A program made the position numbers and the translations under genes. 64,000 bases of DNA from Nitrosomonas nitrosa. Its GTDB lineage: Bacteria; Pseudomonadota; Gammaproteobacteria; Burkholderiales; Nitrosomonadaceae. The notes below the pieces were generated by a model. The model did no database searches. It was given only the letters and a program-made list of their open reading frames with translations, and had not been told where the DNA came from. Position 1 is the first letter of the stretch. Each line of letters begins with the position of its first letter. The DNA is taken from contig NZ_QAOO01000015.1 of NCBI RefSeq assembly GCF_003051105.1, forward strand, positions 1-64,000, written 5' to 3'. This document shows, in pieces, positions 1-64,000 of the stretch.

Positions 1-114
1 AATCAGAGATGGGTGCTGGGTGAAATTCGTGTTTTTTATGCGAATTCTCTTAAAAAACACAATTAGGAACATATTTGAAGGAATAATTTCATTGCACTTC
101 TAGGAAGTGCTTAA

Positions 115-363
115 AAATTAGGCAGCTCACTGTCGAAAAAATGGGGTTTTCGGGCTGACACTAACTATCCTGCTATAAATAGTTCAGATGTAAGAAAACT
201 AGATATTCCTTTGCCACAAATGGACGAGCAAACTCATATAGCCAAAATCCTCTCCGATATGGACGCCGAAATCGCCGCGCTCGAAGCCAAACTCGCCAAA
301 TACCAGCACATCAAGCAAGGCATGATGCAAAACCTGCTGACCGGGAGGATACGCTTGATATGA
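115..363 (+). pseudogene. hsdS: C-terminal remnant of type I restriction specificity subunit HsdS
   Basis: The frame ending in TGA at 361-363 encodes a typical HsdS tail: an NYPAINSSDVRKLDIPLP stretch that closes the second target recognition domain, then the second conserved helix (IAKILSDMDAEIAALEAKL, then YQHIKQGMMQNLLTGRIRL). Upstream in the same frame there are stops at 64, 76 and 112, so no intact target recognition domain precedes it. Frame 2 is open over about 2-100 but I cannot recognise it. The gene is either frameshifted or truncated by a rearrangement, and the rest lies outside the window. Its stop overlaps the next start (ATGA), so it was the upstream gene of this operon. Confidence 0.75.
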
Positions 364-1067
364 GCGAAATTTTCAATATTTACTGCGATGAATCCTGTCA
401 TTTGGAAAATGATCATTACCGTTTCATGGTGTTGGGCGGCTTGTGGTGTCCAACGGAAAAAACCAGGGAAATTGCGGTTCGTATTCGTGAAATCAAACAC
501 AAACATCAAATACCACACTGCCGTGAATTGAAATGGAGCAAGGTGTCGGCGGCCAAGCTGGATTTATACCTGGATTTAATCGACTACTTTTTTGACGATG
601 ACGATCTGAATTTCCGGGTGCTGGTCGCGGATAAGTCGATACTGGATCACGGCGCTTTTAATCAAAGTCACGATGAATGGTATTACAAGATGTATTTTGA
701 CATGCTCAAAGTGATTTTTGACCCGGAATGTCGCTATCGGATATATCTGGATATCAAGGATACGCAAGGCGGCGAGAAGGTTCGCCGGTTGCACCGGGTA
801 CTTTGTAACAGTCAATACGACTTTTCCCAGAAAATTATCGAGCGTGTTCAGATTGTGGAATCTCATCATGTAGAACAATTGCAGCTGACGGATTTATTGA
901 TCGGCGCCATTTCTTATTTGCACAATCAGCCGGGAAGCAGTGAAGCTAAACAAACCATGATCGAACGAATCAAGCAGCGCAGTCATTATTCATTGCGTCA
1001 GCAAACCCTTTATAGAGAGAAGAAATTCAATTTGTTCATTTGGTATGGTCAGGGTGGACGGCATTGA
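360..1067 (+). CDS. DUF3800 domain protein
   Basis: 235 aa. It starts YCDES near residues 8-12 and has RELKW at 55-59, an isolated Asp in YLDIKD near 131 and LTDLLIGAIS near 177-186. This is the spacing of acidic residues expected of DUF3800, a family thought to have an RNase H-like fold. No signal peptide or membrane segment is seen, so it should be cytosolic. The ATG overlaps the hsdS stop by four bases and the next gene starts two bases after its stop, so the three are translationally coupled. DUF3800 proteins are common in mobile and defence loci; nuclease activity here is inference. Confidence 0.75.
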   Translation: MSEIFNIYCDESCHLENDHYRFMVLGGLWCPTEKTREIAVRIREIKHKHQIPHCRELKWSKVSAAKLDLYLDLIDYFFDDDDLNFRVLVADKSILDHGAFNQSHDEWYYKMYFDMLKVIFDPECRYRIYLDIKDTQGGEKVRRLHRVLCNSQYDFSQKIIERVQIVESHHVEQLQLTDLLIGAISYLHNQPGSSEAKQTMIERIKQRSHYSLRQQTLYREKKFNLFIWYGQGGRH

Positions 1068-1069
1068 GC

Positions 1070-1558
1070 ATGCATCAAAGAGAATGGCTGCCGGGGTTAA
1101 TTTTATTTTCGGATCATGATGGTGACTGGAATCGTTATTTAGCGACCATTTATGAAGCATTCCGCACCCAGTTTATTGTTTCAAGTCCTGAGTTTCGTGG
1201 CATAAGGTTGGGATTGAAACGTCACCCAATGATTCGGGGTAAAGAAGCAACTTTCTGGCATATGATTTCCGAGGGTAGTGTAGAGGAAGAACGGCTACCC
1301 GATTTTCGCCGCTGTGAACGCATTCGCTGGCCAAGGCCGGTGATTGAGCATGAAGCTCATCCTGCCGTGAAACTATGGAAGAATAAGCGCGGAGCAGAAA
1401 CGCGCATTGTGATATGGCTGGAAGCTGAGAATTACCTAGTGATACTGAGCGAGCGCAAAGGCTACATTTTGCCTTGGACGGCTTATTTAGTGGAACAAGG
1501 TCACCAGAAACGGAAACTGCAGCGGGAATTTGAAAATTACCAAAATAATCCTTGGTAA
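1070..1558 (+). CDS. Small partner protein of the DUF3800 gene, function unknown
   Basis: 162 aa. The ATG at 1070 is chosen because it lies two bases after the upstream stop; an earlier in-frame ATG at 1040 would overlap the DUF3800 gene by 28 bases. The sequence has a HPMIRGKEATFWHM segment, a paired-charge RRCERIRWPRP segment and a C-terminal part that reads like a beta strand followed by a basic helix. I recall similar proteins, labelled phage-related, next to DUF3800 genes in restriction loci, but I do not know a function. It is soluble, with no signal peptide. Its tight coupling to DUF3800 suggests the two act together. Confidence 0.6.
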   Translation: MHQREWLPGLILFSDHDGDWNRYLATIYEAFRTQFIVSSPEFRGIRLGLKRHPMIRGKEATFWHMISEGSVEEERLPDFRRCERIRWPRPVIEHEAHPAVKLWKNKRGAETRIVIWLEAENYLVILSERKGYILPWTAYLVEQGHQKRKLQREFENYQNNPW

Positions 1559-1697
1559 AGGCTGGTTGCGCCCCTTTTAAAAAGACGCCCCCGTTACTCC
1601 TTCTACAACATGGTAGATGAGCTAAGTGCAGTATAGCGGCTACATTAATGAAAAACAATAGAGTAGATGTTAGATGAGGTCTGGCACGGCTTTGATT

Positions 1698-4166
1698 ATG
1701 GATAAAATTGGAAAACCCGAACGCGCGACGCAAAACCGCGTCGTGAAGCTGTTCCGCGAGCAATTAGGCTACACCTATCTCGGCAATCTGGAAGACAAAC
1801 CGGATAACAGCAACATCGAAGCGCCGCAACTGATGGGCTATCTGGCTGCCAGAGGTTATGATGACGATCAAATTAACAAGGCGCTGGATAAATTACAGAC
1901 AACGGCCAACAACCACGGCCAGGATTTGTATCACAACAACAAGGCTGTCTATCAACTGCTGCGCTATGGCGTGCAAACTAAGACGGAAGCGGGGCTGCCC
2001 ACCGATACGGTGCATGTGATCGACTGGCGGCATCCCGAAAACAACGATTTTTACATTGCCGAAGAAGTCACGGTATTCGGCGAAAAGGAAAAACGCCCGG
2101 ATATCGTGCTGTACCTCAATGGTATCGCCATTGGCGTGCTGGAACTCAAGAACAGCCGCGTTTCCATCGGCGAGGGCATCCGCCAGAGTCTGGTGAACCA
2201 GAAGCCCGCATTCATCGGTGCCTTTTTCAGCACCCTCCAGATCATTTTTGCCGGTAACGATGCCGAAGGGCTGCGATATGGCACCATTGGTACGCCGGAG
2301 AAGTTTTTCCTCAAATGGAAAGAAGATGAAGCGGACGACAGCGGCTACCAACTGGATAAATACCTCGCCAGAATGTGCAACAAGCAGCGGCTGATCGAAC
2401 TCATGTACGACTTTGTATTGTTCGATGGCGGTATCAAGAAACTACCGCGCGCGCACCAGTATTTCGGCGTCAAGGCCGCGCAGGCGCATGTGCGGCGCAA
2501 GGAAGGCGGCATCATTTGGCACACGCAGGGCAGCGGCAAAAGTATCGTCATGGTGCTGCTGGCCAAATGGCTGCTGGAAAACAATCCGCATGCGCGCATC
2601 GCCATCGTCACCGACCGCGATGAGCTGGACAAGCAGATCGAGCGCGTGTTCAGGGATGCCGGGGAAGCGATTTACCGCACGCACAGCGGGCGCGATCTGA
2701 TGGCGCAACTGGGGCAGGCCAGGCCGCGTCTGTTATGTTCGCTGGTGCACAAGTTCGGCCGGCGCGGTGTCGATGATTTTGACGCGTTCATCGAGCAACT
2801 GCAAAGCCAGCCGTGTTATGCGGTCGGCGAATTGTTCATTTTTGTCGACGAATGCCACCGCACGCAAGGCGGCAAGCTGCACAAGACGATGAAGGCACTG
2901 CTGCCGGGCGCGGTATTCATCGGCTTTACCGGCACGCCGCTGTTGAAGAAAGACAAAGCCACCAGCCTGGAAGTGTTCGGCAAATATATTCATACCTACA
3001 AGTTCAACGAAGCGGTGCAGGACGGCGTGGTGCTCGATCTGGTGTACGAAGCGCGCGATATCGACCAACGCTTAAGTTCTCAGCAGAAAATCGACGCGTG
3101 GTTTGCCGCCAAGACCAAGGGATTGAACGATTTCCAGAAAGCTGAACTGAAAAAGAAATGGGGTACCATGCAGAACGTGCTCAGCTCCAAATCGCGCATG
3201 GATAAGGTGGTAACCGATATCGTCGGGGATTTCAGCGTCAAGCCGCGCTTGAGCAGCGAAATGGGCAATGCCATTCTGGTGGCGTCCAGCATATTCGAAG
3301 CCTGCCGGTACTATGAACTGTTCCAGGCCACCGAATTGAAAGGCAAATGCGCGGTGGTCACTTCCTACAATCCGCACTCCCGCGACATCACCACCGAAGA
3401 AACTGGCGCCAATACCGAGACGGACAAACAAGTGATCTACAATACTTACGAAACCTTGCTGAAGGGTGTCAAGGCCGAACCCGGCAAATCCAAAACGGAA
3501 AGCTACGAAGACCGGGTCAAAAAGCTTTTTGTCGATGAACCGGCAAATATGAAGCTGCTGATCGTGGTCGACAAGTTGCTGACCGGGTTCGATGCGCCCA
3601 GTTGCACCTATTTGTATATCGATAAATCGATGCAGGATCACGGGCTGTTTCAGGCGATCTGCCGCGTCAACCGGCTGGACAGCGACGACAAGAAATTCGG
3701 CTTCATCGTCGATTACAAGGATTTGTTCAAAAAGCTGGTCAACGAAAAAGGTACCGGCGCGATTCAGGTGTATACGGAAGCGCTCGATTACGATCAGTTC
3801 GAAGCCAAGGAATGCGATATCCTGCTGCAAGACCGGCTGAGCAAAGGCCGTGAATGGCTGGACCGCGCGTTGGAAGAAGTGGAGCTGCTGTGCGAGCAGG
3901 TGGAACCGCCCAAAGGCGATCTGGAATATATGCGTTACTTCTGCGGCAATCCCGAACTCCCGGAAGACTTGAAAGCGCGCGAAGTGCAACGAACCGCGCT
4001 ATACAAAGCGACCGCCAACCTGCTCCGTGCGTATGCCAACATTGGCGACGACATGGAAGCGGCGGGTTACAGCCCAAGCGCTAGCGAACATATCAAGAAT
4101 CGCGTGGATCACTACCTCAAACTGCGTGACGTCATCAAAAATGTTGCCAATGAAAAATCGATTTGA
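1698..4166 (+). CDS. hsdR: Type I restriction enzyme HsdR, N-terminal part (frameshifted)
   Basis: 822 aa from the ATG at 1698, which is favoured over 1674 because the protein then begins at the usual MDKIGKPERATQ. The motor and nuclease subunit of a type I enzyme. The PD-(D/E)xK nuclease is visible (RPDIVLY near 132, LELKN near 147-151), then helicase motifs: Walker A TQGSGKS near 275-282, DECH near 383-386, TGTPLL near 415, and the Q.ICRVNRLD motif VI near 655. The frame stops at 4164-4166, exactly where homologues continue into their C-terminal helical domain, which is present in the next frame from 4163. Together the two pieces would make about 1,020 aa, normal for HsdR. GC content is higher than in the housekeeping genes downstream. 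Confidence 0.9.
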   Translation: MDKIGKPERATQNRVVKLFREQLGYTYLGNLEDKPDNSNIEAPQLMGYLAARGYDDDQINKALDKLQTTANNHGQDLYHNNKAVYQLLRYGVQTKTEAGLPTDTVHVIDWRHPENNDFYIAEEVTVFGEKEKRPDIVLYLNGIAIGVLELKNSRVSIGEGIRQSLVNQKPAFIGAFFSTLQIIFAGNDAEGLRYGTIGTPEKFFLKWKEDEADDSGYQLDKYLARMCNKQRLIELMYDFVLFDGGIKKLPRAHQYFGVKAAQAHVRRKEGGIIWHTQGSGKSIVMVLLAKWLLENNPHARIAIVTDRDELDKQIERVFRDAGEAIYRTHSGRDLMAQLGQARPRLLCSLVHKFGRRGVDDFDAFIEQLQSQPCYAVGELFIFVDECHRTQGGKLHKTMKALLPGAVFIGFTGTPLLKKDKATSLEVFGKYIHTYKFNEAVQDGVVLDLVYEARDIDQRLSSQQKIDAWFAAKTKGLNDFQKAELKKKWGTMQNVLSSKSRMDKVVTDIVGDFSVKPRLSSEMGNAILVASSIFEACRYYELFQATELKGKCAVVTSYNPHSRDITTEETGANTETDKQVIYNTYETLLKGVKAEPGKSKTESYEDRVKKLFVDEPANMKLLIVVDKLLTGFDAPSCTYLYIDKSMQDHGLFQAICRVNRLDSDDKKFGFIVDYKDLFKKLVNEKGTGAIQVYTEALDYDQFEAKECDILLQDRLSKGREWLDRALEEVELLCEQVEPPKGDLEYMRYFCGNPELPEDLKAREVQRTALYKATANLLRAYANIGDDMEAAGYSPSASEHIKNRVDHYLKLRDVIKNVANEKSI

Positions 4167-4765
4167 AAGCGTATGAAGCAGATATGCGTTATCTGATCGA
4201 TCGTTATATCCAGGCGGAAGAGTCCGTGGTTATATCCCCGTTTGCCGATCTGCCCATTCTGGACATTATCGAGAAAAGCGGTATTGCCGAGGCGATCAGC
4301 ACGCTGCCCGATGGCATCAGAGCCAATCGAGAAGCGGTGGCCGAGACCATCGAAAACAATGTGCGCAGCCACATCATCAAAAACCACCTGCTCGATCCGG
4401 CCTACTTTGAGAAGATATCGAAGCTGCTCGATGAAATCATTAAATTCAGAAAAGAAAATGCAGAGAAGTATAAAGAGTATTTGCAAAAGATTGCCGATCT
4501 TGCGCGCAAAGCTACCGCAGCGCAGCCGGACGACATGCCAACATCCCTGAATACCAAAGCCAAGCGGGTGCTGTATGGCAATTTAGGCAAAAACGAAGCG
4601 TTGGCGTTGCAAATCAATGACGCGGTGATGGACAGCAAGCAGGATGGCTTCCGTGGTAATCAGGCCAAAGAAAATGCGATTAAATACGCGATCTACAAAG
4701 TCGTAAACGATGTCGAAGAAGTCGAGCGTATTTTTGCGATCGTCAAACAGCAAAGTGACTACTGA
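4163..4765 (+). CDS. hsdR: Type I restriction enzyme HsdR, C-terminal domain (second frame)
   Basis: 200 aa if started at TTG 4163, which overlaps the previous stop (TTGA). It is the helical C-terminal domain of HsdR: LKAYEADMRYLIDRYIQAE, then AETIENNVRSHIIKNHL and a long lysine-rich helix. HsdM-binding has been assigned to this region in the family. Reading the -1 frame across the five-A run at 4153-4157 gives KIDLKAYEADM, the junction normally seen in intact HsdR, so one extra base in or near that run explains the split. It could be a real mutation, a sequencing error in a homopolymer, or translation as two pieces through TTGA coupling. It overlaps the next gene by 11 bases. Confidence 0.85.
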   Translation: MKAYEADMRYLIDRYIQAEESVVISPFADLPILDIIEKSGIAEAISTLPDGIRANREAVAETIENNVRSHIIKNHLLDPAYFEKISKLLDEIIKFRKENAEKYKEYLQKIADLARKATAAQPDDMPTSLNTKAKRVLYGNLGKNEALALQINDAVMDSKQDGFRGNQAKENAIKYAIYKVVNDVEEVERIFAIVKQQSDY

Positions 4766-5480
4766 AAACTTCACATTGAAACTGAATGAACTGGATATCG
4801 AAATCGTTCAGAAAAACATCAAGCATGTCCATTTGAGCGTCTACCCGCCGGATGGTAAAGTCAAAGTATCGGCCCCGCTCAGCATGGCGCCGGATACCCT
4901 TCGGGTGTTTGTCATTTCCAAATTGGCATGGATCAAGAAACAGCAATCGAAGCTGCGCGCCCAGCAACGGGAAGCGCCACGGGAATATCTCGACCGTGAA
5001 AGCCATTATGTATGGGGCAAGCGCTATTTGCTCAAAATTGAAGAAGCAGAAGCCCCGCCCAGAATAGAACTCAAGCACAACAAGCTGGTGCTTTCGGTTC
5101 GACCGGGAACAAATCCCGCAAGAAAGCAGGCTATTCTGGAAGCCTGGTACCGCGACAATCTCAGGCAAGCCGTTCCTGCATTGATCGAAAAATGGCAGCC
5201 GCGCATGGGCGTGCGCGTTAACAGATTTTATGTGCAAAGCATGAAAACCAAGTGGGGCAGTTGCAGCGTTCATTCGGGCAGCATTCGGCTCAATACCGAA
5301 TTGGCCAAGAAACCGCGCGCTTGCCTGGAATATATCGTGGTGCACGAAATGACCCACCTGCTGGAACCGACGCACAATAGCCGTTTTATCGGATTGATGG
5401 ATCGATTCATGCCGAAATGGCGGTTTTATCGGGACGAGCTCAATCGATTACCGGTCCGGCATGAAGAATGGGGGTATTGA
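4755..5480 (+). CDS. M48-type (YgjP/DUF45) metallopeptidase
   Basis: 241 aa from GTG 4755; the longer in-frame ATG at 4710 would overlap hsdR by 56 bases and adds residues that do not look conserved. The protein has the YgjP-like layout: an N-terminal beta domain (VHLSVYPPDGKVKVSAP), KTKWGSCS near 165-171, and a zinc site HEMTH near 197-201 with a downstream His in THN near 207. Zn is expected to be bound by the two HExxH histidines and the third His. It is cytosolic. Genes of this type are frequent companions of type I restriction genes; the substrate is unknown. Confidence 0.85.
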   Translation: MTTENFTLKLNELDIEIVQKNIKHVHLSVYPPDGKVKVSAPLSMAPDTLRVFVISKLAWIKKQQSKLRAQQREAPREYLDRESHYVWGKRYLLKIEEAEAPPRIELKHNKLVLSVRPGTNPARKQAILEAWYRDNLRQAVPALIEKWQPRMGVRVNRFYVQSMKTKWGSCSVHSGSIRLNTELAKKPRACLEYIVVHEMTHLLEPTHNSRFIGLMDRFMPKWRFYRDELNRLPVRHEEWGY

Positions 5481-5888
5481 TCAATCCTGCTGCAACCTAT
5501 AGCGCTGTTCGATCATCGTCCAATGGCGCTTGCTTGGATGACGTCTCATGTTGGGTTCGAATGCATTAATGCTGTCCTGGATATTTTATGGCTTTGATCG
5601 CCCAAACCGAATATTCTCCTTTATGAATCCGTCAATTGCATACGTGTTTCCGAATCCTTCCTATTCGCTCAAAGTATCATTTTCAAAACCTGCATAGTCA
5701 TGAATAGCCTATTGATGCGCAGAATCCTCGGGGTTTTGGCCAGTGTTTTATTCGCCTGTAGGAGGATAGAAGATAGGCAGGGCAACAATGTCGCGTGCCG
5801 CGCATGGTAATCGCTTTATAATAGCGGGTTGGGTAGGATCATTGGCACATGATTCTTTTTTTGATTATCTAATTCGGAAGGTAAGTTG
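5481..5888. other. Intergenic region with a possible promoter
   Basis: About 400 bases between the metallopeptidase and the thioesterase. No convincing ORF. A perfect TATAAT lies at 5817-5822 inside a short inverted repeat (CGCT...AGCG, 5812-5826), some 65 bases before the thioesterase start, but I see no good -35 element at the right spacing. Confidence 0.35.
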
Positions 5889-6359
5889 GTGAGCAAAATT
5901 TGGTTTAAAGATTACGCACTGGATTATCTGGAAGGGCTGCGCAATGCAAATATGGGCGTGCATATCGGTATTCAATTTACAGAAATTGGCCCCGATTTTT
6001 TAAAGGCAAGAATGCCGGTTGATAATAGAACCACTCAGCCATTTGGAATACTGCATGGAGGCGCAAGCTGCGTGTTGTCGGAAACGCTGGGCAGTGTATC
6101 GGCATGGATGACGATTGATCCGGAAAAATATCGAGCAGTGGGTGTCGAGATTAATGCCAACCATATTCGGGCAGTGACGCAAGGCCATGTGATTGGCATA
6201 TGCACGCCTTTGCATGTTGGCCGCCGCACCCAGGTTTGGCAAACCGACATCACGGAAGAAGCCACGGGCAAGCGTGTGGCGATTTCCAGACTGACGGTGG
6301 CCATCATTGAACAAGGCACGCTGAGTAATCAAAAAGAGAAAGTAATTGTTAGTAAGTGA
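5889..6359 (+). CDS. Hotdog-fold thioesterase (PaaI/MenI-like)
   Basis: 156 aa. GTG 5889 is chosen over TTG 5886 because the GGAAGG at 5876-5882 is then about seven bases away. The hotdog motif FGILHGGASCVLSETLGS is at about 52-69, with HGG at 56-58 and the general-base Glu at about 65, as in acyl-CoA thioesterases of the PaaI/YdiI branch. Length is normal for a single-domain tetrameric enzyme. The substrate cannot be told; 1,4-dihydroxy-2-naphthoyl-CoA and phenylacetyl-CoA type thioesters are options in the family. It stands alone with intergenic DNA on both sides. Confidence 0.85.
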   Translation: MSKIWFKDYALDYLEGLRNANMGVHIGIQFTEIGPDFLKARMPVDNRTTQPFGILHGGASCVLSETLGSVSAWMTIDPEKYRAVGVEINANHIRAVTQGHVIGICTPLHVGRRTQVWQTDITEEATGKRVAISRLTVAIIEQGTLSNQKEKVIVSK

Positions 6360-6607
6360 GCAATGAACATTGCCAGTCCATCCGAGTGCTTTGCCGGGTG
6401 ATATTGATGATGGGCAAGCCATTTCTGCGATGAGCGCTATTTCCGGTGTGGGTTGCCGCCTTTAACGGTAGCTGCTCGGCTGTTAAGGCCTGGTTTTAGA
6501 CCTGTTTTCGATTCATATAAATCTTACTGTAAAGCCCGTGTGTTCAGCGTATTGTTTGCAAATATGATCAGCGCCATGCGCAGTCAGAATCAACTGTTTT
6601 ATTCGTC

Positions 6608-9600
6608 ATGAAGCCATCGATTGCTATAGCAGATCTAGAGCGGCGGCGAGCCGGTTTACCCAAACCAACATACCCGGAAGAGCTGCCTGTCGTTGGTAAG
6701 CGCGAAGAGATCGCGCGTGCGATCGAGGCAAATCAGGTGGTAATCGTTTGCGGCGAGACGGGTTCAGGGAAAACGACGCAATTACCTAAACTATGCCTTG
6801 AGCTTGGGCGGGGGGTCGCAGGGTTGATCGGGCACACTCAACCCCGCCGCATTGCGGCGCGTACAGTGGCGATGCGGATTGCCTCAGAGCTCAATAGTCC
6901 TTTAGGCCATGCGGTCGGCTATAAAGTCCGCTTTTCCGATAGCGTCAGCAAAAGTACCTACATCAAGCTTATGACGGATGGCATTCTCTTGGCAGAGACG
7001 CAAGGCGATCCGCTACTGAGCGCTTATGACACCATTATCATCGACGAGGCGCACGAGCGCAGCCTCAACATCGATTTCCTGCTGGGCTATCTCAAGCAGT
7101 TGCTGCCAAAACGGCCTGACCTCAAGCTGATAGTGACGTCTGCCACGATCGATGCCGATCGCTTTTCGTGGCATTTCAACAACGCACCGGTGATCGAGGT
7201 GTCAGGCAGACTGTATCCGGTGGAAGTACGCTATCGTCCTATCAACGCGGACGATGAGGAGGCAGGGGATCTGCAGCAAGCCATTATGGATGCGGTTGAT
7301 GAGCTGATGCGGGTAGGGGCAGGGGATACGTTGATATTCCTGCCTGGTGAGCGTGAAATCAGGGAAACGGCCGAGTCGCTGCGTAAGCATTCTTTCAGTC
7401 GTCCAGGTGGGGGAGCGGGCATTGAAATTCTGCCGTTGTTTGCCCGTTTATCATTTGCCGAACAGGAGCGTGTATTCAGGCCGGGCAACACTAGGCGTAT
7501 CGTTCTGGCGACCAATGTGGCAGAGACATCGCTGACTGTGCCGGGTATCCGTTATGTGATCGATACGGGTTTGGCGCGTATCAACCGCTACAGTTATCGC
7601 AACAAAGTCGAGCAACTGCTCATTGAGAAGATTTCCCAGGCTTCCGCCAATCAGCGTGCAGGACGCTGCGGACGCGTAATGAGCGGCATTTGTATCCGCT
7701 TGTACGGGGAAGATGACTATTTGATGCGGCCGGAATTTACCGATCCGGAAATTTTGCGGTCATCGCTTGCTTCGGTCATTTTGCGCATGAAATCGCTCAA
7801 AATTGGCGATGTAGAGAATTTTCCATTCCTCCAGCCGCCGCTGCCGCGTATGATTGCCGATGGCTATCAGTTGCTGGCAGAGCTCGGTGCGGTGGATGAC
7901 AGTAATGCGTTAACGGCAATGGGTTGGCGGCTTGCCAAATTTCCAATCGACCCGCGCATCGCCCGGATGATCCTGGCAGCCCAACAGGAAAATTGTCTGA
8001 GCGAATTGCTGATCATCGCATCTGCGCTGAGTTTGCAGGATCCTCGTGATCGCCCTTTCGATCGTCAGGAGGCGGCCGATCGCGCGCACGAGCCTTTTCG
8101 GGATGAACGGTCGGATTTTATGGGCTTCTTGAAGCTTTGGGAATGCTTCGATGAATGGCTCAAACATAAAAAATCGAATAAAAAGCTGATCGCTCAGTGT
8201 CAGGCGCATTTTCTTTCCTATCGTCGCATGCGTGAATGGCGGGAAATCCATGGGCAATTGCATACCCTGGTGCTGGAGATGGGGCTCAAACCCAATCAGA
8301 TACCGGCTGGTTACGATGAAATCCACCGCGCTTTACTGGCCGGTCTGCTGGGAAACATCGGCTTCAAAACGGAAAATGAAGGCGAATATCTGGGCGCGCG
8401 CGGGATCAAGTTCTCGATTTTTCCAGGTTCGACGCTGAAAAAGGTTAAACCTAAATGGATCGTCGCAGCCGAACTGACAGAAACCACTAAACTTTATGCG
8501 CGCTGTGCGGCGGCGATTGAACCTGCGTGGCTGGAGCGCATTGCTGGAAGGCTTTGTAAAAAACATTATTTCGATCCCCATTGGGAAAAACAATCTGCGC
8601 AGGTTGTGGCGTATGAGCGCGTTACGCTCTATGGCCTGACCATCGTGCCTAAGCGGCGCGTATCCTACGGCAGGATCAATCCCAAGGAAGCCCGGGAAAT
8701 CTTCATTCGCAACGCCTTGGTGGCAGGAGATTACGCCACTAAAGCACCTTTTTTCGAGCACAACCGGCGATTGATTGCAGATATCGAAGAACTCGAACAC
8801 AAAGCGCGCCGACAAGACGTATTGGTCGACGAGCAGGAAATTTTTGCTTTTTATGACGCGATCGTCCCTGCAGCGATTTATGGTGGAGCCGCGTTTGAAA
8901 AATGGCGCAAACAGGCTGAGCAAACGGATCCGCAATTGCTATTTCTCACGCGTGAATACCTCATGCGTCATGCAGCAGGCAGTATTACCGATGTGCAATT
9001 CCCTGAAACGTTTAGCATCGATGGCCATATTTATCCCTTGAGTTATCGCTTCGAACCTGGGCACATCTTGGACGGGGTGACCGTCACGGTGCCACTGCCA
9101 TTTTTAAATAAGCTGAATGCGGCGCGCTTTGATCGCCTCGTGCCGGGGCTGGTGCGTGAGAAAATCACATGGTATCTGAAAGCCTTGCCCAAACAAATCC
9201 GGCGCAATCTGGTGCCCGTGCCGGACTATGTCACCCGCTTTCTTGAAAGTGAGGAAACTCAAGAAACTAAAGGCGATGAACCTGCACTGCTCTCCGACGC
9301 GCTGGCGCGCTTTATCCAGGCTCAAACGGGCCTCAAGGTTCCCTTGGACAGTTGGGACGATAAACCGATGCCGCTGCATCTGAAGATGAATTATAAAGTG
9401 GTGGACGAAGCCGGGCAGGAGCTCGCCATGAGCCGTGATCTGGCGCAATTACAGGCGCAGCTTGGCCAGGCCGCTCAGTTAACTTTTGCGCAGTGCACTA
9501 CAGCCAAACAGACCGGTATCGAACGTGATTCGCTGACGCGCTGGGATTTTGGTGATTTACCTGAGGAAATCGCTTTCACGCAGGCCGGTAAACAAGTTAC

Positions 9601-10384
9601 CGGCTACCCTGCATTAGTCGATCAAACAGAGCAGGTCGCGATTCGTCTGTTCGATACGCGTGAAGCTGCTGACAGCAATATGCGTGCGGGCGTACGGCGA
9701 TTATTGAGTTTTGAGCTAAAGGATAGAATCAAGCAGCTTGAAAAAAATCTACCCGGCTATAAGCAGGCTATTTTGCAATTGAGTCCTTTGCTTGATCCGG
9801 AAATACTTAAACGGGATATGCTCGAGGCTATCAGCGACCGGGCTTTCATTGGCGATGATCCGCTCCCGCGCAGTGAAAGCGAATTCATTGCCCAGAAACA
9901 GCGTGCGCGGCTACGCCTCAGCCCCGTCACGGATGCAGTCGCCAAGCTTATTCAGGGGATTGCGCATGACTACCAATTATTGAGGCAACGGCTCGATCAG
10001 ACGAAAATCGGCAACCCCCGTCTTAGGACTGAGCTGGAGGATCAACTCAATCACCTGATTTACCAAGGTTTCTTACATGAAACACCGTGGGAGCGGTTGC
10101 CTCATCTGACGCGCTATCTAAAAGGGATGGTTTTGCGGCTCGATAAATATACGAACAACCCGTCACGCGATGGGCAGCATGCAGCCAGCGTTGCGTCGTT
10201 GTGGCACCAATACCTGCAGCGTTTGGAAAAGCACCGTAAGGCAGGCATCCATGATCCCCATTTGGCTGAATTCCGTTGGCAGATCGAGGAATTGCGTATT
10301 TCCCTGTTCGCCCAAGAATTGAAAACACCCTATCCTGTGTCGGTCAAGCGTTTGCAAAAATTTTGGGAGACTGTGCGTGAGTAA
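6608..10384 (+). CDS. hrpA: DEAH-box ATP-dependent RNA helicase HrpA
   Basis: 1258 aa, close to the 1300 of E. coli HrpA, with a shorter N-terminus. Motif I GETGSGKT is at 49-56, motif Ia TQPRR near 78, DEAH near 145-148, motif III TSATID near 176, and motif VI QRAGRCGR near 349. The helicase-associated, OB-fold and long DUF3418 C-terminal regions follow. It unwinds RNA and in E. coli helps resolve stalled ribosomes. It is cytosolic. The ORF is intact and apparently monocistronic, with about 250 bases of non-coding DNA on each side. Confidence 0.97.
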   Translation: MKPSIAIADLERRRAGLPKPTYPEELPVVGKREEIARAIEANQVVIVCGETGSGKTTQLPKLCLELGRGVAGLIGHTQPRRIAARTVAMRIASELNSPLGHAVGYKVRFSDSVSKSTYIKLMTDGILLAETQGDPLLSAYDTIIIDEAHERSLNIDFLLGYLKQLLPKRPDLKLIVTSATIDADRFSWHFNNAPVIEVSGRLYPVEVRYRPINADDEEAGDLQQAIMDAVDELMRVGAGDTLIFLPGEREIRETAESLRKHSFSRPGGGAGIEILPLFARLSFAEQERVFRPGNTRRIVLATNVAETSLTVPGIRYVIDTGLARINRYSYRNKVEQLLIEKISQASANQRAGRCGRVMSGICIRLYGEDDYLMRPEFTDPEILRSSLASVILRMKSLKIGDVENFPFLQPPLPRMIADGYQLLAELGAVDDSNALTAMGWRLAKFPIDPRIARMILAAQQENCLSELLIIASALSLQDPRDRPFDRQEAADRAHEPFRDERSDFMGFLKLWECFDEWLKHKKSNKKLIAQCQAHFLSYRRMREWREIHGQLHTLVLEMGLKPNQIPAGYDEIHRALLAGLLGNIGFKTENEGEYLGARGIKFSIFPGSTLKKVKPKWIVAAELTETTKLYARCAAAIEPAWLERIAGRLCKKHYFDPHWEKQSAQVVAYERVTLYGLTIVPKRRVSYGRINPKEAREIFIRNALVAGDYATKAPFFEHNRRLIADIEELEHKARRQDVLVDEQEIFAFYDAIVPAAIYGGAAFEKWRKQAEQTDPQLLFLTREYLMRHAAGSITDVQFPETFSIDGHIYPLSYRFEPGHILDGVTVTVPLPFLNKLNAARFDRLVPGLVREKITWYLKALPKQIRRNLVPVPDYVTRFLESEETQETKGDEPALLSDALARFIQAQTGLKVPLDSWDDKPMPLHLKMNYKVVDEAGQELAMSRDLAQLQAQLGQAAQLTFAQCTTAKQTGIERDSLTRWDFGDLPEEIAFTQAGKQVTGYPALVDQTEQVAIRLFDTREAADSNMRAGVRRLLSFELKDRIKQLEKNLPGYKQAILQLSPLLDPEILKRDMLEAISDRAFIGDDPLPRSESEFIAQKQRARLRLSPVTDAVAKLIQGIAHDYQLLRQRLDQTKIGNPRLRTELEDQLNHLIYQGFLHETPWERLPHLTRYLKGMVLRLDKYTNNPSRDGQHAASVASLWHQYLQRLEKHRKAGIHDPHLAEFRWQIEELRISLFAQELKTPYPVSVKRLQKFWETVRE

Positions 10385-10652
10385 AGGGGGAGGATTGTTA
10401 CTGAAATAAGGGCGTCATCAGTTACAAGCGGATGGCGGAAAATTATAGATAAAAAGGGATATCGCGGTGAATTTTGATCGTATCATGCTTAACTCCCGCA
10501 GAAATCATAAGCCAGGCTGGGATGAAAACGCGCCTTTTCCGGTTTTTACGGTTGATAGCGAGCTAGACAGTAGTCAAGATTAGCTTTAAATTTAATTGTT
10601 GTAAGCCCATTGCAAATTATGCATAGACAATCGAAAACGAGATAAAACATCA

Positions 10653-11600
10653 GTGGAATTCAAAGATTATTACAAGATTATGGGCGTCGCGCGCGATGCT
10701 ACTCAAGATGAAATCAAACGTGCCTATCGTAAATTGGCGCGTAAATATCACCCCGATGTCAGTAAGGAACCTGACGCAGAGGTGCGTTTTAAGGAGATTG
10801 GCGAGGCCTATGAGGTACTCAAAGACCCAGAAAAACGCGCAGCTTATGATCAGTTGGGCACGAGCTGGCAAAGTGGTCAGGAATTTCAACCTCCTCCTGG
10901 GTGGAATCAAGGGTTTGAATTTCACGATGGCGGATTTGCGCATGCCGATGCATCTCAATTCAGCAGTTTTTTTGAAGCGTTATTTGGCAACCGTTTCAAT
11001 ACGAATAGAAGGTATCGGGATGAAGGTTTCGATATGCGTGGCAACGATACGCATGCAAAAATTTCGATTGACATCCAAGACGCCTACCTGGGTTCAGTTC
11101 GTACGATTACGCTCCAACATACCGAATTGGGCCCGGATGGGCGTCCGCAAGTGAAAACACGCAAGTTGAACGTTCGTATTCCAAAAGGCGTTCATCAGGG
11201 TCAACTTATTCGTCTGGCAGGCCAAGGGAGTCCGGGGATAGGCAAGCATAATGCAGGTGATCTTTACTTGGAAATCGCCTTTAATCCGCACCCCTTTTAC
11301 AAAATAGAGGGAAAAGATGTCCTGTTAGAGCTGCCCGTTACACCGTGGGAGCTCGCTTTGGGCAGAGTAGTCAAAGTGCCTACGCCTACCGGTATGGTCG
11401 ATTTGAAATTACCGCCAGGAACACAATCGGGGCGCAAATTGAGATTGAAGGAGCGCGGTATCCCGAGCAAACCCCCCGGCGATCTGTATGTCATTCTACA
11501 AATCGTCTTACCATCCGCCGACAGTGAGCAAGCCAAGGGGCTCTACGAGGAAATGGAGCGGAAGCTGGCATTTAATCCGCGCAGTAAATTGGGGGTGTGA
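10653..11600 (+). CDS. cbpA: DnaJ-class co-chaperone CbpA
   Basis: 315 aa starting at GTG 10653. The J domain covers residues 5-70 with HPD at 33-35, followed by a Gly/Phe-containing linker and two CTD beta domains; there is no zinc-finger region, which separates CbpA from DnaJ. It stimulates DnaK ATPase and, in E. coli, binds curved DNA. The cbpM modulator gene begins at the very next base, an arrangement conserved for this pair. Confidence 0.95.
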   Translation: MEFKDYYKIMGVARDATQDEIKRAYRKLARKYHPDVSKEPDAEVRFKEIGEAYEVLKDPEKRAAYDQLGTSWQSGQEFQPPPGWNQGFEFHDGGFAHADASQFSSFFEALFGNRFNTNRRYRDEGFDMRGNDTHAKISIDIQDAYLGSVRTITLQHTELGPDGRPQVKTRKLNVRIPKGVHQGQLIRLAGQGSPGIGKHNAGDLYLEIAFNPHPFYKIEGKDVLLELPVTPWELALGRVVKVPTPTGMVDLKLPPGTQSGRKLRLKERGIPSKPPGDLYVILQIVLPSADSEQAKGLYEEMERKLAFNPRSKLGV

Positions 11601-11927
11601 ATGATCGTAAATCAAAATATTATTGACGCAGTCATCGTCGAAGAGGGCGTGGAATTGACGCTCGATGAGTTGAGCCGTGCATGTGCCGTTAATGCGGAAT
11701 GGATTGTCACACTGGTCGATGAGGGTATCCTAGAGCCTCTGGATATCGCTGCCAATCCGTGGCGCTTTAACGGTATTTGCTTGCGGCGCGTACGGATTAT
11801 TCAACATTTACAACAAGATCTGGAAGTTAATTTGGCGGGGGCCGCGCTTGCATTGCAACTTCTTGAAGAAATCGATAGTCTTCAGCTCCGCATCACTGCG
11901 CTTGAAGCACATGTCAAAGGTAGCTGA
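11601..11927 (+). CDS. cbpM: Chaperone modulatory protein CbpM
   Basis: 108 aa. It has an N-terminal MerR-like winged helix (LTLDELSRACAVNAEWIVTLV) and a C-terminal helix bundle, as in CbpM, which binds the CbpA J domain and blocks its contact with DnaK. Its ATG immediately follows the cbpA stop, so the two are translationally coupled. Length and position are typical. Confidence 0.92.
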   Translation: MIVNQNIIDAVIVEEGVELTLDELSRACAVNAEWIVTLVDEGILEPLDIAANPWRFNGICLRRVRIIQHLQQDLEVNLAGAALALQLLEEIDSLQLRITALEAHVKGS

Positions 11928-12055
11928 TCTATCGCTATGTGCGCTAGTGTGAGAAAAATCGGATGAAGGAAGTTTGTTGATGGCAACCAGGCCATGATGC
12001 AATAACGATCGATCTAAGGTACAGTCAGTTTATGAAATTTGATGAGCAAGCTATA

Positions 12056-13201
12056 ATGAGATTTTTCAGTGTTGACTCTATGAGATGTTTATTTTGGTTG
12101 CTGCTATGTTTCTTGGTGTTGCCAGCTCACGCCCAGCAGCCTCCCCCTTTATCGGTAGCGGCAAAATCCTATACCCTCGTTGATTATCATAGCGGCCAAA
12201 CGCTAGTCAGTCATAATGAGCATGAACGCCTTGAACCCGCGTCGTTGACCAAGTTGATGACGGCGTATGTGGTCTTTTCAGCTTTAAGAGAAAAACGCAT
12301 TACGCTGGATCTGGTTGTGCCTGTGTCCAACACGGCTTGGAAAATGGTAGGCTCGCGCATGTTCATCGAGCCTAATAAACGGGTAACGGTCGACGATCTG
12401 ATCCGCGGCATGATTGTGCAATCTGGTAACGATGCGTGTGTCGCGCTTGCTGAATTGATCGCCGGTTCGGAAGAAATTTTCGCGCACATGATGAATGAGC
12501 AAGCCGCGCGCTTGGGCATGGCCAATACGCATTTTACCAATTCGACGGGCCTGTCTCATCCTGATCACTACAGTACTGCACACGATCTTGCTTTACTGGC
12601 ATCGGCCATTATTCGCGATTTCCCGGAATTCTATCCGCTCTATTCGCAGCGTGAATTTACTTATAATGGCATTACGCAATCTAATCGTAATCGTTTGTTG
12701 TGGTTGGATCCAAATGTAGATGGCATGAAAACCGGGTGGACGGTGGCCGCTGGCTACTGCCTCATTACCTCGGCGAAACGGGAAGAGCGGCGTTTGATCT
12801 CGGTGGTAATGGGAACGGCGACTTCCAATGTCCGTACTAAAGAAAGTCAACGTTTGTTGAATTATGGCTTTCAGTTTTTCGATACGGCCCATCCCTATAA
12901 AAAGCACCAGGAAATTACTGCGATCCAGATTTGGAAGGGGGCACAGAACAAGCTGAAAGTGGGATTGGACCGCGATATCTATTTTTCGCTACCTAAAGGA
13001 CAAACCGATAAACTCAAAGCCAAAATGGAATACAAACAACCGCTGGTTGCGCCCATTGCACAAGGACAAGAAGTGGGCGTCGTTAGATTCAGTTTTGGAA
13101 ATCAGGAGATTGCGACCTATCCACTCATCTCACTGGAAGCAATCGACACTGCAAGCATTTTTGGACGCGCGTGGGATAGCATCCAGATGCTTTTTAATTA
13201 G
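12056..13201 (+). CDS. dacC: D-alanyl-D-alanine carboxypeptidase (PBP5/6 family)
   Basis: 381 aa from ATG 12056; ATGs at 12032 and 12080 are also in frame. A signal peptide is evident (hydrophobic CLFWLLLCFLVLP, cleavage after AHA). The penicillin-binding motifs are SLTK at 63-66, SGN at 123-125 and KTG at 225-227. A C-terminal beta domain follows, ending in an amphipathic helix (IFGRAWDSIQMLF) that anchors the protein to the outer face of the inner membrane. It trims the terminal D-Ala from peptidoglycan stems. The next gene, a D-amino acid aminotransferase, could use the released D-Ala, and lies only 15 bases downstream. The exact dac paralogue is not certain. Confidence 0.93.
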   Translation: MRFFSVDSMRCLFWLLLCFLVLPAHAQQPPPLSVAAKSYTLVDYHSGQTLVSHNEHERLEPASLTKLMTAYVVFSALREKRITLDLVVPVSNTAWKMVGSRMFIEPNKRVTVDDLIRGMIVQSGNDACVALAELIAGSEEIFAHMMNEQAARLGMANTHFTNSTGLSHPDHYSTAHDLALLASAIIRDFPEFYPLYSQREFTYNGITQSNRNRLLWLDPNVDGMKTGWTVAAGYCLITSAKREERRLISVVMGTATSNVRTKESQRLLNYGFQFFDTAHPYKKHQEITAIQIWKGAQNKLKVGLDRDIYFSLPKGQTDKLKAKMEYKQPLVAPIAQGQEVGVVRFSFGNQEIATYPLISLEAIDTASIFGRAWDSIQMLFN

Positions 13202-13215
13202 GGCATTATTGATAA

Positions 13216-14067
13216 ATGATTTACCTTAATGGTAAGTTCTTGCCGATCGAGCAGGCATATATTCCGGTATTGGATAGAGGTTTTATTTTCGGCGATGGTG
13301 TGTATGAAGTCATACCTGTTTATTCCCGCAAACCTTTCCGTCTTACAGATCATTTATCCCGTTTGCAGCATAGCTTGGACGGCATACGACTTAAGAATCC
13401 CCATAGCGATGAGCAATGGCGTGAGCTTTTGGAACAGGTTATCGCTTGTAATGAAGGAGAAGATCAATATCTCTACCTGCATATCACGCGCGGTGTCGCT
13501 AAACGCGATCACGCCTTTCCAGTAGGTATTTCGCCTACCATTTTTATCATGAGCAATCCGCTGCCCGCACCTCCGCCGGAAATGCTGCAAAAAGGCATTC
13601 CGGCGATCACGGCACGCGATAATCGCTGGGGGCGCTGCGATATCAAGGCAATATCGCTTTTGCCCAATGTATTGTTACGGCAGCTTGCAATTGATTCAGG
13701 TGCGATGGAAACGATTTTATTGCGCGATGGCTATTTAACAGAAGGGGCGGCAAGTAATATTTTTATCGTGAAGAACCATGTATTGCTTACACCCCCAAAG
13801 AGCCATTTGATGCTGCCGGGCATCACTTATGATGTCGTTCTTGAGTTGGCGCAGGGTCATGCGATTCCCTATGAGATACGAGCGGTATCGGAGCAAGAAA
13901 TACGTCTGGCGGATGAAATATTGCTCACTTCCTCCACCAAGGAAGTGATGCCTATCGTATCACTTGACGGAAAACCCGTGGGTACGGGTGAACCTGGGCC
14001 TATTTACAAGCAGCTTAGTCAGTGTTATCAGCAATATAAAGCCAGCATCATGCGTGGCCAGAATTGA
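13216..14067 (+). CDS. dat: D-amino acid aminotransferase (class IV)
   Basis: 283 aa. Class IV PLP aminotransferase: N-terminal LDRGFIFGDGVYEV (19-32), the Schiff-base Lys at 144 (CDIKAISLLPN), and LTEGAASNIF with Glu 176 that contacts the pyridine nitrogen. It interconverts D-Ala and 2-oxoglutarate with pyruvate and D-Glu. The motif is closer to D-amino acid than to branched-chain aminotransferases, but the two are hard to separate by eye. It probably forms an operon with the carboxypeptidase upstream. Confidence 0.85.
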   Translation: MIYLNGKFLPIEQAYIPVLDRGFIFGDGVYEVIPVYSRKPFRLTDHLSRLQHSLDGIRLKNPHSDEQWRELLEQVIACNEGEDQYLYLHITRGVAKRDHAFPVGISPTIFIMSNPLPAPPPEMLQKGIPAITARDNRWGRCDIKAISLLPNVLLRQLAIDSGAMETILLRDGYLTEGAASNIFIVKNHVLLTPPKSHLMLPGITYDVVLELAQGHAIPYEIRAVSEQEIRLADEILLTSSTKEVMPIVSLDGKPVGTGEPGPIYKQLSQCYQQYKASIMRGQN

Positions 14068-14118
14068 TTTTTTCTTAGTAAAAGAACAATTACCAGCTAT
14101 CAAGATGCTTATCCCGTC

Positions 14119-14385
14119 ATGACAGAACAAACATCACTCATTGAATATCCCTGTGATTTTCCAATCAAGATCATGGGGCGACACCATGAGGCGTTTGCCC
14201 AAACTATACTCATGATCGTTAAGCGTCATGCGCCGGATTTCGATGAGGCGACCCTTGAAGTCAGAGCGAGCCGGAACGGCGCTTATCTGAGCCTGACTTG
14301 TACGATCTGTGCAACCTCGCGCATTCAATTGGATGCGCTTTATCAGGAGCTTCATGATCACCCTATGGTGATGATGGTTTTTTGA
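14119..14385 (+). CDS. ybeD: YbeD family protein (DUF493, UPF0250)
   Basis: 88 aa. Small alpha-beta protein (FPIKIMGRHHEAF near the start, RASRNGAYLSLT in the middle, DHPMVMMV at the end) that matches the DUF493/YbeD family, whose fold resembles the ACT domain. The ybeD-lipB-lipA order is conserved in many proteobacteria and holds here. Its molecular role is not settled. Confidence 0.88.
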   Translation: MTEQTSLIEYPCDFPIKIMGRHHEAFAQTILMIVKRHAPDFDEATLEVRASRNGAYLSLTCTICATSRIQLDALYQELHDHPMVMMVF

Positions 14386-14426
14386 ACCTAAGTTGAGTTA
14401 TTTATCTCAAAAATTCAATAGGTTGA

Positions 14427-15056
14427 GTGAAAAGAACCTTGTCATTCTTTTTTAAAGCGAGATATCTGGGTGTGGTCGATTATCCTGTCGCATGGCAAGC
14501 AATGAAAGATTTTACGGCTAACCGAGTCGATCGTACCCTGGACGAAGTCTGGCTCTTGCAGCACCCACCTGTCTACACCCAAGGGATTGCTGGCAAACCG
14601 GAACATTTGCTTTATCCGAACGATATTCCTGTCATCAGAACAGATCGTGGCGGACAAATTACTTTTCATGGGCCAGGACAACTGGTTGCCTATTTATTGT
14701 TGGATCTGCGCCGTTTACAGTTGAATGTGAGAGGATTGGTCCGGAAAATGGAAGACTCTGTTATTGATTTATTGGCAGACTATCGTATCGAAGCGAAAGG
14801 ATGTCCCGATGCCCCCGGGGTTTATGTTGACGATGCCAAGATCGCTTCATTGGGATTAAAAATCAAGAATGGCTGCTGCTATCATGGCATCGCACTGAAT
14901 ATCGATATGGATTTAAAACCATTCTCAGCGATTAACCCCTGTGGATATGCAGGACTGAAGGTGACGCAGGCTAAAGATCTCGGGGTGGATGATGAAATCG
15001 GCGTGATAGGGCAGAAAATGTTGGAAAAACTTCAAATTAATCTTACCGGGAGGTAA
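14427..15056 (+). CDS. lipB: Octanoyl-[ACP]:protein N-octanoyltransferase LipB
   Basis: 209 aa from GTG 14427; TTG 14439 is an alternative. It carries [12 protein letters not shown] at 74-85, the catalytic Lys 138 (DAKIASLG) and catalytic Cys 172 (INPCGY), the residues that take octanoate from acyl-ACP and pass it to lipoyl domains. Length is standard. It sits ten bases upstream of lipA, so both steps of lipoate synthesis are in one transcription unit. Confidence 0.96.
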
Positions 15057-15066
15057 ATACAAGGCC

Positions 15067-16011
15067 ATGACCACGAATACGCATGAAAGAGGTGTCGCTA
15101 AGACTGCACGTAATCCAGTAAAAATCAATGCGCAATCTCCCAGTGAGATACTGCGCAAACCATCCTGGATACGTGTACGTTCATCTAATAGCCAGACTTA
15201 CGCTGAAGTCAAGCGGTTGTTACGGGAACATAAGCTGCATACAGTATGTGAGGAGGCGTCCTGCCCGAATATTGGCGAATGCTTTGGTAAGGGGACCGCC
15301 ACTTTTATGATTTTGGGCGATCTTTGTACGCGCCGCTGCCCATTTTGTGATGTGGCGCATGGCAGGCCTATGCCTCCCGATCCTGGCGAGCCTATTCATT
15401 TAGCGCAATCGATCGCAGTGTTGAAGCTTAAGTATGTCGTAATCACCAGCGTAGATCGTGATGATTTGCGCGATGGCGGGGCGCAGCATTTTGCCGAGTG
15501 TATACGTCAAATACGCGTTCATTCTCCACAAACCAAAATCGAAATCCTGGTGCCCGATTTTCGAGGAAGATTGGCTGTCGCCCTGGAGAAACTGGCAGAA
15601 TGCCCGCCCGATGTGCTTAACCATAACCTTGAAACGGTGCCACGATTATATAAGCAGTGCAGACCCGGTGCAGACTATGCCCATTCTCTGAAGTTGCTAA
15701 AGGACTTTAAAGCACTTTTTCCTGCAATTCCTACTAAATCAGGCCTAATGTTAGGGTTGGGAGAAGCCGATAATGAGATTGTCGATGTATTAAGAGATTT
15801 ACGCGAACACAATGTCGATATGCTTACTATCGGTCAGTACCTTCAACCCAGCATCGGTCATTTGCCCGTCATGCGTTATGTCACACCAGAAGGTTTTAAA
15901 GAATTCGAGCGTATCGCGTTGGAAATGGGATTCAGTAATGCAGCATGCGGTCCAATGGTACGCTCGAGCTACCATGCAGATCAGCAGGCGCATGAAGTAG
16001 GGGTGAAATAG
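15067..16011 (+). CDS. lipA: Lipoyl synthase LipA
   Basis: 314 aa radical SAM enzyme that inserts sulfur at C6 and C8 of protein-bound octanoate. The auxiliary cluster motif C-x4-C-x5-C is at Cys 61, 66 and 72, and the radical SAM motif C-x3-C-x2-C is at Cys 87, 91 and 94. The C-terminal RSSY serine ligand is present near 306. All essential residues are intact. It follows lipB and is probably co-transcribed. Confidence 0.97.
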
Positions 16012-16033
16012 CTTTTAACAAAGGATAGATAGC

Positions 16034-17473
16034 ATGGCTAAATCAATAGGCGAGTTACTCGTTCGTGAAGGTCTGATTTCTGAGGAGCAATTGGAACAGG
16101 CCGTTGCTCAATTTCGGCGTGACGGGGGGCGATTGGTCAATGCAATCCTATCTCTGGGTTTCATTACCGAAGAACAATTGGATCAATTTTTGCACTTTAA
16201 CTTGCCGGTTCCACTCAAAATTGTCGATACCGGATTGAGTGAAGTATTTTTAGTCGATTTATTACTGAAGGCGGCTTATTTAGAGGCCGGCACATTTACG
16301 TTACAACGGATGTCGCAAGTGCTTTCGCTACCGTTTAGCGTGGTTGAAGAGTTGATCGAGTTAGTGCGGACCGATCATTTAGCCGCTATCCGTACTTCTT
16401 CTAGTTATACCAGTTCTACGCAGGTTCTTGAGCTTACGCAGCGTGGTCGAGAGCGGGCAGAAGCGGCTTTCAAAATCAGTTTATATGTTGGAGCCGCCCC
16501 TGTTCCGTTAGATGATTATGCATTTGTTCTCAGTCGGCAAAGTGTCCGGCAGATCGAGTTGGATAAAGAGTGGATCGATTCTTCATTGAGGCATCTAGTG
16601 ATTGGTGACAAGCTGCTTCGCCAGTTAGGGCCGGCCTTTGCTTCCGGACGTTCAATTTTTCTATATGGGCCGCCGGGTACAGGAAAAACCAGTATCGCGG
16701 AGGGACTTGGAAAGGGAATTCCTGGGGAAGTTTTCATACCGCAATCGATTGAAGTATCGGGTCAAATCATACGTTTTTTTGATCCCGCAATTCACACGCC
16801 CATCGAAGACAAGAAGAACCGGGGTGATGCATCGCTTGATCTTAGAATGAATCTTACGCACGATCCGCGTTGGAAGAAATGCCATCGCCCGGTTGTGATG
16901 GTGGGCGGAGAGCTCACGCTCGATATGCTTGAATTACGCTACGACTATTCGAGTAAATTCTACGAAGCGCCTGTCCATATGAAGGCTGGCAACGGTGTTT
17001 TCATTTTAGATGATTTTGGCCGGCAAAGAATCGAACCCCGCCAACTGCTCAACCGTTGGATTATTCCCCTGGAGCGAGGTGTCGATTATCCGTCACTTCA
17101 TACCGGCATGAAGTTCGAGATTCCTTTCGACCAGATTACGGTATTCAGCACCAACCTGAATCCATTGGAATTGGTCGATGAGGCATTTTTGCGGCGAATC
17201 CGCCATAAAATACATGTGCAGTACCAAACCGAGGCGGAATTCAAAGAAATCTTGCGGCGGGTGTGCCATAAACAAAATGTTCATTATGATAGTGAAGTGG
17301 CAGAATACCTGCTGAGCAACTACTACCTAAAGCAAAACCGTCCTTTAGTCGGCAGCCATCCACGTGATCTCATGGAGCATATCATCGACCAAGCTCATTT
17401 TTTACAACTACCGCCTACGTTTACTAAAGAAGCCATAGATTCTGCGGTGGCGAATTATTTTGTTGAGCTTTGA
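16034..17473 (+). CDS. AAA+ ATPase with N-terminal MshEN/GspE-N-like domain
   Basis: 479 aa. Residues 4-55 have the IGELLVREGLISEEQLEQAVAQ and RLVNAILSLGFITEEQLDQFL pair typical of GspE-N/MshEN domains, which in some type II secretion and pilus ATPases bind cyclic di-GMP. A winged-helix-like segment follows (60-145). The AAA+ core has Walker A YGPPGTGKTS at 211-220, Walker B FILDDFG at 323-329 and sensor-1 FSTNLNP near 370. It is not a GspE, since the GspE core motifs are absent. It lies 22 bases after lipA. Function unknown; a regulated remodelling ATPase is a reasonable guess. Confidence 0.75.
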   Translation: MAKSIGELLVREGLISEEQLEQAVAQFRRDGGRLVNAILSLGFITEEQLDQFLHFNLPVPLKIVDTGLSEVFLVDLLLKAAYLEAGTFTLQRMSQVLSLPFSVVEELIELVRTDHLAAIRTSSSYTSSTQVLELTQRGRERAEAAFKISLYVGAAPVPLDDYAFVLSRQSVRQIELDKEWIDSSLRHLVIGDKLLRQLGPAFASGRSIFLYGPPGTGKTSIAEGLGKGIPGEVFIPQSIEVSGQIIRFFDPAIHTPIEDKKNRGDASLDLRMNLTHDPRWKKCHRPVVMVGGELTLDMLELRYDYSSKFYEAPVHMKAGNGVFILDDFGRQRIEPRQLLNRWIIPLERGVDYPSLHTGMKFEIPFDQITVFSTNLNPLELVDEAFLRRIRHKIHVQYQTEAEFKEILRRVCHKQNVHYDSEVAEYLLSNYYLKQNRPLVGSHPRDLMEHIIDQAHFLQLPPTFTKEAIDSAVANYFVEL

Positions 17474-17856
17474 ACCCAGATTCCGTTGATTGCTAATTCT
17501 GGCGCTGACATTATGAATATTCCAGCTTTGCAATAATTTTTACCTCCACCTTTTGGGCTGTCAACGCTACGATGCAGATTGCGCGATTTTATGAGCGCAT
17601 GACTGCGTTGCAACTCCTTGGGATAGAGTGACTATTCTGTGTCGTTGCGCCGTGTCCTGCACTCCTAAAACCGCACACGCCGACCCGTCCAGCCGAGGGA
17701 TCTAGGTTGAACTGAATCGGCGTAGAGGCCGTTAATATTTTCAAGGCAAAATAAAGCACGCCGTCACTGGCGCAGATTTGAGTGATCGCAAGGAATTTTG
17801 CAGTATTTCTCCGCAGATCTTGCCTAATCACAGTCCCAATTCCCACGGTAGCTGAT
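17474..17856. other. Convergent intergenic region
   Basis: About 380 bases between two convergent genes. A 97-codon open frame on the - strand (17589-17882) runs through the terminator stem and has no recognisable family or ribosome binding site, so I do not call it. Nothing else is identified. Confidence 0.4.
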
Positions 17857-17891
17857 AAAAAAAACGCTAACCAGAATTTCACTGGTTAGCG
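17857..17891 (-). terminator. Rho-independent terminator of the multicopper oxidase operon
   Basis: A perfect 10-bp stem (cgctaaccag at 17865-17874 pairs with ctggttagcg at 17882-17891) with a 7-base loop. On the - strand it is followed by eight T (A-run at 17857-17864). It lies about 46 bases after the stop of the 17938-20709 gene. Confidence 0.9.
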
Positions 17892-17937
17892 TAATGTTAT
17901 GGCTAATCGTACTTTATTGTTTTATATCTGGCATGAC

Positions 17938-20709
17938 TTAACGGATCGGGTTGCGTTGACTATCCGTCAGTCCTGCACCCCATTCTCCTGAGAGATTTTG
18001 CACCCAGCCGTTATAAACATTGGGAAGTGCAACAATTCCCTGACCACCATAGCCAGCAAGGCTACTTACTGTGTCATCATTTGCGACACCCGCATCCGCG
18101 ACCATAGAGATCGAGCCGACAATATCGGCATCCGACAAATCGCCATCACCATTAGGATCAACATCGACAACAATGACTCTATTGGAGAATTTGCTGGTTA
18201 CATAAGCATAGTAACCCCCATCTTTTTTAGCGCCAAAGTTTGCACCATGACAACCTGGATCACATGGCAGCATTTTTACGATAGTATCGGTTGCAGTATC
18301 GACGATTACGATTTGTCCGCCTGTAGCTGCGATCACGACGGCTTTACCATCGGGCGAGACCGGTGTTTGGATGGGCAACACGCCAACCGGGCCGGTAATC
18401 TCTCCCGAAATCGGGTTGTAATTTTCGATTAGATTAATGGTCTTCAATAACGTGCCGTCATTACCATCCAACACGCTTAAACTGTGGTGAAGCAAGTTTG
18501 TAGCATAAATTTTGCTGGAGTCAGGCATCATACCGATCGCAATCGGGTGCGGCCCAGGTGCACCTTCGCCAGTTTGTGTTCTTGCCACAATTTGCCCTGT
18601 TTCAGCATCATAAATACCGGCGTCGCTGGTATTGATGTTGGGGGTGATAATGCGTTTCCCATCTGCTGAAACCCAGTGACCGTGTGGATTGGCAGGCGCC
18701 TGCCCGTGATGCTGAGTTGGCATCATATAGTTGACTTCAGTCGTCCCGGCAGGAATGATGACAACACCATTTTCTCCATTGATCGCAACGGTTGCATCAT
18801 CGTTATGCGGTAGCGTCATCACATGCGAGGGTGTATCACCAACACGCAGGTTTTTGATCAAAGCCCCTGTTTTCTGATCGATTAAAGTCAGTTTGGTATC
18901 GAACCATTGGGTTTGATAGATGACCGAATGATCGCGATTAGGCCACAGATTGTGTGGATTGTTCATGTTGATCTGAGGCAATGCGATTTTACGCTTGAGT
19001 GTCCAAGTGTTCGCGTCCAGAACGGTAATGGTTCCAGGTTTGGTTTTATTGGCCGTTTTCTCGAATTGCGTATTGATCCATACTTCGCCTACACCGGGTA
19101 TGGCAGGATTGGATAAGGGCGGCAATATCATATCGTTGCCATATCTTGAGTCAAGCACAGCGATCAGCGGAACTTTGCCAATATCCACTACCACATCGAC
19201 ATTAGGATAGGCTACTTTCCAAGGGTCGCTAGAGGTGAAATCCTGCCAGTTTTCGGGCGTCGTAGCAACGAAGAACGTCCTCAAGAGACGGGTTGCCAAG
19301 TCACTGCTGGTGGGCAGATTCTTGATGCCGCTTACTAAATTGATCGTATTGCCTAGATCCAATCCGTCCGTTCCAGGGTTGTCAACGATCACCGCGCCAA
19401 ACATATAGGGATGAATCTTGCAGGTAAATACATAGAGCCCCGGAATATGAAGCTCGACAATGCCACCGCCACGATAGGCTTTGGTCTGATCAAATGGAAT
19501 CATAAAATGATCGCCACCCATTGAGTTGTCTTCGGCTTCGCTCGGCCATAAGAGCGTGGTGACCGTATGGACACCTTCTGTATCTGACATGATGAAGTGA
19601 ACGCTACTGCCTGGCGGTACGATTTCCAACGATTGCGTTTTGGTCACGGGTTTCAACAAGTCGCCACGAGTGCTTCTGAACCAGCTGCCAGGCTCGTCGG
19701 ACATAATAAAGGTAACTAGGCCAGGCTTATCGCTAGGGTTACCGAAAATCGCACCACTTGGCGATGCGCCTGCAATGCTGTCACCTGGTAATCCCGATTC
19801 GGCACTTACTACTTGGAGCTTGCCATTCATGCCTGATTCCATATGCGACATTACATGGCAGTGATATTGCCATACCCCTGCACCAACACCTGTGCCGGCT
19901 TTAATCGTAAAGGCATGGCTATCGGCTGGGCTATTCAATATCTTCACATCAATAATATGAGGCGGGGCAGAAGGGTTCTTATCCTCTGTTTCATCCAGCC
20001 AGCGGTGTGCATGCAAGTGGAAGGTATGGGACGGGCCTATTGCTAGCACATGGAAACGCACCAGTTGATTTTCTATCGCACTTAAAGTCGGATTGGTCCA
20101 TAGGGGTTTCTGTGTCCCGTCCGCACTGATCTCGGTTCCCCAGAAAGTGGAGCCCACCATGAACATGACAAATTCTTTGTCGAGTTGAGCGCGGTTAGCG
20201 GAAATAACCGTTCCATCACCATCGACGTAGCTTTGTACTTTACCGTTTAGGTCATCGACTACGACTGCACCAAACAACCCAAGCAGTTGGTTGTCTTTGT
20301 CATGGTAAGGGAAGGTGCCCGTTTTATGCGTATTCAGCCGGTAGTTTTTTGTTTCACCGGGCGCTGCGGCATCGGTATTGCCAATAGAAAGGCCGGGAAC
20401 ATTGAATCCTACTTTGATACCTGGGCCATTCTTATGTGTTTCATTAATGAGTTGAACATTAACGACATCACCCCGTTTCACAAACAAGGTTGGTCCGGGG
20501 ATGGTGATTTCGACAGGATAATTGGCAACAGCACCATCGCTGGTGTGACTGACCATCTTATAGCCAAATTGGCCATTGGGTAGCCGTTCGGCTGACAGGA
20601 TGATGTTATGGGTTGCTGCCAGCGCGATCGAGGTCAGCAGCCAAGCTGTAAAAAACAGAGCTAGGTTCGTAATCGTTTTCATTTTTCTTCCATGAATAGG
20701 TGAATGCAT
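17938..20709 (-). CDS. Exported multicopper oxidase-like protein with amicyanin-like domain and beta-propeller
   Basis: 923 aa from ATG 20709, which has AGAGAGG six bases upstream. Signal peptide ending ALA near residue 30. Domains: two cupredoxin domains of a two-domain multicopper oxidase (about 35-305), a third cupredoxin (about 320-450), then a YVTN-type propeller (about 470-920). Domain 2 keeps its copper ligands: H228, H231 and H233 (HTFHLHAH) and H283-C284-H285 with H289 and M294. Domain 1 has lost its first HxH (GFNVPG in its place) and has YHDKD, with Lys 138 for the second His. The third cupredoxin has an amicyanin-like site: H381, C430, H433, M436. The propeller has a CDPGCH motif (816-821) and an EF-hand-like loop (851-862). 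Upstream gene ends 16 bases away. Cellular role unknown; periplasmic copper redox chemistry is inferred. Confidence 0.88.
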   Translation of the reverse strand: MHSPIHGRKMKTITNLALFFTAWLLTSIALAATHNIILSAERLPNGQFGYKMVSHTSDGAVANYPVEITIPGPTLFVKRGDVVNVQLINETHKNGPGIKVGFNVPGLSIGNTDAAAPGETKNYRLNTHKTGTFPYHDKDNQLLGLFGAVVVDDLNGKVQSYVDGDGTVISANRAQLDKEFVMFMVGSTFWGTEISADGTQKPLWTNPTLSAIENQLVRFHVLAIGPSHTFHLHAHRWLDETEDKNPSAPPHIIDVKILNSPADSHAFTIKAGTGVGAGVWQYHCHVMSHMESGMNGKLQVVSAESGLPGDSIAGASPSGAIFGNPSDKPGLVTFIMSDEPGSWFRSTRGDLLKPVTKTQSLEIVPPGSSVHFIMSDTEGVHTVTTLLWPSEAEDNSMGGDHFMIPFDQTKAYRGGGIVELHIPGLYVFTCKIHPYMFGAVIVDNPGTDGLDLGNTINLVSGIKNLPTSSDLATRLLRTFFVATTPENWQDFTSSDPWKVAYPNVDVVVDIGKVPLIAVLDSRYGNDMILPPLSNPAIPGVGEVWINTQFEKTANKTKPGTITVLDANTWTLKRKIALPQINMNNPHNLWPNRDHSVIYQTQWFDTKLTLIDQKTGALIKNLRVGDTPSHVMTLPHNDDATVAINGENGVVIIPAGTTEVNYMMPTQHHGQAPANPHGHWVSADGKRIITPNINTSDAGIYDAETGQIVARTQTGEGAPGPHPIAIGMMPDSSKIYATNLLHHSLSVLDGNDGTLLKTINLIENYNPISGEITGPVGVLPIQTPVSPDGKAVVIAATGGQIVIVDTATDTIVKMLPCDPGCHGANFGAKKDGGYYAYVTSKFSNRVIVVDVDPNGDGDLSDADIVGSISMVADAGVANDDTVSSLAGYGGQGIVALPNVYNGWVQNLSGEWGAGLTDSQRNPIR

Positions 20710-20725
20710 GCTTTTCCTCTCTTCA

Positions 20726-21742
20726 TTAGTCAGCAACAATGAAGTCGCCTTTCATGCCAAGCAGAGCACTAGAGAACGCGCTATCTTGGTAGCTAGCAGA
20801 GTGGGTAGCCTGAACTGCAAATACATGCTTTTCGAGGGGGCCGAGTACTTTATGGTTGATATTTTTACGTGATCCTGGGTCGGCCCATTTGTAGCTTTTA
20901 AGCTCGAATTGATGAAAATTAGTACCCAAGGCAATCAAATGAAACCTTACATAGCTGTTTCTTTGCGCCGTCAATGTGGGGTTGACCCATAATGGTGTTT
21001 GCTGACCGGTTGCGTTATCGATTTCCATTCCCCAGAAGGCGTCGTCACCAATATAAAGGACATAGTCTTTTTCTATATTGCTGAGAGAGATATTTTGTTC
21101 CGTTCCACTAATTTTTACTCGCTCTTCACCGGATGCAGGATTGACTATCAATGCGCCGAATAGGCCCTTGTCTTCGGCACCATTGTGGCTATTCATATTG
21201 TGATCATGGTAGGGCCAAGTGCCTGCTGTGCCCGACGCCGCTACCCAGCGATAGGTATACGACATGACGGGGGTGGCACTTTCGTCTTTGTAAAGATTGA
21301 TATATTTCAACGTACCATCGCTATCGATATCATAGTGCACGCCATGTACGTGCAGGCTGACATGCTCTTGTTTTGGATTGTCAGGATCGAAAACATGCAT
21401 GAGTTCAATCTCGGCTTCGTCACCTTCTTCAAGGACTATAGTCGGGCCAGGGATCGTTGCCGCGGTGCTATAGCGTGACGTCAAATTAGTTGTATTGCCA
21501 TTTTTGTCTGTGACTTCGTGGTATTCCATACGATAAGCATAAAGTCCTCCTTCAAGCTCATCCGCATGCATCACGATACGATGAAGATTGCCGGCAACTG
21601 CCGCGCTTCCAAAAAATAGCAAAAAAACAGCAATCGGTACTATCGACCAGACGCTTAATGTAGTACGCCGATAAGCCGTTGGATCGTTACCGGGCGAGTG
21701 GACACTGCCCGCAGGAAACTCAGAACTGAGTTTTCTCCTCAT
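20726..21742 (-). CDS. Exported two-domain multicopper oxidase-like protein lacking type 1 copper site
   Basis: 338 aa from ATG 21742; AAGGAGG lies nine bases before it but directly abuts the ATG at 21751, so 21742 is chosen. Long N-region with YRRTTLSVW (possibly Tat-like), a hydrophobic segment and cleavage near AVAG. Domain 1 keeps both trinuclear-site pairs: H131-V-H133 (LHVHGVH) and H179-D-H181 (WPYHDHN). Domain 2 has lost them: HxHxH is replaced by QFELK after H277, and the HCHxxxH motif is absent (SAFSSALLGM). It therefore cannot form a complete oxidase alone. The ligands it keeps are those missing from the protein encoded 16 bases downstream, so the two probably assemble together. Confidence 0.88.
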   Translation of the reverse strand: MRRKLSSEFPAGSVHSPGNDPTAYRRTTLSVWSIVPIAVFLLFFGSAAVAGNLHRIVMHADELEGGLYAYRMEYHEVTDKNGNTTNLTSRYSTAATIPGPTIVLEEGDEAEIELMHVFDPDNPKQEHVSLHVHGVHYDIDSDGTLKYINLYKDESATPVMSYTYRWVAASGTAGTWPYHDHNMNSHNGAEDKGLFGALIVNPASGEERVKISGTEQNISLSNIEKDYVLYIGDDAFWGMEIDNATGQQTPLWVNPTLTAQRNSYVRFHLIALGTNFHQFELKSYKWADPGSRKNINHKVLGPLEKHVFAVQATHSASYQDSAFSSALLGMKGDFIVAD

Positions 21743-22079
21743 TTTTGTCATCCTCCTTGTGATGGTTGTTATTTAAAGTGCAGTACAACTAATTAATCGG
21801 GCTAAAAAAATAGCAGTTACCGGCTTGCAGATGGCATACACATTTCATGAGATACCTATCAGTTACTCTATTTGTTGCTTAAGTCAATTAACTGATAATT
21901 GGTTAAGCAAATATCGTGCCATATAGTGAATATCTCTTTGCAGCAAAGGGATAACAGGCTGTTTCCGATTATTTATTTTGTATGGATGACGAGTGAAAGC
22001 TGTATGTAAAGAAAATCGACAATTTTTAAGGGCTGAATTTGCTTTTTATGCAGGAATCTTGAGGATGATTGAATGGAGA

Positions 22080-22098
22080 GTGCGACAAATTGTCGCAC
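22080..22098. promoter_or_regulatory. Palindromic operator, copy 1
   Basis: GTGCGACAAATTGTCGCAC is a perfect 9-1-9 palindrome, about 340 bases upstream of the first multicopper oxidase gene. Three more copies of its TGCGACA-N3-TGTCGCA core lie at 31999, 32129 and 33228, all in intergenic DNA upstream of genes. The binding protein is unknown. Confidence 0.7.
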
Positions 22099-22257
22099 TT
22101 GAGAGTTTTATCAAGAATAATTCCTATGTAATATTTTTCGACAAATTTAAGCGATTATTCAAGAAGCGAATAAAATATTTAGCATGAGGATTTACTTAAA
22201 CGCCCGTTATAGCAAGCGCTTCGCTAGGTTTAGCCTGCTTTTATAAATTCCGACAAA

Positions 22258-22293
22258 CTAAACGACCACTGTCTTTTGCCGGGGATCGTTTAG
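22258..22293 (-). repeat. Inverted repeat, possible terminator of the efflux operon
   Basis: ctaaacga at 22258-22265 pairs perfectly with tcgtttag at 22286-22293 around a 20-base loop. It lies about 130 bases after the stop of the adaptor gene on the - strand. There is only a short T-run (TTT) next to it, so termination is only a possibility. Confidence 0.4.
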
Positions 22294-22421
22294 TCGTCAG
22301 AAAAGATGAAATACCGCGATTGACTATTAACACTTATTACCCGAGTTAAACAAGTAAAGGCTGTACGCTAGGGTTGAACGGTAACTTTGCGGCGCCTATT
22401 GCTGGCTATTGCTGGCTAAGC

Positions 22422-23705
22422 TCAGTGCTCATGCGCCGTCTCACTTTTTTTCATTTCTGCAATTAGGTAATAGGCTTTATTCCAAGCAACTTTTGTTTCA
22501 ATGGGTAGCGGTTCTAAAGGATCCACTTCGACCCAGCCTTCATGAGAGATGCCTTTTCTGATTTCTATGGGGCTGAATACCCATACCAGTTCGCCAGCCT
22601 CTTGGTGAGTTTCTGCCATAAAAATATAGGATTTACCTTCCTCAACAATGATGGCATCTTCTGGTAGCGCGTTCACTGACTCATTTCGCGTTTGGATTTT
22701 TCCATTGATATACATACCTGGGATAAGAAAGTATTCCTTCTGGTCGATTTTGGCATGGATATGGACTGCTCTTGGATTCTGCTCAAAATTTTTACCGACA
22801 GAAAAAATGGTTGCCGATAACGTTTTTCCTGGAACGGAAGTTACCGTGAAAAAGACTTTCTGGCCTTCTTTAACTTTGTAGATATCCTTCTCAAACACCA
22901 GTAAGTCGGCGTGTATATGATCATTATTGGTGATACTGAGTATCTCGGTTTGAGGGTCGACAAACTGTCCCGTTTGTATCGATACTTTTTCAATATAGCC
23001 ATCAATAGGGCTGATCAGGGGTACATACTGAAAAATATTGCCCTCCCTGATTCTTTTTGCATCAATACTCAGTTGTTTCAATTGCGCCTCTAAACCTTTT
23101 GTTTCACCTATTATGGTGTGATAATCAGCGCGTGTTTGTTGGTAAACTTTTCCCGAGCTTACTCCTTCGTCATAAAGTCTTTTTTGACGGCCATATTCTT
23201 TCTCCAGGAATTGCATCTGGTTATAAGCTCTGACATAAGCAGTTTGGAGATTAGTTAGATTGGGGTGTGAAAGATAAGCCAGGATCTGCCCTTTTTTTAC
23301 TTTTTCACCCTCTATTACTTTAATTTCGGTGACATTCGCCCCCAAAATAGCGGTGACGGTGGCCCGATGCTGCGGGAATAGTGCCAGTCGGCCATTGGCT
23401 TCTACCATGCCAGAAAGCGTTCGTTTGGGTATCGTATCGACTTTGATACCAAGGTTATTAAACTTGTGCATCGTAAGATGTAACGTATGCTCCTCTGCAC
23501 CATGCGTTGCATGGTCATGCTTTCTTTCTTTATTGGCATGATTCGCAGTATGAGCGTGCATTTTATGGTTATGTTTTTCTATGCTTTGTTTGTCTGCCAG
23601 CTCTTGATGACAGCCGACGAATGAAATTGCTGCGATCAGCAATAAGAAAAATCGGTATTGCATAGATTTAAGCTTTGGCGTTTGCATTTTGTTATTCGTC
23701 AGCAT
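22422..23705 (-). CDS. Efflux RND periplasmic adaptor lipoprotein (CusB/CzcB type)
   Basis: 427 aa. A lipoprotein signal with FVGC near residue 32 is followed by a His-rich stretch (about 43-76, many H in HNHKMHAHTANH and similar), then the adaptor layout: beta-barrel and lipoyl halves (GANVTEIKVIEGEKVKKGQILAYL, LISPIDGYIEKVSIQTGQFV) around a helical hairpin. It should join an RND pump to an outer membrane channel. It overlaps the pump gene by 14 bases; starts at 23687 and 23663 are also in frame. The His-rich segment suggests metal binding. Sequence style is close to Bacteroidetes adaptors (inference). Confidence 0.9.
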   Translation of the reverse strand: MLTNNKMQTPKLKSMQYRFFLLLIAAISFVGCHQELADKQSIEKHNHKMHAHTANHANKERKHDHATHGAEEHTLHLTMHKFNNLGIKVDTIPKRTLSGMVEANGRLALFPQHRATVTAILGANVTEIKVIEGEKVKKGQILAYLSHPNLTNLQTAYVRAYNQMQFLEKEYGRQKRLYDEGVSSGKVYQQTRADYHTIIGETKGLEAQLKQLSIDAKRIREGNIFQYVPLISPIDGYIEKVSIQTGQFVDPQTEILSITNNDHIHADLLVFEKDIYKVKEGQKVFFTVTSVPGKTLSATIFSVGKNFEQNPRAVHIHAKIDQKEYFLIPGMYINGKIQTRNESVNALPEDAIIVEEGKSYIFMAETHQEAGELVWVFSPIEIRKGISHEGWVEVDPLEPLPIETKVAWNKAYYLIAEMKKSETAHEH

Positions 23706-26700
23706 TTTTTAAGAAGTACTCCAATTGGTAGCGGCTATCCAGATAATTGCCAAACGCATTCCAAGAGTCGATTTCAATGCGTATCGCTTCTCTCATGTTT
23801 TGCAAAAAAGAGACATAATCTATAGCGCCTTCCTGATAGGCAAAGATGGCGCCAGTCTGCTGTTCCTTGGCCATAGGAAGTGCCGTATCACGGTAATAGC
23901 GCCATGAATTCAACCATTTGATGTATTGCTCACGGATAGTTTGGTAGGCCGCATTGACCTCTAATCGAGTTTGGTGGAGATTTTGGGTGGCGATTGTACG
24001 TTCGATTTCTGCCGATTGTATCCTTCCCAGTTCCGGGCCGAAGAACAAAGGGATTTGAATTCCGGCCTGAAATTGATGTAAGCCTGAGTAACCCGCTATC
24101 TCCTGAGTGCCATACTGCAAATCAAGTTTGGGTAGAAACTGCGAACGCTTTTCTTTGATAGCGGCTTCTGCCACATTAACCTGCTGCTTGGAAACGGTCA
24201 GAAGAGGATGGTTATCCAATGAGTCCGTAATGAAGTCCAATGGATACGCTAGTTGATCAACAGCAACGTCAGGTACCGCATACAAAGTATCACCCGCAAA
24301 CCATTGATTGAGTCGCTGCAATGCACTCAGATAATCGCGGTAAGCCTGCTCTTTCTGTATCTGCACTTGATTTCCCTGATTGGAAGTAGCCAGGTATTCC
24401 AACTTGGAGGTGGCCTCGACTTCAAGTTTTAATCGGGCTGCCCGCTCGATATCTGAGAAAATCGAACTTAACCTAAGATAGGCCAGATAATTGTTTTTAG
24501 CGGTATAGGCCATCGCCCAGGCTCGGCTTACTTCCCGTTCCACTTCTAGGATGGATAAGTTGAGGGCGTTCGCAGCTAAGGTCACTCGCTCCTTTTGTAA
24601 TTCCAATTTGGGCGCAATTCCGAATAGATCGATTCGACTTTGTTTGATACCTATTCGCATGTAGGTCGCTTCAGAGCCTACCCCTATTTTTTCGCCAGCC
24701 GTAAAAATCGAGGTGCTACCCAGATCCCATGCAGTTTTCTTCAAAGCTTCCTGGTTTTCAATTTCCAATTTGGCTGCTTGTATTCTGGGATAATATGCCA
24801 CAGCCTGTTTCCTGGCTTGTTCTAAAGTAATGGTAGGTAAATCGTCGACTGACTGCGCTTTCGCATGAGGGGGTGCAACGAATAGCATACTTAACAGCCC
24901 ACAAGCTGCCAGTAATACAGGGAGTGTGTTTGTTGCCGCTCGTTGAGCGTTCTTATTGGGGTGAGCCTTGCTCTTGTTGCGCTTTTCTACAATGGCATAA
25001 AGTACCGGCAGCACTATCAGCGTAAACAGCACGGAAGTAAATAAGCCGCCTATGACAACAGTAGACAGGGGGTGCTGTACTTCAGCGCCAGCCGACACGG
25101 ATAATGCCATCGGCAAGAAACCAAAAATATCCGTAGTGTCTGCAAGTAAGATAGGTCTGATTCTTTCTTTGGTTGCGGTCAGAATGCGTTCTTGAATATC
25201 GGATACGCCTTCTGCTTTTAAAGTGTTGAATCGGTCGATGAGCACCAAATCATCTAATACGGCTATGCCGAAAATAACGATAAAGCCGACGCCTGCAGAA
25301 ATGCTGAAAGGCAAATCTCTTAACCAAAGCGCGAATATGCCTCCGATGGCGACCAGGGGAACGCCAATGAAAACGATGATCGTTTGGTTAACCGATTTCA
25401 GAGCGAAAAACAACAAAACGAAAATCAGAAATAAAACAATGGGCACCAAAATAGCCAACCTGGCTTTAGCGCTCTGCAAATTTTCGTATTCTCCGCCATA
25501 GGTCAAATAATAGCCTGGTGGCAGATCGAGTTCGGCATCCAGTTTTTGTCGAATATCTTGGACGACGGATTCCACGTCACGTCCTCGGGTATTCACGCCG
25601 ACATAAGTTCTGCGGGATGCATTATCACGAGATATTTGCATGGGGCCCTGCACATAATCGATATCGGCTAATTCCTTGATTGGAATTTGATTGCCATCAG
25701 GTAATTCAATATAGAGATGACGTAAATCTTCTATGCTTTTTTGGTAAGCTTTGTCAAAGCGGATAACCATTTCAAAACGCTTTTCGCCTTCGAAAATGAC
25801 CCCGGCTACCGCGCCTGCGAAGGCTGCACTGACATATTCATTCAGCTTATCGATATTCAACCCGTACTGAGCAAGCTTTTCGCGGTTGTAACGGACAGTC
25901 ATTTGGGGCAGGCCGACGGTTCTTTCTGGATTCACATCGCCCACCCCTGGAACAGTCTGTATGATCTTGGCCATCTGTTCTGCTTTTTGCGCCAGTACAT
26001 CGAGATTTTCGCCGTATAGCTTCACAGCCACATCTTCACGGACACCGGTTAGCAGTTCGTTGAAGCGCAGCTCAACCGGTTGACTAAATACCAGATTGAC
26101 GCCTGTCAATTCGCTGTCCAGTTTTGCTTCAATTTTTTCTATAAGCGCTTCTTTGGATGTAGCCGAAACCCATTTACTGGTGTTCTTTTCCAGAATGATA
26201 AACATATCCGCGATATCCATCGGCATAGGATCTGTTGGAATATCGGCCACCCCAATCCGGGATAAAACGGTTTTGATTTCGGGGAAACTGCTCAACAAAA
26301 TCTTTTCTATCCGATTAGATACGTCTATGGCTTCATTGAGGCCGCTACCAGGTCTGATCAGTGCTTGCATAGCGATATCGCCTTCATCCAACTGGGGGAT
26401 AAACACTCCCCCCATTCTGGAAAAAATCAAAGCCGCCGCACCTAACAACGAAATGGTTATCAGCATGACAATGACTTTGTGTCGTAATGCACCTATCAGC
26501 AGTGGAAGGTATGCGCGTTGGAAACCATTTACGATCTTTTCACCGCATTTCTCGAGCCATCCTTCGACCCTGCCAAACCCGTGACTTTTTGCTGGCCTTA
26601 AGAACAAGGCTGACATCATTGGAACGTAAGTCAGGCAAAGGATAATGGCGCCCAGCATGGCAAACCCGAAGGTATAAGCCATGGGATGGAACATTTTGCC

Positions 26701-28113
26701 TTCGATTCCAGTAAGCGCCAGAACGGGAATAAACACGATCAAGATGATCATTTGGCCAAAAAAAGCGGTTTTCATCATGGAGCTTCCGGCGCGGTAAGCA
26801 AGTTTATCCATGACGTGTTGATCAATCATGAAATTACCCTTTCGAAGCTGTCTCTGAATTTCAAAAACGGTACGTTCCACAATGATCACTACCCCGTCGA
26901 CAATAATCCCGAAATCGATCGCGCCCAAGCTGATCAGGTTGGCGGATACGTCAAATAGCCGCATCATGATGAACGCAAACAGTAAAGATAAAGGAATGGT
27001 GCTGGCCGTAATGACACCGCCTCTTACGCTACCGAGGAGAATCACCAGCACAAAAATGACAATAAGCGCACCTTCAGTCAGATTCTGGGCGACTGTACTG
27101 GTCGTTCGCTCGATTAACGCGCTTCTATCCAGAAAAGGCTTGATTTCCAGACCTTCTGGTAATGATTTCTGAATCTCAGCGATGCGCTTTTGCACATTCT
27201 GAATCACGGCATTAGAGTTCGCTCCTCTTAACATCAAAATCATGCCGCCTACCGCCTCACGGCCATCCTGAGTAAATGCGCCATAGCGTACTTGATGACC
27301 GAAATGGACCTTTTCCGCTATATCTCCGACCAGAATCGGGATACCCTTTTCATTTTTGATGAAAATATTTTTAATATCATCGAGCGAACGTATCAGGCCA
27401 TCTCCACGGATATAGTTGGCCATATTGTTTTTCTCAATATAGGCACCGCCAGTATTGTTGTTATTTCTCTGGAGTGCCTCAAAAACTTCAGTAATGGAAA
27501 TATTGTTGGCATTAAGTTTTTCGGGGTTAATGGCAATTTCATATTGCTTGATTTTTCCACCAAAAGAGTTGATGCCAACAACCCCTTCAACCAGTGCCAT
27601 TTGCCGTTTTACAATCCAATCTTGGATGGTACGTAGCTCAGTAGGCGAATACGTCTTTTCATAGCCGGGTTTGGGCTGAAGCGTATATTGGTAAATTTCA
27701 CCCAACCCAGTCGTGATGGGTCCCATATGCGGGCTACCGAATTGTTCAGGGATTTGTTGTCTGACCACTTCCAGTTTTTCCTGGACTAATTGGCGTGGTA
27801 AATAGGTGCCCATGCCATCTTCAAAAATGATGGTCACTACCGACAGGCCAAAGCGGGAAATGGAACGTATTTCTATAACGCCGGGTAGGTTTGCCATCGC
27901 CAGTTCCACTGGAAATGTGACAAATTGCTCAATGTCTTCAGTCGCTAGATTTTGTGAAACGGTAATCACCTGCACTTGATTATTGGTGATATCCGGGAGT
28001 GATCCCAGGTTCATGGTGAGCATAGAATAAATTCCTGCACCTACCAGGGCGAGCGTCAGCAGCCCGACAATGAGTTTATTTTTAATCGAAAAAGAAATTA
28101 TGCTATTGATCAT
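23692..28113 (-). CDS. Heavy-metal RND pump (CusA/CzcA) fused to a TolC-type outer membrane channel
   Basis: 1473 aa. Residues 1 to about 1045 are a complete HME-type RND pump: N-terminal membrane helix, the TM4 motif GAIDFGIIVDGVVIIVE, and DKLVLID-type helices in the second half (AVLDDLVLIDRF). After a short basic linker comes a signal-peptide-like segment (LPVLLAACGLLSMLFVAPP, ending AKA, about 1058-1080), then a TolC/CusC-like domain (about 1085-1470; LTLEQA-type start and a repeat of two coiled-coil hairpins). Pumps and channels are normally separate proteins, each about 1040 and 400 aa. The metal is not certain; copper or silver would fit the neighbouring copper genes. Confidence 0.92.
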   Translation of the reverse strand: MINSIISFSIKNKLIVGLLTLALVGAGIYSMLTMNLGSLPDITNNQVQVITVSQNLATEDIEQFVTFPVELAMANLPGVIEIRSISRFGLSVVTIIFEDGMGTYLPRQLVQEKLEVVRQQIPEQFGSPHMGPITTGLGEIYQYTLQPKPGYEKTYSPTELRTIQDWIVKRQMALVEGVVGINSFGGKIKQYEIAINPEKLNANNISITEVFEALQRNNNNTGGAYIEKNNMANYIRGDGLIRSLDDIKNIFIKNEKGIPILVGDIAEKVHFGHQVRYGAFTQDGREAVGGMILMLRGANSNAVIQNVQKRIAEIQKSLPEGLEIKPFLDRSALIERTTSTVAQNLTEGALIVIFVLVILLGSVRGGVITASTIPLSLLFAFIMMRLFDVSANLISLGAIDFGIIVDGVVIIVERTVFEIQRQLRKGNFMIDQHVMDKLAYRAGSSMMKTAFFGQMIILIVFIPVLALTGIEGKMFHPMAYTFGFAMLGAIILCLTYVPMMSALFLRPAKSHGFGRVEGWLEKCGEKIVNGFQRAYLPLLIGALRHKVIVMLITISLLGAAALIFSRMGGVFIPQLDEGDIAMQALIRPGSGLNEAIDVSNRIEKILLSSFPEIKTVLSRIGVADIPTDPMPMDIADMFIILEKNTSKWVSATSKEALIEKIEAKLDSELTGVNLVFSQPVELRFNELLTGVREDVAVKLYGENLDVLAQKAEQMAKIIQTVPGVGDVNPERTVGLPQMTVRYNREKLAQYGLNIDKLNEYVSAAFAGAVAGVIFEGEKRFEMVIRFDKAYQKSIEDLRHLYIELPDGNQIPIKELADIDYVQGPMQISRDNASRRTYVGVNTRGRDVESVVQDIRQKLDAELDLPPGYYLTYGGEYENLQSAKARLAILVPIVLFLIFVLLFFALKSVNQTIIVFIGVPLVAIGGIFALWLRDLPFSISAGVGFIVIFGIAVLDDLVLIDRFNTLKAEGVSDIQERILTATKERIRPILLADTTDIFGFLPMALSVSAGAEVQHPLSTVVIGGLFTSVLFTLIVLPVLYAIVEKRNKSKAHPNKNAQRAATNTLPVLLAACGLLSMLFVAPPHAKAQSVDDLPTITLEQARKQAVAYYPRIQAAKLEIENQEALKKTAWDLGSTSIFTAGEKIGVGSEATYMRIGIKQSRIDLFGIAPKLELQKERVTLAANALNLSILEVEREVSRAWAMAYTAKNNYLAYLRLSSIFSDIERAARLKLEVEATSKLEYLATSNQGNQVQIQKEQAYRDYLSALQRLNQWFAGDTLYAVPDVAVDQLAYPLDFITDSLDNHPLLTVSKQQVNVAEAAIKEKRSQFLPKLDLQYGTQEIAGYSGLHQFQAGIQIPLFFGPELGRIQSAEIERTIATQNLHQTRLEVNAAYQTIREQYIKWLNSWRYYRDTALPMAKEQQTGAIFAYQEGAIDYVSFLQNMREAIRIEIDSWNAFGNYLDSRYQLEYFLKNADE

Positions 28114-28369
28114 TTATTAATTCCATTCCCAGCTATAGCAAAGCATTATTCGATCCTAATGATCAGTCCATGCACACAACATTAGTGGTCACAAGGCAAC
28201 GTCAAACCAAACTAATAATGGCCGAACAGGATAGCTTACTTGCTTAAGAATCAATGACCTTCATACCCGCAGCTATAAATAGGTAATCAGAGTCTAATCC
28301 CAACATTTTTATTAATTTAAATGCCGGAGCTATATAAACACATTAACTTATGTGCTAGCCGTGGATGAT

Positions 28370-28723
28370 TTATCGAGGGGGACGAAATAGCGTATCCAGG
28401 AACAACTCAGGGATAGATTGTAGAATAAATTTTGTTAAATTTTCTTCTAAAGAGAGAGGTGTTAATAATGATAACTTTGTAAAGAAAAATGGTTGGTATG
28501 CCGCCTTAAGGCATGTGTCTGCTGAGAAATGGCTTGAATTATTTTTATCAACAAATTCGTTATGTAGGTGATCTTCCTGCATAATTTTGACTATGAATGG
28601 GGAGTGCTGGTGATTTTCAAACGCATGCATAAAAACTTCACCTTGCAAAGCCCACGTAAGTGAGTTTGCAAATAGGCTAATAAAAAGCCAAAGAGCCATG
28701 AAATTAGAAAAACGTACTCCCAT
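28370..28723 (-). CDS. Small exported His-containing protein, CzcI-like
   Basis: 117 aa. N-terminal signal peptide (FMALWLFISLFANSLTWA), then a short segment with several His (MHAFENHQH, EDHLHNEF), and the C-terminus ends FRPPR. Size, His content, position upstream of a metal RND operon and the terminal RPPR resemble CzcI/CzcI-like proteins of metal-resistance loci, but I cannot prove homology by eye. Located 256 bases upstream of the pump gene on the same strand, so co-regulation is likely. Confidence 0.55.
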   Translation of the reverse strand: MGVRFSNFMALWLFISLFANSLTWALQGEVFMHAFENHQHSPFIVKIMQEDHLHNEFVDKNNSSHFSADTCLKAAYQPFFFTKLSLLTPLSLEENLTKFILQSIPELFLDTLFRPPR

Positions 28724-28808
28724 AAAAAAATTCTAGCATAACTCTAGTGATGAAATAAACTATTTTTCTCGCCTTTTGGCCAATTCAGTGAATATTTATC
28801 TCTGAGTT

Positions 28809-28845
28809 GGAGTAAATACCCTGTCTATGCCAGGATATTTACTCC
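28809..28845. repeat. Imperfect hairpin
   Basis: ggagtaaataccctg (28809-28823) pairs with caggatatttactcc (28831-28845) with one mismatch and a 7-base loop. It lies between the P-type ATPase stop and the CzcI-like start. No strong T-run follows on the - strand; five T follow on the + strand a few bases later (28850-28855). It may terminate the ATPase transcript or be a regulatory structure. Confidence 0.5.
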
Positions 28846-28956
28846 TACAATTTTTCAGTCGATCAGGACATTTTCTCCATGACTAAATGCGGCTGCCCCA
28901 ATAGTCAAAGCATTCGCAGCCTGCAGGGCGCCTCGGTTTGTCATGGTCGAATCATC

Positions 28957-31287
28957 TTACATGTCTTCCCGTCGATAGGCTAACAGCCTCAGCGCATTGA
29001 CCACCACTATCAGGGTCGAGCCTTCGTGGATCGCCACAGCCATGCCGATTCCAGCCAAGCCGGCGAGGGTAATGGGGATGAGCAGGACGACCACGCCCAG
29101 AGACAACCACAAGTTCTGGCGGATGATGCGCTTCGATGCGCGGCTCAGGGCCACTGCAAAGGGCAGTTTCGAGAGGTCGTCCGCCATCAACGCCACGTCC
29201 GCCGTTTCCAACGCGACGTCAGTGCCGGCGCCGCCCATGGCGATACCGACGGTGGCACGGGCCATGGCGGGGGCGTCATTGACGCCATCGCCGACCATGG
29301 CTACCCGGCCGTGGTGGGCCGCAAGCACCTCAATGGCGCGCACCTTATCTTCCGGCGTAAGGCTGGCTTGCACTTCGTCGATGCCGACCGCATCACCGAT
29401 GGCGCGGCCCACGTGTTCGTTGTCCCCGGTGAGCATGATGGTCTGGCGGATGCCGATCTTGTGCAGGTGATCGAGCACCGCTCGTACGCCGTCACGCGGG
29501 GTGTCGGCAAATGCGAGCACGCCGAGGAAGTGGCCATCCGCCTGGATGAACATGGTGGTTCTGCCGGCTGATGTCAGCTGTGTATCGTGCTGAAGCAGCG
29601 TTTCCGGCAGCGATTCGCCTGCAAACAGCTTTGCGTTGCCGACGGCAATGTTTTTCCCGTCGAGCCGCGTGCGCAGGCCTTGGCCAGTGATGGTTTCCAC
29701 CTCCCTTGCCTCGTTCCAGACAAGGCCACGCCGCTTCGCCTCCGTCACTACCGCCTGTGCCAGGGGATGGGCGCTGCGGGCCTCCACGGTGGCAGCAATT
29801 TTCAGCAGATTCTCTTCGCTGCCCTCTACGGCGACGACCTCCGTTACCTTGGGCTTGCCCACGGTCAGGGTGCCAGTCTTGTCGAAGGCGATGGCGTCGA
29901 GGCTACCAAGATTTTCTAGATGGGCGCCGCCCTTGATCAACACGCCGTCGCGCGCGGCGCGGGCGATACCGGCGAGCACCGCCGAGGGCGTGGCGATGGC
30001 GAGCGCGCAGGGTGAAGCTGCCACTAGTACCGCCATAGCCCGATAGAAGGATTCGTCGAAGGAATAACCGATCAGCAGTGGCAGCGCGACGAGCAGCGCA
30101 GTGCCCGCCAGTATCACGGGTACGAAGAGGCGCTCAAAGCGGTCGGTGAAGTGCTGCGTGGGCGACTTCTGCATCTGCGCTTCAGCCACCATCTCCACCA
30201 TGCGCCCGAGCGTGCTCTCGCGAGCGAGCCGGGTTACTTCGACCACCAGAGCGCCCTCGCCATTGACTGTTCCAGCGAAAACGGGATCGTTTTGCTGCTT
30301 GTCCACCGGTATGGATTCGCCGGTGAGTGGAGACTGGTCCACCACCGAACTGCCCGACAGCACGCGACCGTCGGTAGGAATGCGACTGCCAGGCTTGATA
30401 ATTACTCGATCGCCGCGCAGTAGCTCTTCCACCCGTATCTCAACTTCACCGCCGTCGCGCTGCACCAGGGCAGTCTTGGGTGCGAGTTCCGCCAATGCTT
30501 CGATGGCCGCACGGGCGCGGTCCATGGCCATGTGTTCGAGCGCGTGCCCCAGACTGAACAGGAACAGTAGCAGTGCGCCTTCCGCCCAGGCACCGAGTGC
30601 TGCGGCGCCTGCTGCCGCTACAATCATTAGGATGTCGATGTCAAAGCTACGGGTCTTCAGTCCCTGCCAGGCGTCGCGCAGGGTATAGAAGCCGCCTGCC
30701 GCGTAGGAGCCGAGCAAGAGGCCGAGCGACAGATTACCGGGCAAACCGGCCAGCTCCGTAAGCCAGCCGAGGAGCAACAGCAGACCGGCTGTGCCGCTGA
30801 AGATGATCTCGCGGTGCTCGGCGAACCAACCAGTCGCGCGGCCTTCCTCCAGCACCACATAGCCTAGGGCCGCGATGCGTCGGACGATAGCGGAACGTTC
30901 AATTTTCTCGCTGTCGTACTCCAGATGCAACCGTTCCGCAGCGTAGCTCACCGAGGCCTCCAGTATGCCTTCCATACGTTGTAGGGTGTGCTCAATCACT
31001 GTAGCGCAGATGGGGCAGCCCATACCGTCGATGCGCAGGCTCTCGTGGCGAAAGCGGTCGGCGATCTTAGCGCCAGCTGCTTGTGCCAGTTCGCGCACGC
31101 GGGCAACGCTGAAGTGCTGCGGGTCGTGATGCAGGCACAGGTGGGGGCTGTTGTTTTGGTGCACGAGATGTATTTTTTCCAACCCTTCAGCTTGTAAGAG
31201 TTCGATCAAGCGGCCTACACAGGTGTCGCGCTCATTGGGGACGTCTGGCAGGAGCAGGGCCAGTTCGATGCTGCATTTTTCGGTCAT
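28957..31287 (-). CDS. Heavy-metal translocating P-type ATPase (SPC type)
   Basis: 776 aa from ATG 31287, preceded by GAGGA; longer in-frame starts exist at 31404 and 31296. An N-terminal heavy-metal-associated domain has GMGCPIC (about 88-94). The ion-binding helix has SPC (AASPCALAIATP), the phosphorylation site is DKTGTLT, and TGDN and GDGVNDAP are present. The last helices carry HEGSTLIVVVNALRLL. SPC together with HEGS/T is typical of the PIB-4 group (cobalt, zinc or iron-type substrates) rather than CPC copper pumps. Inner membrane. GC content is clearly above that of flanking genes, which suggests transfer. Confidence 0.93.
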   Translation of the reverse strand: MTEKCSIELALLLPDVPNERDTCVGRLIELLQAEGLEKIHLVHQNNSPHLCLHHDPQHFSVARVRELAQAAGAKIADRFRHESLRIDGMGCPICATVIEHTLQRMEGILEASVSYAAERLHLEYDSEKIERSAIVRRIAALGYVVLEEGRATGWFAEHREIIFSGTAGLLLLLGWLTELAGLPGNLSLGLLLGSYAAGGFYTLRDAWQGLKTRSFDIDILMIVAAAGAAALGAWAEGALLLFLFSLGHALEHMAMDRARAAIEALAELAPKTALVQRDGGEVEIRVEELLRGDRVIIKPGSRIPTDGRVLSGSSVVDQSPLTGESIPVDKQQNDPVFAGTVNGEGALVVEVTRLARESTLGRMVEMVAEAQMQKSPTQHFTDRFERLFVPVILAGTALLVALPLLIGYSFDESFYRAMAVLVAASPCALAIATPSAVLAGIARAARDGVLIKGGAHLENLGSLDAIAFDKTGTLTVGKPKVTEVVAVEGSEENLLKIAATVEARSAHPLAQAVVTEAKRRGLVWNEAREVETITGQGLRTRLDGKNIAVGNAKLFAGESLPETLLQHDTQLTSAGRTTMFIQADGHFLGVLAFADTPRDGVRAVLDHLHKIGIRQTIMLTGDNEHVGRAIGDAVGIDEVQASLTPEDKVRAIEVLAAHHGRVAMVGDGVNDAPAMARATVGIAMGGAGTDVALETADVALMADDLSKLPFAVALSRASKRIIRQNLWLSLGVVVLLIPITLAGLAGIGMAVAIHEGSTLIVVVNALRLLAYRREDM

Positions 31288-31406
31288 ATTGCTCATCCTC
31301 GTGGTTTGCACTGTGTCCGAGGTTGGCTGCATTGGCTGCAAAACTAGCTGCCAGCCTCCGCGCCGCAGCCGGAACACTTTCCTGCTGATAGGGAATTGAC
31401 ACACTG

Positions 31407-31511
31407 CTAGTAAAATCGTACCCCGTCTGCATTGGCGCCGTCACAATTGAGGCAACGATTACTGCTATTGTTTCCCATCAAATAGCCAAGTATCCGTTCA
31501 AAGAATCTCAT
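31407..31511 (-). CDS. Short zinc-ribbon remnant protein
   Basis: 34 aa, MRFFERILGYLMG then NNSSNRCLNCDGANADGVRFY, with a good GGAG ribosome binding site. The start resembles small zinc-ribbon proteins that precede metal ATPase genes; in those, a second CxxC follows ARF, but here a TAG ends the frame right after VRFY. So only the first CxxC remains. It is probably a truncated gene. It lies 120 bases upstream of the ATPase on the same strand. Confidence 0.45.
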   Translation of the reverse strand: MRFFERILGYLMGNNSSNRCLNCDGANADGVRFY

Positions 31512-31573
31512 GATGTACTCCTTTTCGATCGAAAACCGGCAACGGCGGGGCCGGTACCTTGCAATCGCCAATG

Positions 31574-31834
31574 CTACCGTGCCGTGCTTGCAATTTTATG
31601 GCCGTCACGCAACCGATACCGCCTTGCCGATGTCCGCCACATAGATTCATTCCGATTCGACTTGGCCGGTGTGCTCGATGATCCCAACCAGTGCGTTCAC
31701 CTGGTCGTTTTCGCAGATCAATTCGAGTTTCGATTCGTTGAGCACCTTCTCGGAGAGGTCGACCGCATAGTAGCTGGAGTTGGCATTCTGAAGTATCTCA
31801 TGATTAAAATAATCGCTATTTCAGCCATTCCCAT
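31574..31834 (-). pseudogene. Degraded P-II-like regulator of metal loci
   Basis: On the - strand a frame reads EILQNANSSYYAVDLSEKVL, then ESKLELICENDQVNALVGII and EHTGQVES, followed by an in-frame TGA and then IYVADIGKAVSV, and in a shifted frame RDGHKIASTAR with TAG at 31574-31576. The order (short N-terminus, LELICE, HTGQ..IYV, K) fits a PII/CutA-like protein that often accompanies CzcA-type loci. At least one nonsense codon where TGG is expected and one or two frameshifts make it non-functional. The upstream end is approximate. Confidence 0.65.
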
Positions 31835-31998
31835 TTTCTTTCTCTATCTTTAAACCATCACTTTAATCCACTGCGTACGCAGTTCCCAGAGGGACCAGAA
31901 TACATTTTTAGTGGACAGATTCATGGGCTTTTTCCGTGCGTGATGCAATCTAATTTTGTAATGACAAAAATTATATAAGCGGGGCACGAGTTTGCAAA

Positions 31999-32015
31999 TG
32001 CGACATATTGTCGCA
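31999..32015. promoter_or_regulatory. Palindromic operator, copy 2
   Basis: TGCGACATATTGTCGCA: perfect 7-bp arms around three bases, 280 bases upstream of the ATG at 32295. Confidence 0.7.
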
Positions 32016-32128
32016 CCTGTCAGTGGTTTTTATTATCGACTTAAAGTTGGCATGATTCAATTCTCTTTATTTTTATTAGTGAAATAGCATACTTTGCATC
32101 ACCAGGAAGAATGCTCATAAGCAATACC

Positions 32129-32145
32129 TGCGACAATTTGCCGCA
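32129..32145. promoter_or_regulatory. Palindromic operator, copy 3 (one mismatch)
   Basis: TGCGACAATTTGCCGCA differs from copy 4 at one base (C for T in the right arm). It lies 149 bases upstream of the ATG at 32295, at nearly the same distance as copy 4 from its gene (164 bases). Confidence 0.65.
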
Positions 32146-32294
32146 TTGTGTGCAAAAAATATTTGCCTAATAATGCCCATGCTTTGTGTGGACATGCTTT
32201 ACGTTAATTTGCATGGAATAAGGCAGAAAAATAGCTTGGATAGCTTATTTTTAAATATTTAATTGGTTCAATTAATTCTCATGAAAGGACTAAA

Positions 32295-33080
32295 ATGATC
32301 AGAAATCGAAACACGGTGATAACGCTATCAGTGGTGGTTTCATTATTGGTAGTAGTGTGGAGTAATGCGCAAGCGCATACCCGATTTGAAATTAACACAA
32401 CCAAAGAAGGTGTCCGAGTCGACAATAATATTATGATTGGGCATATTTGCACTAACGAGCCCGTCATTGGGCAAGTGATCGTTTTTCCGGATGTGACCAC
32501 GGCGCTCGTCGATACCTCGCCAGATTCGAATGCCGCTTTACCAGCGGAGACATTTACTCGCTCCGATCAGCCCGCTACCGCTTTCATTCAAGGGCTCACT
32601 ATTGCCGGTATCATGAGCCGGGATACTTTTAGTATGTCAGCTTTGATCCGTGATGCTACTGGCAACCCCATCGGGGTTTGGTCTGCTGGTGGATCAGTTC
32701 CTGAAAATAATTGGGTAGCTAAAACGCCGGTACGTATCAATCCGATCAATATCGTCGCTGAATCCTGCGCGAAGAAAGTCATTATTGCCCCTGCTATTGC
32801 CAATGTATGTCAGGTAACGAGCCTCAATGAGATCGATGCAAAAAATCCCGACCGGACAGATGTCGATTTTTGGACTGCACCGGATGCTGGCCATCCTAAA
32901 TTCGATTCACCTGATTGGAATTTTCCAGCGCCTTTCACAGTAAACCGCGATCTTGAAGCAAATCCGTTACCGTCTAACTGCGGTGAAGGTGTTGCAGTCA
33001 GAATTTATCCATCTACAGCACAACTGGATCGGGATTTTCCGGTCGTCGTGGATGGCCAGCAAGTCTGGCCGGCACCTTGA
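32295..33080 (+). CDS. Exported protein of unknown function, mature N-terminal His
   Basis: 261 aa with AAAGGA before the ATG. Signal peptide with a hydrophobic core (VITLSVVVSLLVVVW) and an AQA cleavage motif, leaving His 28 as the first mature residue (HTRFEI). The mature part has GHICTNEP, several Cys (four visible, possibly two disulfides) and no membrane segment, so it is periplasmic or secreted. I do not recognise the family. Preceded by two palindromic operators and followed by a terminator, so it is its own transcription unit. An N-terminal His is the feature used by histidine-brace copper proteins, but a second His and the fold are not established here. Confidence 0.75.
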   Translation: MIRNRNTVITLSVVVSLLVVVWSNAQAHTRFEINTTKEGVRVDNNIMIGHICTNEPVIGQVIVFPDVTTALVDTSPDSNAALPAETFTRSDQPATAFIQGLTIAGIMSRDTFSMSALIRDATGNPIGVWSAGGSVPENNWVAKTPVRINPINIVAESCAKKVIIAPAIANVCQVTSLNEIDAKNPDRTDVDFWTAPDAGHPKFDSPDWNFPAPFTVNRDLEANPLPSNCGEGVAVRIYPSTAQLDRDFPVVVDGQQVWPAP

Positions 33081-33137
33081 GTGATTCGCTATATCGAATC
33101 ATTCAGTTTTTAAGCTATAGCTTAGCCGTTTAAGAAG

Positions 33138-33186
33138 GTCAGCAGGTATTTCTGCTTTCTCACTGAGAGCCTGCTGACTGTTTTTT
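33138..33186 (+). terminator. Rho-independent terminator after the 32295-33080 gene
   Basis: gtcagcagg (33138-33146) pairs with cctgctgac (33170-33178) across a 23-base loop, followed by TG and six T (33181-33186). Confidence 0.75.
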
Positions 33187-33227
33187 ATTCGGTTTACTCT
33201 ATAACAAATACTTAACTGAGGTGAGGG

Positions 33228-33244
33228 TGCGACAATTTGTCGCA
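33228..33244. promoter_or_regulatory. Palindromic operator, copy 4
   Basis: TGCGACAATTTGTCGCA, perfect arms, 164 bases upstream of the ATG at 33409. Confidence 0.7.
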
Positions 33245-33408
33245 TTGTTATTTTATAGCCATAGTGTTAAACATAATTAACTGGTTAGGTACAAAAGGGT
33301 GTTATGAATATTGGGAAGCGAAAAGAAACGAAATGTTGAATATCCTAGATATATACTTTGTACGCACTTTACTTACGATTTACGCACATAGGCGTGGAGG
33401 AAAAGAAA

Positions 33409-33888
33409 ATGAGCAGTATCTACTCAAAATTTAGCCATCTTTTATTGGTGATCACTATGTTAACTGCGCTACTATTATTTGGTCAGTCAAGAGTTAGTAA
33501 GGCGCACGAGATTGCCGGCCCCATTGACCCGACTGGCAATGTGCCAAGCTTTACGGCAGTCGCAATGGTTACTTGTTACGATGATGGCAACGGCCCTGCT
33601 GATCATTTGATCGCAAATATTAAAGATCTTCCCTCAAATCCCGCAGTCGAGGGTATGTTCGTCAATATGACGTTATTCAAGGGAAGCAAGGCGATAAGCG
33701 TAACCGATGTCGTGCCTGGAGATGATAATCCCAGTCAGTTTATTAAGTTAAGCGCAGGGAACGGAGTTTATTTCATGATCGTCAGCAAGACGAAAGCGGG
33801 AGCAAGGAGCGTTTTTGTCGATTATCACTGCAGGACTGCCAATGATGTGCATACAGGCACTGATATCGCCTTGAGTCATTATGAGTGA
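33409..33888 (+). CDS. Exported protein of unknown function, mature N-terminal His
   Basis: 159 aa from ATG 33409, with GGAGG eight bases upstream. Signal peptide core LLLVITMLTALLLF and an SKA cleavage site leave His 33 first in the mature protein (HEIAGPIDP). Two Cys (AMVTCYDD and DYHCRT) could form one disulfide; a further His pair occurs near the end (DYHC, DVHTG). Fold reads as all-beta. No family recognised. Its operator is shared with the neighbouring exported gene and the multicopper oxidase operon, so it should act in the same compartment and condition. Confidence 0.75.
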   Translation: MSSIYSKFSHLLLVITMLTALLLFGQSRVSKAHEIAGPIDPTGNVPSFTAVAMVTCYDDGNGPADHLIANIKDLPSNPAVEGMFVNMTLFKGSKAISVTDVVPGDDNPSQFIKLSAGNGVYFMIVSKTKAGARSVFVDYHCRTANDVHTGTDIALSHYE

Positions 33889-34004
33889 ACGAGTTTCGGC
33901 TCAATTTGAGATCTTGTGTGTGATACCATACGCTATTTTTTATGGCGCTTGTAAATACCTGTTTGAAAAAAATCAGGTTGATGTTTTAGGGGAGGTATAG
34001 GACA

Positions 34005-34499
34005 TTGACTCGATATCTATTTTTAGTTTTTTTTCTACTATCTCTGCCGGTTGCGGCTCATTTTGAAGGGGATACTCCTCCTCCTCATTGCAGTTTAAAT
34101 TATCAGGATGGCTCACAGGTGCAAGATTGGCAAGCCATGAAAGGCCAGGTCATCTATATCGATTTTTGGGCATCCTGGTGTCCTCCTTGTGTCAAATCTT
34201 TTCCTTTCATGAATCAATTGAGTCAGGATTTTAAAGAGCGTGGCTTACAAGTGATCGGCGTCAATTTGGACGAGAAACGCGCCGAGGCCGAAGCGTTTCT
34301 CAATCAATATTCTCCCAATTTCACCGTCGTATTCGATCTGGATAAACAATGCGCTAAAGATTTTAATGTGATTGCCATGCCTTCGACTTATATCATAGAC
34401 AAAAAAGGCTTTGTTCGGCATATTCATCGCGGTTTCCGTCCTAACGAGACTGAAACCATGCGCGAATTGATCGATGCGTTACTGAATGAAACCATCTAG
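34005..34499 (+). CDS. TlpA/ResA-like periplasmic thioredoxin
   Basis: 164 aa from TTG 34005 (GGAGG at 33991-33995). Signal peptide with VAA cleavage leaves His 19 as first mature residue (HFEGD). Thioredoxin fold with active site WCPPC (Cys 59 and 62) in YIDFWASWCPPCVKSFPF, and a cis-Pro region IAMPSTYIID. It reduces or oxidises periplasmic thiols. It is the first gene of the thioredoxin-DUF4266-DUF3570-ApbE group, so it may serve assembly of the lipoprotein or barrel, both of which contain Cys. Confidence 0.88.
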   Translation: MTRYLFLVFFLLSLPVAAHFEGDTPPPHCSLNYQDGSQVQDWQAMKGQVIYIDFWASWCPPCVKSFPFMNQLSQDFKERGLQVIGVNLDEKRAEAEAFLNQYSPNFTVVFDLDKQCAKDFNVIAMPSTYIIDKKGFVRHIHRGFRPNETETMRELIDALLNETI

Positions 34500-34543
34500 C
34501 GCTTCATGGCGATAATTTGTATTTTCATGATAGACAATTTGCC

Positions 34544-34774
34544 ATGAAGAAGTGTAGTAGCGTTTTCACATCGTTATTTTTGCTAGGTGTTATCACCATT
34601 CTGTCTGGCTGTAGCAGCGTTGCGCCATGGGAACGTGGTGTTTTGGCCAAACCACAAATGGCGCTGGATCCCCATCCGCTGCAAAGCGGCGTGCGTATGC
34701 ATAATTATGGGAGTCGAGAAGGAGGGGCTGGCACGAATGCGGAAGGGGGAGGCGGTGGTTGTGGTTGTTATTGA
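34544..34774 (+). CDS. DUF4266 lipoprotein
   Basis: 76 aa from ATG 34544; TTG 34517 is in frame but adds a poor N-region. Lipobox LSGC puts the lipidated Cys at residue 23. The mature part has the DUF4266 features PWERGVLAKP, HNYGSREG and a terminal glycine run ending GCGCY. It is small and anchored in a membrane. Genes of this family regularly sit between a TlpA-like thioredoxin and a DUF3570 gene, as here. Function is not known. Confidence 0.82.
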   Translation: MKKCSSVFTSLFLLGVITILSGCSSVAPWERGVLAKPQMALDPHPLQSGVRMHNYGSREGGAGTNAEGGGGGCGCY

Positions 34775-34800
34775 GGGATATAACTGAATTCTAATGTAAT

Positions 34801-37446
34801 GTGAGTAAATCTTCCCTGGATAAGCCAACACGACATGCTGCTGACCACCCCCAGCAGCTCGATACGCAACCCCGACATGTACAAGAAGATCAGGCCAGCA
34901 ACAAATCGATTCTGCAGGCACTGACGTCTGCTGCGCTGGTTTTACCGGGTTTATTGGCTGCGCAAGCCCATGCTGCGGATGCGAGTAGCGGTAGTGTGAA
35001 TTTTCAGTACAGCCGCTACCAGGAAAGTAAGCGCGATCTTTATTCGGTCCGTAGCGATCTGAAGCCTATCATGGTCGATACCTTGCATGGCAGTGGTACG
35101 TTCTTTCTCACGGATAGAATGAAATTATCTTTTGGGTATACGCAGGATACCTGGTCGGGCGCGACACCGCTCAGTTCCGTTCCATTTGCTTCCACAGCAG
35201 GGAATAGCGCCTTTACCCGAGTATTGCCGACTGGAGAGGTGGTGTCGGGCGCATCGCCTTTAGCCACTGGTACGGTGACGCTTGATCGCAACTTGAATCC
35301 GTTGAGGTTCGATACAGCTGGTAAACAGTTGGTCGATCCTCGTACCGTATTGGTGCTCTCCTCTGCTTCACCAGAGACCCGTAGTCAAGGGGATTTCAGG
35401 CTAGGCTATGAATGGGATGAAGCCACATTAAATCTGGGTGGCGGCCTTTCGGTCGAGAACGATTATGAGTCTGCTTATGGTAATGCCAATGGTCGTTTCG
35501 ATTTCAATCAAAAACAGACGAGCCTGAAATGGGGGGCAGGCTATACCAGCAGCCGAACATCGGCGATCCTTGACCACGACACGCTGGGCTATGTAACCAC
35601 TTTGGCTTATGCAGACCAAATCAAATCCCGCGACAACTTGCGCATATTGCAGGGGGATCGGCGTGACTGGACATCCAGTCTGGGGCTAACGCAGATATTG
35701 AGCAAAAATACGCTGGTTGACTTTAATCTGGGTTATACGCATAGCCGCGGATTCATGGAGAATCCGTACAAGGCGGTAACCGTGATTTTTGTAGACCCAC
35801 AAACAGTGAGCCCCGATCCGGGCGATTCGATCCGCGGTAATTTACGTGCGGTACTTGAGCAACGACCGGATGTACGTAATCAGCTCGCTATCGGAGGCAA
35901 GCTTGTGCAATATATCAACCCGCTCGATGCGGCCTTACATGTCGCCTATAAATTTTCATTGGATGATTGGGGGGTCAACAGCAGTACTTTCGAAAGCGAC
36001 TGGGTTCAACCCTTAGGTAACGGCTGGACCATCACACCGCGCATACGTTACTACTCGCAAAGCTCGGCCGACTTTTATCATCCTTACATCGTTTCTGATC
36101 AGGCCTTTACGAGAATCGTAGTCGATGAGCAAGGGGAGCCCCAGGTCGTTACCTATGATCCCAAGAAGCTGCCAAAGCATATTACCAGTGATCATCGCTT
36201 GGCGGGCTATGGCGCTTTAAGTGGCGGTGTGGCGGTAAACAAAAAGCTGACTTCCGGCATCGCGCTGGAAGCCGGGTTTGAGTATTACACACGCGCAAGC
36301 GCGTTGAAACTCGGCGGCAGCGGTAATAGCGGTTTTGCTGATTTTGATTATTATGTCGCCAATGCTGCATTGCGTATCGATATGGATACGATTAATTTCA
36401 GCCAGCGTAACCCACAACCTCGCTCTTCAAAACATCAGCACCACGATCACCTTGATCATGGCGGGGGACATCATATTCCTGCGGGTGTCATGTTTGGGCA
36501 CATGCTGGATAAGCCTGGCGATGTCATGGTGGGTTATCGATTCATGTATTCGTGGCAAGCTGGGGATATGCTGCATGGAGCACGTAAAGCAAGCGATATC
36601 GATATCGTCAACTTGGCTTGCGGCGATAGCCAGCTTTGCAAATTTTCACCAGCTGACATGACTATGCGGATGCATATGCTCGATATCATGTACGCACCTA
36701 CCCGCTGGCTCAATCTGATGCTGATGCCGCAATTCATGGACATGGAAATGAATTTGCGTGAGCTGGAAGGGCGTCCTCCTCCCGTTCCAGGAGATCATGA
36801 GCATAAGGGTGTTCCCCATAGTACCGGTGGAGTAGGCGACACCATCTTGATGTCGCTTATCAAACTAATCGATTTGCCAGGACAACGCCTGCACATGGGT
36901 TTGGGCTTCAGCGCTCCCACGGGAGAAACCGACCTGAAGCTCAGACGGATGGCCAAGAATGAAGGTGGATTGTTCCATTTTGATATGCAATTAGGCAGTG
37001 GCACTTGGGACTTCTTACCCAATCTGACCTATGCAGGCACCACCCACCGCTGGCACTGGGGCGCGCAACTATACGGTGCCAAGCGTATGGAAAGCAAGAA
37101 TGAATCGGGGTACCGTTTAGGGGATATTTTTCAGGCATCAACCTGGGGAGGCATCCATTTGACGGATTGGTTGTCAGCATCCGTACGCGGCGTCTATACC
37201 CATCGTGGCAGAATCCATGGGGATTTCAATACATACAATGCACGGGTTGGGCCGATGGATTTTCCCGTCAATCAGGGAGGGCAATACTGGGATATCGGTT
37301 TTGGTTTGAGCGCAGCTGTGCCGACGGGTAAGTTTGCCGGGAACCATTTTGCTTTCGAATGGTTGCAACCTATACGCGATGATGTCAACGGTTTCCAACT
37401 CGAGCGCAAAGGCGCATTATCTGCGACTTGGCATTACAGTTTTTAA
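34801..37446 (+). CDS. DUF3570 outer membrane protein with a second barrel-like C-terminal domain
   Basis: 881 aa from GTG 34801; no other in-frame start is close. A 35-residue hydrophilic N-region precedes a signal core (ILQALTSAALVLPGLLAA) cleaved after AHA58. Residues about 60-540 are DUF3570, with alternating aromatic beta strands and terminal WHYSF typical of outer membrane barrels. At 116-122 it has DTWSGAT, which matches the Dxx(S/T)GAT flavinylation signature. A His-rich linker (about 545-560) leads to a second, Met- and His-rich domain (560-881; GVMFGHMLDKPGDVMVGYRFMYS) resembling a family of barrel transporters found in copper contexts. ApbE is encoded 241 bases downstream. Confidence 0.85.
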   Translation: MSKSSLDKPTRHAADHPQQLDTQPRHVQEDQASNKSILQALTSAALVLPGLLAAQAHAADASSGSVNFQYSRYQESKRDLYSVRSDLKPIMVDTLHGSGTFFLTDRMKLSFGYTQDTWSGATPLSSVPFASTAGNSAFTRVLPTGEVVSGASPLATGTVTLDRNLNPLRFDTAGKQLVDPRTVLVLSSASPETRSQGDFRLGYEWDEATLNLGGGLSVENDYESAYGNANGRFDFNQKQTSLKWGAGYTSSRTSAILDHDTLGYVTTLAYADQIKSRDNLRILQGDRRDWTSSLGLTQILSKNTLVDFNLGYTHSRGFMENPYKAVTVIFVDPQTVSPDPGDSIRGNLRAVLEQRPDVRNQLAIGGKLVQYINPLDAALHVAYKFSLDDWGVNSSTFESDWVQPLGNGWTITPRIRYYSQSSADFYHPYIVSDQAFTRIVVDEQGEPQVVTYDPKKLPKHITSDHRLAGYGALSGGVAVNKKLTSGIALEAGFEYYTRASALKLGGSGNSGFADFDYYVANAALRIDMDTINFSQRNPQPRSSKHQHHDHLDHGGGHHIPAGVMFGHMLDKPGDVMVGYRFMYSWQAGDMLHGARKASDIDIVNLACGDSQLCKFSPADMTMRMHMLDIMYAPTRWLNLMLMPQFMDMEMNLRELEGRPPPVPGDHEHKGVPHSTGGVGDTILMSLIKLIDLPGQRLHMGLGFSAPTGETDLKLRRMAKNEGGLFHFDMQLGSGTWDFLPNLTYAGTTHRWHWGAQLYGAKRMESKNESGYRLGDIFQASTWGGIHLTDWLSASVRGVYTHRGRIHGDFNTYNARVGPMDFPVNQGGQYWDIGFGLSAAVPTGKFAGNHFAFEWLQPIRDDVNGFQLERKGALSATWHYSF

Positions 37447-37687
37447 CTTCATTCCTCAATCAAGCTTGATAGTGCTAGCTTCTCCTTGCCAAATTGTCTA
37501 TGCGGTCTGCGATGGATCTTCGCGCACTGCTTGATGTTGAAATAGCGCATCATAATATTTGATCGGGCATCCATTCCATTACCTGGCATTATTCGATGAA
37601 TAGCCTATAATTTTCAGTCGAACCGTGAAGTACTTAGATTAAGATTTAAGTTCGACAATTACCTAATGGGTTGATCAAGTATCGTCA

Positions 37688-38608
37688 ATGAAACTTTATC
37701 GCTTCCCTTTCAAAGCTATGGGTACGCCTTGTGAGATACAGCTTTATGCTGCCTCAGAAACAAAGGCAGAGCGTGCTGCCGAAGCAGCGATCTCAGATAT
37801 TCAGCGATTAGAAGCAACTTATTCCCGTTACCGGGAGGATAGTTTTCTCTCCGCAATCAACCGCGTTGCAGCGCAGGGCGGAACCATCACGGTCGATAAC
37901 GAAACCGCTGGGTTACTGGATTATGCGGATACTTGCTATCGAGAGAGCGATGAGTTGTTTGATATTACCTCAGGCATTCTGAGGCGCGCCTGGAATTTCA
38001 AGTCAAATCAGCTTCCCGATGCATCGCTCGTTCAAGCTTTGCTGGATAAAATTGGCTGGCATAAACTTCGTTGGGTATCGCCGGTACTTGAGTTTCCATT
38101 GGTCGGAATGGAAATTGACTTGGGTGGCGTCGTTAAGGAATACGCAGTGGATCGTGCGGCCACCCTATGCTGGGATCGGGATATTCAGCATGGCATGGTA
38201 AATTTAGGGGGGGATATCAAAATTATTGGCCCTCACGCAGATGGTAGTCCATGGCGCATTGGTATTCGTCATCCTCGTCAACCGGAAGCACTATTACATA
38301 CATTGGAGCTCTACTCGGGTGCGTTGGCGAGCAGCGGGGATTATGAGCGCTGCATTACGCTGAATGGCGTACGATATGGCCACGTGCTGAACCCTAAAAC
38401 AGGGTGGCCTGTCAATAGAATGGCTGCGGTAAGCGTGATAGGCGATTTTTGTGTGATAGCGGGTAGTGCATCAACAATAGGGATGCTTAAAGAGCAGCAA
38501 GGGGGGAAGTGGCTCGCGCAGCTCGGACTGCCTCATTTATGGATAGACGTCGATGGGCAAGCCGGCGGCTCGCTCATCGAAGAAAGTAAAGATACCCGCT
38601 TAAGGTGA
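37688..38608 (+). CDS. apbE: FAD:protein FMN transferase ApbE
   Basis: 306 aa. ApbE attaches FMN to Thr or Ser in (S/T)GAT motifs. Visible features: FKAMGTPCEI start, DLGGVVKEYAVD near 143-154, GGDIK, SGDYER and GHVLNPKTGWP near 233-243. Where many ApbE proteins have DP the present one has NP (LNPKTG), a change in a metal-site region whose effect I cannot judge. There is no signal peptide, unlike E. coli ApbE, so it may act in the cytoplasm before export. The only obvious target in the neighbourhood is the DUF3570 protein. Confidence 0.92.
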   Translation: MKLYRFPFKAMGTPCEIQLYAASETKAERAAEAAISDIQRLEATYSRYREDSFLSAINRVAAQGGTITVDNETAGLLDYADTCYRESDELFDITSGILRRAWNFKSNQLPDASLVQALLDKIGWHKLRWVSPVLEFPLVGMEIDLGGVVKEYAVDRAATLCWDRDIQHGMVNLGGDIKIIGPHADGSPWRIGIRHPRQPEALLHTLELYSGALASSGDYERCITLNGVRYGHVLNPKTGWPVNRMAAVSVIGDFCVIAGSASTIGMLKEQQGGKWLAQLGLPHLWIDVDGQAGGSLIEESKDTRLR

Positions 38609-38620
38609 AGTCGTTCAGAA

Positions 38621-39355
38621 TCAAAATTTGTAACCGCGGTGCAATGCGACCACGCCGGCGGTTAAATTGAAGAACTCCACGCGTTCAAAACCCACTTGCT
38701 GCATGAGCTGTTTCAACTCTTCCTGAGAAGGGTGCATGCGGATCGATTCGGCAAGATAGCGATAACTTTCTTCATCTTTGGCCACTAATTTTCCCATGAT
38801 AGGAAGCATCTTGAACGAATAAGCATCATAAAAGGGCTGAAGCGGCTTCCATACTTTCGAAAACTCCAATACGACCAGTGATCCACCAGGGCGGAGCACG
38901 CGCAGCATTTCCTTGAGCGCAATTTCTTTGTGCGTCATGTTTCTGAGGCCAAACGCGACACTGACATGATCAAAAAAATTATCTGGAAAGGGTAATTTCT
39001 CCGCATCACATTGCGCGACAGGAATGGCTACACCTTCATTCAACATACGATCTCGGCCAATTGTCAGCATTGCATTATTGATGTCCGTTAACCAGACTTG
39101 CCCCGTTTCGCCAACTTGCTCGGTAAATAAAGCGGTCAGATCGGCTGTGCCTCCCGCAATATCCAGTATTCGGTCACCTGGTTTTGCGCCACTGACTTCG
39201 ACAGCAAATCGCTTCCAGAATCGATGCAAGCCAACCGACATGAGGTCGTTCATCAAATTGTAGCGTGCTGCAACCGAATCGAATACTTCTGCAACTTTAT
39301 GTGCTTTCTCCGTTTCAGATACCGTTTTAAAGCCGAAATGGGTGGTTTTTGTCAT
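38621..39355 (-). CDS. ubiE: Ubiquinone/menaquinone C-methyltransferase UbiE
   Basis: 244 aa class I methyltransferase. SAM motif [16 protein letters not shown] (about 61-76), then the UbiE motifs [20 protein letters not shown] and [14 protein letters not shown]. It methylates the quinone ring carbon in ubiquinone synthesis (and menaquinone where made). Converges with apbE, with stops only 12 bases apart, so no long terminator fits between them. Confidence 0.97.
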
Positions 39356-39420
39356 TTCAATTCAGATTAATGGATGATGTTGGTGAAATTGTGACATCAG
39401 GTTGAATCGGTTGAACTGCA

Positions 39421-39792
39421 TTATTCGCGATCGATGCCCGCTTCTTTTAGCCGTTGCAAGTAACGCTGCCACATGGCTTCTTGATTCATCCCATAATTAT
39501 AAAGCAAATCCCATGAGTAAAGCCCCGTATTATGGCCATCGGAAAAATTCAATTGAACGGCATAATGGCCTATGGGTTCGATATGCGTGATGGCCACATC
39601 TTGTTTGCCGGTTTGCAAAATTTCTTGTCCCGGCCCATGCCCTCTGACTTCTGCCGAAGGAGAAAAAACGCGGAGGAATTCACAGGATAGCTGAAATCTC
39701 TTGCCATCGTTAAAGGTGATTTCCAGCAGCTTGGATTTTTGGTGGAGTTTGATCTCGGTAGGTATGGGTGTATGTTTATTCAGTCCTGCCAT
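39421..39792 (-). CDS. DUF971 domain protein
   Basis: 123 aa from ATG 39792; GTG 39849 extends it by 19 residues. It is a stand-alone DUF971 (gamma-butyrobetaine hydroxylase N-terminal-like) domain: FNDGKRFQLSCEFLRVFSPSAEVRGHG, GHYAVQLNFSDGHNTGLYSWDLLY. In related proteins this domain can bind a metal. It lies 65 bases upstream of ubiE on the same strand, a neighbourhood often seen in betaproteobacteria, and is likely co-transcribed. Role unknown. Confidence 0.85.
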   Translation of the reverse strand: MAGLNKHTPIPTEIKLHQKSKLLEITFNDGKRFQLSCEFLRVFSPSAEVRGHGPGQEILQTGKQDVAITHIEPIGHYAVQLNFSDGHNTGLYSWDLLYNYGMNQEAMWQRYLQRLKEAGIDRE

Positions 39793-39916
39793 TGGCGTCG
39801 CTTTAAAATATTGATAATGGCGATATATGACAATCTGAGTATTTGTCACAAAATTGCAATGATACCTTTATATTATCTCAAAAATTGCTATAAATTAATT
39901 TTGAGTGGAGTCATAG

Positions 39917-40642
39917 ATGGCCGCAACCATAATGATCGTAGAAGATGAGCCTGCTATCCAGGAGTTGATTTCCTATAATTTGCGTAATACGGGATACGTC
40001 GTATTATGTGCGAGTAGCGCCGAGCAGGCCAGAGAAATGGTCAATGACGTCTTGCCCGATCTCGTGTTGCTGGACTGGATGCTTCCCAATATGAGTGGGC
40101 TCGAGTTTGCTCAAAAACTGCGACAAGGCGCTAGAACCAAAGCCATTCCCATTATCATGCTCACCGCACGCGTCGATGAAAGCGATAAAGTAGCTGGGCT
40201 GGAAATGGGTGCGGATGATTATATTACCAAGCCTTTCTCGCCTCGTGAGCTGGTGGCGCGTATCAAGGCCGTTCTGCGCAGACGTCTTCCCGAAGTGTCG
40301 GATGAAGTGGTAGAGGTAGGTGGATTGAAGCTTGATCCGACGACACACCGTGTCACGGTCAGTGATCAGGAGAGCGCAGCAAAATCAACAGAGATAGTTT
40401 TAGGGCCTACTGAATTTCGTTTGCTGCATTTCCTGATGACGCATACCGAACGCGTACATACCCGTAGTCAGTTACTAGACCGTGTCTGGGGAGATCACGT
40501 GTTTGTCGAGGATCGCACTGTGGATGTTCACATACGCAGGCTGCGTAGAGCGCTCGAAGATGTGGGTAAGGACGAGTTGGTTCAGACGGTCAGGGGGGCT
40601 GGCTACCGATTTTCTACGCGATGTGAAGTGGGGGCCGAATAA
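39917..40642 (+). CDS. phoB: Phosphate regulon response regulator PhoB
   Basis: 241 aa OmpR-family regulator. REC domain with acidic ED at 9-11, phospho-acceptor Asp 53 (VLLDWMLPN), Thr and Lys of the switch (MLTAR, ITKPFSPREL). C-terminal winged helix with RLRRALE and GAGYRF. Sequence features are those of PhoB rather than other OmpR members. Followed, after 248 bases, by its kinase. Confidence 0.93.
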   Translation: MAATIMIVEDEPAIQELISYNLRNTGYVVLCASSAEQAREMVNDVLPDLVLLDWMLPNMSGLEFAQKLRQGARTKAIPIIMLTARVDESDKVAGLEMGADDYITKPFSPRELVARIKAVLRRRLPEVSDEVVEVGGLKLDPTTHRVTVSDQESAAKSTEIVLGPTEFRLLHFLMTHTERVHTRSQLLDRVWGDHVFVEDRTVDVHIRRLRRALEDVGKDELVQTVRGAGYRFSTRCEVGAE

Positions 40643-40890
40643 AAATCAACCCTCCTTTGTGGGGCATGTTAAGGCCTGTGATAAAATTTATTGATCAATA
40701 ACTGCAGTTATTTCATTGACTTAACTGGCATCAACTTGTTTGGTTCTTCCTGAACTAAGTTGAGTTGGCATTTTTTTGTAGTGTTTTGGCGGTTTTTTCA
40801 AGCATAATACGCAGCGTATGCTTATAAATTCTTTTTCAGTATTGGCTGTTCAAGATGCTGTTGGTTTCTGATTTTCCCTGAGATTTCAAT

Positions 40891-42273
40891 GTGGTTGATC
40901 TCTGGCGACGATTTACTGGTATTATTTTACTGATCATCATCACGGCTGTGATATGGGTTGCAGTCGATGCAGTTACTGCGCTGAGCTTCTTGAGTCTCAT
41001 CTTGCTTGTAAAAACGATCCACCACACCTATTGCCTGACATCTCTCGATCGATGGCTTCAGCGTTTCAATCATGCTTCCATGGATGTTTCTACGATCGCT
41101 ACCCTACCCAATAGCTTTGGTCCTTGGGGCGATGTGTTCATTCGGTTTTCTCGTTTCATACGGCGCTATTATCGAAGTCGTCAGAGTCTGAGCAAAGCGC
41201 TGGAGCGCTTGCAACGGGCTACTTCCGCTATGCCAGAAGGCATCGTTATATTGGATGAAGCAAACCGTATCGAATGGTGTAACCCTTCTGCTGAACTACA
41301 CTTGGGCCTGGATTTGAAGCTCGATATCGGTCAGCATATAACCCATATCGTGCGACAGATGCAATTTGTGTCCTACTTATCTGCCGGGGATTACAGCAAA
41401 CACCTGGTCATCAAGCAGTCACGCTATGAGGAAATGATCGTTTCACTTCAATTGGTTCCTTATGGAGATAAGGAGAAACTACTGATCAGCCGGGATATTA
41501 CGCGTTTTGAAAAAATGGAAATTATGCGCCGGGATTTCATTGCTAACGTTTCTCATGAATTGCGCACCCCATTGACAATCATCGGGGGATTTCTAGAAAC
41601 GTTGCTCGATGAAGAGATGCAAGACAGCGATATGGAAAAGCGCGCGTTGACGTTAATGGCTGACCAATCAAAGCGCATGCAACGTTTAGTCGAAGATTTG
41701 CTGACTTTGTCACGACTCGAAAATGCACAGAATACCCTGCATGAAGAAGTCGTCAATATTCCTGCACTGCTGCAAAGCTTGTATCAGGAAGCCCAATCGC
41801 TTAGTGTTGGACGTCACCGCATTACACTGAATCTCATGAGTGATGCACAACTATCAGGCAGTTTGGATGAACTACGCAGCGCCTTGGGGAATCTCGTTAG
41901 CAATGCTGTACGTTATACGCCCGAAGGGGGCGATATTTCACTGAACTGGGCGGAAGAGCATGAACAAGGCTTATTCTTTGTGCAAGATAGCGGAATCGGC
42001 ATTGGCCCGGAGCATATTCCTCGTTTGACCGAGCGATTCTATCGTGTCGATCGCAGTCGTTCGCGTGAGACCGGAGGAACGGGCTTGGGGCTGGCAATCG
42101 TCAAGCATGTTTTGGGACGCCATCAAGCCCGTATGGAGATCGTCAGCGAAATAGGCAAGGGAAGCATTTTCAAAATCTGGTTTCCGGCAAAACGGCTGAT
42201 CAAGCATTCGATACACAACAAACCCGCTGCACATGCCGATGTCTTACCAAAAACCATTCCACCCATGCTTTGA
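40891..42273 (+). CDS. phoR: Phosphate regulon sensor histidine kinase PhoR
   Basis: 460 aa from GTG 40891. Two membrane helices near the N-terminus (about 8-45) with almost no periplasmic loop, a PAS domain (about 105-205; MPEGIVILDEANRIEWCNP), HisKA with phospho-His 222 (NVSHELRTPLT), then HATPase with N, G1 (DSGIGIGPEHIPRL) and G2 (GGTGLGLAIVKHV) boxes. The tiny periplasmic part is normal for PhoR, which senses phosphate through the Pst transporter and PhoU. It ends 8 bases from the convergent decarboxylase stop. Confidence 0.93.
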   Translation: MVDLWRRFTGIILLIIITAVIWVAVDAVTALSFLSLILLVKTIHHTYCLTSLDRWLQRFNHASMDVSTIATLPNSFGPWGDVFIRFSRFIRRYYRSRQSLSKALERLQRATSAMPEGIVILDEANRIEWCNPSAELHLGLDLKLDIGQHITHIVRQMQFVSYLSAGDYSKHLVIKQSRYEEMIVSLQLVPYGDKEKLLISRDITRFEKMEIMRRDFIANVSHELRTPLTIIGGFLETLLDEEMQDSDMEKRALTLMADQSKRMQRLVEDLLTLSRLENAQNTLHEEVVNIPALLQSLYQEAQSLSVGRHRITLNLMSDAQLSGSLDELRSALGNLVSNAVRYTPEGGDISLNWAEEHEQGLFFVQDSGIGIGPEHIPRLTERFYRVDRSRSRETGGTGLGLAIVKHVLGRHQARMEIVSEIGKGSIFKIWFPAKRLIKHSIHNKPAAHADVLPKTIPPML

Positions 42274-42281
42274 TGCTTAGC

Positions 42282-44258
42282 TCAAGCTAACTTCTTTAAA
42301 CCGCTTTCCTCGGCTGCCGTCAACAATCTCAAACAAGGCAAATAGCCATCATAAACAACACCATGTACTTCAACATGTTTTTGTGAACGCAGCATCCCGA
42401 CTAAATAGCTTACGACACTATTAGTGATAGTCTGACCAGGTACCAGCACGGGTATGCCGGGGGGGTAGGGTGTAATCTGATCTGCACAAATTCTTCCTTC
42501 CATATTTTTGTTTACTCTATCGTCTTCATCCAGTAATGGAACGAGTTCTCCGCCACAGTAAAATGCGTCACGCGGCAGATAGCGCAACTCGGTAAAGCGG
42601 GGGATTTCCAGTGTCTGGTAAAGCCTGCGTGGTGCGCGCCCTTCACGAGCGATGCGCATCAGTGCATCGTAAAGACGCGACACCTTGCTGCGCGTGGTAC
42701 CAATGGTCAGAAGAAGCGTCAGGGTATTGAAAGTAGATTTCTCGACTTGAATATTGTAATGCTCGAACAATTCCCGTATCAGTTCTTCAATGGTGAAACC
42801 ACAGCGTGAGATATCGACCGTTACTTTGGTCGGATCGAGTTGGATATGGTCATGCTTCACTTCCTCGGGGAGTAGAGCGGGCAATTCCAGTACTTGAAAA
42901 ACGCCTGTGGAGTTAATCTGAGCATACAATTCCTTGGCCAGTTCCAACGTGCGTGAGAGTAGCTTGTAACCTTCCAGCACAATTTGTTTGCGTGCGACAT
43001 CAAGACTTGCAATCATGCTGTACTGTGGGCTGGTTGAAGTATGCATGTTGAAGTTTTCACGAAACAGATGCTCGTTGAAATCGGGATCATTGACATGAAT
43101 CATGCTGGATTGGGAAAAAGCGGATAGCACCTTATGGGTGCTTTGTGTCACATAATCTGCACCTGCTTCGAGCGCAGTGGGGCGGAAAGTGGGATGAAAG
43201 CGCGCAAAGCCATACCAAGCTTCATCGATAATAACTTTGATTCCCTTCGCGTGTGCAGCTTCAATGATCGGAGGAAGATCGTAACGTAGCCCATCGTAAG
43301 TGCAACTGGTCAATATCAATGCCTCGGCATCGGCGTGCCGCTCGATGGCATCAAAGAGGGTTTGCTTGGATACCGGACCATAGATTCCAAATTTTTTGTT
43401 GACCGATGAATCGAGATAGACCGGGTAAGCGCCCGAGAGAACGACACCGTGGTGGACTGATTTATGGCAGTTGCGGTCCAGTAACAATTTGTCACCTGGC
43501 GCAAGTAACGTTTGGAAAATGACTTTGTTGGCCGTCGACGTACCATTGGTGGCAAAAAAGGTACGCCGTGCGCCAAACGCTTTGGCTGCGATCTTCTGAG
43601 CTTCAGCAATCACACCCGTAGGCTCCATCAATGAATCGAGCATCGGAACGGATACGGATAGATCGGCTCGAAAAATATGTTCCCCGATGAATTCGTAAAA
43701 ATCACTTACCCAAGGGCTATCGCGCAATGAATCACCCGATGAATGACCTGGCGTATGCCAGGCATCTTTGGCCATTAGGACATAACGCTTGAGCTGGTCA
43801 TAGAACGGTGTGCTTGCTTTTTCCTGCAATTGTGCGTTGAGGATACGGTATATGCCACGATAATCACGCTCCTCACGGTAGAAGTAGCCATCCACCGTTT
43901 CGGAAAAAAGCGCATCGACCACTTCATCTTCCTGTTCTTGTGCAATCAGGATATAAATGTTCAATTCAGGGCGGAAACGGGAAATTTTCTGTACCAACGC
44001 CAAGGCGGTCATTTGCAAATTGCGCACCCCTTTCCGTTCACTTTGCAGGGTATAAAGTTTATCGTCGACGACCAGGGCTTGAATGTCGCCATCTTCTTCT
44101 ATCACCTGTAAAGCCTCATGGGCTGTCGTCACCCCGATAAACGTGATGCCCAATGGATTATCCATTGATTTAGCTGCAAGGTTGAGCCCCTTGACGAATG
44201 CTTTCAAAACCAATTTCTCATCATTAACGAGCAAAATGCGGCTAGTGGGCTTTTTCAT
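42282..44258 (-). CDS. Orn/Lys/Arg decarboxylase family protein
   Basis: 658 aa from ATG 44258; GTG 44282 adds eight residues. Fold-type I PLP enzyme: HTPGH near 168-172, ATNGTSTANK, DEAW near 345, and the Schiff-base Lys near 376 (TQSTHKVLSAFSQ). The N-terminal about 140 residues read RILLVNDEKLVLKAF and IQALVVDD, resembling a response-regulator receiver domain rather than a plain wing domain. Length fits the biodegradative amino acid decarboxylases (650-750 aa). Which amino acid it uses cannot be decided by eye. Adjacent to phoR but convergent with it. Confidence 0.88.
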   Translation of the reverse strand: MKKPTSRILLVNDEKLVLKAFVKGLNLAAKSMDNPLGITFIGVTTAHEALQVIEEDGDIQALVVDDKLYTLQSERKGVRNLQMTALALVQKISRFRPELNIYILIAQEQEDEVVDALFSETVDGYFYREERDYRGIYRILNAQLQEKASTPFYDQLKRYVLMAKDAWHTPGHSSGDSLRDSPWVSDFYEFIGEHIFRADLSVSVPMLDSLMEPTGVIAEAQKIAAKAFGARRTFFATNGTSTANKVIFQTLLAPGDKLLLDRNCHKSVHHGVVLSGAYPVYLDSSVNKKFGIYGPVSKQTLFDAIERHADAEALILTSCTYDGLRYDLPPIIEAAHAKGIKVIIDEAWYGFARFHPTFRPTALEAGADYVTQSTHKVLSAFSQSSMIHVNDPDFNEHLFRENFNMHTSTSPQYSMIASLDVARKQIVLEGYKLLSRTLELAKELYAQINSTGVFQVLELPALLPEEVKHDHIQLDPTKVTVDISRCGFTIEELIRELFEHYNIQVEKSTFNTLTLLLTIGTTRSKVSRLYDALMRIAREGRAPRRLYQTLEIPRFTELRYLPRDAFYCGGELVPLLDEDDRVNKNMEGRICADQITPYPPGIPVLVPGQTITNSVVSYLVGMLRSQKHVEVHGVVYDGYLPCLRLLTAAEESGLKKLA

Positions 44259-44696
44259 GGCGTATGTATTATCAAAATTCACAAAGAATTATTGTGGGGT
44301 TGACAGCTTACATCTCTCATCCCTGGAAGTTCAATCTCTTATTAAATATGTGGGTTGGTACAACGCCCGCTCTTTATTAGCAAACATTAACATGGTTAAG
44401 TTTTTTTATAATTAATCAGCAGTTTAGGATTGATGACATGCCCATTGTTTTTCGAATGAATTCGATAGAGAGTCCGGCTGATAAAACATGATTATTTCCA
44501 TAATGTTGACATCAACTAGATAAAGGTCGACACTTTCTAAAGCACAATGTGCAAGTAGGTGTGGAATGTCTGGAGTGTTAGGGTAAATGTTATCCTGATA
44601 GGGGAAAATAGCCCATCAGTTGTTAATAGACAATTTTGCAAATAATTTTATATCCAGGCCGACAGAGATGGACTCAATCATGCAAAAGGGACGATC
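44259..44696. other. Intergenic region before the cytochrome oxidase cluster
   Basis: About 440 bases, AT-rich, between the divergent decarboxylase and the CopD-like gene. It should hold promoters for both directions. I see no RNA gene or convincing palindrome in it. Confidence 0.4.
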
Positions 44697-45110
44697 ATGC
44701 TCTGGCTCTTGCTATTACATATTTCTGCTGTGTTATGTTGGTGCGGAACCTTGTTGTATCTACCTGCACTGATAGCCGGTACGACATCTTTGCAATCAAC
44801 CTCGGAGCAGCAGCGTCACATCAGGATGGTGCTGACGATTTATCGATTAATTCTGACACCTGCCGCGTTGATTGCCATTGTTTCAGGTACCACGTTATTC
44901 GTCGCGGGTGAGATTGCTGATGCATGGCTTATCTTGAAACTTACTCTCGTCGCGACCTTGGTGTTGTGCCATGCGCTTATGGGCTGGATGATCCTGCTTG
45001 TGCAGGAGTCATCCAACAGAAATATAGGGCCATTTTGTGCACTCATAGGGGCAGGAACGATCATACTGATATTGAGTATTATCTGGGTCGTACTGACCAA
45101 GCCCTTTTAG
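44697..45110 (+). CDS. CopD-like four-helix membrane protein
   Basis: 137 aa, four predicted membrane helices. The N-terminal helix has LLLLHISAVLCWCGTLLYLPAL, and the third carries CHALMGWMILL. This is the pattern of CopD/HemJ-like proteins, with conserved His residues in helices 1 and 3 that may bind heme or copper. Upstream of a cytochrome oxidase gene set, a role in its copper or heme supply is plausible but inferred. Confidence 0.7.
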   Translation: MLWLLLLHISAVLCWCGTLLYLPALIAGTTSLQSTSEQQRHIRMVLTIYRLILTPAALIAIVSGTTLFVAGEIADAWLILKLTLVATLVLCHALMGWMILLVQESSNRNIGPFCALIGAGTIILILSIIWVVLTKPF

Positions 45111-45155
45111 GAGCAAATCATGCGATATCTAGAATCCAACATATGGCAATATCAA

Positions 45156-45608
45156 TCAAGATTTAGCATGAACGCCGACAGCATGCCGGTAAACCATTTG
45201 ACCACCAAGGAGACTGGTGATGGTAAGCAGTGCCGCGGTCAGCAACGAGACATACAATCCCCATGGATCAAATACACCATCGGCCTTGTAACGCAACAAC
45301 CAGTTGAACGAAGCCAGTGCCAGCGTCATCACGGCCATCAGCCCATGGATCCAGGCAATGGTCAGATTTCGGATTCGCGGCACGCTCAGCAAATCTATCA
45401 AGCCAGCCATTCCAGCCAACCAGCCAGCCAAGCTGCCCAGGCCTGCCAGCCACAGACCAACGCGTATCCAGAACGAGTCTTCTGTATAGAGATAGGCCAA
45501 ATCAGCACCGACCAAGCCGAGCAGGAAAGCAACCGGAAAATGAATCACCATCGGGTGAATCGGATGCCCACCAATCGACATGCGACTAATAATAGGTTCT
45601 TGCATCAT
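45156..45608 (-). CDS. DUF2231 membrane protein
   Basis: 150 aa from ATG 45608, which has GGGGAGG six bases upstream (an earlier ATG at 45623 overlaps that site). GGHPIHPMVIHFPVAFLLG at the start of the first helix is the DUF2231 signature, followed by three more helices. The His residues could bind a metal or heme. It is transcribed away from the coxB gene, with only 15 bases between the two proposed starts. Confidence 0.85.
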   Translation of the reverse strand: MMQEPIISRMSIGGHPIHPMVIHFPVAFLLGLVGADLAYLYTEDSFWIRVGLWLAGLGSLAGWLAGMAGLIDLLSVPRIRNLTIAWIHGLMAVMTLALASFNWLLRYKADGVFDPWGLYVSLLTAALLTITSLLGGQMVYRHAVGVHAKS

Positions 45609-45623
45609 CGTTATCCTCCCCAT

Positions 45624-46352
45624 TTGGAACCCGAAGCAATATGGAAAACGGTTATTCGTAGTTTAGCTCCGTTAGGGTTGATTAACATCTTTTTTTTTCT
45701 AGGTGGTTGCGCAGGCCCTCAATCGGCGTTAGATCCTTCCGGTCCATCAGCTCTTGCCATTGCCGATTTATGGTGGTGGATGTTTGGTTTTTCTGCTGCA
45801 ATTTTATGCATTATCGTCATGCTATGGCTTTATGCAATGTGGCGCAAACCGCCATCGATGACGGAAACCGAGGCGTATCAGATCGGTAATCGTTGGATTA
45901 TCGGGGGGGGCTTAGTGTTACCCATTGTCAGCCTTACCCTCTTACTTAGCTTTGGCATACCGATAGGCTATCGTTTACTACCGCTACCGCTAGAGGATCA
46001 AAATCCATTGCACATTGAGGTTATCGGACAGCAATGGTGGTGGGAGATCCGTTACGTCGATGCCGGTATCGTAACGAAGAATCAACTCCATTTGCCGGTG
46101 GGTAGGCCGGTTGACATTCATGTAAGCAGCATTGATGTGATCCACTCTTTCTGGGTACCAAAACTAGGTGGCAAAATCGATGCCATTCCTGGGCGCACCA
46201 ATGTGCTGCGGCTCGAAGCTGATACAGTGGGGCATTTTCGTGGCCAGTGTGCAGAATTTTGTGGTAAAGGGCATGCTGAAATGATTTTGTTTATTGAGGC
46301 GCATACGCCGGAAAGCTTTGTGGCATGGATGGAGGGATATAAGCATGAATGA
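45624..46352 (+). CDS. coxB: Cytochrome c oxidase subunit II (CuA)
   Basis: 242 aa from TTG 45624; the true start is uncertain because the frame is open far upstream, over the antisense DUF2231 gene. A lipoprotein signal with LGGC (Cys about 28), two membrane helices (about 42-64 and 90-112), then the CuA cupredoxin: IGQQWWWEIRY, HSFWVPKLGGK (His near 174) and GQCAEFCGKGHAEM (about 206-219), with both Cys, Glu, His and Met ligands present. No C-terminal cytochrome c domain. The stop overlaps the next gene by eight bases. Confidence 0.9.
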   Translation: MEPEAIWKTVIRSLAPLGLINIFFFLGGCAGPQSALDPSGPSALAIADLWWWMFGFSAAILCIIVMLWLYAMWRKPPSMTETEAYQIGNRWIIGGGLVLPIVSLTLLLSFGIPIGYRLLPLPLEDQNPLHIEVIGQQWWWEIRYVDAGIVTKNQLHLPVGRPVDIHVSSIDVIHSFWVPKLGGKIDAIPGRTNVLRLEADTVGHFRGQCAEFCGKGHAEMILFIEAHTPESFVAWMEGYKHE

Positions 46353-48861
46353 GAAAACCCAAAAATTGCCAGCCAGGCTCCATAACGATTTCATGAAAGT
46401 ATGGGGTAACCCACAGGGTTGGCGCGCATTGACGATTGTCAACCATACGACGATCGGTATCCGTTTTATGGTTACAGGTGGCGTATTCTTCTTGATCGGT
46501 GGTTTGCTGGCAATGTTGATGCGCACACAACTCGCTTTGCCGGAGCAGGAAATCATTGGCCCGGAGCTATACAATCAATTATTTACAATGCACGGCACGA
46601 TCATGATGTTTCTTTTTGCCGTGCCGATGGTCGAGGGGTTAGCGCTTTATCTGATTCCCAAAATGATTGGTGCTCGAGATTTACTGTTTCCGCGACTCAG
46701 TGCATTCGGTTATTGGTGTTATCTATTCGGCAGCATCATCTTATTATCGAGTCTGGTATTGGGTATTGCACCCTCTGCTGGCTGGTTTGTCTATACGCCA
46801 TTGAGTAACGAAGTTTACTCTCCTGGGCCCAATATCGATTTTTGGCTACTCGGCATCACTTTTGTAGAAATTTCAGCCGTCTCGGCAGGTGTAGAGCTGG
46901 TCGTTTCCATTTTACGCAGCAGGACTTCTGGCATGGCGTTACTGCATATGCCATTGTTCTGTTGGTATATTTTGGTCATGGCTTTTATGATCGTATTTGG
47001 CTTTCCACCACTGATACTTGGTAGTATCTTATTGGAACTAGAACGGGCAGTGGGGATGCCTTTTTTTGATATTGCGCGCGGCGGTGATCCCATTTTATGG
47101 CAGCATTTGTTCTGGTTATTTGGCCACCCTGAGGTCTATATCATTTTTCTACCCGCGGCCGGTATTGTTTCTACCCTGATCCCTGTGTTTGCACGCCGGC
47201 CGATCGTAGGATATCGGTGGGTCGTATTGGCGGCGATCTCGACTGGTTTTATCAGTTTTGGTCTTTGGGTGCATCACATGTTTACAATCGGTATACCGCA
47301 GCTTGCACAAGCTTTTTTCTCGGTGGCCAGCATGCTGATCGCGATTCCAACTGGTATTCAATTTTTTGCCTGGATAGCAACGCTATGGACTGGCCGTCCT
47401 GTCTATCATATTCCGATGCTTTGGTTGTTGGGGTTCTTGGTTATTTTTCTGGCAGGTGGATTGACAGGCGTCATGTTGGCATTGGTGCCTTTTAACTGGC
47501 AGGTGCATGATACACATTTTGTCGTTGCGCACCTGCATTATGTGATTATTGGCGGCATGCTATTTCCTCTGATTGCAGGTTTGTACTATTGGTTGCCACA
47601 TTTCTCCGGGAGGATGCCGTCCGATAAGCTTGCGCGCTGGGGATTCTGGCTAACCTTTATCGGCTTCAACATGACGTTCCTGATCATGCATCTGACAGGT
47701 CTGCTTGGTATGCCTCGCCGCATTTATACTTATGAAGCAGGTCTGGGGTGGGATTTGCCTAATGCCGTGTCGTCGGTTGGTGGTTTTATTCTTGCTATGG
47801 GAATTGCGATGATCTTGTTCGACATTATCTTGCATTTTCGTATTGGCCGTCCGGCGGGAGTCAATCCATGGCATGCCGATACGCTAGAATGGGCAACAAG
47901 TACGCCTCCACAGCCTTACAATTTCATTAGTCTACCGGCCGATCCAACCCGTCATCCAATGTGGACAGAAACCAGCTTGCAAGCGACCATTGCCGAGGGT
48001 CGGCATACGCTATCAGAAATCGATCATGGGCGGCGCGAAACCTGGGGCTCCGACCCCGTTACAGGCAAAATACGGGATATCATTCATTTGCCCGGTAATT
48101 CTTGGTTACCATTTTACGCGGCCCTAGTGCTGTCGGTGCTGTGTATCAGTTTATTGATTAGAACCTATGAAATCGCGCTTATCGCTCTACTGATCAGTTT
48201 GTTATTGTTATTGCGCTGGTCTTGGATAAATGGTGCGCACCCGGGAGCCGCTCCGGATGCGCGTGTGAAACCGGGGTATCCCCCTTTACATTCCAGAACG
48301 TTCGATAGTCCCGGCTTGTGGGGCATGGTTGTAACATTGTTTTCTGACGGTGCACTATTCTTGTCTTTGTTGTTCGGTTGGCTTTATTTATGGGTAATTG
48401 GGCCTAATTGGCAAGTACCCGATGCAGCGCCTTTGGCTTGGACAACTCTCGTGATTGCGGGCGTATTATTGAGTGGTGCTGCTTATTGGTATAGACGTGT
48501 CTTACAAAGACTTAAGGCTGGGGACGATCATTACCTGCAATATCAACTATGGGGAATAACCACTTTAGGTTTAGCACATTGCTGCATGCTGCTATGGATA
48601 TGGACAACCGCACCATTGATGGTTACGCATACCGCCCATGATGCTGTGATTGCAGTGTTTCTAGCGTATCTGCTATTTCATGGCGGGCTGGCTGTTATCG
48701 TAACGGGATTGCAAGCAAAGCGTGTCGCGTACGGTTATGTTGGGAAATCAGTTCCCTATGAAGTAGCCGTTTTGGAACCGTGGTGGTTATATACGGTTGG
48801 CGTGTTCTGGATCAGTTTGCTTGTGATCTTACTGTTACCTAGCGCGTGGGGAGGAATGTGA
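46345..48861 (+). CDS. coxAC: Cytochrome c oxidase subunit I-III fusion
   Basis: 838 aa from ATG 46345 (GGAGGG upstream). The N-terminal 12-helix subunit I has heme and CuB ligands HGTIMMF, GHPEVY (about 259-264, with the D-channel Glu and the Tyr linked to His), VHHMF (about 308) and HDTHFVVAHLHY (about 387-397). Motif GHPEVY puts it in the A1 type of heme-copper oxidases. From about 640 on there is a subunit III domain (SRTFDSPGLWGMVV and five further helices). I-III fusions are typical of caa3-type oxidases. It reduces oxygen and pumps protons at the inner membrane. Confidence 0.95.
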   Translation: MNEKTQKLPARLHNDFMKVWGNPQGWRALTIVNHTTIGIRFMVTGGVFFLIGGLLAMLMRTQLALPEQEIIGPELYNQLFTMHGTIMMFLFAVPMVEGLALYLIPKMIGARDLLFPRLSAFGYWCYLFGSIILLSSLVLGIAPSAGWFVYTPLSNEVYSPGPNIDFWLLGITFVEISAVSAGVELVVSILRSRTSGMALLHMPLFCWYILVMAFMIVFGFPPLILGSILLELERAVGMPFFDIARGGDPILWQHLFWLFGHPEVYIIFLPAAGIVSTLIPVFARRPIVGYRWVVLAAISTGFISFGLWVHHMFTIGIPQLAQAFFSVASMLIAIPTGIQFFAWIATLWTGRPVYHIPMLWLLGFLVIFLAGGLTGVMLALVPFNWQVHDTHFVVAHLHYVIIGGMLFPLIAGLYYWLPHFSGRMPSDKLARWGFWLTFIGFNMTFLIMHLTGLLGMPRRIYTYEAGLGWDLPNAVSSVGGFILAMGIAMILFDIILHFRIGRPAGVNPWHADTLEWATSTPPQPYNFISLPADPTRHPMWTETSLQATIAEGRHTLSEIDHGRRETWGSDPVTGKIRDIIHLPGNSWLPFYAALVLSVLCISLLIRTYEIALIALLISLLLLLRWSWINGAHPGAAPDARVKPGYPPLHSRTFDSPGLWGMVVTLFSDGALFLSLLFGWLYLWVIGPNWQVPDAAPLAWTTLVIAGVLLSGAAYWYRRVLQRLKAGDDHYLQYQLWGITTLGLAHCCMLLWIWTTAPLMVTHTAHDAVIAVFLAYLLFHGGLAVIVTGLQAKRVAYGYVGKSVPYEVAVLEPWWLYTVGVFWISLLVILLLPSAWGGM

Positions 48862-48862
48862 A

Positions 48863-49213
48863 ATGCTATCGCCTTTTCATCCACTCCAGCTAGCATTAGG
48901 CCTGGTCGTCTGGTTCACTTGGTTCGCCTTGATGTATGGTGCCTTGGCAACTGCCTGTGCGGTAGCCCCACCGTCAGCTGATCAAGGTACTTTAACCTGG
49001 ATCAATGTCGCACTTTTGATCAATACGATCGTAATTACAGGGTTGCTGCTATACTGGGCCAGTATTTGCTGGCGTGCCGCACGTGCTGGAAATAAGCGTG
49101 AGAATACCTCCTATCTGTTTATCGCTAAACTGGGGGCGAGTATCAATTTGGTCGGCGCTGTCGCAACCTTCAGTCTGGGGGGAGTGGTATTATTGCTGCC
49201 GCCGTGCTTGTGA
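48863..49213 (+). CDS. Small membrane protein of the oxidase cluster
   Basis: 116 aa, three predicted membrane helices (about 10-30, 47-67, 88-110). No family recognised. It starts two bases after the coxAC stop and its stop overlaps the ctaG start, so it is part of the oxidase operon. It may be a small accessory subunit or assembly factor. Confidence 0.65.
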   Translation: MLSPFHPLQLALGLVVWFTWFALMYGALATACAVAPPSADQGTLTWINVALLINTIVITGLLLYWASICWRAARAGNKRENTSYLFIAKLGASINLVGAVATFSLGGVVLLLPPCL

Positions 49214-49989
49214 AATTTAGCTTATTTATCGTTACGATTCTACTTGCTGGCATGGCAGAGGCGCATGGTGGTAGCGAAGAGCCCGGAAAAGCTCATCTTC
49301 TAGATATTCTTGGGGGAGGTTTGCTGGCTATTTCATGGCTTTTGTATCTCGCCGGTACGAAGCGTATACCAGCCACTTTTCAGCAGAAGTGGCTATTCCA
49401 TGGCGCTAGCCTAGCTGCCATCTTAATCATCATTGCTTCTCTGCATGGTTGGATGGATAGAAGTGCCGCATGGCATATGGCTGAGCATATGTGGTTGATG
49501 ACGTTGATCGTGCCGCTTTATCTACTTTCGCGCCCTTTGCCACAATGGCTGGCGGTGAGCGGGCGGGTTGGCAGGAAGTTATTCAAGTCTTTATTTTATC
49601 TAACCCGTAACCCAATACAGGCAGCCTTCATACATGCCATAGCCATTTGGCTATGGCATATGCCAGGATTTTATAATAGTGCTTTAATTCATCCGGGGTG
49701 GCACTTCACCGGACATGCCTGCTTAGTGTTCAGCGCCAGCATATTCTGGTGGTCAGTATTAAGCCAGCGCAATTCGACTGCTTTTCTTGCATTGCTATTG
49801 ACCGTGATGCATACGGGTATGCTCGGTGCTTTGCTTACCTTCTCTCATACACTACTCTACTTAGATGCTCATGATCTTCAGGACCAACAGTTGGCGGGAT
49901 TGATCATGTGGGTCCCAGGCGGCTTACCCTATTTGGTAGCAAGTGTTTGGTTCAGCATGAACTGGTTGAAACGCAATGCAAGCAGGTAA
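49210..49989 (+). CDS. ctaG: Cytochrome c oxidase assembly protein CtaG (caa3 type)
   Basis: 259 aa from GTG 49210, whose GTGA overlaps the previous stop; GTG 49204 is an alternative. A signal-like first helix ending AEAH, then six to seven helices with AWHMAEHMWLM, IWLWHMPGFYN, HPGWHFTGH and TVMHTGMLGA, the pattern of the caa3_CtaG family. It helps deliver copper to the oxidase. The N-terminal mature His-Gly-Gly segment could be a copper site (inference). Confidence 0.88.
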   Translation: MKFSLFIVTILLAGMAEAHGGSEEPGKAHLLDILGGGLLAISWLLYLAGTKRIPATFQQKWLFHGASLAAILIIIASLHGWMDRSAAWHMAEHMWLMTLIVPLYLLSRPLPQWLAVSGRVGRKLFKSLFYLTRNPIQAAFIHAIAIWLWHMPGFYNSALIHPGWHFTGHACLVFSASIFWWSVLSQRNSTAFLALLLTVMHTGMLGALLTFSHTLLYLDAHDLQDQQLAGLIMWVPGGLPYLVASVWFSMNWLKRNASR

Positions 49990-50078
49990 ACGATTGTGTA
50001 ATCTTCACTTGAAGAGTGGTGCTGACAACCCAGCATCCATCTAGTGCGTGTAATTTATATCAGTGATCTTACGGCAGC

Positions 50079-50450
50079 CTAATGAAAGTAAGGCATAAAA
50101 ACGATTAACCCGATAATCATAGCGCCTGCAGCACTGATCAATACTGCGCCTGCTGCCAAATCTTTGGATTTTTTAATGAGCGGGTGGGCCGTAGGTGAAG
50201 CGATATCACACAAAAATTCTATGGCTGTGTTTAAAGCCTCTGAAATCCATACCGCCATGATCGCCAGTATAATCAGACACCACTCGATGTAGTTGATTTG
50301 AAAAAATAACCCGCCACCGGTGACGAGCGTGGTCGCAATCAGATGAATTCTTGCGTTGTGCTGCGTTTTGATCAGGACTGCAATACCCGCAAAAGCATAG
50401 CGAAAGCTTTTTATCCTGGCGATAAATGAGAAAGAAGCCGTTTTATTCAA
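50079..50450 (-). CDS. dgkA: Diacylglycerol kinase DgkA
   Basis: 123 aa from TTG 50450, chosen because GAGGA lies four bases before it; the open frame continues up to 50501. Three membrane helices and the DgkA signature EALNTAIEFLCD with HPLIKKSKDLAAGAVLI. It phosphorylates diacylglycerol (or undecaprenol in some bacteria) at the inner membrane. Orientation is convergent with the oxidase operon. Confidence 0.93.
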   Translation of the reverse strand: MNKTASFSFIARIKSFRYAFAGIAVLIKTQHNARIHLIATTLVTGGGLFFQINYIEWCLIILAIMAVWISEALNTAIEFLCDIASPTAHPLIKKSKDLAAGAVLISAAGAMIIGLIVFMPYFH

Positions 50451-50630
50451 ATTTTCCTCGCGACTTTGGAGATGTCCATTATTTAGTATTAAAACACGCA
50501 TCGTGGCACAAAAATTATCGAATCATTGATTCATCTGCTAATTTCTTCATTCTGCAGGAGGGAGAAAATTACCTTTGGTTTAGAAATAGATGTAGCGCTG
50601 GCCCATTTTTGAGCGAAGGCATCGTCAAAA

Positions 50631-51458
50631 TTAGCGTAAAACAAGTGCACTTGGGTGATGTATCTGAATCGAATAATGATCGTTTCTGCGTGACACCCAA
50701 CCTCGTACTTCCAATGGTTTGTGAAGATAGGTTTCCAGTGGAGGAAATAATGAGAGGTGGTTATTGTCGATTCGAATATCGATTTTATCGTTAAAAATTA
50801 GGCGGCTGTATCGCTTGGTGCGCTTCAGCGAAGTAGCTGTGCCCAAGAAGCGCTGCCAGCCGCGTGATTTCTGCGATATTTTTGCTAGAGGGCGGGGGGT
50901 GTAATCCGATAAGGACCAAATCCCCAGCTGCTGTTTTTCTGCACGCTGCTGGGCTCTGATCATAGCATCAGCATGGCGGAGATTGGGTGGAAGCAAGTTA
51001 ACGACAGCCAACCCCTTTTCAAGAAGCGTAAGATTAACGTGTTCACCATTGGGCAAGTAAAGGTGGGCGAGCAATCGGTTATATCGATCTTGCTTTTCTT
51101 GATCGTATTCCAGGTGAACGCGACGGCCCCCGATTTTATGTTGTAACCATGCTTTGGCAGCCATTCCGCCGGGTTCACCATCTCGATGGCGGCTTTGGAT
51201 CTCGGGTGCATTGACGCCAAGCAATCTAACACGTTCGCCGGTTTTCAATACGAGGGTATCGCCGTCCAACACCTTGGCGACTTGATGTGAGGATCGCTGA
51301 GTAGACGTGGATAGGCGGATAGGCTTGGCGCCGGGCGTGGGAATATCCGAATAAGTGACACTTCCTCGCGCATCTTGCGAACGATAGATTGTATTGGCAG
51401 AGCAAGCAGTCAGGTTTAGGCAGATAAACGTTATCAGCAGGCGTGAGAATATTTTCAT
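50631..51458 (-). CDS. Lipoprotein with DUF4124 and thermonuclease (SNase-like) domains
   Basis: 275 aa from ATG 51458. Lipobox LTAC places the lipidated Cys at residue 19. A short DUF4124-like stretch (IYRSQDARGSVTYSDIP, 24-40) is followed by a staphylococcal nuclease-like domain (about 60-190): VLDGDTLVL, RVRLLGVNAPEI, and GGMAAKAWLQHKI, with DRYNRLLAHLYL. Catalytic Asp, Arg and Glu positions are present. The C-terminal 80 residues (LKRTKRYSRLIFNDKIDIRI) resemble an OB-like appendage. It should cut nucleic acids in the periplasm or at the outer membrane. Confidence 0.88.
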   Translation of the reverse strand: MKIFSRLLITFICLNLTACSANTIYRSQDARGSVTYSDIPTPGAKPIRLSTSTQRSSHQVAKVLDGDTLVLKTGERVRLLGVNAPEIQSRHRDGEPGGMAAKAWLQHKIGGRRVHLEYDQEKQDRYNRLLAHLYLPNGEHVNLTLLEKGLAVVNLLPPNLRHADAMIRAQQRAEKQQLGIWSLSDYTPRPLAKISQKSRGWQRFLGTATSLKRTKRYSRLIFNDKIDIRIDNNHLSLFPPLETYLHKPLEVRGWVSRRNDHYSIQIHHPSALVLR

Positions 51459-51565
51459 GATCAATTCTAGTGATGGCATTACTTTATAATGACCAAATTT
51501 GGTTTATTGCTAGAAAAGCCGTCATTTTACTATTTAACTGCTTGAAACCATTCTTTGAGAAATTA

Positions 51566-53008
51566 ATGATGATGGAAATTGATAAAACAATCGATGCTGC
51601 TTTCGAACCCCTATCCAGTGCAGTTGCCTCGATTGTTTTTTATAGTGTATCCCTTATGGGATTGGATATTTCCTTGATTCTGGTTTGGTTGGTAGTCGCT
51701 GCATTGTGTTTCACTATTTACTTCGATTTCGTTAATTTTCGCTACTTTAGGCATGCGGTCGAGCTGCTGCGTGGCAAACACGACAACCAACAGGCTGATG
51801 GAGAAATTAACCGCTTTCAAGGTTTGATGACCTCTCTATCGGGCACAGTCGGACTAGGCAATATCGCCGGTGTTGCTGTGGCGATTTCTTTAGGAGGGCC
51901 GGGGGCGGCATTCTGGATGGCGGTGATGGGATTGTTCGCCATGTCGACTAAATTTGCTGAAGTCACGTTAGGTGTGAAATATCGGCAGCATGGTTCCAAG
52001 CAGCATCCAGAAAAAATTTCTGGTGGACCGATGTATTATCTGCGCAGTGTCTTTGAACGGTACGGAAAACGGCGATTAGGCCAATTTATGGCGGGGCTGT
52101 TTGCCGTGTGCTGTATTGGCGGCACATTAGGTGCCGGCAGCTTGTTTCAGGTCAACCAGGCCTATCAGCAAGCATTGATCGTAACAGGTGGAGATGCGAG
52201 CTTCTGGGCGAACAAGGGCTGGCTGTTTGGCTTATTGACTGCATTTCTGGTCGGATTGGTGATTCTTGGCGGTATTCAGTGGATCGCGGCAGTCGCGAGC
52301 AGAATCGTGCCGATTATGGCAATGCTTTATATGGTTACCGGAATGATTGTTATCGGAATACATTATGAAAATATTTTCGGGGCACTCCAGCAAATTTTTG
52401 AGCTGGCGCTGTGTCCCCAAGCAGGAATAGGTGCACTGATGGGCGCATTGCTAGTTGGCGTACAACGCGCTTCGTTTTCGAATGAAGCCGGTGTTGGATC
52501 GTCAGCCATTGCGCATTCTGCTGTGAGAACCGATAAACCGATTAGTCAAGGTTTGGTGGGCATGCTCGGTCCATTCATCGATACAGTCATCATATGCATG
52601 GTGACCGCTTTGGTAATCGTTATTTCAGGCACGTACATCGAAGGAAATGGCATGGAAGGAATTGCTTTGACGTCTCGTGCGTTTGCTTCTGCGATCGATT
52701 GGTTTCCGTATGTGCTAGCGATAACGGTTTTTTTATTCGCCTATTCCACTATGATTTCATGGTCCTATTATGGGCTGAAGTGTGCCACTTATCTTTTTGG
52801 AGAGGATGATAAGATAGAAACCATTTATAAAATGATGTACTGCGGCTTCATTGTGATTGGCGCTTCAGCTGAGCTATCCAATATCATCTTATTTACGGAT
52901 GCGATGGTGCTCGCCATGGCTATCCCGAATATCATCGGTCTCTATCTACTTGCGCCTGAAATAAAGCGAGACCTTCAGGTTTATGCGCAAAGTTTCAAAG
53001 TAAAATAA
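51566..53008 (+). CDS. Sodium:alanine symporter (AGCS family)
   Basis: 480 aa from ATG 51566; the first of three consecutive ATG codons, and upstream in-frame ATGs overlap the divergent gene. About 11 helices. AGCS signature GTVGLGNIAGVAVAISLGGPGAAFWM and FSNEAGVGSSAIAH are both present. It takes up alanine or glycine with sodium across the inner membrane. Confidence 0.94.
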   Translation: MMMEIDKTIDAAFEPLSSAVASIVFYSVSLMGLDISLILVWLVVAALCFTIYFDFVNFRYFRHAVELLRGKHDNQQADGEINRFQGLMTSLSGTVGLGNIAGVAVAISLGGPGAAFWMAVMGLFAMSTKFAEVTLGVKYRQHGSKQHPEKISGGPMYYLRSVFERYGKRRLGQFMAGLFAVCCIGGTLGAGSLFQVNQAYQQALIVTGGDASFWANKGWLFGLLTAFLVGLVILGGIQWIAAVASRIVPIMAMLYMVTGMIVIGIHYENIFGALQQIFELALCPQAGIGALMGALLVGVQRASFSNEAGVGSSAIAHSAVRTDKPISQGLVGMLGPFIDTVIICMVTALVIVISGTYIEGNGMEGIALTSRAFASAIDWFPYVLAITVFLFAYSTMISWSYYGLKCATYLFGEDDKIETIYKMMYCGFIVIGASAELSNIILFTDAMVLAMAIPNIIGLYLLAPEIKRDLQVYAQSFKVK

Positions 53009-53123
53009 CTCTGAAACATAACTATTTTATAAATAATTGAAAGATGGCGTGATGAGCGAATGGATTCTGGATTAAAATTCGACATTCTGCTTAAATATAT
53101 CAATCTACCATTCGTTGTATGTA

Positions 53124-53933
53124 ATGTCAGAACATCTGATCGAAATCAAGGATCTCGCTTTTTCCTACACTGATCGTCCCATTCTTAAGCGTGTCAACAT
53201 GACCATGTCGCGAGGACAGGTTATTGCCATTATGGGCGGGAGCGGCTCTGGCAAGACGACCCTACTGCGCTTGATTGGCGGGGAGGTCAAACCTTCAGCG
53301 GGTCATGTCGAAGTTGCCGGTCAGGTTGTCCATCAGCTCAGCAGAAACGAATTGTTCAAATTGCGCAGGAAGATGGGGATGTTATTCCAATTCGGCGCAC
53401 TGTTTACGGATTTGAGCGTATTTGACAACGTCGCATTTCAAATGCGTGAACATACCAATCTGCCTGAATCGATGATCCGTGATTTGGTTCTGATGAAGCT
53501 GCATGCGGTCGGTTTACGCGGTGCTTCACATTTAATGCCCGCTGAATTGTCTGGCGGGATGGCGAGGCGCGTTGCTTTGGCGCGCTCCATTGCACTGGAC
53601 CCTCTTTTGATTATGTACGATGAACCTTTTACCGGGTTAGATCCCATTTCTTTGAGTGTTATTGGAAGTTTGATCCGTCGTTTGACCGACGCGCTGGGCA
53701 TGACTTCCATCATTGTTACACATGACGTACAGGAATCCTTGAAAATTGTCGACTACGTCTATTTTCTGGCGGATGGTGCGATTGCTGCGCATGGCACACC
53801 CGAAGAAGTCAAAGGATCAACGATGCCATTCGTTCATCAGTTTGTTCATGGAGAGGAAGATGGTCCGGTGCCTTTCCATTACCCTGCCGAAACGTATCGA
53901 AAAGATTTAAAGCTGGAGGTTCAATTTGTATAA
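53124..53933 (+). CDS. mlaF: MlaF, ATPase of the phospholipid ABC transporter
   Basis: 269 aa from ATG 53124. Walker A GGSGSGKTT at 38-46, signature LSGGM (near 138), Walker B LLIMYDEPF, and switch His in VTHD. First gene of mlaFEDCB, the inner membrane complex that moves phospholipids between inner and outer membrane. Overlaps mlaE by eight bases. Confidence 0.96.
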   Translation: MSEHLIEIKDLAFSYTDRPILKRVNMTMSRGQVIAIMGGSGSGKTTLLRLIGGEVKPSAGHVEVAGQVVHQLSRNELFKLRRKMGMLFQFGALFTDLSVFDNVAFQMREHTNLPESMIRDLVLMKLHAVGLRGASHLMPAELSGGMARRVALARSIALDPLLIMYDEPFTGLDPISLSVIGSLIRRLTDALGMTSIIVTHDVQESLKIVDYVYFLADGAIAAHGTPEEVKGSTMPFVHQFVHGEEDGPVPFHYPAETYRKDLKLEVQFV

Positions 53934-54723
53934 ACGTATTGCTGCTGGTATCCAGGCTATAGGCCATCGCGCCATCGATGGCATTTGGCGTTTAGGTTGC
54001 GCGGCGCGTTTTTTTATCTTGGTGTTGCTGAAATCAACAACCAGCTTTTTACGCTTTGGCCTCGTTATCAGAGAAATCTATTTCGTAGGTGTGTTGTCGC
54101 TCATCATTATCTTAGTATCCGGTTTGTTTGTCGGGATGGTGTTGGGATTGCAAGGTTATGAAACATTGCAGAAGTATGGCTCCGAATCAGCGGTGGGTAC
54201 GCTCGTGGCGCTGTCTCTTGTACGTGAATTAGGCCCGGTGATGTCGGCATTGCTATTTGCCAGCCGTGCGGGTTCTGCGATCACCGCAGAGATCGGCTTG
54301 ATGAAGGCGACCGAGCAACTCTCGGCGATGGGGATGATGGCAGTCGATCCGGTCGCTCGCGTGGTTGCGCCACGATTCTGGGCGGGTGTGATTTCCATGC
54401 CGTTACTGGCGGCTTTATTTTCTGTCATGGGTGTATTTGGCGGCTATTTAGTGACGGTCGTTTTTATAGGGGTTGATGAAGGTGCGTTCTGGTCATCCAT
54501 GCAGAATGCGGTCGATTTTCGTTATGACATCGTAAATGGGGTGATCAAAAGCTGTTTTTTTGGTGTGGCCGTTGCGGCAATAGCTGTTTTTGAAGGATTC
54601 GATGCACCACCCACCGCTGAGGGGGTATCAGGTGCCACGACACGCACTGTGGTGACCTCTGCATTGGCAATTTTAGGATTGGATTTTGTTTTAACCGCAT
54701 TTATGTTCAGAGGGGTAGACTGA
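53926..54723 (+). CDS. mlaE: MlaE, permease of the phospholipid ABC transporter
   Basis: 265 aa from TTG 53926, with GGAGGT five bases upstream. Five to six helices and the MlaE family motifs VGMVLGLQGYETLQKYG, RELGPVMSALLFASRAGSA and ELGLM-like EIGLMKATEQL. It overlaps mlaF upstream and shares one base (A) of its stop with the mlaD start. Confidence 0.96.
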   Translation: MYKRIAAGIQAIGHRAIDGIWRLGCAARFFILVLLKSTTSFLRFGLVIREIYFVGVLSLIIILVSGLFVGMVLGLQGYETLQKYGSESAVGTLVALSLVRELGPVMSALLFASRAGSAITAEIGLMKATEQLSAMGMMAVDPVARVVAPRFWAGVISMPLLAALFSVMGVFGGYLVTVVFIGVDEGAFWSSMQNAVDFRYDIVNGVIKSCFFGVAVAAIAVFEGFDAPPTAEGVSGATTRTVVTSALAILGLDFVLTAFMFRGVD

Positions 54724-55181
54724 TGCAGCGAACAATAATGGATTTTTGGGTTGGATTGTTCGTATTGGCCGGCATGGTATCGTTATTGATACTTGGATTA
54801 AAAGTTGGCAATTTGACGAGTTATAACACAGGTGAGAGTTATACCCTTTTTGGGAATTTTGAAAATATCGGTGGTTTAAAAGTAAGAGCCCCTGTTAAAA
54901 GTGCAGGTGTCGTGGTGGGGCGAGTTACGGATATTCAGTTCAGTTTGGAAACCTACGATGCGGTTGTGACGATGGATATCAATTCATTTTACCGTTTTCC
55001 TAAGGATACTTTCGCAAGTATCCTGACCTCTGGATTACTGGGAGAACAGTATATTGGTTTGTCACCTGGAGGGGACGAGGAGATGTTGGAAGAAGGTGAT
55101 AAGATCATGAAAACCAATTCAGCCATGGTTCTGGAGGAGATGATCGGACGTTTCCTATTTGACAAGGCTGCCGAAGATTAA
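54723..55181 (+). CDS. mlaD: MlaD, MCE-domain substrate-binding protein
   Basis: 152 aa. One N-terminal membrane helix (about 7-27), then an MCE domain (YTLFGNFENIGGLKVRAPVKSAGVVVGRVTDI). It forms a hexameric ring that carries lipid through the periplasm. ATG overlaps the mlaE TGA. Confidence 0.96.
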   Translation: MQRTIMDFWVGLFVLAGMVSLLILGLKVGNLTSYNTGESYTLFGNFENIGGLKVRAPVKSAGVVVGRVTDIQFSLETYDAVVTMDINSFYRFPKDTFASILTSGLLGEQYIGLSPGGDEEMLEEGDKIMKTNSAMVLEEMIGRFLFDKAAED

Positions 55182-55219
55182 ACATTGCTGTAAGTAAAAA
55201 TACATTTAATGAGGTGGAT

Positions 55220-55840
55220 ATGAAGCAACTTATTCAAAATACGATTTTATTGGTTGTTTTCTTCTGGCTGGCACTTCCAGTGCTGGCCAAGGAGATGGCA
55301 CCCGACATTTTGGTAAAAAGCACGGTAGACGAAGTCATTGCCATTCTTAAGCAAGATAACGGCATTAAGAAGGGCGATAAGGATCGAGTGCTCGATTTGA
55401 TCGAAACCAAAATACTGCCTCATTTCAATTTCAACCGCATGACCCGGCTGGCAATGGGTAAAAACTGGACCAAAGTTGATCCCCAGCAACAAAAAGTTTT
55501 GGTGGATGAATTCCAAACTTTGCTGGTAAGAACCTATTCCAACGCACTAACGAATTACCGTGATGAAATGATCGAAGTCATGCCGTTAACCACCCAAGCC
55601 GATGCTAAACGCACGACGGTCAAGACACGCGTTATTCAGGGGCGAGGTAGAGAGCCTGTACCTATCGACTATAGTATGGAGAAAACCGAAAGTGGCTGGA
55701 AAGTCTATGATGTGACTGTGGCGGGTGTCAGTCTGGTGACCAATTATCGTAGCTCTTTTAATAGCGAGATCAGAAGAACGGGTGTCGATGGTTTGATTGC
55801 TTCGCTCGTGAAAAAGAATAAATCCTTGGAAGGTCAATAA
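55220..55840 (+). CDS. mlaC: MlaC, periplasmic phospholipid-binding protein
   Basis: 206 aa from ATG 55220 (GAGG upstream). Signal peptide ending VLA. MlaC family: FNFNRMTRLAMGKNWTKVDPQQQKVLVDEF and GWKVYDVTVAGVSLVTNYRSSF. Shuttles phospholipid between MlaA at the outer membrane and MlaFEDB. Confidence 0.95.
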   Translation: MKQLIQNTILLVVFFWLALPVLAKEMAPDILVKSTVDEVIAILKQDNGIKKGDKDRVLDLIETKILPHFNFNRMTRLAMGKNWTKVDPQQQKVLVDEFQTLLVRTYSNALTNYRDEMIEVMPLTTQADAKRTTVKTRVIQGRGREPVPIDYSMEKTESGWKVYDVTVAGVSLVTNYRSSFNSEIRRTGVDGLIASLVKKNKSLEGQ

Positions 55841-55872
55841 GCCTCCTGATCATATACTCCTTTGATGCCAGT

Positions 55873-56172
55873 ATGACAATTCAGCGGGATGGTGGGAAGG
55901 TCGTCGTGCACGGCGCAATCCTTGTCGATAATGTTGTGGAAATGACTCAGCAGGGCTTTACTCTATTAGATGACGATCACTTGGTGGTTGATTTGAGTGA
56001 AGTGACAGAAGTTGACTCCTCAGCTGTCAGTATGTTGCTTGAATGGTTACGCATGGCGCAACGTCGAGACCAGCAGCTCCATTTTAAGAACCTTCCCGAG
56101 AATCTTGCGAGTCTTGTGCAGCTCTATGGTGTGAGCGATTTTATTCCGATTGATACCGGTATCCGGAAATAA
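55873..56172 (+). CDS. mlaB: MlaB, STAS-domain subunit
   Basis: 99 aa STAS domain (DLSEVTEVDSSAVSMLLEWLRMAQRR) that binds MlaF and supports its activity. Last gene of the mla set, 32 bases after mlaC. Confidence 0.9.
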   Translation: MTIQRDGGKVVVHGAILVDNVVEMTQQGFTLLDDDHLVVDLSEVTEVDSSAVSMLLEWLRMAQRRDQQLHFKNLPENLASLVQLYGVSDFIPIDTGIRK

Positions 56173-56219
56173 AGAGAAATTCCTGATTAATCATAGCGCT
56201 GTTAACAGATCGTTCATTT

Positions 56220-57134
56220 ATGGCTGCTGCTATTGAAATCCAGAAGCTAAGTAAGCGTTATGGCGATTTATTAGCTTTGGATAATATCCAGCTTACCATT
56301 GATACAGGCGAGTTCTTTGCTTTACTAGGCCCTAATGGGGCGGGCAAAACAACACTTATCAGTATTCTTGCCGGTTTGACAATAGCGAGTAGTGGCCAGG
56401 CAAAGATTATGGGACATGATGTGGTGGCCGATTATGGCCAATCACGGAGAAAACTCGGGGTCGTTCCACAAGAATTAGTCTATGATCCTTTTTTTACTGT
56501 AAGAGAATTGCTCGTCATTCAATCCGGCTACTATGGCATTCGCAAGAATGATGCATGGATTGATGAAATTTTGTATCGGCTAGACCTCACGCGCAAGGCC
56601 GATACCAATATGCGTGCGCTATCAGGGGGGATGAAACGGCGGGTTCTGGTCGCTCAGGCACTCGTCCACAAACCTCCTGTCATTATTCTGGATGAACCCA
56701 CGGCGGGTGTAGACGTGGAATTACGTCAGGCGCTATGGCAGTTCATTAAACAACTTAACCGGGATGGTCACACGATTGTTTTGACAACCCATTACCTCGA
56801 AGAAGCAGAAGCACTCTGTAATCGGGTAGCTATGCTCAAGCAGGGCAAGATTGTGGTATTGGACAGTATTCGTAATCTCATCAAAAGTATCCAAGGGTTA
56901 ACCGTTCAAATGCGTCTTTCTTGTGAGAAGTTACCCGCAGCTTTGCAGTCATGGCCAACAAGCAGCTCTGAAGGGTTCCATTATTTTAAGATGGAGAACT
57001 ACCCGCAAATAGAGTTATTGCTAGCCATGTTACGGCAGGAAAACATTCAGGTATTGGAAATGCAGTTGCAGCAACCCGATCTGGAAGAAGTCTTTGTGAA
57101 AATCATGGGAGCACAATCTCTAGAAACACCATGA
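56220..57134 (+). CDS. ABC-2 type exporter, ATP-binding protein
   Basis: 304 aa. Walker A GPNGAGKTT near 39-47, signature ALSGGMKRR, Walker B VIILDEPTAGVD, switch His in TTHY. ABC-2 (YadG-like) exporter ATPase. Overlaps its permease by four bases. Substrate unknown; in betaproteobacteria this pair often follows the mla genes. Confidence 0.93.
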   Translation: MAAAIEIQKLSKRYGDLLALDNIQLTIDTGEFFALLGPNGAGKTTLISILAGLTIASSGQAKIMGHDVVADYGQSRRKLGVVPQELVYDPFFTVRELLVIQSGYYGIRKNDAWIDEILYRLDLTRKADTNMRALSGGMKRRVLVAQALVHKPPVIILDEPTAGVDVELRQALWQFIKQLNRDGHTIVLTTHYLEEAEALCNRVAMLKQGKIVVLDSIRNLIKSIQGLTVQMRLSCEKLPAALQSWPTSSSEGFHYFKMENYPQIELLLAMLRQENIQVLEMQLQQPDLEEVFVKIMGAQSLETP

Positions 57135-57886
57135 TAGGTTTTTATACGTTATTTTATAAAGAGCTGTTGAGGTTCTGGAAAGTAAGCTTTCAAACTCTGT
57201 TGGCTCCCATACTCTCTAGCATGCTCTACTTGCTTATTTTTTCTCATGTACTGGAAACACGCATTCAGGTCTATCAAGGGGTTGCTTATACTACCTTTTT
57301 GATTCCGGGGCTCGTGATGATGACAGCCTTGCAGAATGCATTCGCAAATTCATCTTCTAGTCTGATCCAATCGAAAATATCGGGTAACCTTGTATTTATC
57401 TTATTGTCGCCGCTATCCTATTTAGAAATATTTCTGGCTTATGTCTGTGCATCGGTAGTACGCGCAATCATAGTGGGTTTGGGTGTTTATGGCGCAACCT
57501 TAATGTTGTTCGATACCCCTATGGCGCATCCTTTATGGGCATTATTATTTGTATTTACAGGAAGTCTGTTGCTCGGCTCACTAGGAATCATAGCTGGAAT
57601 CTGGTCAGATAAATTTGATCAACTCGCGGCCTTTCAAAATTTTATTATCCTACCGCTGACTTTTTTATCCGGCGTATTTTATTCTATTCACTCACTGCCA
57701 GCTATATGGCAGCATTTATCGCATTTGAATCCTTTCTTTTATATCGTAGATGGGCTTCGTTACGGGTTTCTAGGGGTATCCGATATTTCGCCCTACTTGA
57801 GTTTGTCGGTTGTGGTATTGTTTTCGGGAGCCGTGTCATGGCTAACATTATGGATGCTCAAAGCGGGTTATAAAATCCGCCATTAG
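57131..57886 (+). CDS. ABC-2 type exporter, permease
   Basis: 251 aa, six helices, ABC2_membrane family (YadH-like): FLIPGLVMMTALQNAFANSSSSL near 55-77 and LTFLSGVFYSIHSLPAIWQ. Partner of the ATPase just upstream. Confidence 0.93.
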   Translation: MIGFYTLFYKELLRFWKVSFQTLLAPILSSMLYLLIFSHVLETRIQVYQGVAYTTFLIPGLVMMTALQNAFANSSSSLIQSKISGNLVFILLSPLSYLEIFLAYVCASVVRAIIVGLGVYGATLMLFDTPMAHPLWALLFVFTGSLLLGSLGIIAGIWSDKFDQLAAFQNFIILPLTFLSGVFYSIHSLPAIWQHLSHLNPFFYIVDGLRYGFLGVSDISPYLSLSVVVLFSGAVSWLTLWMLKAGYKIRH

Positions 57887-57975
57887 CCACAATATCGCTT
57901 CTGGTTTTCATCGTTCTTTTAAAATGCCAGCAAAAATGGGACGATTTATTAATTTTTTTAATGGAGGTTTGAAAG

Positions 57976-58230
57976 TTGATTACTTCAGATTATATTAAAG
58001 AATGCATTACGACCTCACTACCTTGTGAATGGGTGGGAGTAGAGGGTGACGATGGGCGGCATTTCAGTGCTGTCATTGTCAGCGAGCAATTCCGGGGAAA
58101 GAGCATGATTCAGCAGCATCAATTGGTTTATCGTGCATTACGCGGAAAGATGGAGCAGGAAATTCACGCGTTATCCATGAAAACGCTCACCCCTGAACAA
58201 TGGGCCGAATATCAGCAAGCTAAGCGCTAG
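57976..58230 (+). CDS. ibaG: BolA/IbaG family protein
   Basis: 84 aa from TTG 57976 with GGAGG eight bases upstream. BolA fold; FRGKSMIQQHQLVYRALRGKM has the IbaG-type conserved His and R-G-K segment. BolA proteins pair with monothiol glutaredoxins and Fe-S clusters. It follows the mla/ABC-2 set, as in related bacteria; murA, which often comes next, is absent here. Confidence 0.9.
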   Translation: MITSDYIKECITTSLPCEWVGVEGDDGRHFSAVIVSEQFRGKSMIQQHQLVYRALRGKMEQEIHALSMKTLTPEQWAEYQQAKR

Positions 58231-58278
58231 AGAATAGGTTGATGCAACAATTGAAAATCTGCATACGTCTGTGATGAT

Positions 58279-59583
58279 TTATTTGTCGTGAGTATCCATC
58301 CCTCTGTAGCCGATATCATGCCTCATCTGGCAACCTTCGAAGTGAATTTTATCGGCGATCTCATAAGCACGCTGGTGAGCCAACCGGATGTTTTCACCGA
58401 GCGCCGTAACGCATAGCACTCGCCCGCCTGCGGTTAGTATTTCATTCTTGGATTGATCGCCAAAAGTCGTTCCCGAATGGAATACGTGAAATTCGTCGGT
58501 GGCTGCTTGATGGCGCATGATTTCAGTTAGACCTGTAATCACATCCTGTTTGCGTGGTATACCTGGGTAACCTCCAGCAGCCATGATCACACCTAACGCT
58601 GCCCGCCGGTCCCACTCGATTTCAATTTTGTCCAGCATGCCGTTTACGGCATGCTCAAGCAAAAGGGAAAGATCGGATTTTAATCGTAACATGATAGGTT
58701 GTGTTTCCGGATCGCCCATGCGGCAATTGAATTCGAGCACTTTCACTTCTTTTTGTGGGGTAATCATCACTCCTGCATAAAGAAATCCGGTATAGGGCTC
58801 GCCATCATGTGCCATACCTTGTATGGCTGGATAGATAACCTCACGCATGATCTTGGCATGCAGGGTAGGGGAGATGATCTGAGCAGGTGAATAAGCGCCC
58901 ATACCACCGGTGTTAGGCCCTTGATCGTTATCCAGCAAGCGCTTGTGATCCTGACTCGTGGCAAGCGGAAGTATATTTCGTCCATCGCTCATCACGATAA
59001 AGCTCGCTTCCTCACCTTCCAAATAATCCTCAATAAGAATCTGAGAACCTGCCTCGCCTAGCTTATTTTCCACCAACATCGTATCAACGGCTTCGTGCGC
59101 TTCTGCTGATGTCATGGCAACAACCACACCTTTACCAGCAGCTAAACCATTTGCCTTGATGACAATGGGCGCTTCTTTCTGGTCAATATAATCATGTGCA
59201 TCAGAAGGTTGGTCAAAGCTGGCATACCCAGCGGTGGGTATGCCATGACGCTGCATAAATGCTTTAGAAAACGTTTTGGAAGTTTCCAGTTGGGCGCCCT
59301 TTTGGGTGGGGCCAAAAATCTTGAGGCCCGCTGAGCGGAAAATATCGACAATGCCCTCTGCTAATGGGGCTTCTGGACCCACGACAGTGAGTGCGATATC
59401 TTCTTTTTGCGCGAATGAGACAAGATCGGGAATCGCTGTCAAACCAATATTTTCTATACCTTGCTCGAGTGCCGTACCAGCGTTGCCTGGCGCAACAAAG
59501 ACTTGACGCACTCGAGGAGATTGGCTCAATTTCCAGGCCAAAGCATGCTCTCGACCGCCGCTTCCAATTACGAGTAATTTCAT
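58279..59583 (-). CDS. purD: Phosphoribosylamine-glycine ligase PurD
   Basis: 434 aa ATP-grasp enzyme. VIGSGGREHALAWKL at the start, ATP-grasp glycine loop (KGVVVAM), and EFNCRMGDPETQP near the end, all PurD features. Catalyses step 2 of purine synthesis. Intact and full length. Follows purH by 106 bases on the same strand. Confidence 0.97.
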   Translation of the reverse strand: MKLLVIGSGGREHALAWKLSQSPRVRQVFVAPGNAGTALEQGIENIGLTAIPDLVSFAQKEDIALTVVGPEAPLAEGIVDIFRSAGLKIFGPTQKGAQLETSKTFSKAFMQRHGIPTAGYASFDQPSDAHDYIDQKEAPIVIKANGLAAGKGVVVAMTSAEAHEAVDTMLVENKLGEAGSQILIEDYLEGEEASFIVMSDGRNILPLATSQDHKRLLDNDQGPNTGGMGAYSPAQIISPTLHAKIMREVIYPAIQGMAHDGEPYTGFLYAGVMITPQKEVKVLEFNCRMGDPETQPIMLRLKSDLSLLLEHAVNGMLDKIEIEWDRRAALGVIMAAGGYPGIPRKQDVITGLTEIMRHQAATDEFHVFHSGTTFGDQSKNEILTAGGRVLCVTALGENIRLAHQRAYEIADKIHFEGCQMRHDIGYRGMDTHDK

Positions 59584-59689
59584 GAATTTATTTTTAGAAT
59601 AAGACGCTTGTGGATATTGAAGTAATGATCATTGGGAATCGGGTGAAAAGAAGGGGAGTCGCTAAAGCGCAACGTGAGGCGTACTCGAA

Positions 59690-61249
59690 TCAATGTCTAA
59701 AATGCCGGATACCGGTAAACATCATCACGATACCATGCTCATCGGCTGCTTTGATCACTTCTTCATCCCGTACACTACCGCCAGGCTGAATGACTGCTCT
59801 GGCACCCGCTTCAACAACGACATCTAAGCCATCCCGGAACGGAAAAAAAGCATCCGAAGCGACAACAGATCCCATCAAACTCAAACCGGCATGTTCGGCT
59901 TTGATCGAAGCGATACGAGCACTATCGATTCGGCTCATTTGACCCGCACCAATGCCAAGTGTCTGACCTTGTGCACAAAAAACAATGGCATTCGATTTGA
60001 CAAATTTTGCGACGCGCCATGCGAACAAGCAATCTTCGACTTGTTGAGGTGTGGGCTGCGCTCGGGAAACGATGGTTAATTGATGCTGGCTAAGATTGAG
60101 GCTATCGGAAGTCTGTACTAAAAGTCCTCCACTTACCCGTTTTAACTCGAGCTGGTTGGAGCAGGTTTGGAGCGGTACTAAAAGTACCCGTATATTATTC
60201 TTTTGAGCTAGGGTTTGGCGTGCTTCCTGCGAAAATTCCGGGGCGATGATTACCTCGACAAATTGTTTCAGGATGGCTTCTGCGAGCTGAGCGTCGACAG
60301 CACGGTTAAACGCAATAATGCCGCCAAATGCGGAGGTAGGGTCCGTCGCAAAAGCAAGCTGATAAGCAGTAAGGGGGTTGTCAGCTATGGCCACACCGCA
60401 AGGATTGGCGTGTTTAACGATGACGCATGCGGGAGCGTCGAAGGTCTTCACGCATTCCCAGGCGGCATCGGTATCAGCAATATTGTTATAAGATAATTCC
60501 TTGCCTTGTAGTTGAGAATAATTTGCAAGACTGCCAGGGGGGGAGTCGGCGTCTCGATAAAAGACAGCTTGCTGGTGCGGGTTCTCACCATAACGCAGTG
60601 TTTGAACAATATCGAAATTTAGATTGAGCGCATCTGGGAAGTGTTGCCTTTGGCTGTTGGAATCGGTGGCGGTTAAGTAATTACTGATCGCACTGTCATA
60701 GCGTGCGGTATGTGTGAAGGCTTTCTGCGCGAACTGGAAACGTTTTTCTGGGCTGACCGAACCTTTGTTAGCTTCCATTTCAGCCAATAAAACGGTGTAA
60801 TCATCAGGATCTGTGATGACTGTTACATGACGATAATTTTTTGCAGCTGCCCGAATCAAGGTTGGCCCGCCGATATCGATATTTTCAATGGCTTGTTCCA
60901 GCGTACAATCAGCCTGTGCAATCGTCTCGATAAAAGGATAAAGGTTGACAATGACGAGTTCGATCGGTGGTATTTCAGCTTGCTGCAAGGCTTGCTGATG
61001 TGCGGGAAGATCTGTTCTGGCTAGAATACCCGCATGAATTCTTGGATGTAGCGTTTTGACCCGTCCATCTAACATTTCAGAGAACTGTGTATATTCGCTG
61101 ACCTCTGTAACGGCTATGTCCGCTTCCTGCAGTAATTTCGCTGTGCCTCCAGAAGAAATTATCTTGATACCGAATTGATGAAGCCGCTTAGCCAGCTCAA
61201 CAATACCTTCTTTGTCTGAAACACTGATCAATGCTTGTTTTATTGTCAT
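59690..61249 (-). CDS. purH: Bifunctional AICAR formyltransferase/IMP cyclohydrolase PurH
   Basis: 519 aa. N-terminal MGS-like IMP cyclohydrolase domain ([35 protein letters not shown]), and C-terminal AICARFT domain with [12 protein letters not shown] (catalytic Lys-His) and [11 protein letters not shown]. Last two steps of purine synthesis. Starts nine bases after the fis stop. Confidence 0.97.
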
Positions 61250-61258
61250 ATCACAAAT

Positions 61259-61501
61259 CTATTTAATCTGATGCTTTGCTAAACGATTTCGCAATGTATT
61301 ACGATTGATACCGAGCAATTCGGCAGCTTTGGTTTGGTTACCTTCGGCATATTCCATTGCAAGTTCGAAAAGGGGTTTTTCAACACTACGGATTACCATT
61401 TCGTAGATTGGGCATGGTTTTTCGCCATCCAAGTCCTTGAGGTAGGCTTCGATAGATTTACGGATACAACAGGCTATTTCATTTTCATTAAGGGGATTCA
61501 T
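61259..61501 (-). CDS. fis: DNA-binding protein Fis
   Basis: 80 aa. C-terminal helix-turn-helix GNQTKAAELLGINRNTLRNRLAKH. Short N-terminal part as in betaproteobacterial Fis. Its ATG overlaps the dusB stop by four bases, preserving the dusB-fis operon known from E. coli. Confidence 0.96.
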   Translation of the reverse strand: MNPLNENEIACCIRKSIEAYLKDLDGEKPCPIYEMVIRSVEKPLFELAMEYAEGNQTKAAELLGINRNTLRNRLAKHQIK

Positions 61502-62514
61502 ACAGCCATCGCTTCCTCATCTTCAATATAGGTGAGCCTTGGACCATAATCAGCGAGCTGATAGAAAAAAGTGCTGATTGCTGCTAATTGTTCTTCGGCT
61601 GTTTGTAACTGATTCATGTTATGACGGAAAGTAGCCGAACCTATCAACCCTTTGGTGTACCAGGAAATATGTTTACGTGCGATACGTACTCCCGAGTATT
61701 CCCCATAAAAGTGATATAGATCATGTAAATGATGGATCAATACCTGGTGTATCTCGGCAACATTAGGAGACGGTAAAAATTGCCCCGTCTTGAGGTAATG
61801 ATCAATCTCCCGGAAAATCCAGGGCCTGCCTTGTGCTGCTCGCCCGATCATGACGGCGTCGGCACGCGTATATTCGATGACATATTTTGCTTTCTCAGGA
61901 GTCGCAACATCGCCATTGGCGATAACAGGTATCTTGATGGCTGCCTTGACCGCCGCGATAGTGTCGTATTCGGCTTCACCCCGATAGGCGCATGCACGTG
62001 TTCGGCCGTGGATAGCCAGTGCTTGTATTCCAGCATCTTCTGCGATCCGCGCTATGGTAACGGCATTTTTATGTTGGGTATCCCAGCCGGTACGAATTTT
62101 AAGCGTAACAGGAATATCGACAGCGGTTGTTACGGCATCTAGGATATTGCCAACTAATACTTCATTCTGCAAAAGTGCGGAGCCTGCCATCACATTACAG
62201 ATTTTTTTAGCTGGGCATCCCATATTGATATCGATGAGTTGTGCGCCCTGGTCAGCATTGTAGCGTGCGGCCTCCGCCATCATTTTAGGGTCAGCACCCG
62301 CAATCTGAACCGAGATAGGCGAGACTTCGCCTTCATGACTGGCACGCCGACGAGTTTTTTCTGATCCCCATAAGAGAGAATTACTTGATACCATTTCCGA
62401 AACCGCCATAGCTGCACCCATGCGCTTGCAGAGTTGCCGAAAAGGACGATCGGTCACACCGGCCATCGGCGCAACGATCAACTTATTCTTAAGGGTATAA
62501 GGGCCAATCTGCAT
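61498..62514 (-). CDS. dusB: tRNA-dihydrouridine synthase DusB
   Basis: 338 aa FMN enzyme. APMAGVTDRPFR, NMGCPAKKIC with catalytic Cys, and HGRTR. It reduces U in the tRNA D-loop. First gene of dusB-fis-purH-purD run on the - strand. Confidence 0.97.
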   Translation of the reverse strand: MQIGPYTLKNKLIVAPMAGVTDRPFRQLCKRMGAAMAVSEMVSSNSLLWGSEKTRRRASHEGEVSPISVQIAGADPKMMAEAARYNADQGAQLIDINMGCPAKKICNVMAGSALLQNEVLVGNILDAVTTAVDIPVTLKIRTGWDTQHKNAVTIARIAEDAGIQALAIHGRTRACAYRGEAEYDTIAAVKAAIKIPVIANGDVATPEKAKYVIEYTRADAVMIGRAAQGRPWIFREIDHYLKTGQFLPSPNVAEIHQVLIHHLHDLYHFYGEYSGVRIARKHISWYTKGLIGSATFRHNMNQLQTAEEQLAAISTFFYQLADYGPRLTYIEDEEAMAV

Positions 62515-62590
62515 GACGTGTTTTTATTTGATACTGTATTGTCAAAATAGTAGTTAAAGTGTGCAATACAACCTATTTTATCCGACAAAT

Positions 62591-63766
62591 TTATCCTCTT
62601 GCGCCAAATATCATACGCCGCGCTACGAAGCGCTTAGCGGGCGGCAAGCAATCCAATACGCTTAATCCAATGCCGCAAAATGTCTGAAATACGGGGAAGT
62701 CAATCGTAAAAATTTTTGCCAAGGAATCAGTAAAAAATTTACCGGCATTTCGATCAAGCTGTCGTTTTTGCTCATAGCTATGCAACATTCCCTGACTGCC
62801 TATTTTGGATGGTGTGGCGGATAACGTACTGATCTCACTGGATAACTCCCACGCATCGCGCAGTCCGAGATTGAAACCCTGTCCCGCAACAGGATGCAAC
62901 GTCTGCGAAGCATTGCCAATCAGTGCTGTGCGCATTGCAGTCGCTGGTACAGCATATTTTAACGAAAGCGGAAATCCTGAGCGTTTGCCTGTATGAATAA
63001 ATTTGCCGGGCCGATCACCGAAATGGCATTGCAACGCAGACAGAAAAGCTTGATCATTCAGCGCAAGAATTTCCTTTACGGATTGGGCTGGAACGGTCCA
63101 TACCAACGCATAGCCCGTTCCAGACGGTAACAAAGCAACCGGCCCATCAGTGGTAAAGCGTTCATAGGCTATTCCACTTTGCGGAATAGTTGTTTCGACA
63201 TTGGCCACAACTGCCCATTGTTGGTATTCATGCGCATGATACCGAATATTGGGAATCTGTGCGGCAAGCTGCCCACCATCAGCCAGCACAAGGAGTTTTG
63301 CTGCCGCACATTTACTTTCCCCATGTTGCTGGTATTCGACCGTCGCTTCATCGGGAGTCGTTGTCAATTTTGAAACCATAGCACCTAGCTGATAGTTGGC
63401 GCCACGACTACTCTGCAATAATTGATGCATTGAATGATGTAAATCATGATAATTCACTACATAACCCAATTCCGGCACACCTGCCTCCTGAGAAGTTAAT
63501 ACTGTGCGACCAAAGTAGCCTCGATTGGAGATATGAATCTTATTGATCGGTGTAATTTGCGACAACCTAGCCCATACACCTAAGCGTTGTAAAATCAAGC
63601 GACTACCATAGGACAAAGCAAGCGGGCGTGGATCCTTGACTTGTTCAGGTACGCCTTGTGCTTCCAGGAGTAAGGTCGGAATTGCCCTTGCATGCAAACG
63701 AAGGGCAAGCGCCATGCCTACCGGCCCCCCGCCTGCGAGGACAACATCGAAACGATCAGTAGTCAT
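62591..63766 (-). CDS. ubiH: 2-octaprenyl-6-methoxyphenol hydroxylase (UbiH-type)
   Basis: 391 aa FAD monooxygenase. Dinucleotide motif VLAGGGPVGMALAL (9-22) and GNASQTLHPVAGQGFNLGLRD near 290-310, the UbiH form of the FAD-binding motif. It hydroxylates the ubiquinone ring. The UbiH/UbiF/UbiI assignment is by motif only. Confidence 0.9.
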   Translation of the reverse strand: MTTDRFDVVLAGGGPVGMALALRLHARAIPTLLLEAQGVPEQVKDPRPLALSYGSRLILQRLGVWARLSQITPINKIHISNRGYFGRTVLTSQEAGVPELGYVVNYHDLHHSMHQLLQSSRGANYQLGAMVSKLTTTPDEATVEYQQHGESKCAAAKLLVLADGGQLAAQIPNIRYHAHEYQQWAVVANVETTIPQSGIAYERFTTDGPVALLPSGTGYALVWTVPAQSVKEILALNDQAFLSALQCHFGDRPGKFIHTGKRSGFPLSLKYAVPATAMRTALIGNASQTLHPVAGQGFNLGLRDAWELSSEISTLSATPSKIGSQGMLHSYEQKRQLDRNAGKFFTDSLAKIFTIDFPVFQTFCGIGLSVLDCLPPAKRFVARRMIFGARG

Positions 63767-64000
63767 GACAACAATCTATTAATAAGTATGTAAATAATCA
63801 AAAAATTAGGTGATGAATTTTTTGGAGACAGTGTCAGCTAGGGCTTTCTGTTCGATTGCATGCTATCCATTCGAGCTCTGTGAGGATAACATAGCTTCAG
63901 CGCTTGAGTGTACCAGCTTATATTCTTAGAGCAAGATACTGCTGCCATTCGGTATAAGAGGTATAAAAATGGGCGTCATCACCCCTCAATGTAATGCTGA
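63767..64000. other. Upstream region of ubiH, end of window
   Basis: 234 bases. An ATG at 63969 with GAGG nine bases upstream opens a + strand frame (MGVITPQCNA) that runs off the window end. It may be a gene start but is too short to judge. Confidence 0.3.

Follow-up and report, generated by a model that had tools for sequence, protein, structure and literature searches.

The locus and its two genes

We analysed a stretch of 64,000 nucleotides from Nitrosomonas nitrosa, called the window below. On its minus strand, where the first-pass annotation had correctly placed them, lie two adjacent open reading frames, B and A, and the ATG of A is found 16 nt past the stop codon of B. From its N-terminal hydrophobic stretch B is inferred to be an exported protein. 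The features of the two genes are given here, with residue counts taken from the aligned sequences ("rows") that are defined below.

20726..21751, minus strand: gene B, 341 aa; a two-cupredoxin protein of the two-domain multicopper oxidase (2dMCO) kind, with the domain 1 half-site kept and the domain 2 half-site lost
21344..21352, minus strand: B H134-x-H136, the first domain-1 HxH, type 2 / type 3 copper ligands by homology; H in 62/62 rows
21200..21208, minus strand: B H182-x-H184, the second domain-1 HxH, type 3 ligands by homology; H in 62/62 rows
20897..20917, minus strand: B FHQFELK, the dead domain-2 HxxHxH position, with one relic type 1 His and the HxH lost (from alignment)
20753..20791, minus strand: B YQDSAFSSALLGM, the dead domain-2 HCHxxxHxxxxM position, with the Met alone left (from alignment)
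17938..20709, minus strand: gene A, 923 aa; two oxidase cupredoxin domains (domain 1 dead, domain 2 live), a cupredoxin-like third domain and a beta-propeller
20248..20508, minus strand: A domain 1 (Cu-oxidase_3), ligands lost, with NxP for HxH and YHDKD for YHDHN (from family model and alignment)
20011..20028, minus strand: A H228, H231 and H233, the type 1 His and the domain-2 HxH of the trinuclear site; H in 58/58 rows
19828..19863, minus strand: A H283-C284-H285...H289...M294, the type 3 His pair and the domain-2 type 1 site; 58/58 rows, these rows having been chosen by the HCH pattern
19375..19728, minus strand: A cupredoxin-like third domain, type 1-like ligand set H381, C430, H433, M436 (inferred from motif and predicted strands)
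17995..19098, minus strand: A C-terminal YVTN/lactonase-like beta-propeller with five near-invariant His (586, 629, 676, 678, 821)

The ligands that had been assigned to A in the first-pass annotation (H228, H231, H233, H283, C284, H285, H289 and M294) are all as given there. In B the right residues had been identified, but the count began at the second Met, and His 131, 133, 179 and 181 are H134, H136, H182 and H184 in the 341-aa frame. The account of A was accurate for the oxidase part and missed the third domain and the propeller, which make up the chain from about residue 328 on.

Complementary ligand sets in A and B

In two-domain multicopper oxidases each trinuclear site is shared by two neighbouring chains, one contributing domain 1 and the other domain 2. 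To our knowledge multicopper oxidases are textbook single-gene enzymes, and the known small laccases form homotrimers in which each chain carries the full eight His. B and residues ~34-310 of A both match small laccases by sequence and by predicted fold. Proteins of this kind (SLAC, Ssl1, SgfSL) share the motifs, and among solved structures they rank first in sequence searches with B and A (~34-310) as well as in fold comparisons with B and with the oxidase region of A. Modelled as single chains, both proteins are predicted to be folded, with a mean pLDDT of about 85, and match the small laccases with their dead domains included; these fold matches are approximate, with TM scores by target length of 0.65-0.76 for B and 0.62-0.70 for the small-laccase matches of A. 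The present pair differs in that the eight His are divided between two genes and that one of the chains has an extra cupredoxin-like domain and a propeller. The trimer of SgfSL and its copper sites are described in PMC10419308.

Alignment to the solved two-domain laccase 9ix9 locates the losses. B reads NFHQFELK where the reference has FFHTFHVH, and SYQDSAFSSALLGM where it has MYHCHVQSHSDMGM. A reads GFNVPG in place of SLHVHG, and YHDKD in place of YHDHN. The counts that follow are from loci classed as ammonia-oxidiser (AOB) type rather than methanotroph type on the basis of record titles and the architecture of A; some MAG titles conflict with the group assigned (L073, L074, L077, L111), and L074, the only Nitrospirae-labelled locus, which raises the question of comammox, may be a mis-binned contig. 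The 62 B ORFs in AOB-type loci, less one with a frameshifted end (L063) and with the B of the window added, give 62 rows. The 62 A ORFs in these loci, less five (L053, truncated, and L063 and L089, each split in two) and with the A of the window added, give 58. Rows for A were picked by the pattern HCH...HM...M, so that the domain 2 count for this protein is partly true by construction; the only A ORFs without the pattern were one half each of the split genes in L063 and L089.

All four domain 1 His are present in 62/62 rows of B, and the domain 2 His are entirely absent from 61 of these, with one of the four found in the remaining row. In A all four domain 2 His are present in 58/58 rows, while 27 rows have none of the domain 1 His and 31 have one. 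A full set of eight trinuclear His plus the type 1 ligands on one chain is thus met neither by A (0-1 in domain 1 plus 4 in domain 2) nor by B (4 plus 0-1), but only by the pair jointly. The first-pass annotation had suggested aligning homologues to see whether gains and losses go together, and in the ammonia-oxidiser rows (62 B, 58 A) the reciprocal pattern has no exception. Its description of B, with domain 1 His kept and domain 2 His lost, holds in the 9ix9 alignment and in the 62 rows; to this must be added that type 1 relics remain, the first type 1 His being kept in 55/62 rows and an aligned Met at the type 1 Met position in 61/62. Similarly, the loss of ligands from domain 1 of A is borne out by the 9ix9 alignment, with the addition of a relic, namely the single domain 1 His kept in 31/58 rows.

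The third domain and propeller of A

In the third domain of A, C430, H433 and M436 are present in 91/91 rows and H381 in 90/91. No Pfam model over this domain scored above its cut-off. An identification of the propeller as an N2O reductase (L-NosZ) was considered but is not adopted. The model for the clade III lactonase-type N2O reductase, NF052460 (cut-off 700 bits), gave 24.7 bits for A and 56 bits for methanotroph A, both under the cut-off, and for the His set of the propeller copper site of that family, profile comparison of the A propeller with two proteins above that cut-off yielded weak, register-shifted repeat matches only. Since the match is at the level of repeats and shifted in register, we do not file A as NosZ-like. 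Two further models scored below their cut-offs, that for the copper resistance oxidase PcoA/CopA (TIGR01480, cut-off 479 bits; A 65.3 and B 32.6 bits) and that for the copper nitrite reductase NirK (TIGR02376, cut-off 296 bits; A 41.3 and B 16 bits).

Distribution and neighbourhood of the pair

Of 81 B ORFs, 76 are followed immediately by A in the same orientation, and two of the five exceptions end at contig ends. Within Nitrosomonas, the genus of the window, B and the long form of A are present in the same 27 of 37 genomes; failure of the two genes to co-occur elsewhere, which the first-pass annotation had named as grounds for refutation, is not what is found. Nitrosomonas isolates, including one N. 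europaea genome, are among the carriers. A separate short A, consisting of cupredoxin and propeller as judged by match range and frame length, is present in 23 of the 37 genomes, and in seven such loci inspected no 2dMCO of the B/A family lay beside it. Conversely, two archaeal-labelled loci have a free complete B without an A partner. The existence of a free complete B and of a lone short A indicates that the parts can live apart, which counts against the obligate heteromer favoured below.

The available flanks of 80 loci (79 plus the window) were compared. Besides A, the family encountered most often is that of a gene which, by its sequence, resembles response regulators; it is present at 30 of the 80 loci and absent from the window and from methanotroph-type loci. 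The 25 neighbour families listed for these loci do not include the metal-efflux genes that adjoin the pair in the window, and for this reason we give those genes no weight in considering function.

Complete relatives and crossed conservation

All eight His occur on one chain in 17/17 methanotroph-type rows and in 11/11 archaeal rows (9 fused, 2 free B). The methanotroph pair has the same gene order, with a homologous B and a homologous third domain and propeller, but its B is complete and its A lacks oxidase domains, being cupredoxin and propeller only. In some ammonia-oxidising archaea a single chain comprises a complete 2dMCO, a cupredoxin-like domain and a propeller; the domain order is that of A, but the eight His are on one chain, and the fused loci retrieved showed no separate B. 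Methanotrophs do, then, have homologous pairs in which one protein is complete, a finding that the first-pass annotation had named as refuting its reading; yet because the A partner there has no oxidase domains these pairs look like the ancestral state. The complete one-chain forms of the relatives are probably ancestral.

A comparison with the complete forms, leaving out the ligand columns, reveals crossed conservation. Identity to these forms is 0.506 for domain 1 and 0.367 for domain 2 of B, and 0.366 and 0.451, respectively, for A. For non-ligand columns that are conserved in the complete forms, the fraction kept in domain 1 (32 columns) is 0.92 for B and 0.56 for A, and in domain 2 (30 columns) it is 0.81 for A and 0.56 for B. 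The signal depends on identity to the complete forms. Within B alone it is weak (domain 1 0.646 versus domain 2 0.611, with domain 1 higher in 71.3% of pairs) and hardly unlike that in the methanotroph control (domain 1 higher in 68.3% of 126 pairs), while the archaeal fused control leans toward domain 2 (domain 1 higher in 38.9% of 36 pairs).

In an oxidase tree of 66 of the 149 rows, with ligand columns kept, the rows of A, of B and of methanotroph B fall into three groups, each supported at 100/100, and support for grouping the complete forms together is only 89/91. This tree suggests that the ligand losses occurred once, before the split of Nitrosomonas and Nitrosospira. Because the losses are apparently a single event, the 60-odd rows do not count as independent events. 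With one distant outgroup and long branches flagged, the root is unreliable, and we therefore make no claim on the timing of the duplication relative to the archaeal and methanotroph forms.

A probable trinuclear site shared by two gene products

We conclude that A and B are probably subunits of one obligate heteromeric periplasmic multicopper oxidase with a split trinuclear site, arising by duplication and reciprocal loss; the complex, copper binding and O2 reduction are inferred. Comparison gives strong support to the proposal of the first-pass annotation that two different chains make up one trinuclear site. The support comes from the reciprocal split, exceptionless in the ammonia-oxidiser rows, and from co-occurrence, adjacency and crossed conservation; there are no A-B binding data. 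Since each protein seems to carry half of the O2-reducing copper site, neither should work without the other.

Three other explanations were weighed. In the first, which we regard as unlikely, the proteins have separate jobs and there is no trinuclear site, B being a copper-binding protein or chaperone by virtue of its four His and A serving in electron transfer by means of its type 1 sites. In favour of this, neither A nor B makes up a whole oxidase by itself, and the additional type 1-like domain and the propeller of A are able to exist without the oxidase part. However, for plain electron transfer the domain 2 half-site of A (type 2 and type 3 His, HCH bridge) would be superfluous, yet it is kept in 58/58 rows; the B half is kept in 62/62, the conserved surroundings of each half are retained as well, and the genes are kept or lost together within the genus. 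In the second, B partners another complete two-domain oxidase of the same cell with A as a bystander, or the reverse. Because 2dMCOs are interface enzymes, mixed rings are conceivable, and some genomes contain further weak matches to B, which were not inspected. This explanation appears very improbable, since the close homologues of B and A (61 genomes, found with B) are all half-sites, the same 27 genomes carry B and long A, and all other B matches are weak and only partial (best E 2.7e-13). The match of this sort in the genome of the window is an oxidase of 1159 aa that has HxH and HCH motifs of its own on a single chain and is joined to a galactose-oxidase-like part. Decay of both copies into pseudogenes after duplication, for which one might cite the loss of ligands in both, the frameshifts in L063 and L089 and the truncation in L053, is scarcely credible given that at most loci the frames are long and intact, that the ligands still present do not vary, that conservation extends across genera and that the losses land exactly on opposite halves.

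For the split-site heteromer we propose the following. By analogy with the homotrimeric two-domain laccases, the O2-reducing site would form where domain 1 of a chain meets domain 2 of its neighbour, with the domain 1 ligands (H134, H136, H182, H184) always from B and the domain 2 ligands (H231, H233, H283, H285) always from A. The type 1 copper in domain 2 of A (H228, C284, H289, M294) would be the point of entry for electrons, which might reach it by way of the type 1-like site of the A third domain; the Cys-His bridge would then conduct them to the shared site, at which O2 would be reduced to water. B domain 2 and A domain 1, still folded by prediction, may act as scaffold and form dead interfaces, leaving, by inference, one active site per ring. 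As to origin, a complete 2dMCO may have been duplicated, the free copy becoming B and the other being fused to a cupredoxin-propeller partner to give A; after fusion each copy would have lost the half kept by the other, the order of events being inferred. The substrate, which we can infer only weakly, is most likely a small inorganic periplasmic reductant, for example Cu(I) or a nitrogen-oxide intermediate.

Two known systems invite comparison. Ceruloplasmin and other six-domain blue oxidases form a ring of six cupredoxins with a trinuclear site at only one of the possible interfaces, but do so in one fused chain rather than in two gene products. The manganese oxidase MnxEFG is likewise a heteromeric bacterial multicopper oxidase, but MnxG holds the whole multicopper oxidase site and MnxE/F are not complementary halves.

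Among the matches listed in our literature searches, judged by title or abstract opening and with most subscription papers and all preprints outside their scope, no paper describes a heteromeric or split multicopper oxidase, or the A-B pair in nitrifiers or methanotrophs. In N. europaea, according to PMC13356812, induction was almost equal for two multicopper oxidase genes (LFC 6.16 and 6.14); their identity with the A-B pair is not established. What archaeal multicopper oxidases do is said to be unclear, and they have been put forward as candidates for the missing hydroxylamine step (PMC7785015 and PMC13003922).

A broader interpretation is possible but remains doubtful. This pair may be the first multicopper oxidase whose trinuclear site has come, by reciprocal degeneration, to depend obligatorily on two different subunits, and one form of an unrecognised copper enzyme of ammonia and methane oxidisers, composed of a 2dMCO, a type 1-like cupredoxin and a His-lined propeller: one chain in archaea, a complete oxidase plus partner in methanotrophs and a split-site heteromer in ammonia-oxidising bacteria. 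The five propeller His would then be a second metal site, which would deal with the substrate or with another half-reaction and so link O2 reduction with the chemistry of copper or nitrogen oxides. The results point to a copper enzyme, unstudied so far as our searches show, in Nitrosomonas, methanotrophs and some ammonia-oxidising archaea. If the split site is real, it would bear on the passage of ring oxidases from three active sites to one, and would show cleanly how duplication and complementary loss can make an obligate heteromer out of a homomer, the earlier state being still visible in living relatives.

The gene pair and its divided ligand set

The two genes lie on the same strand, with 16 bases separating B from A:

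20726-21751, minus strand: open reading frame of gene B, 341 aa
17938-20709, minus strand: open reading frame of gene A, 923 aa, after B
Within A, after the oxidase part, minus strand: cupredoxin-like domain, proposed on the basis of its motif and predicted strands, with the ligand set H381, C430, H433 and M436
17995-19098, minus strand: YVTN/lactonase-type propeller of A, from its match to 1l0q

Pfam models above cut-off were Cu-oxidase_3 in B and both Cu-oxidase_3 and Cu-oxidase_2 in A; no family model exceeded its cut-off in the cupredoxin-like domain of A. Two-domain laccases were the first matches of both proteins in a search against solved structures. Numbered in the 341-aa frame, the ligands left in B are H134, H136, H182 and H184; its domain-2 HxH and its HCH motif are gone. 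In A, the residues H228, H231, H233, H283, C284, H285, H289 and M294 are all in place and the domain-1 half is missing. This confirms the reciprocal ligand loss described in the first-pass annotation, with domain-1 His on B and domain-2 His and type 1 ligands on A. Given the ligand roles that we assume by homology with two-domain laccases, the kept residues of B and A would be two halves of one trinuclear site, and the oxidase part would have its type 1 site entirely on A.

The predicted models have mean pLDDT values of 84.7 (B) and 84.8 (A). That of B aligns with small laccases over 310-323 columns, with TM scores of 0.57-0.62 by query length and 0.65-0.76 by target length, and that of A has the archaeal YVTN propeller 1l0q as its first match and small laccases next. 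Since both models match small laccases, the dead domains are still predicted to keep their fold.

Conservation of the pair in ammonia oxidisers

Of 61 genomes sampled, 37 belong to the window's genus, and 27 of these carry both B and long A (the form with the oxidase part), a few with one gene partial or split. Neither gene was found in the 24 genomes from other genera of the order. The remaining 10 congeners lack both B and long A; some have a separate short A, consisting of cupredoxin and propeller without the oxidase part, and one (G015) has a 118-aa fragment of A at a contig end. Called from match range and frame length, this short paralogue is present in 23 of the 37 genomes, partial in some. 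In seven such loci inspected (L202-L208) no two-domain oxidase of the pair's family adjoins it; in one (L207) a 330-aa neighbour is distantly multicopper-oxidase-like.

A scan of the public genome collection yielded 79 loci, from the best 80 of 99 relatives; 60 of these loci belong to the ammonia-oxidiser type and come from Nitrosomonas, Nitrosospira, Nitrosovibrio and a number of MAGs labelled otherwise. The ligand counts exclude some rows of A and B. All four domain-1 His are present in 62/62 rows of B and all four domain-2 His in 58/58 rows of A. The domain-2 His are wholly absent from 61 rows of B, the other having a single chance His, and A has no domain-1 His in 27 rows and one in 31. 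No row among these 62 B and 58 A has a complete ligand set. Frameshifts, perhaps assembly errors, occur in both genes at locus L063 and in A at L089. In four MAGs the title disagrees with the pair type (L073, Chromatiales; L074, Nitrospirae; L077, Pseudomonadales; L111, Methyloversatilis), and these are likely mis-binned contigs or cases of gene transfer.

Of 81 B reading frames, 76 are followed directly by A on the same strand. The five without a downstream A are L074 and L100 (at contig ends), the archaeal-labelled free B of L117 and L122, and L123. From the stop of B to the nearest in-frame ATG of A the median distance is 26 bases (range -65 to 89; 59 cases of the ammonia-oxidiser type).

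Neighbouring genes

A response-regulator-like gene, judged from its sequence, is present at 30 of 80 loci, every copy on the strand of B (for example upstream of B at L090:6893-7633), and is absent from the window. Positions 22422-28113 of the window encode a His-rich CusB-like adaptor (HlyD_D23) and a 1473-aa protein that, again by this criterion alone, resembles an RND metal pump whose C-terminal part is outer-membrane-factor-like. Elsewhere in the window genome (contig C22, L052:651-8514), a 1159-aa protein joins a multicopper oxidase to a galactose/glyoxal-oxidase-like part; its 1036-aa neighbour appears tyrosinase-like, as judged from sequence alone.

Complete relatives in methanotrophs and archaea

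At all 17 methanotroph-type loci (Methylocaldum, Methylomicrobium, Methyloglobulus, Methylocystis, Methylothermaceae and MAGs) B carries all eight His. Sixteen have an adjoining A without an oxidase part; two of these are cut by contig ends and one is split, and the frames that are whole measure 608-735 aa. The exception, L123, has no adjoining A, and its genome does carry one. The B of genome G309 shares 95% identity with that of Methylomicrobium sp. wino1. Among 151 genomes sampled from the order of G309, B and short A were each found in 21, and 20 have both.

A second sample, also of 151 genomes, came from the family of a genome labelled Nitrosopumilus; 13 of its members have a relative of B and 12 a cupredoxin-propeller. 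Nine of these 13 (L181-L189) join a complete two-domain oxidase to a cupredoxin-like domain and a His-rich propeller, eight as single open frames of 1055-1215 aa (L182-L189); in L181 the frame is 880 aa long and the first part lies in a separate frame. The archaeal-labelled L117 and L122 have a complete free B, and their genomes gave no match to A at E 1e-20. A class-wide sample of 369 genomes queried with methanotroph B gave 19 matches at E 1e-10. Only four of them were stronger than E 1e-60, coming from G309, genome G082 and two members of the window's genus; the other 15 were distant, with 28-35% identity. The genes are not universal within the ammonia- and methane-oxidiser groups.

Crossed conservation and descent

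Mean identity to 28 complete forms, ligand columns excluded, is 0.506 in domain 1 and 0.367 in domain 2 for B, and 0.366 and 0.451, respectively, for A. The 32 non-ligand columns of domain 1 with a conservation of 90% or more among complete forms are retained at 0.92 by B and 0.56 by A, and the 30 such columns of domain 2 at 0.81 by A and 0.56 by B. This crossed pattern of identity is what is predicted if domain 1 of B and domain 2 of A share a site. Comparisons within each protein give a clear signal for A (domain 2 0.679, domain 1 0.565; domain 2 higher in 95.8% of 1653 pairs) and a weak one for B (domain 1 0.646, domain 2 0.611; domain 1 higher in 71.3% of pairs). The latter bias is scarcely above the methanotroph control (0.800 and 0.790; domain 1 higher in 68.3% of 126 pairs). 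In the fused archaeal form the balance tilts to domain 2 (0.578 and 0.616; domain 1 higher in 38.9% of 36 pairs).

A tree built on 66 rows recovers each of A, B and methanotroph B as one group (support 100/100) and places the complete forms together at 89/91; its root is unresolved. The grouping of A and of B suggests that each half probably disappeared in a single event, so the rows cannot be counted as independent.

A probable single site from two chains

The reciprocal split, the co-occurrence and the crossed conservation together support the inference, made at first from the window alone, that a single trinuclear site is built from two chains; the A-B complex, its ring geometry and the meeting of the His in space are themselves inferred. 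The pair is best described as a variant form of the two-domain multicopper oxidases and not as a strict member, since the ligand definition is not satisfied by either chain on its own. We found no earlier description of such a pair in the literature on split or heteromeric multicopper oxidases, nitrifiers and methanotrophs, as judged from titles and the beginnings of abstracts, with preprints and most subscription papers outside the search. As a lead on expression, PMC13356812 reports almost equal induction of two N. europaea multicopper oxidase genes (LFC 6.16 and 6.14), which may or may not correspond to A and B.

In the trimer of two-domain laccases, domain 1 of one chain pairs with domain 2 of its neighbour. 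Contact between A and B would likewise place domain 1 of B against domain 2 of A. The two-domain laccase SgfSL is a trimer (PMC10419308). A three-chain ring of A and B with a fixed direction would have only one complete interface, whether A2B or AB2; the proposal does not fix the stoichiometry, and other ratios are possible. Electrons would enter through the type 1 copper of A, to which its third domain may supply them. Five His of the propeller (586, 629, 676, 678 and 821) are near-invariant: across 91 sequences, drawn from all forms, each is present in at least 90. They sit at repeat positions and suggest a second metal site; the propeller may bind a further metal or else the substrate. The similarity of the propeller to clade III N2O reductase is weak, far below the cut-off of that model.

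With the complete B of methanotrophs, the archaeal fused forms and the split pair, the family takes three forms: one chain, a complete oxidase with a partner, and, in ammonia-oxidising bacteria, a split site. We present the complete forms of methanotrophs and archaea as the probable state before the split. The taxonomic spread of the family suggests a link with the chemistry of ammonia- and methane-oxidising organisms.
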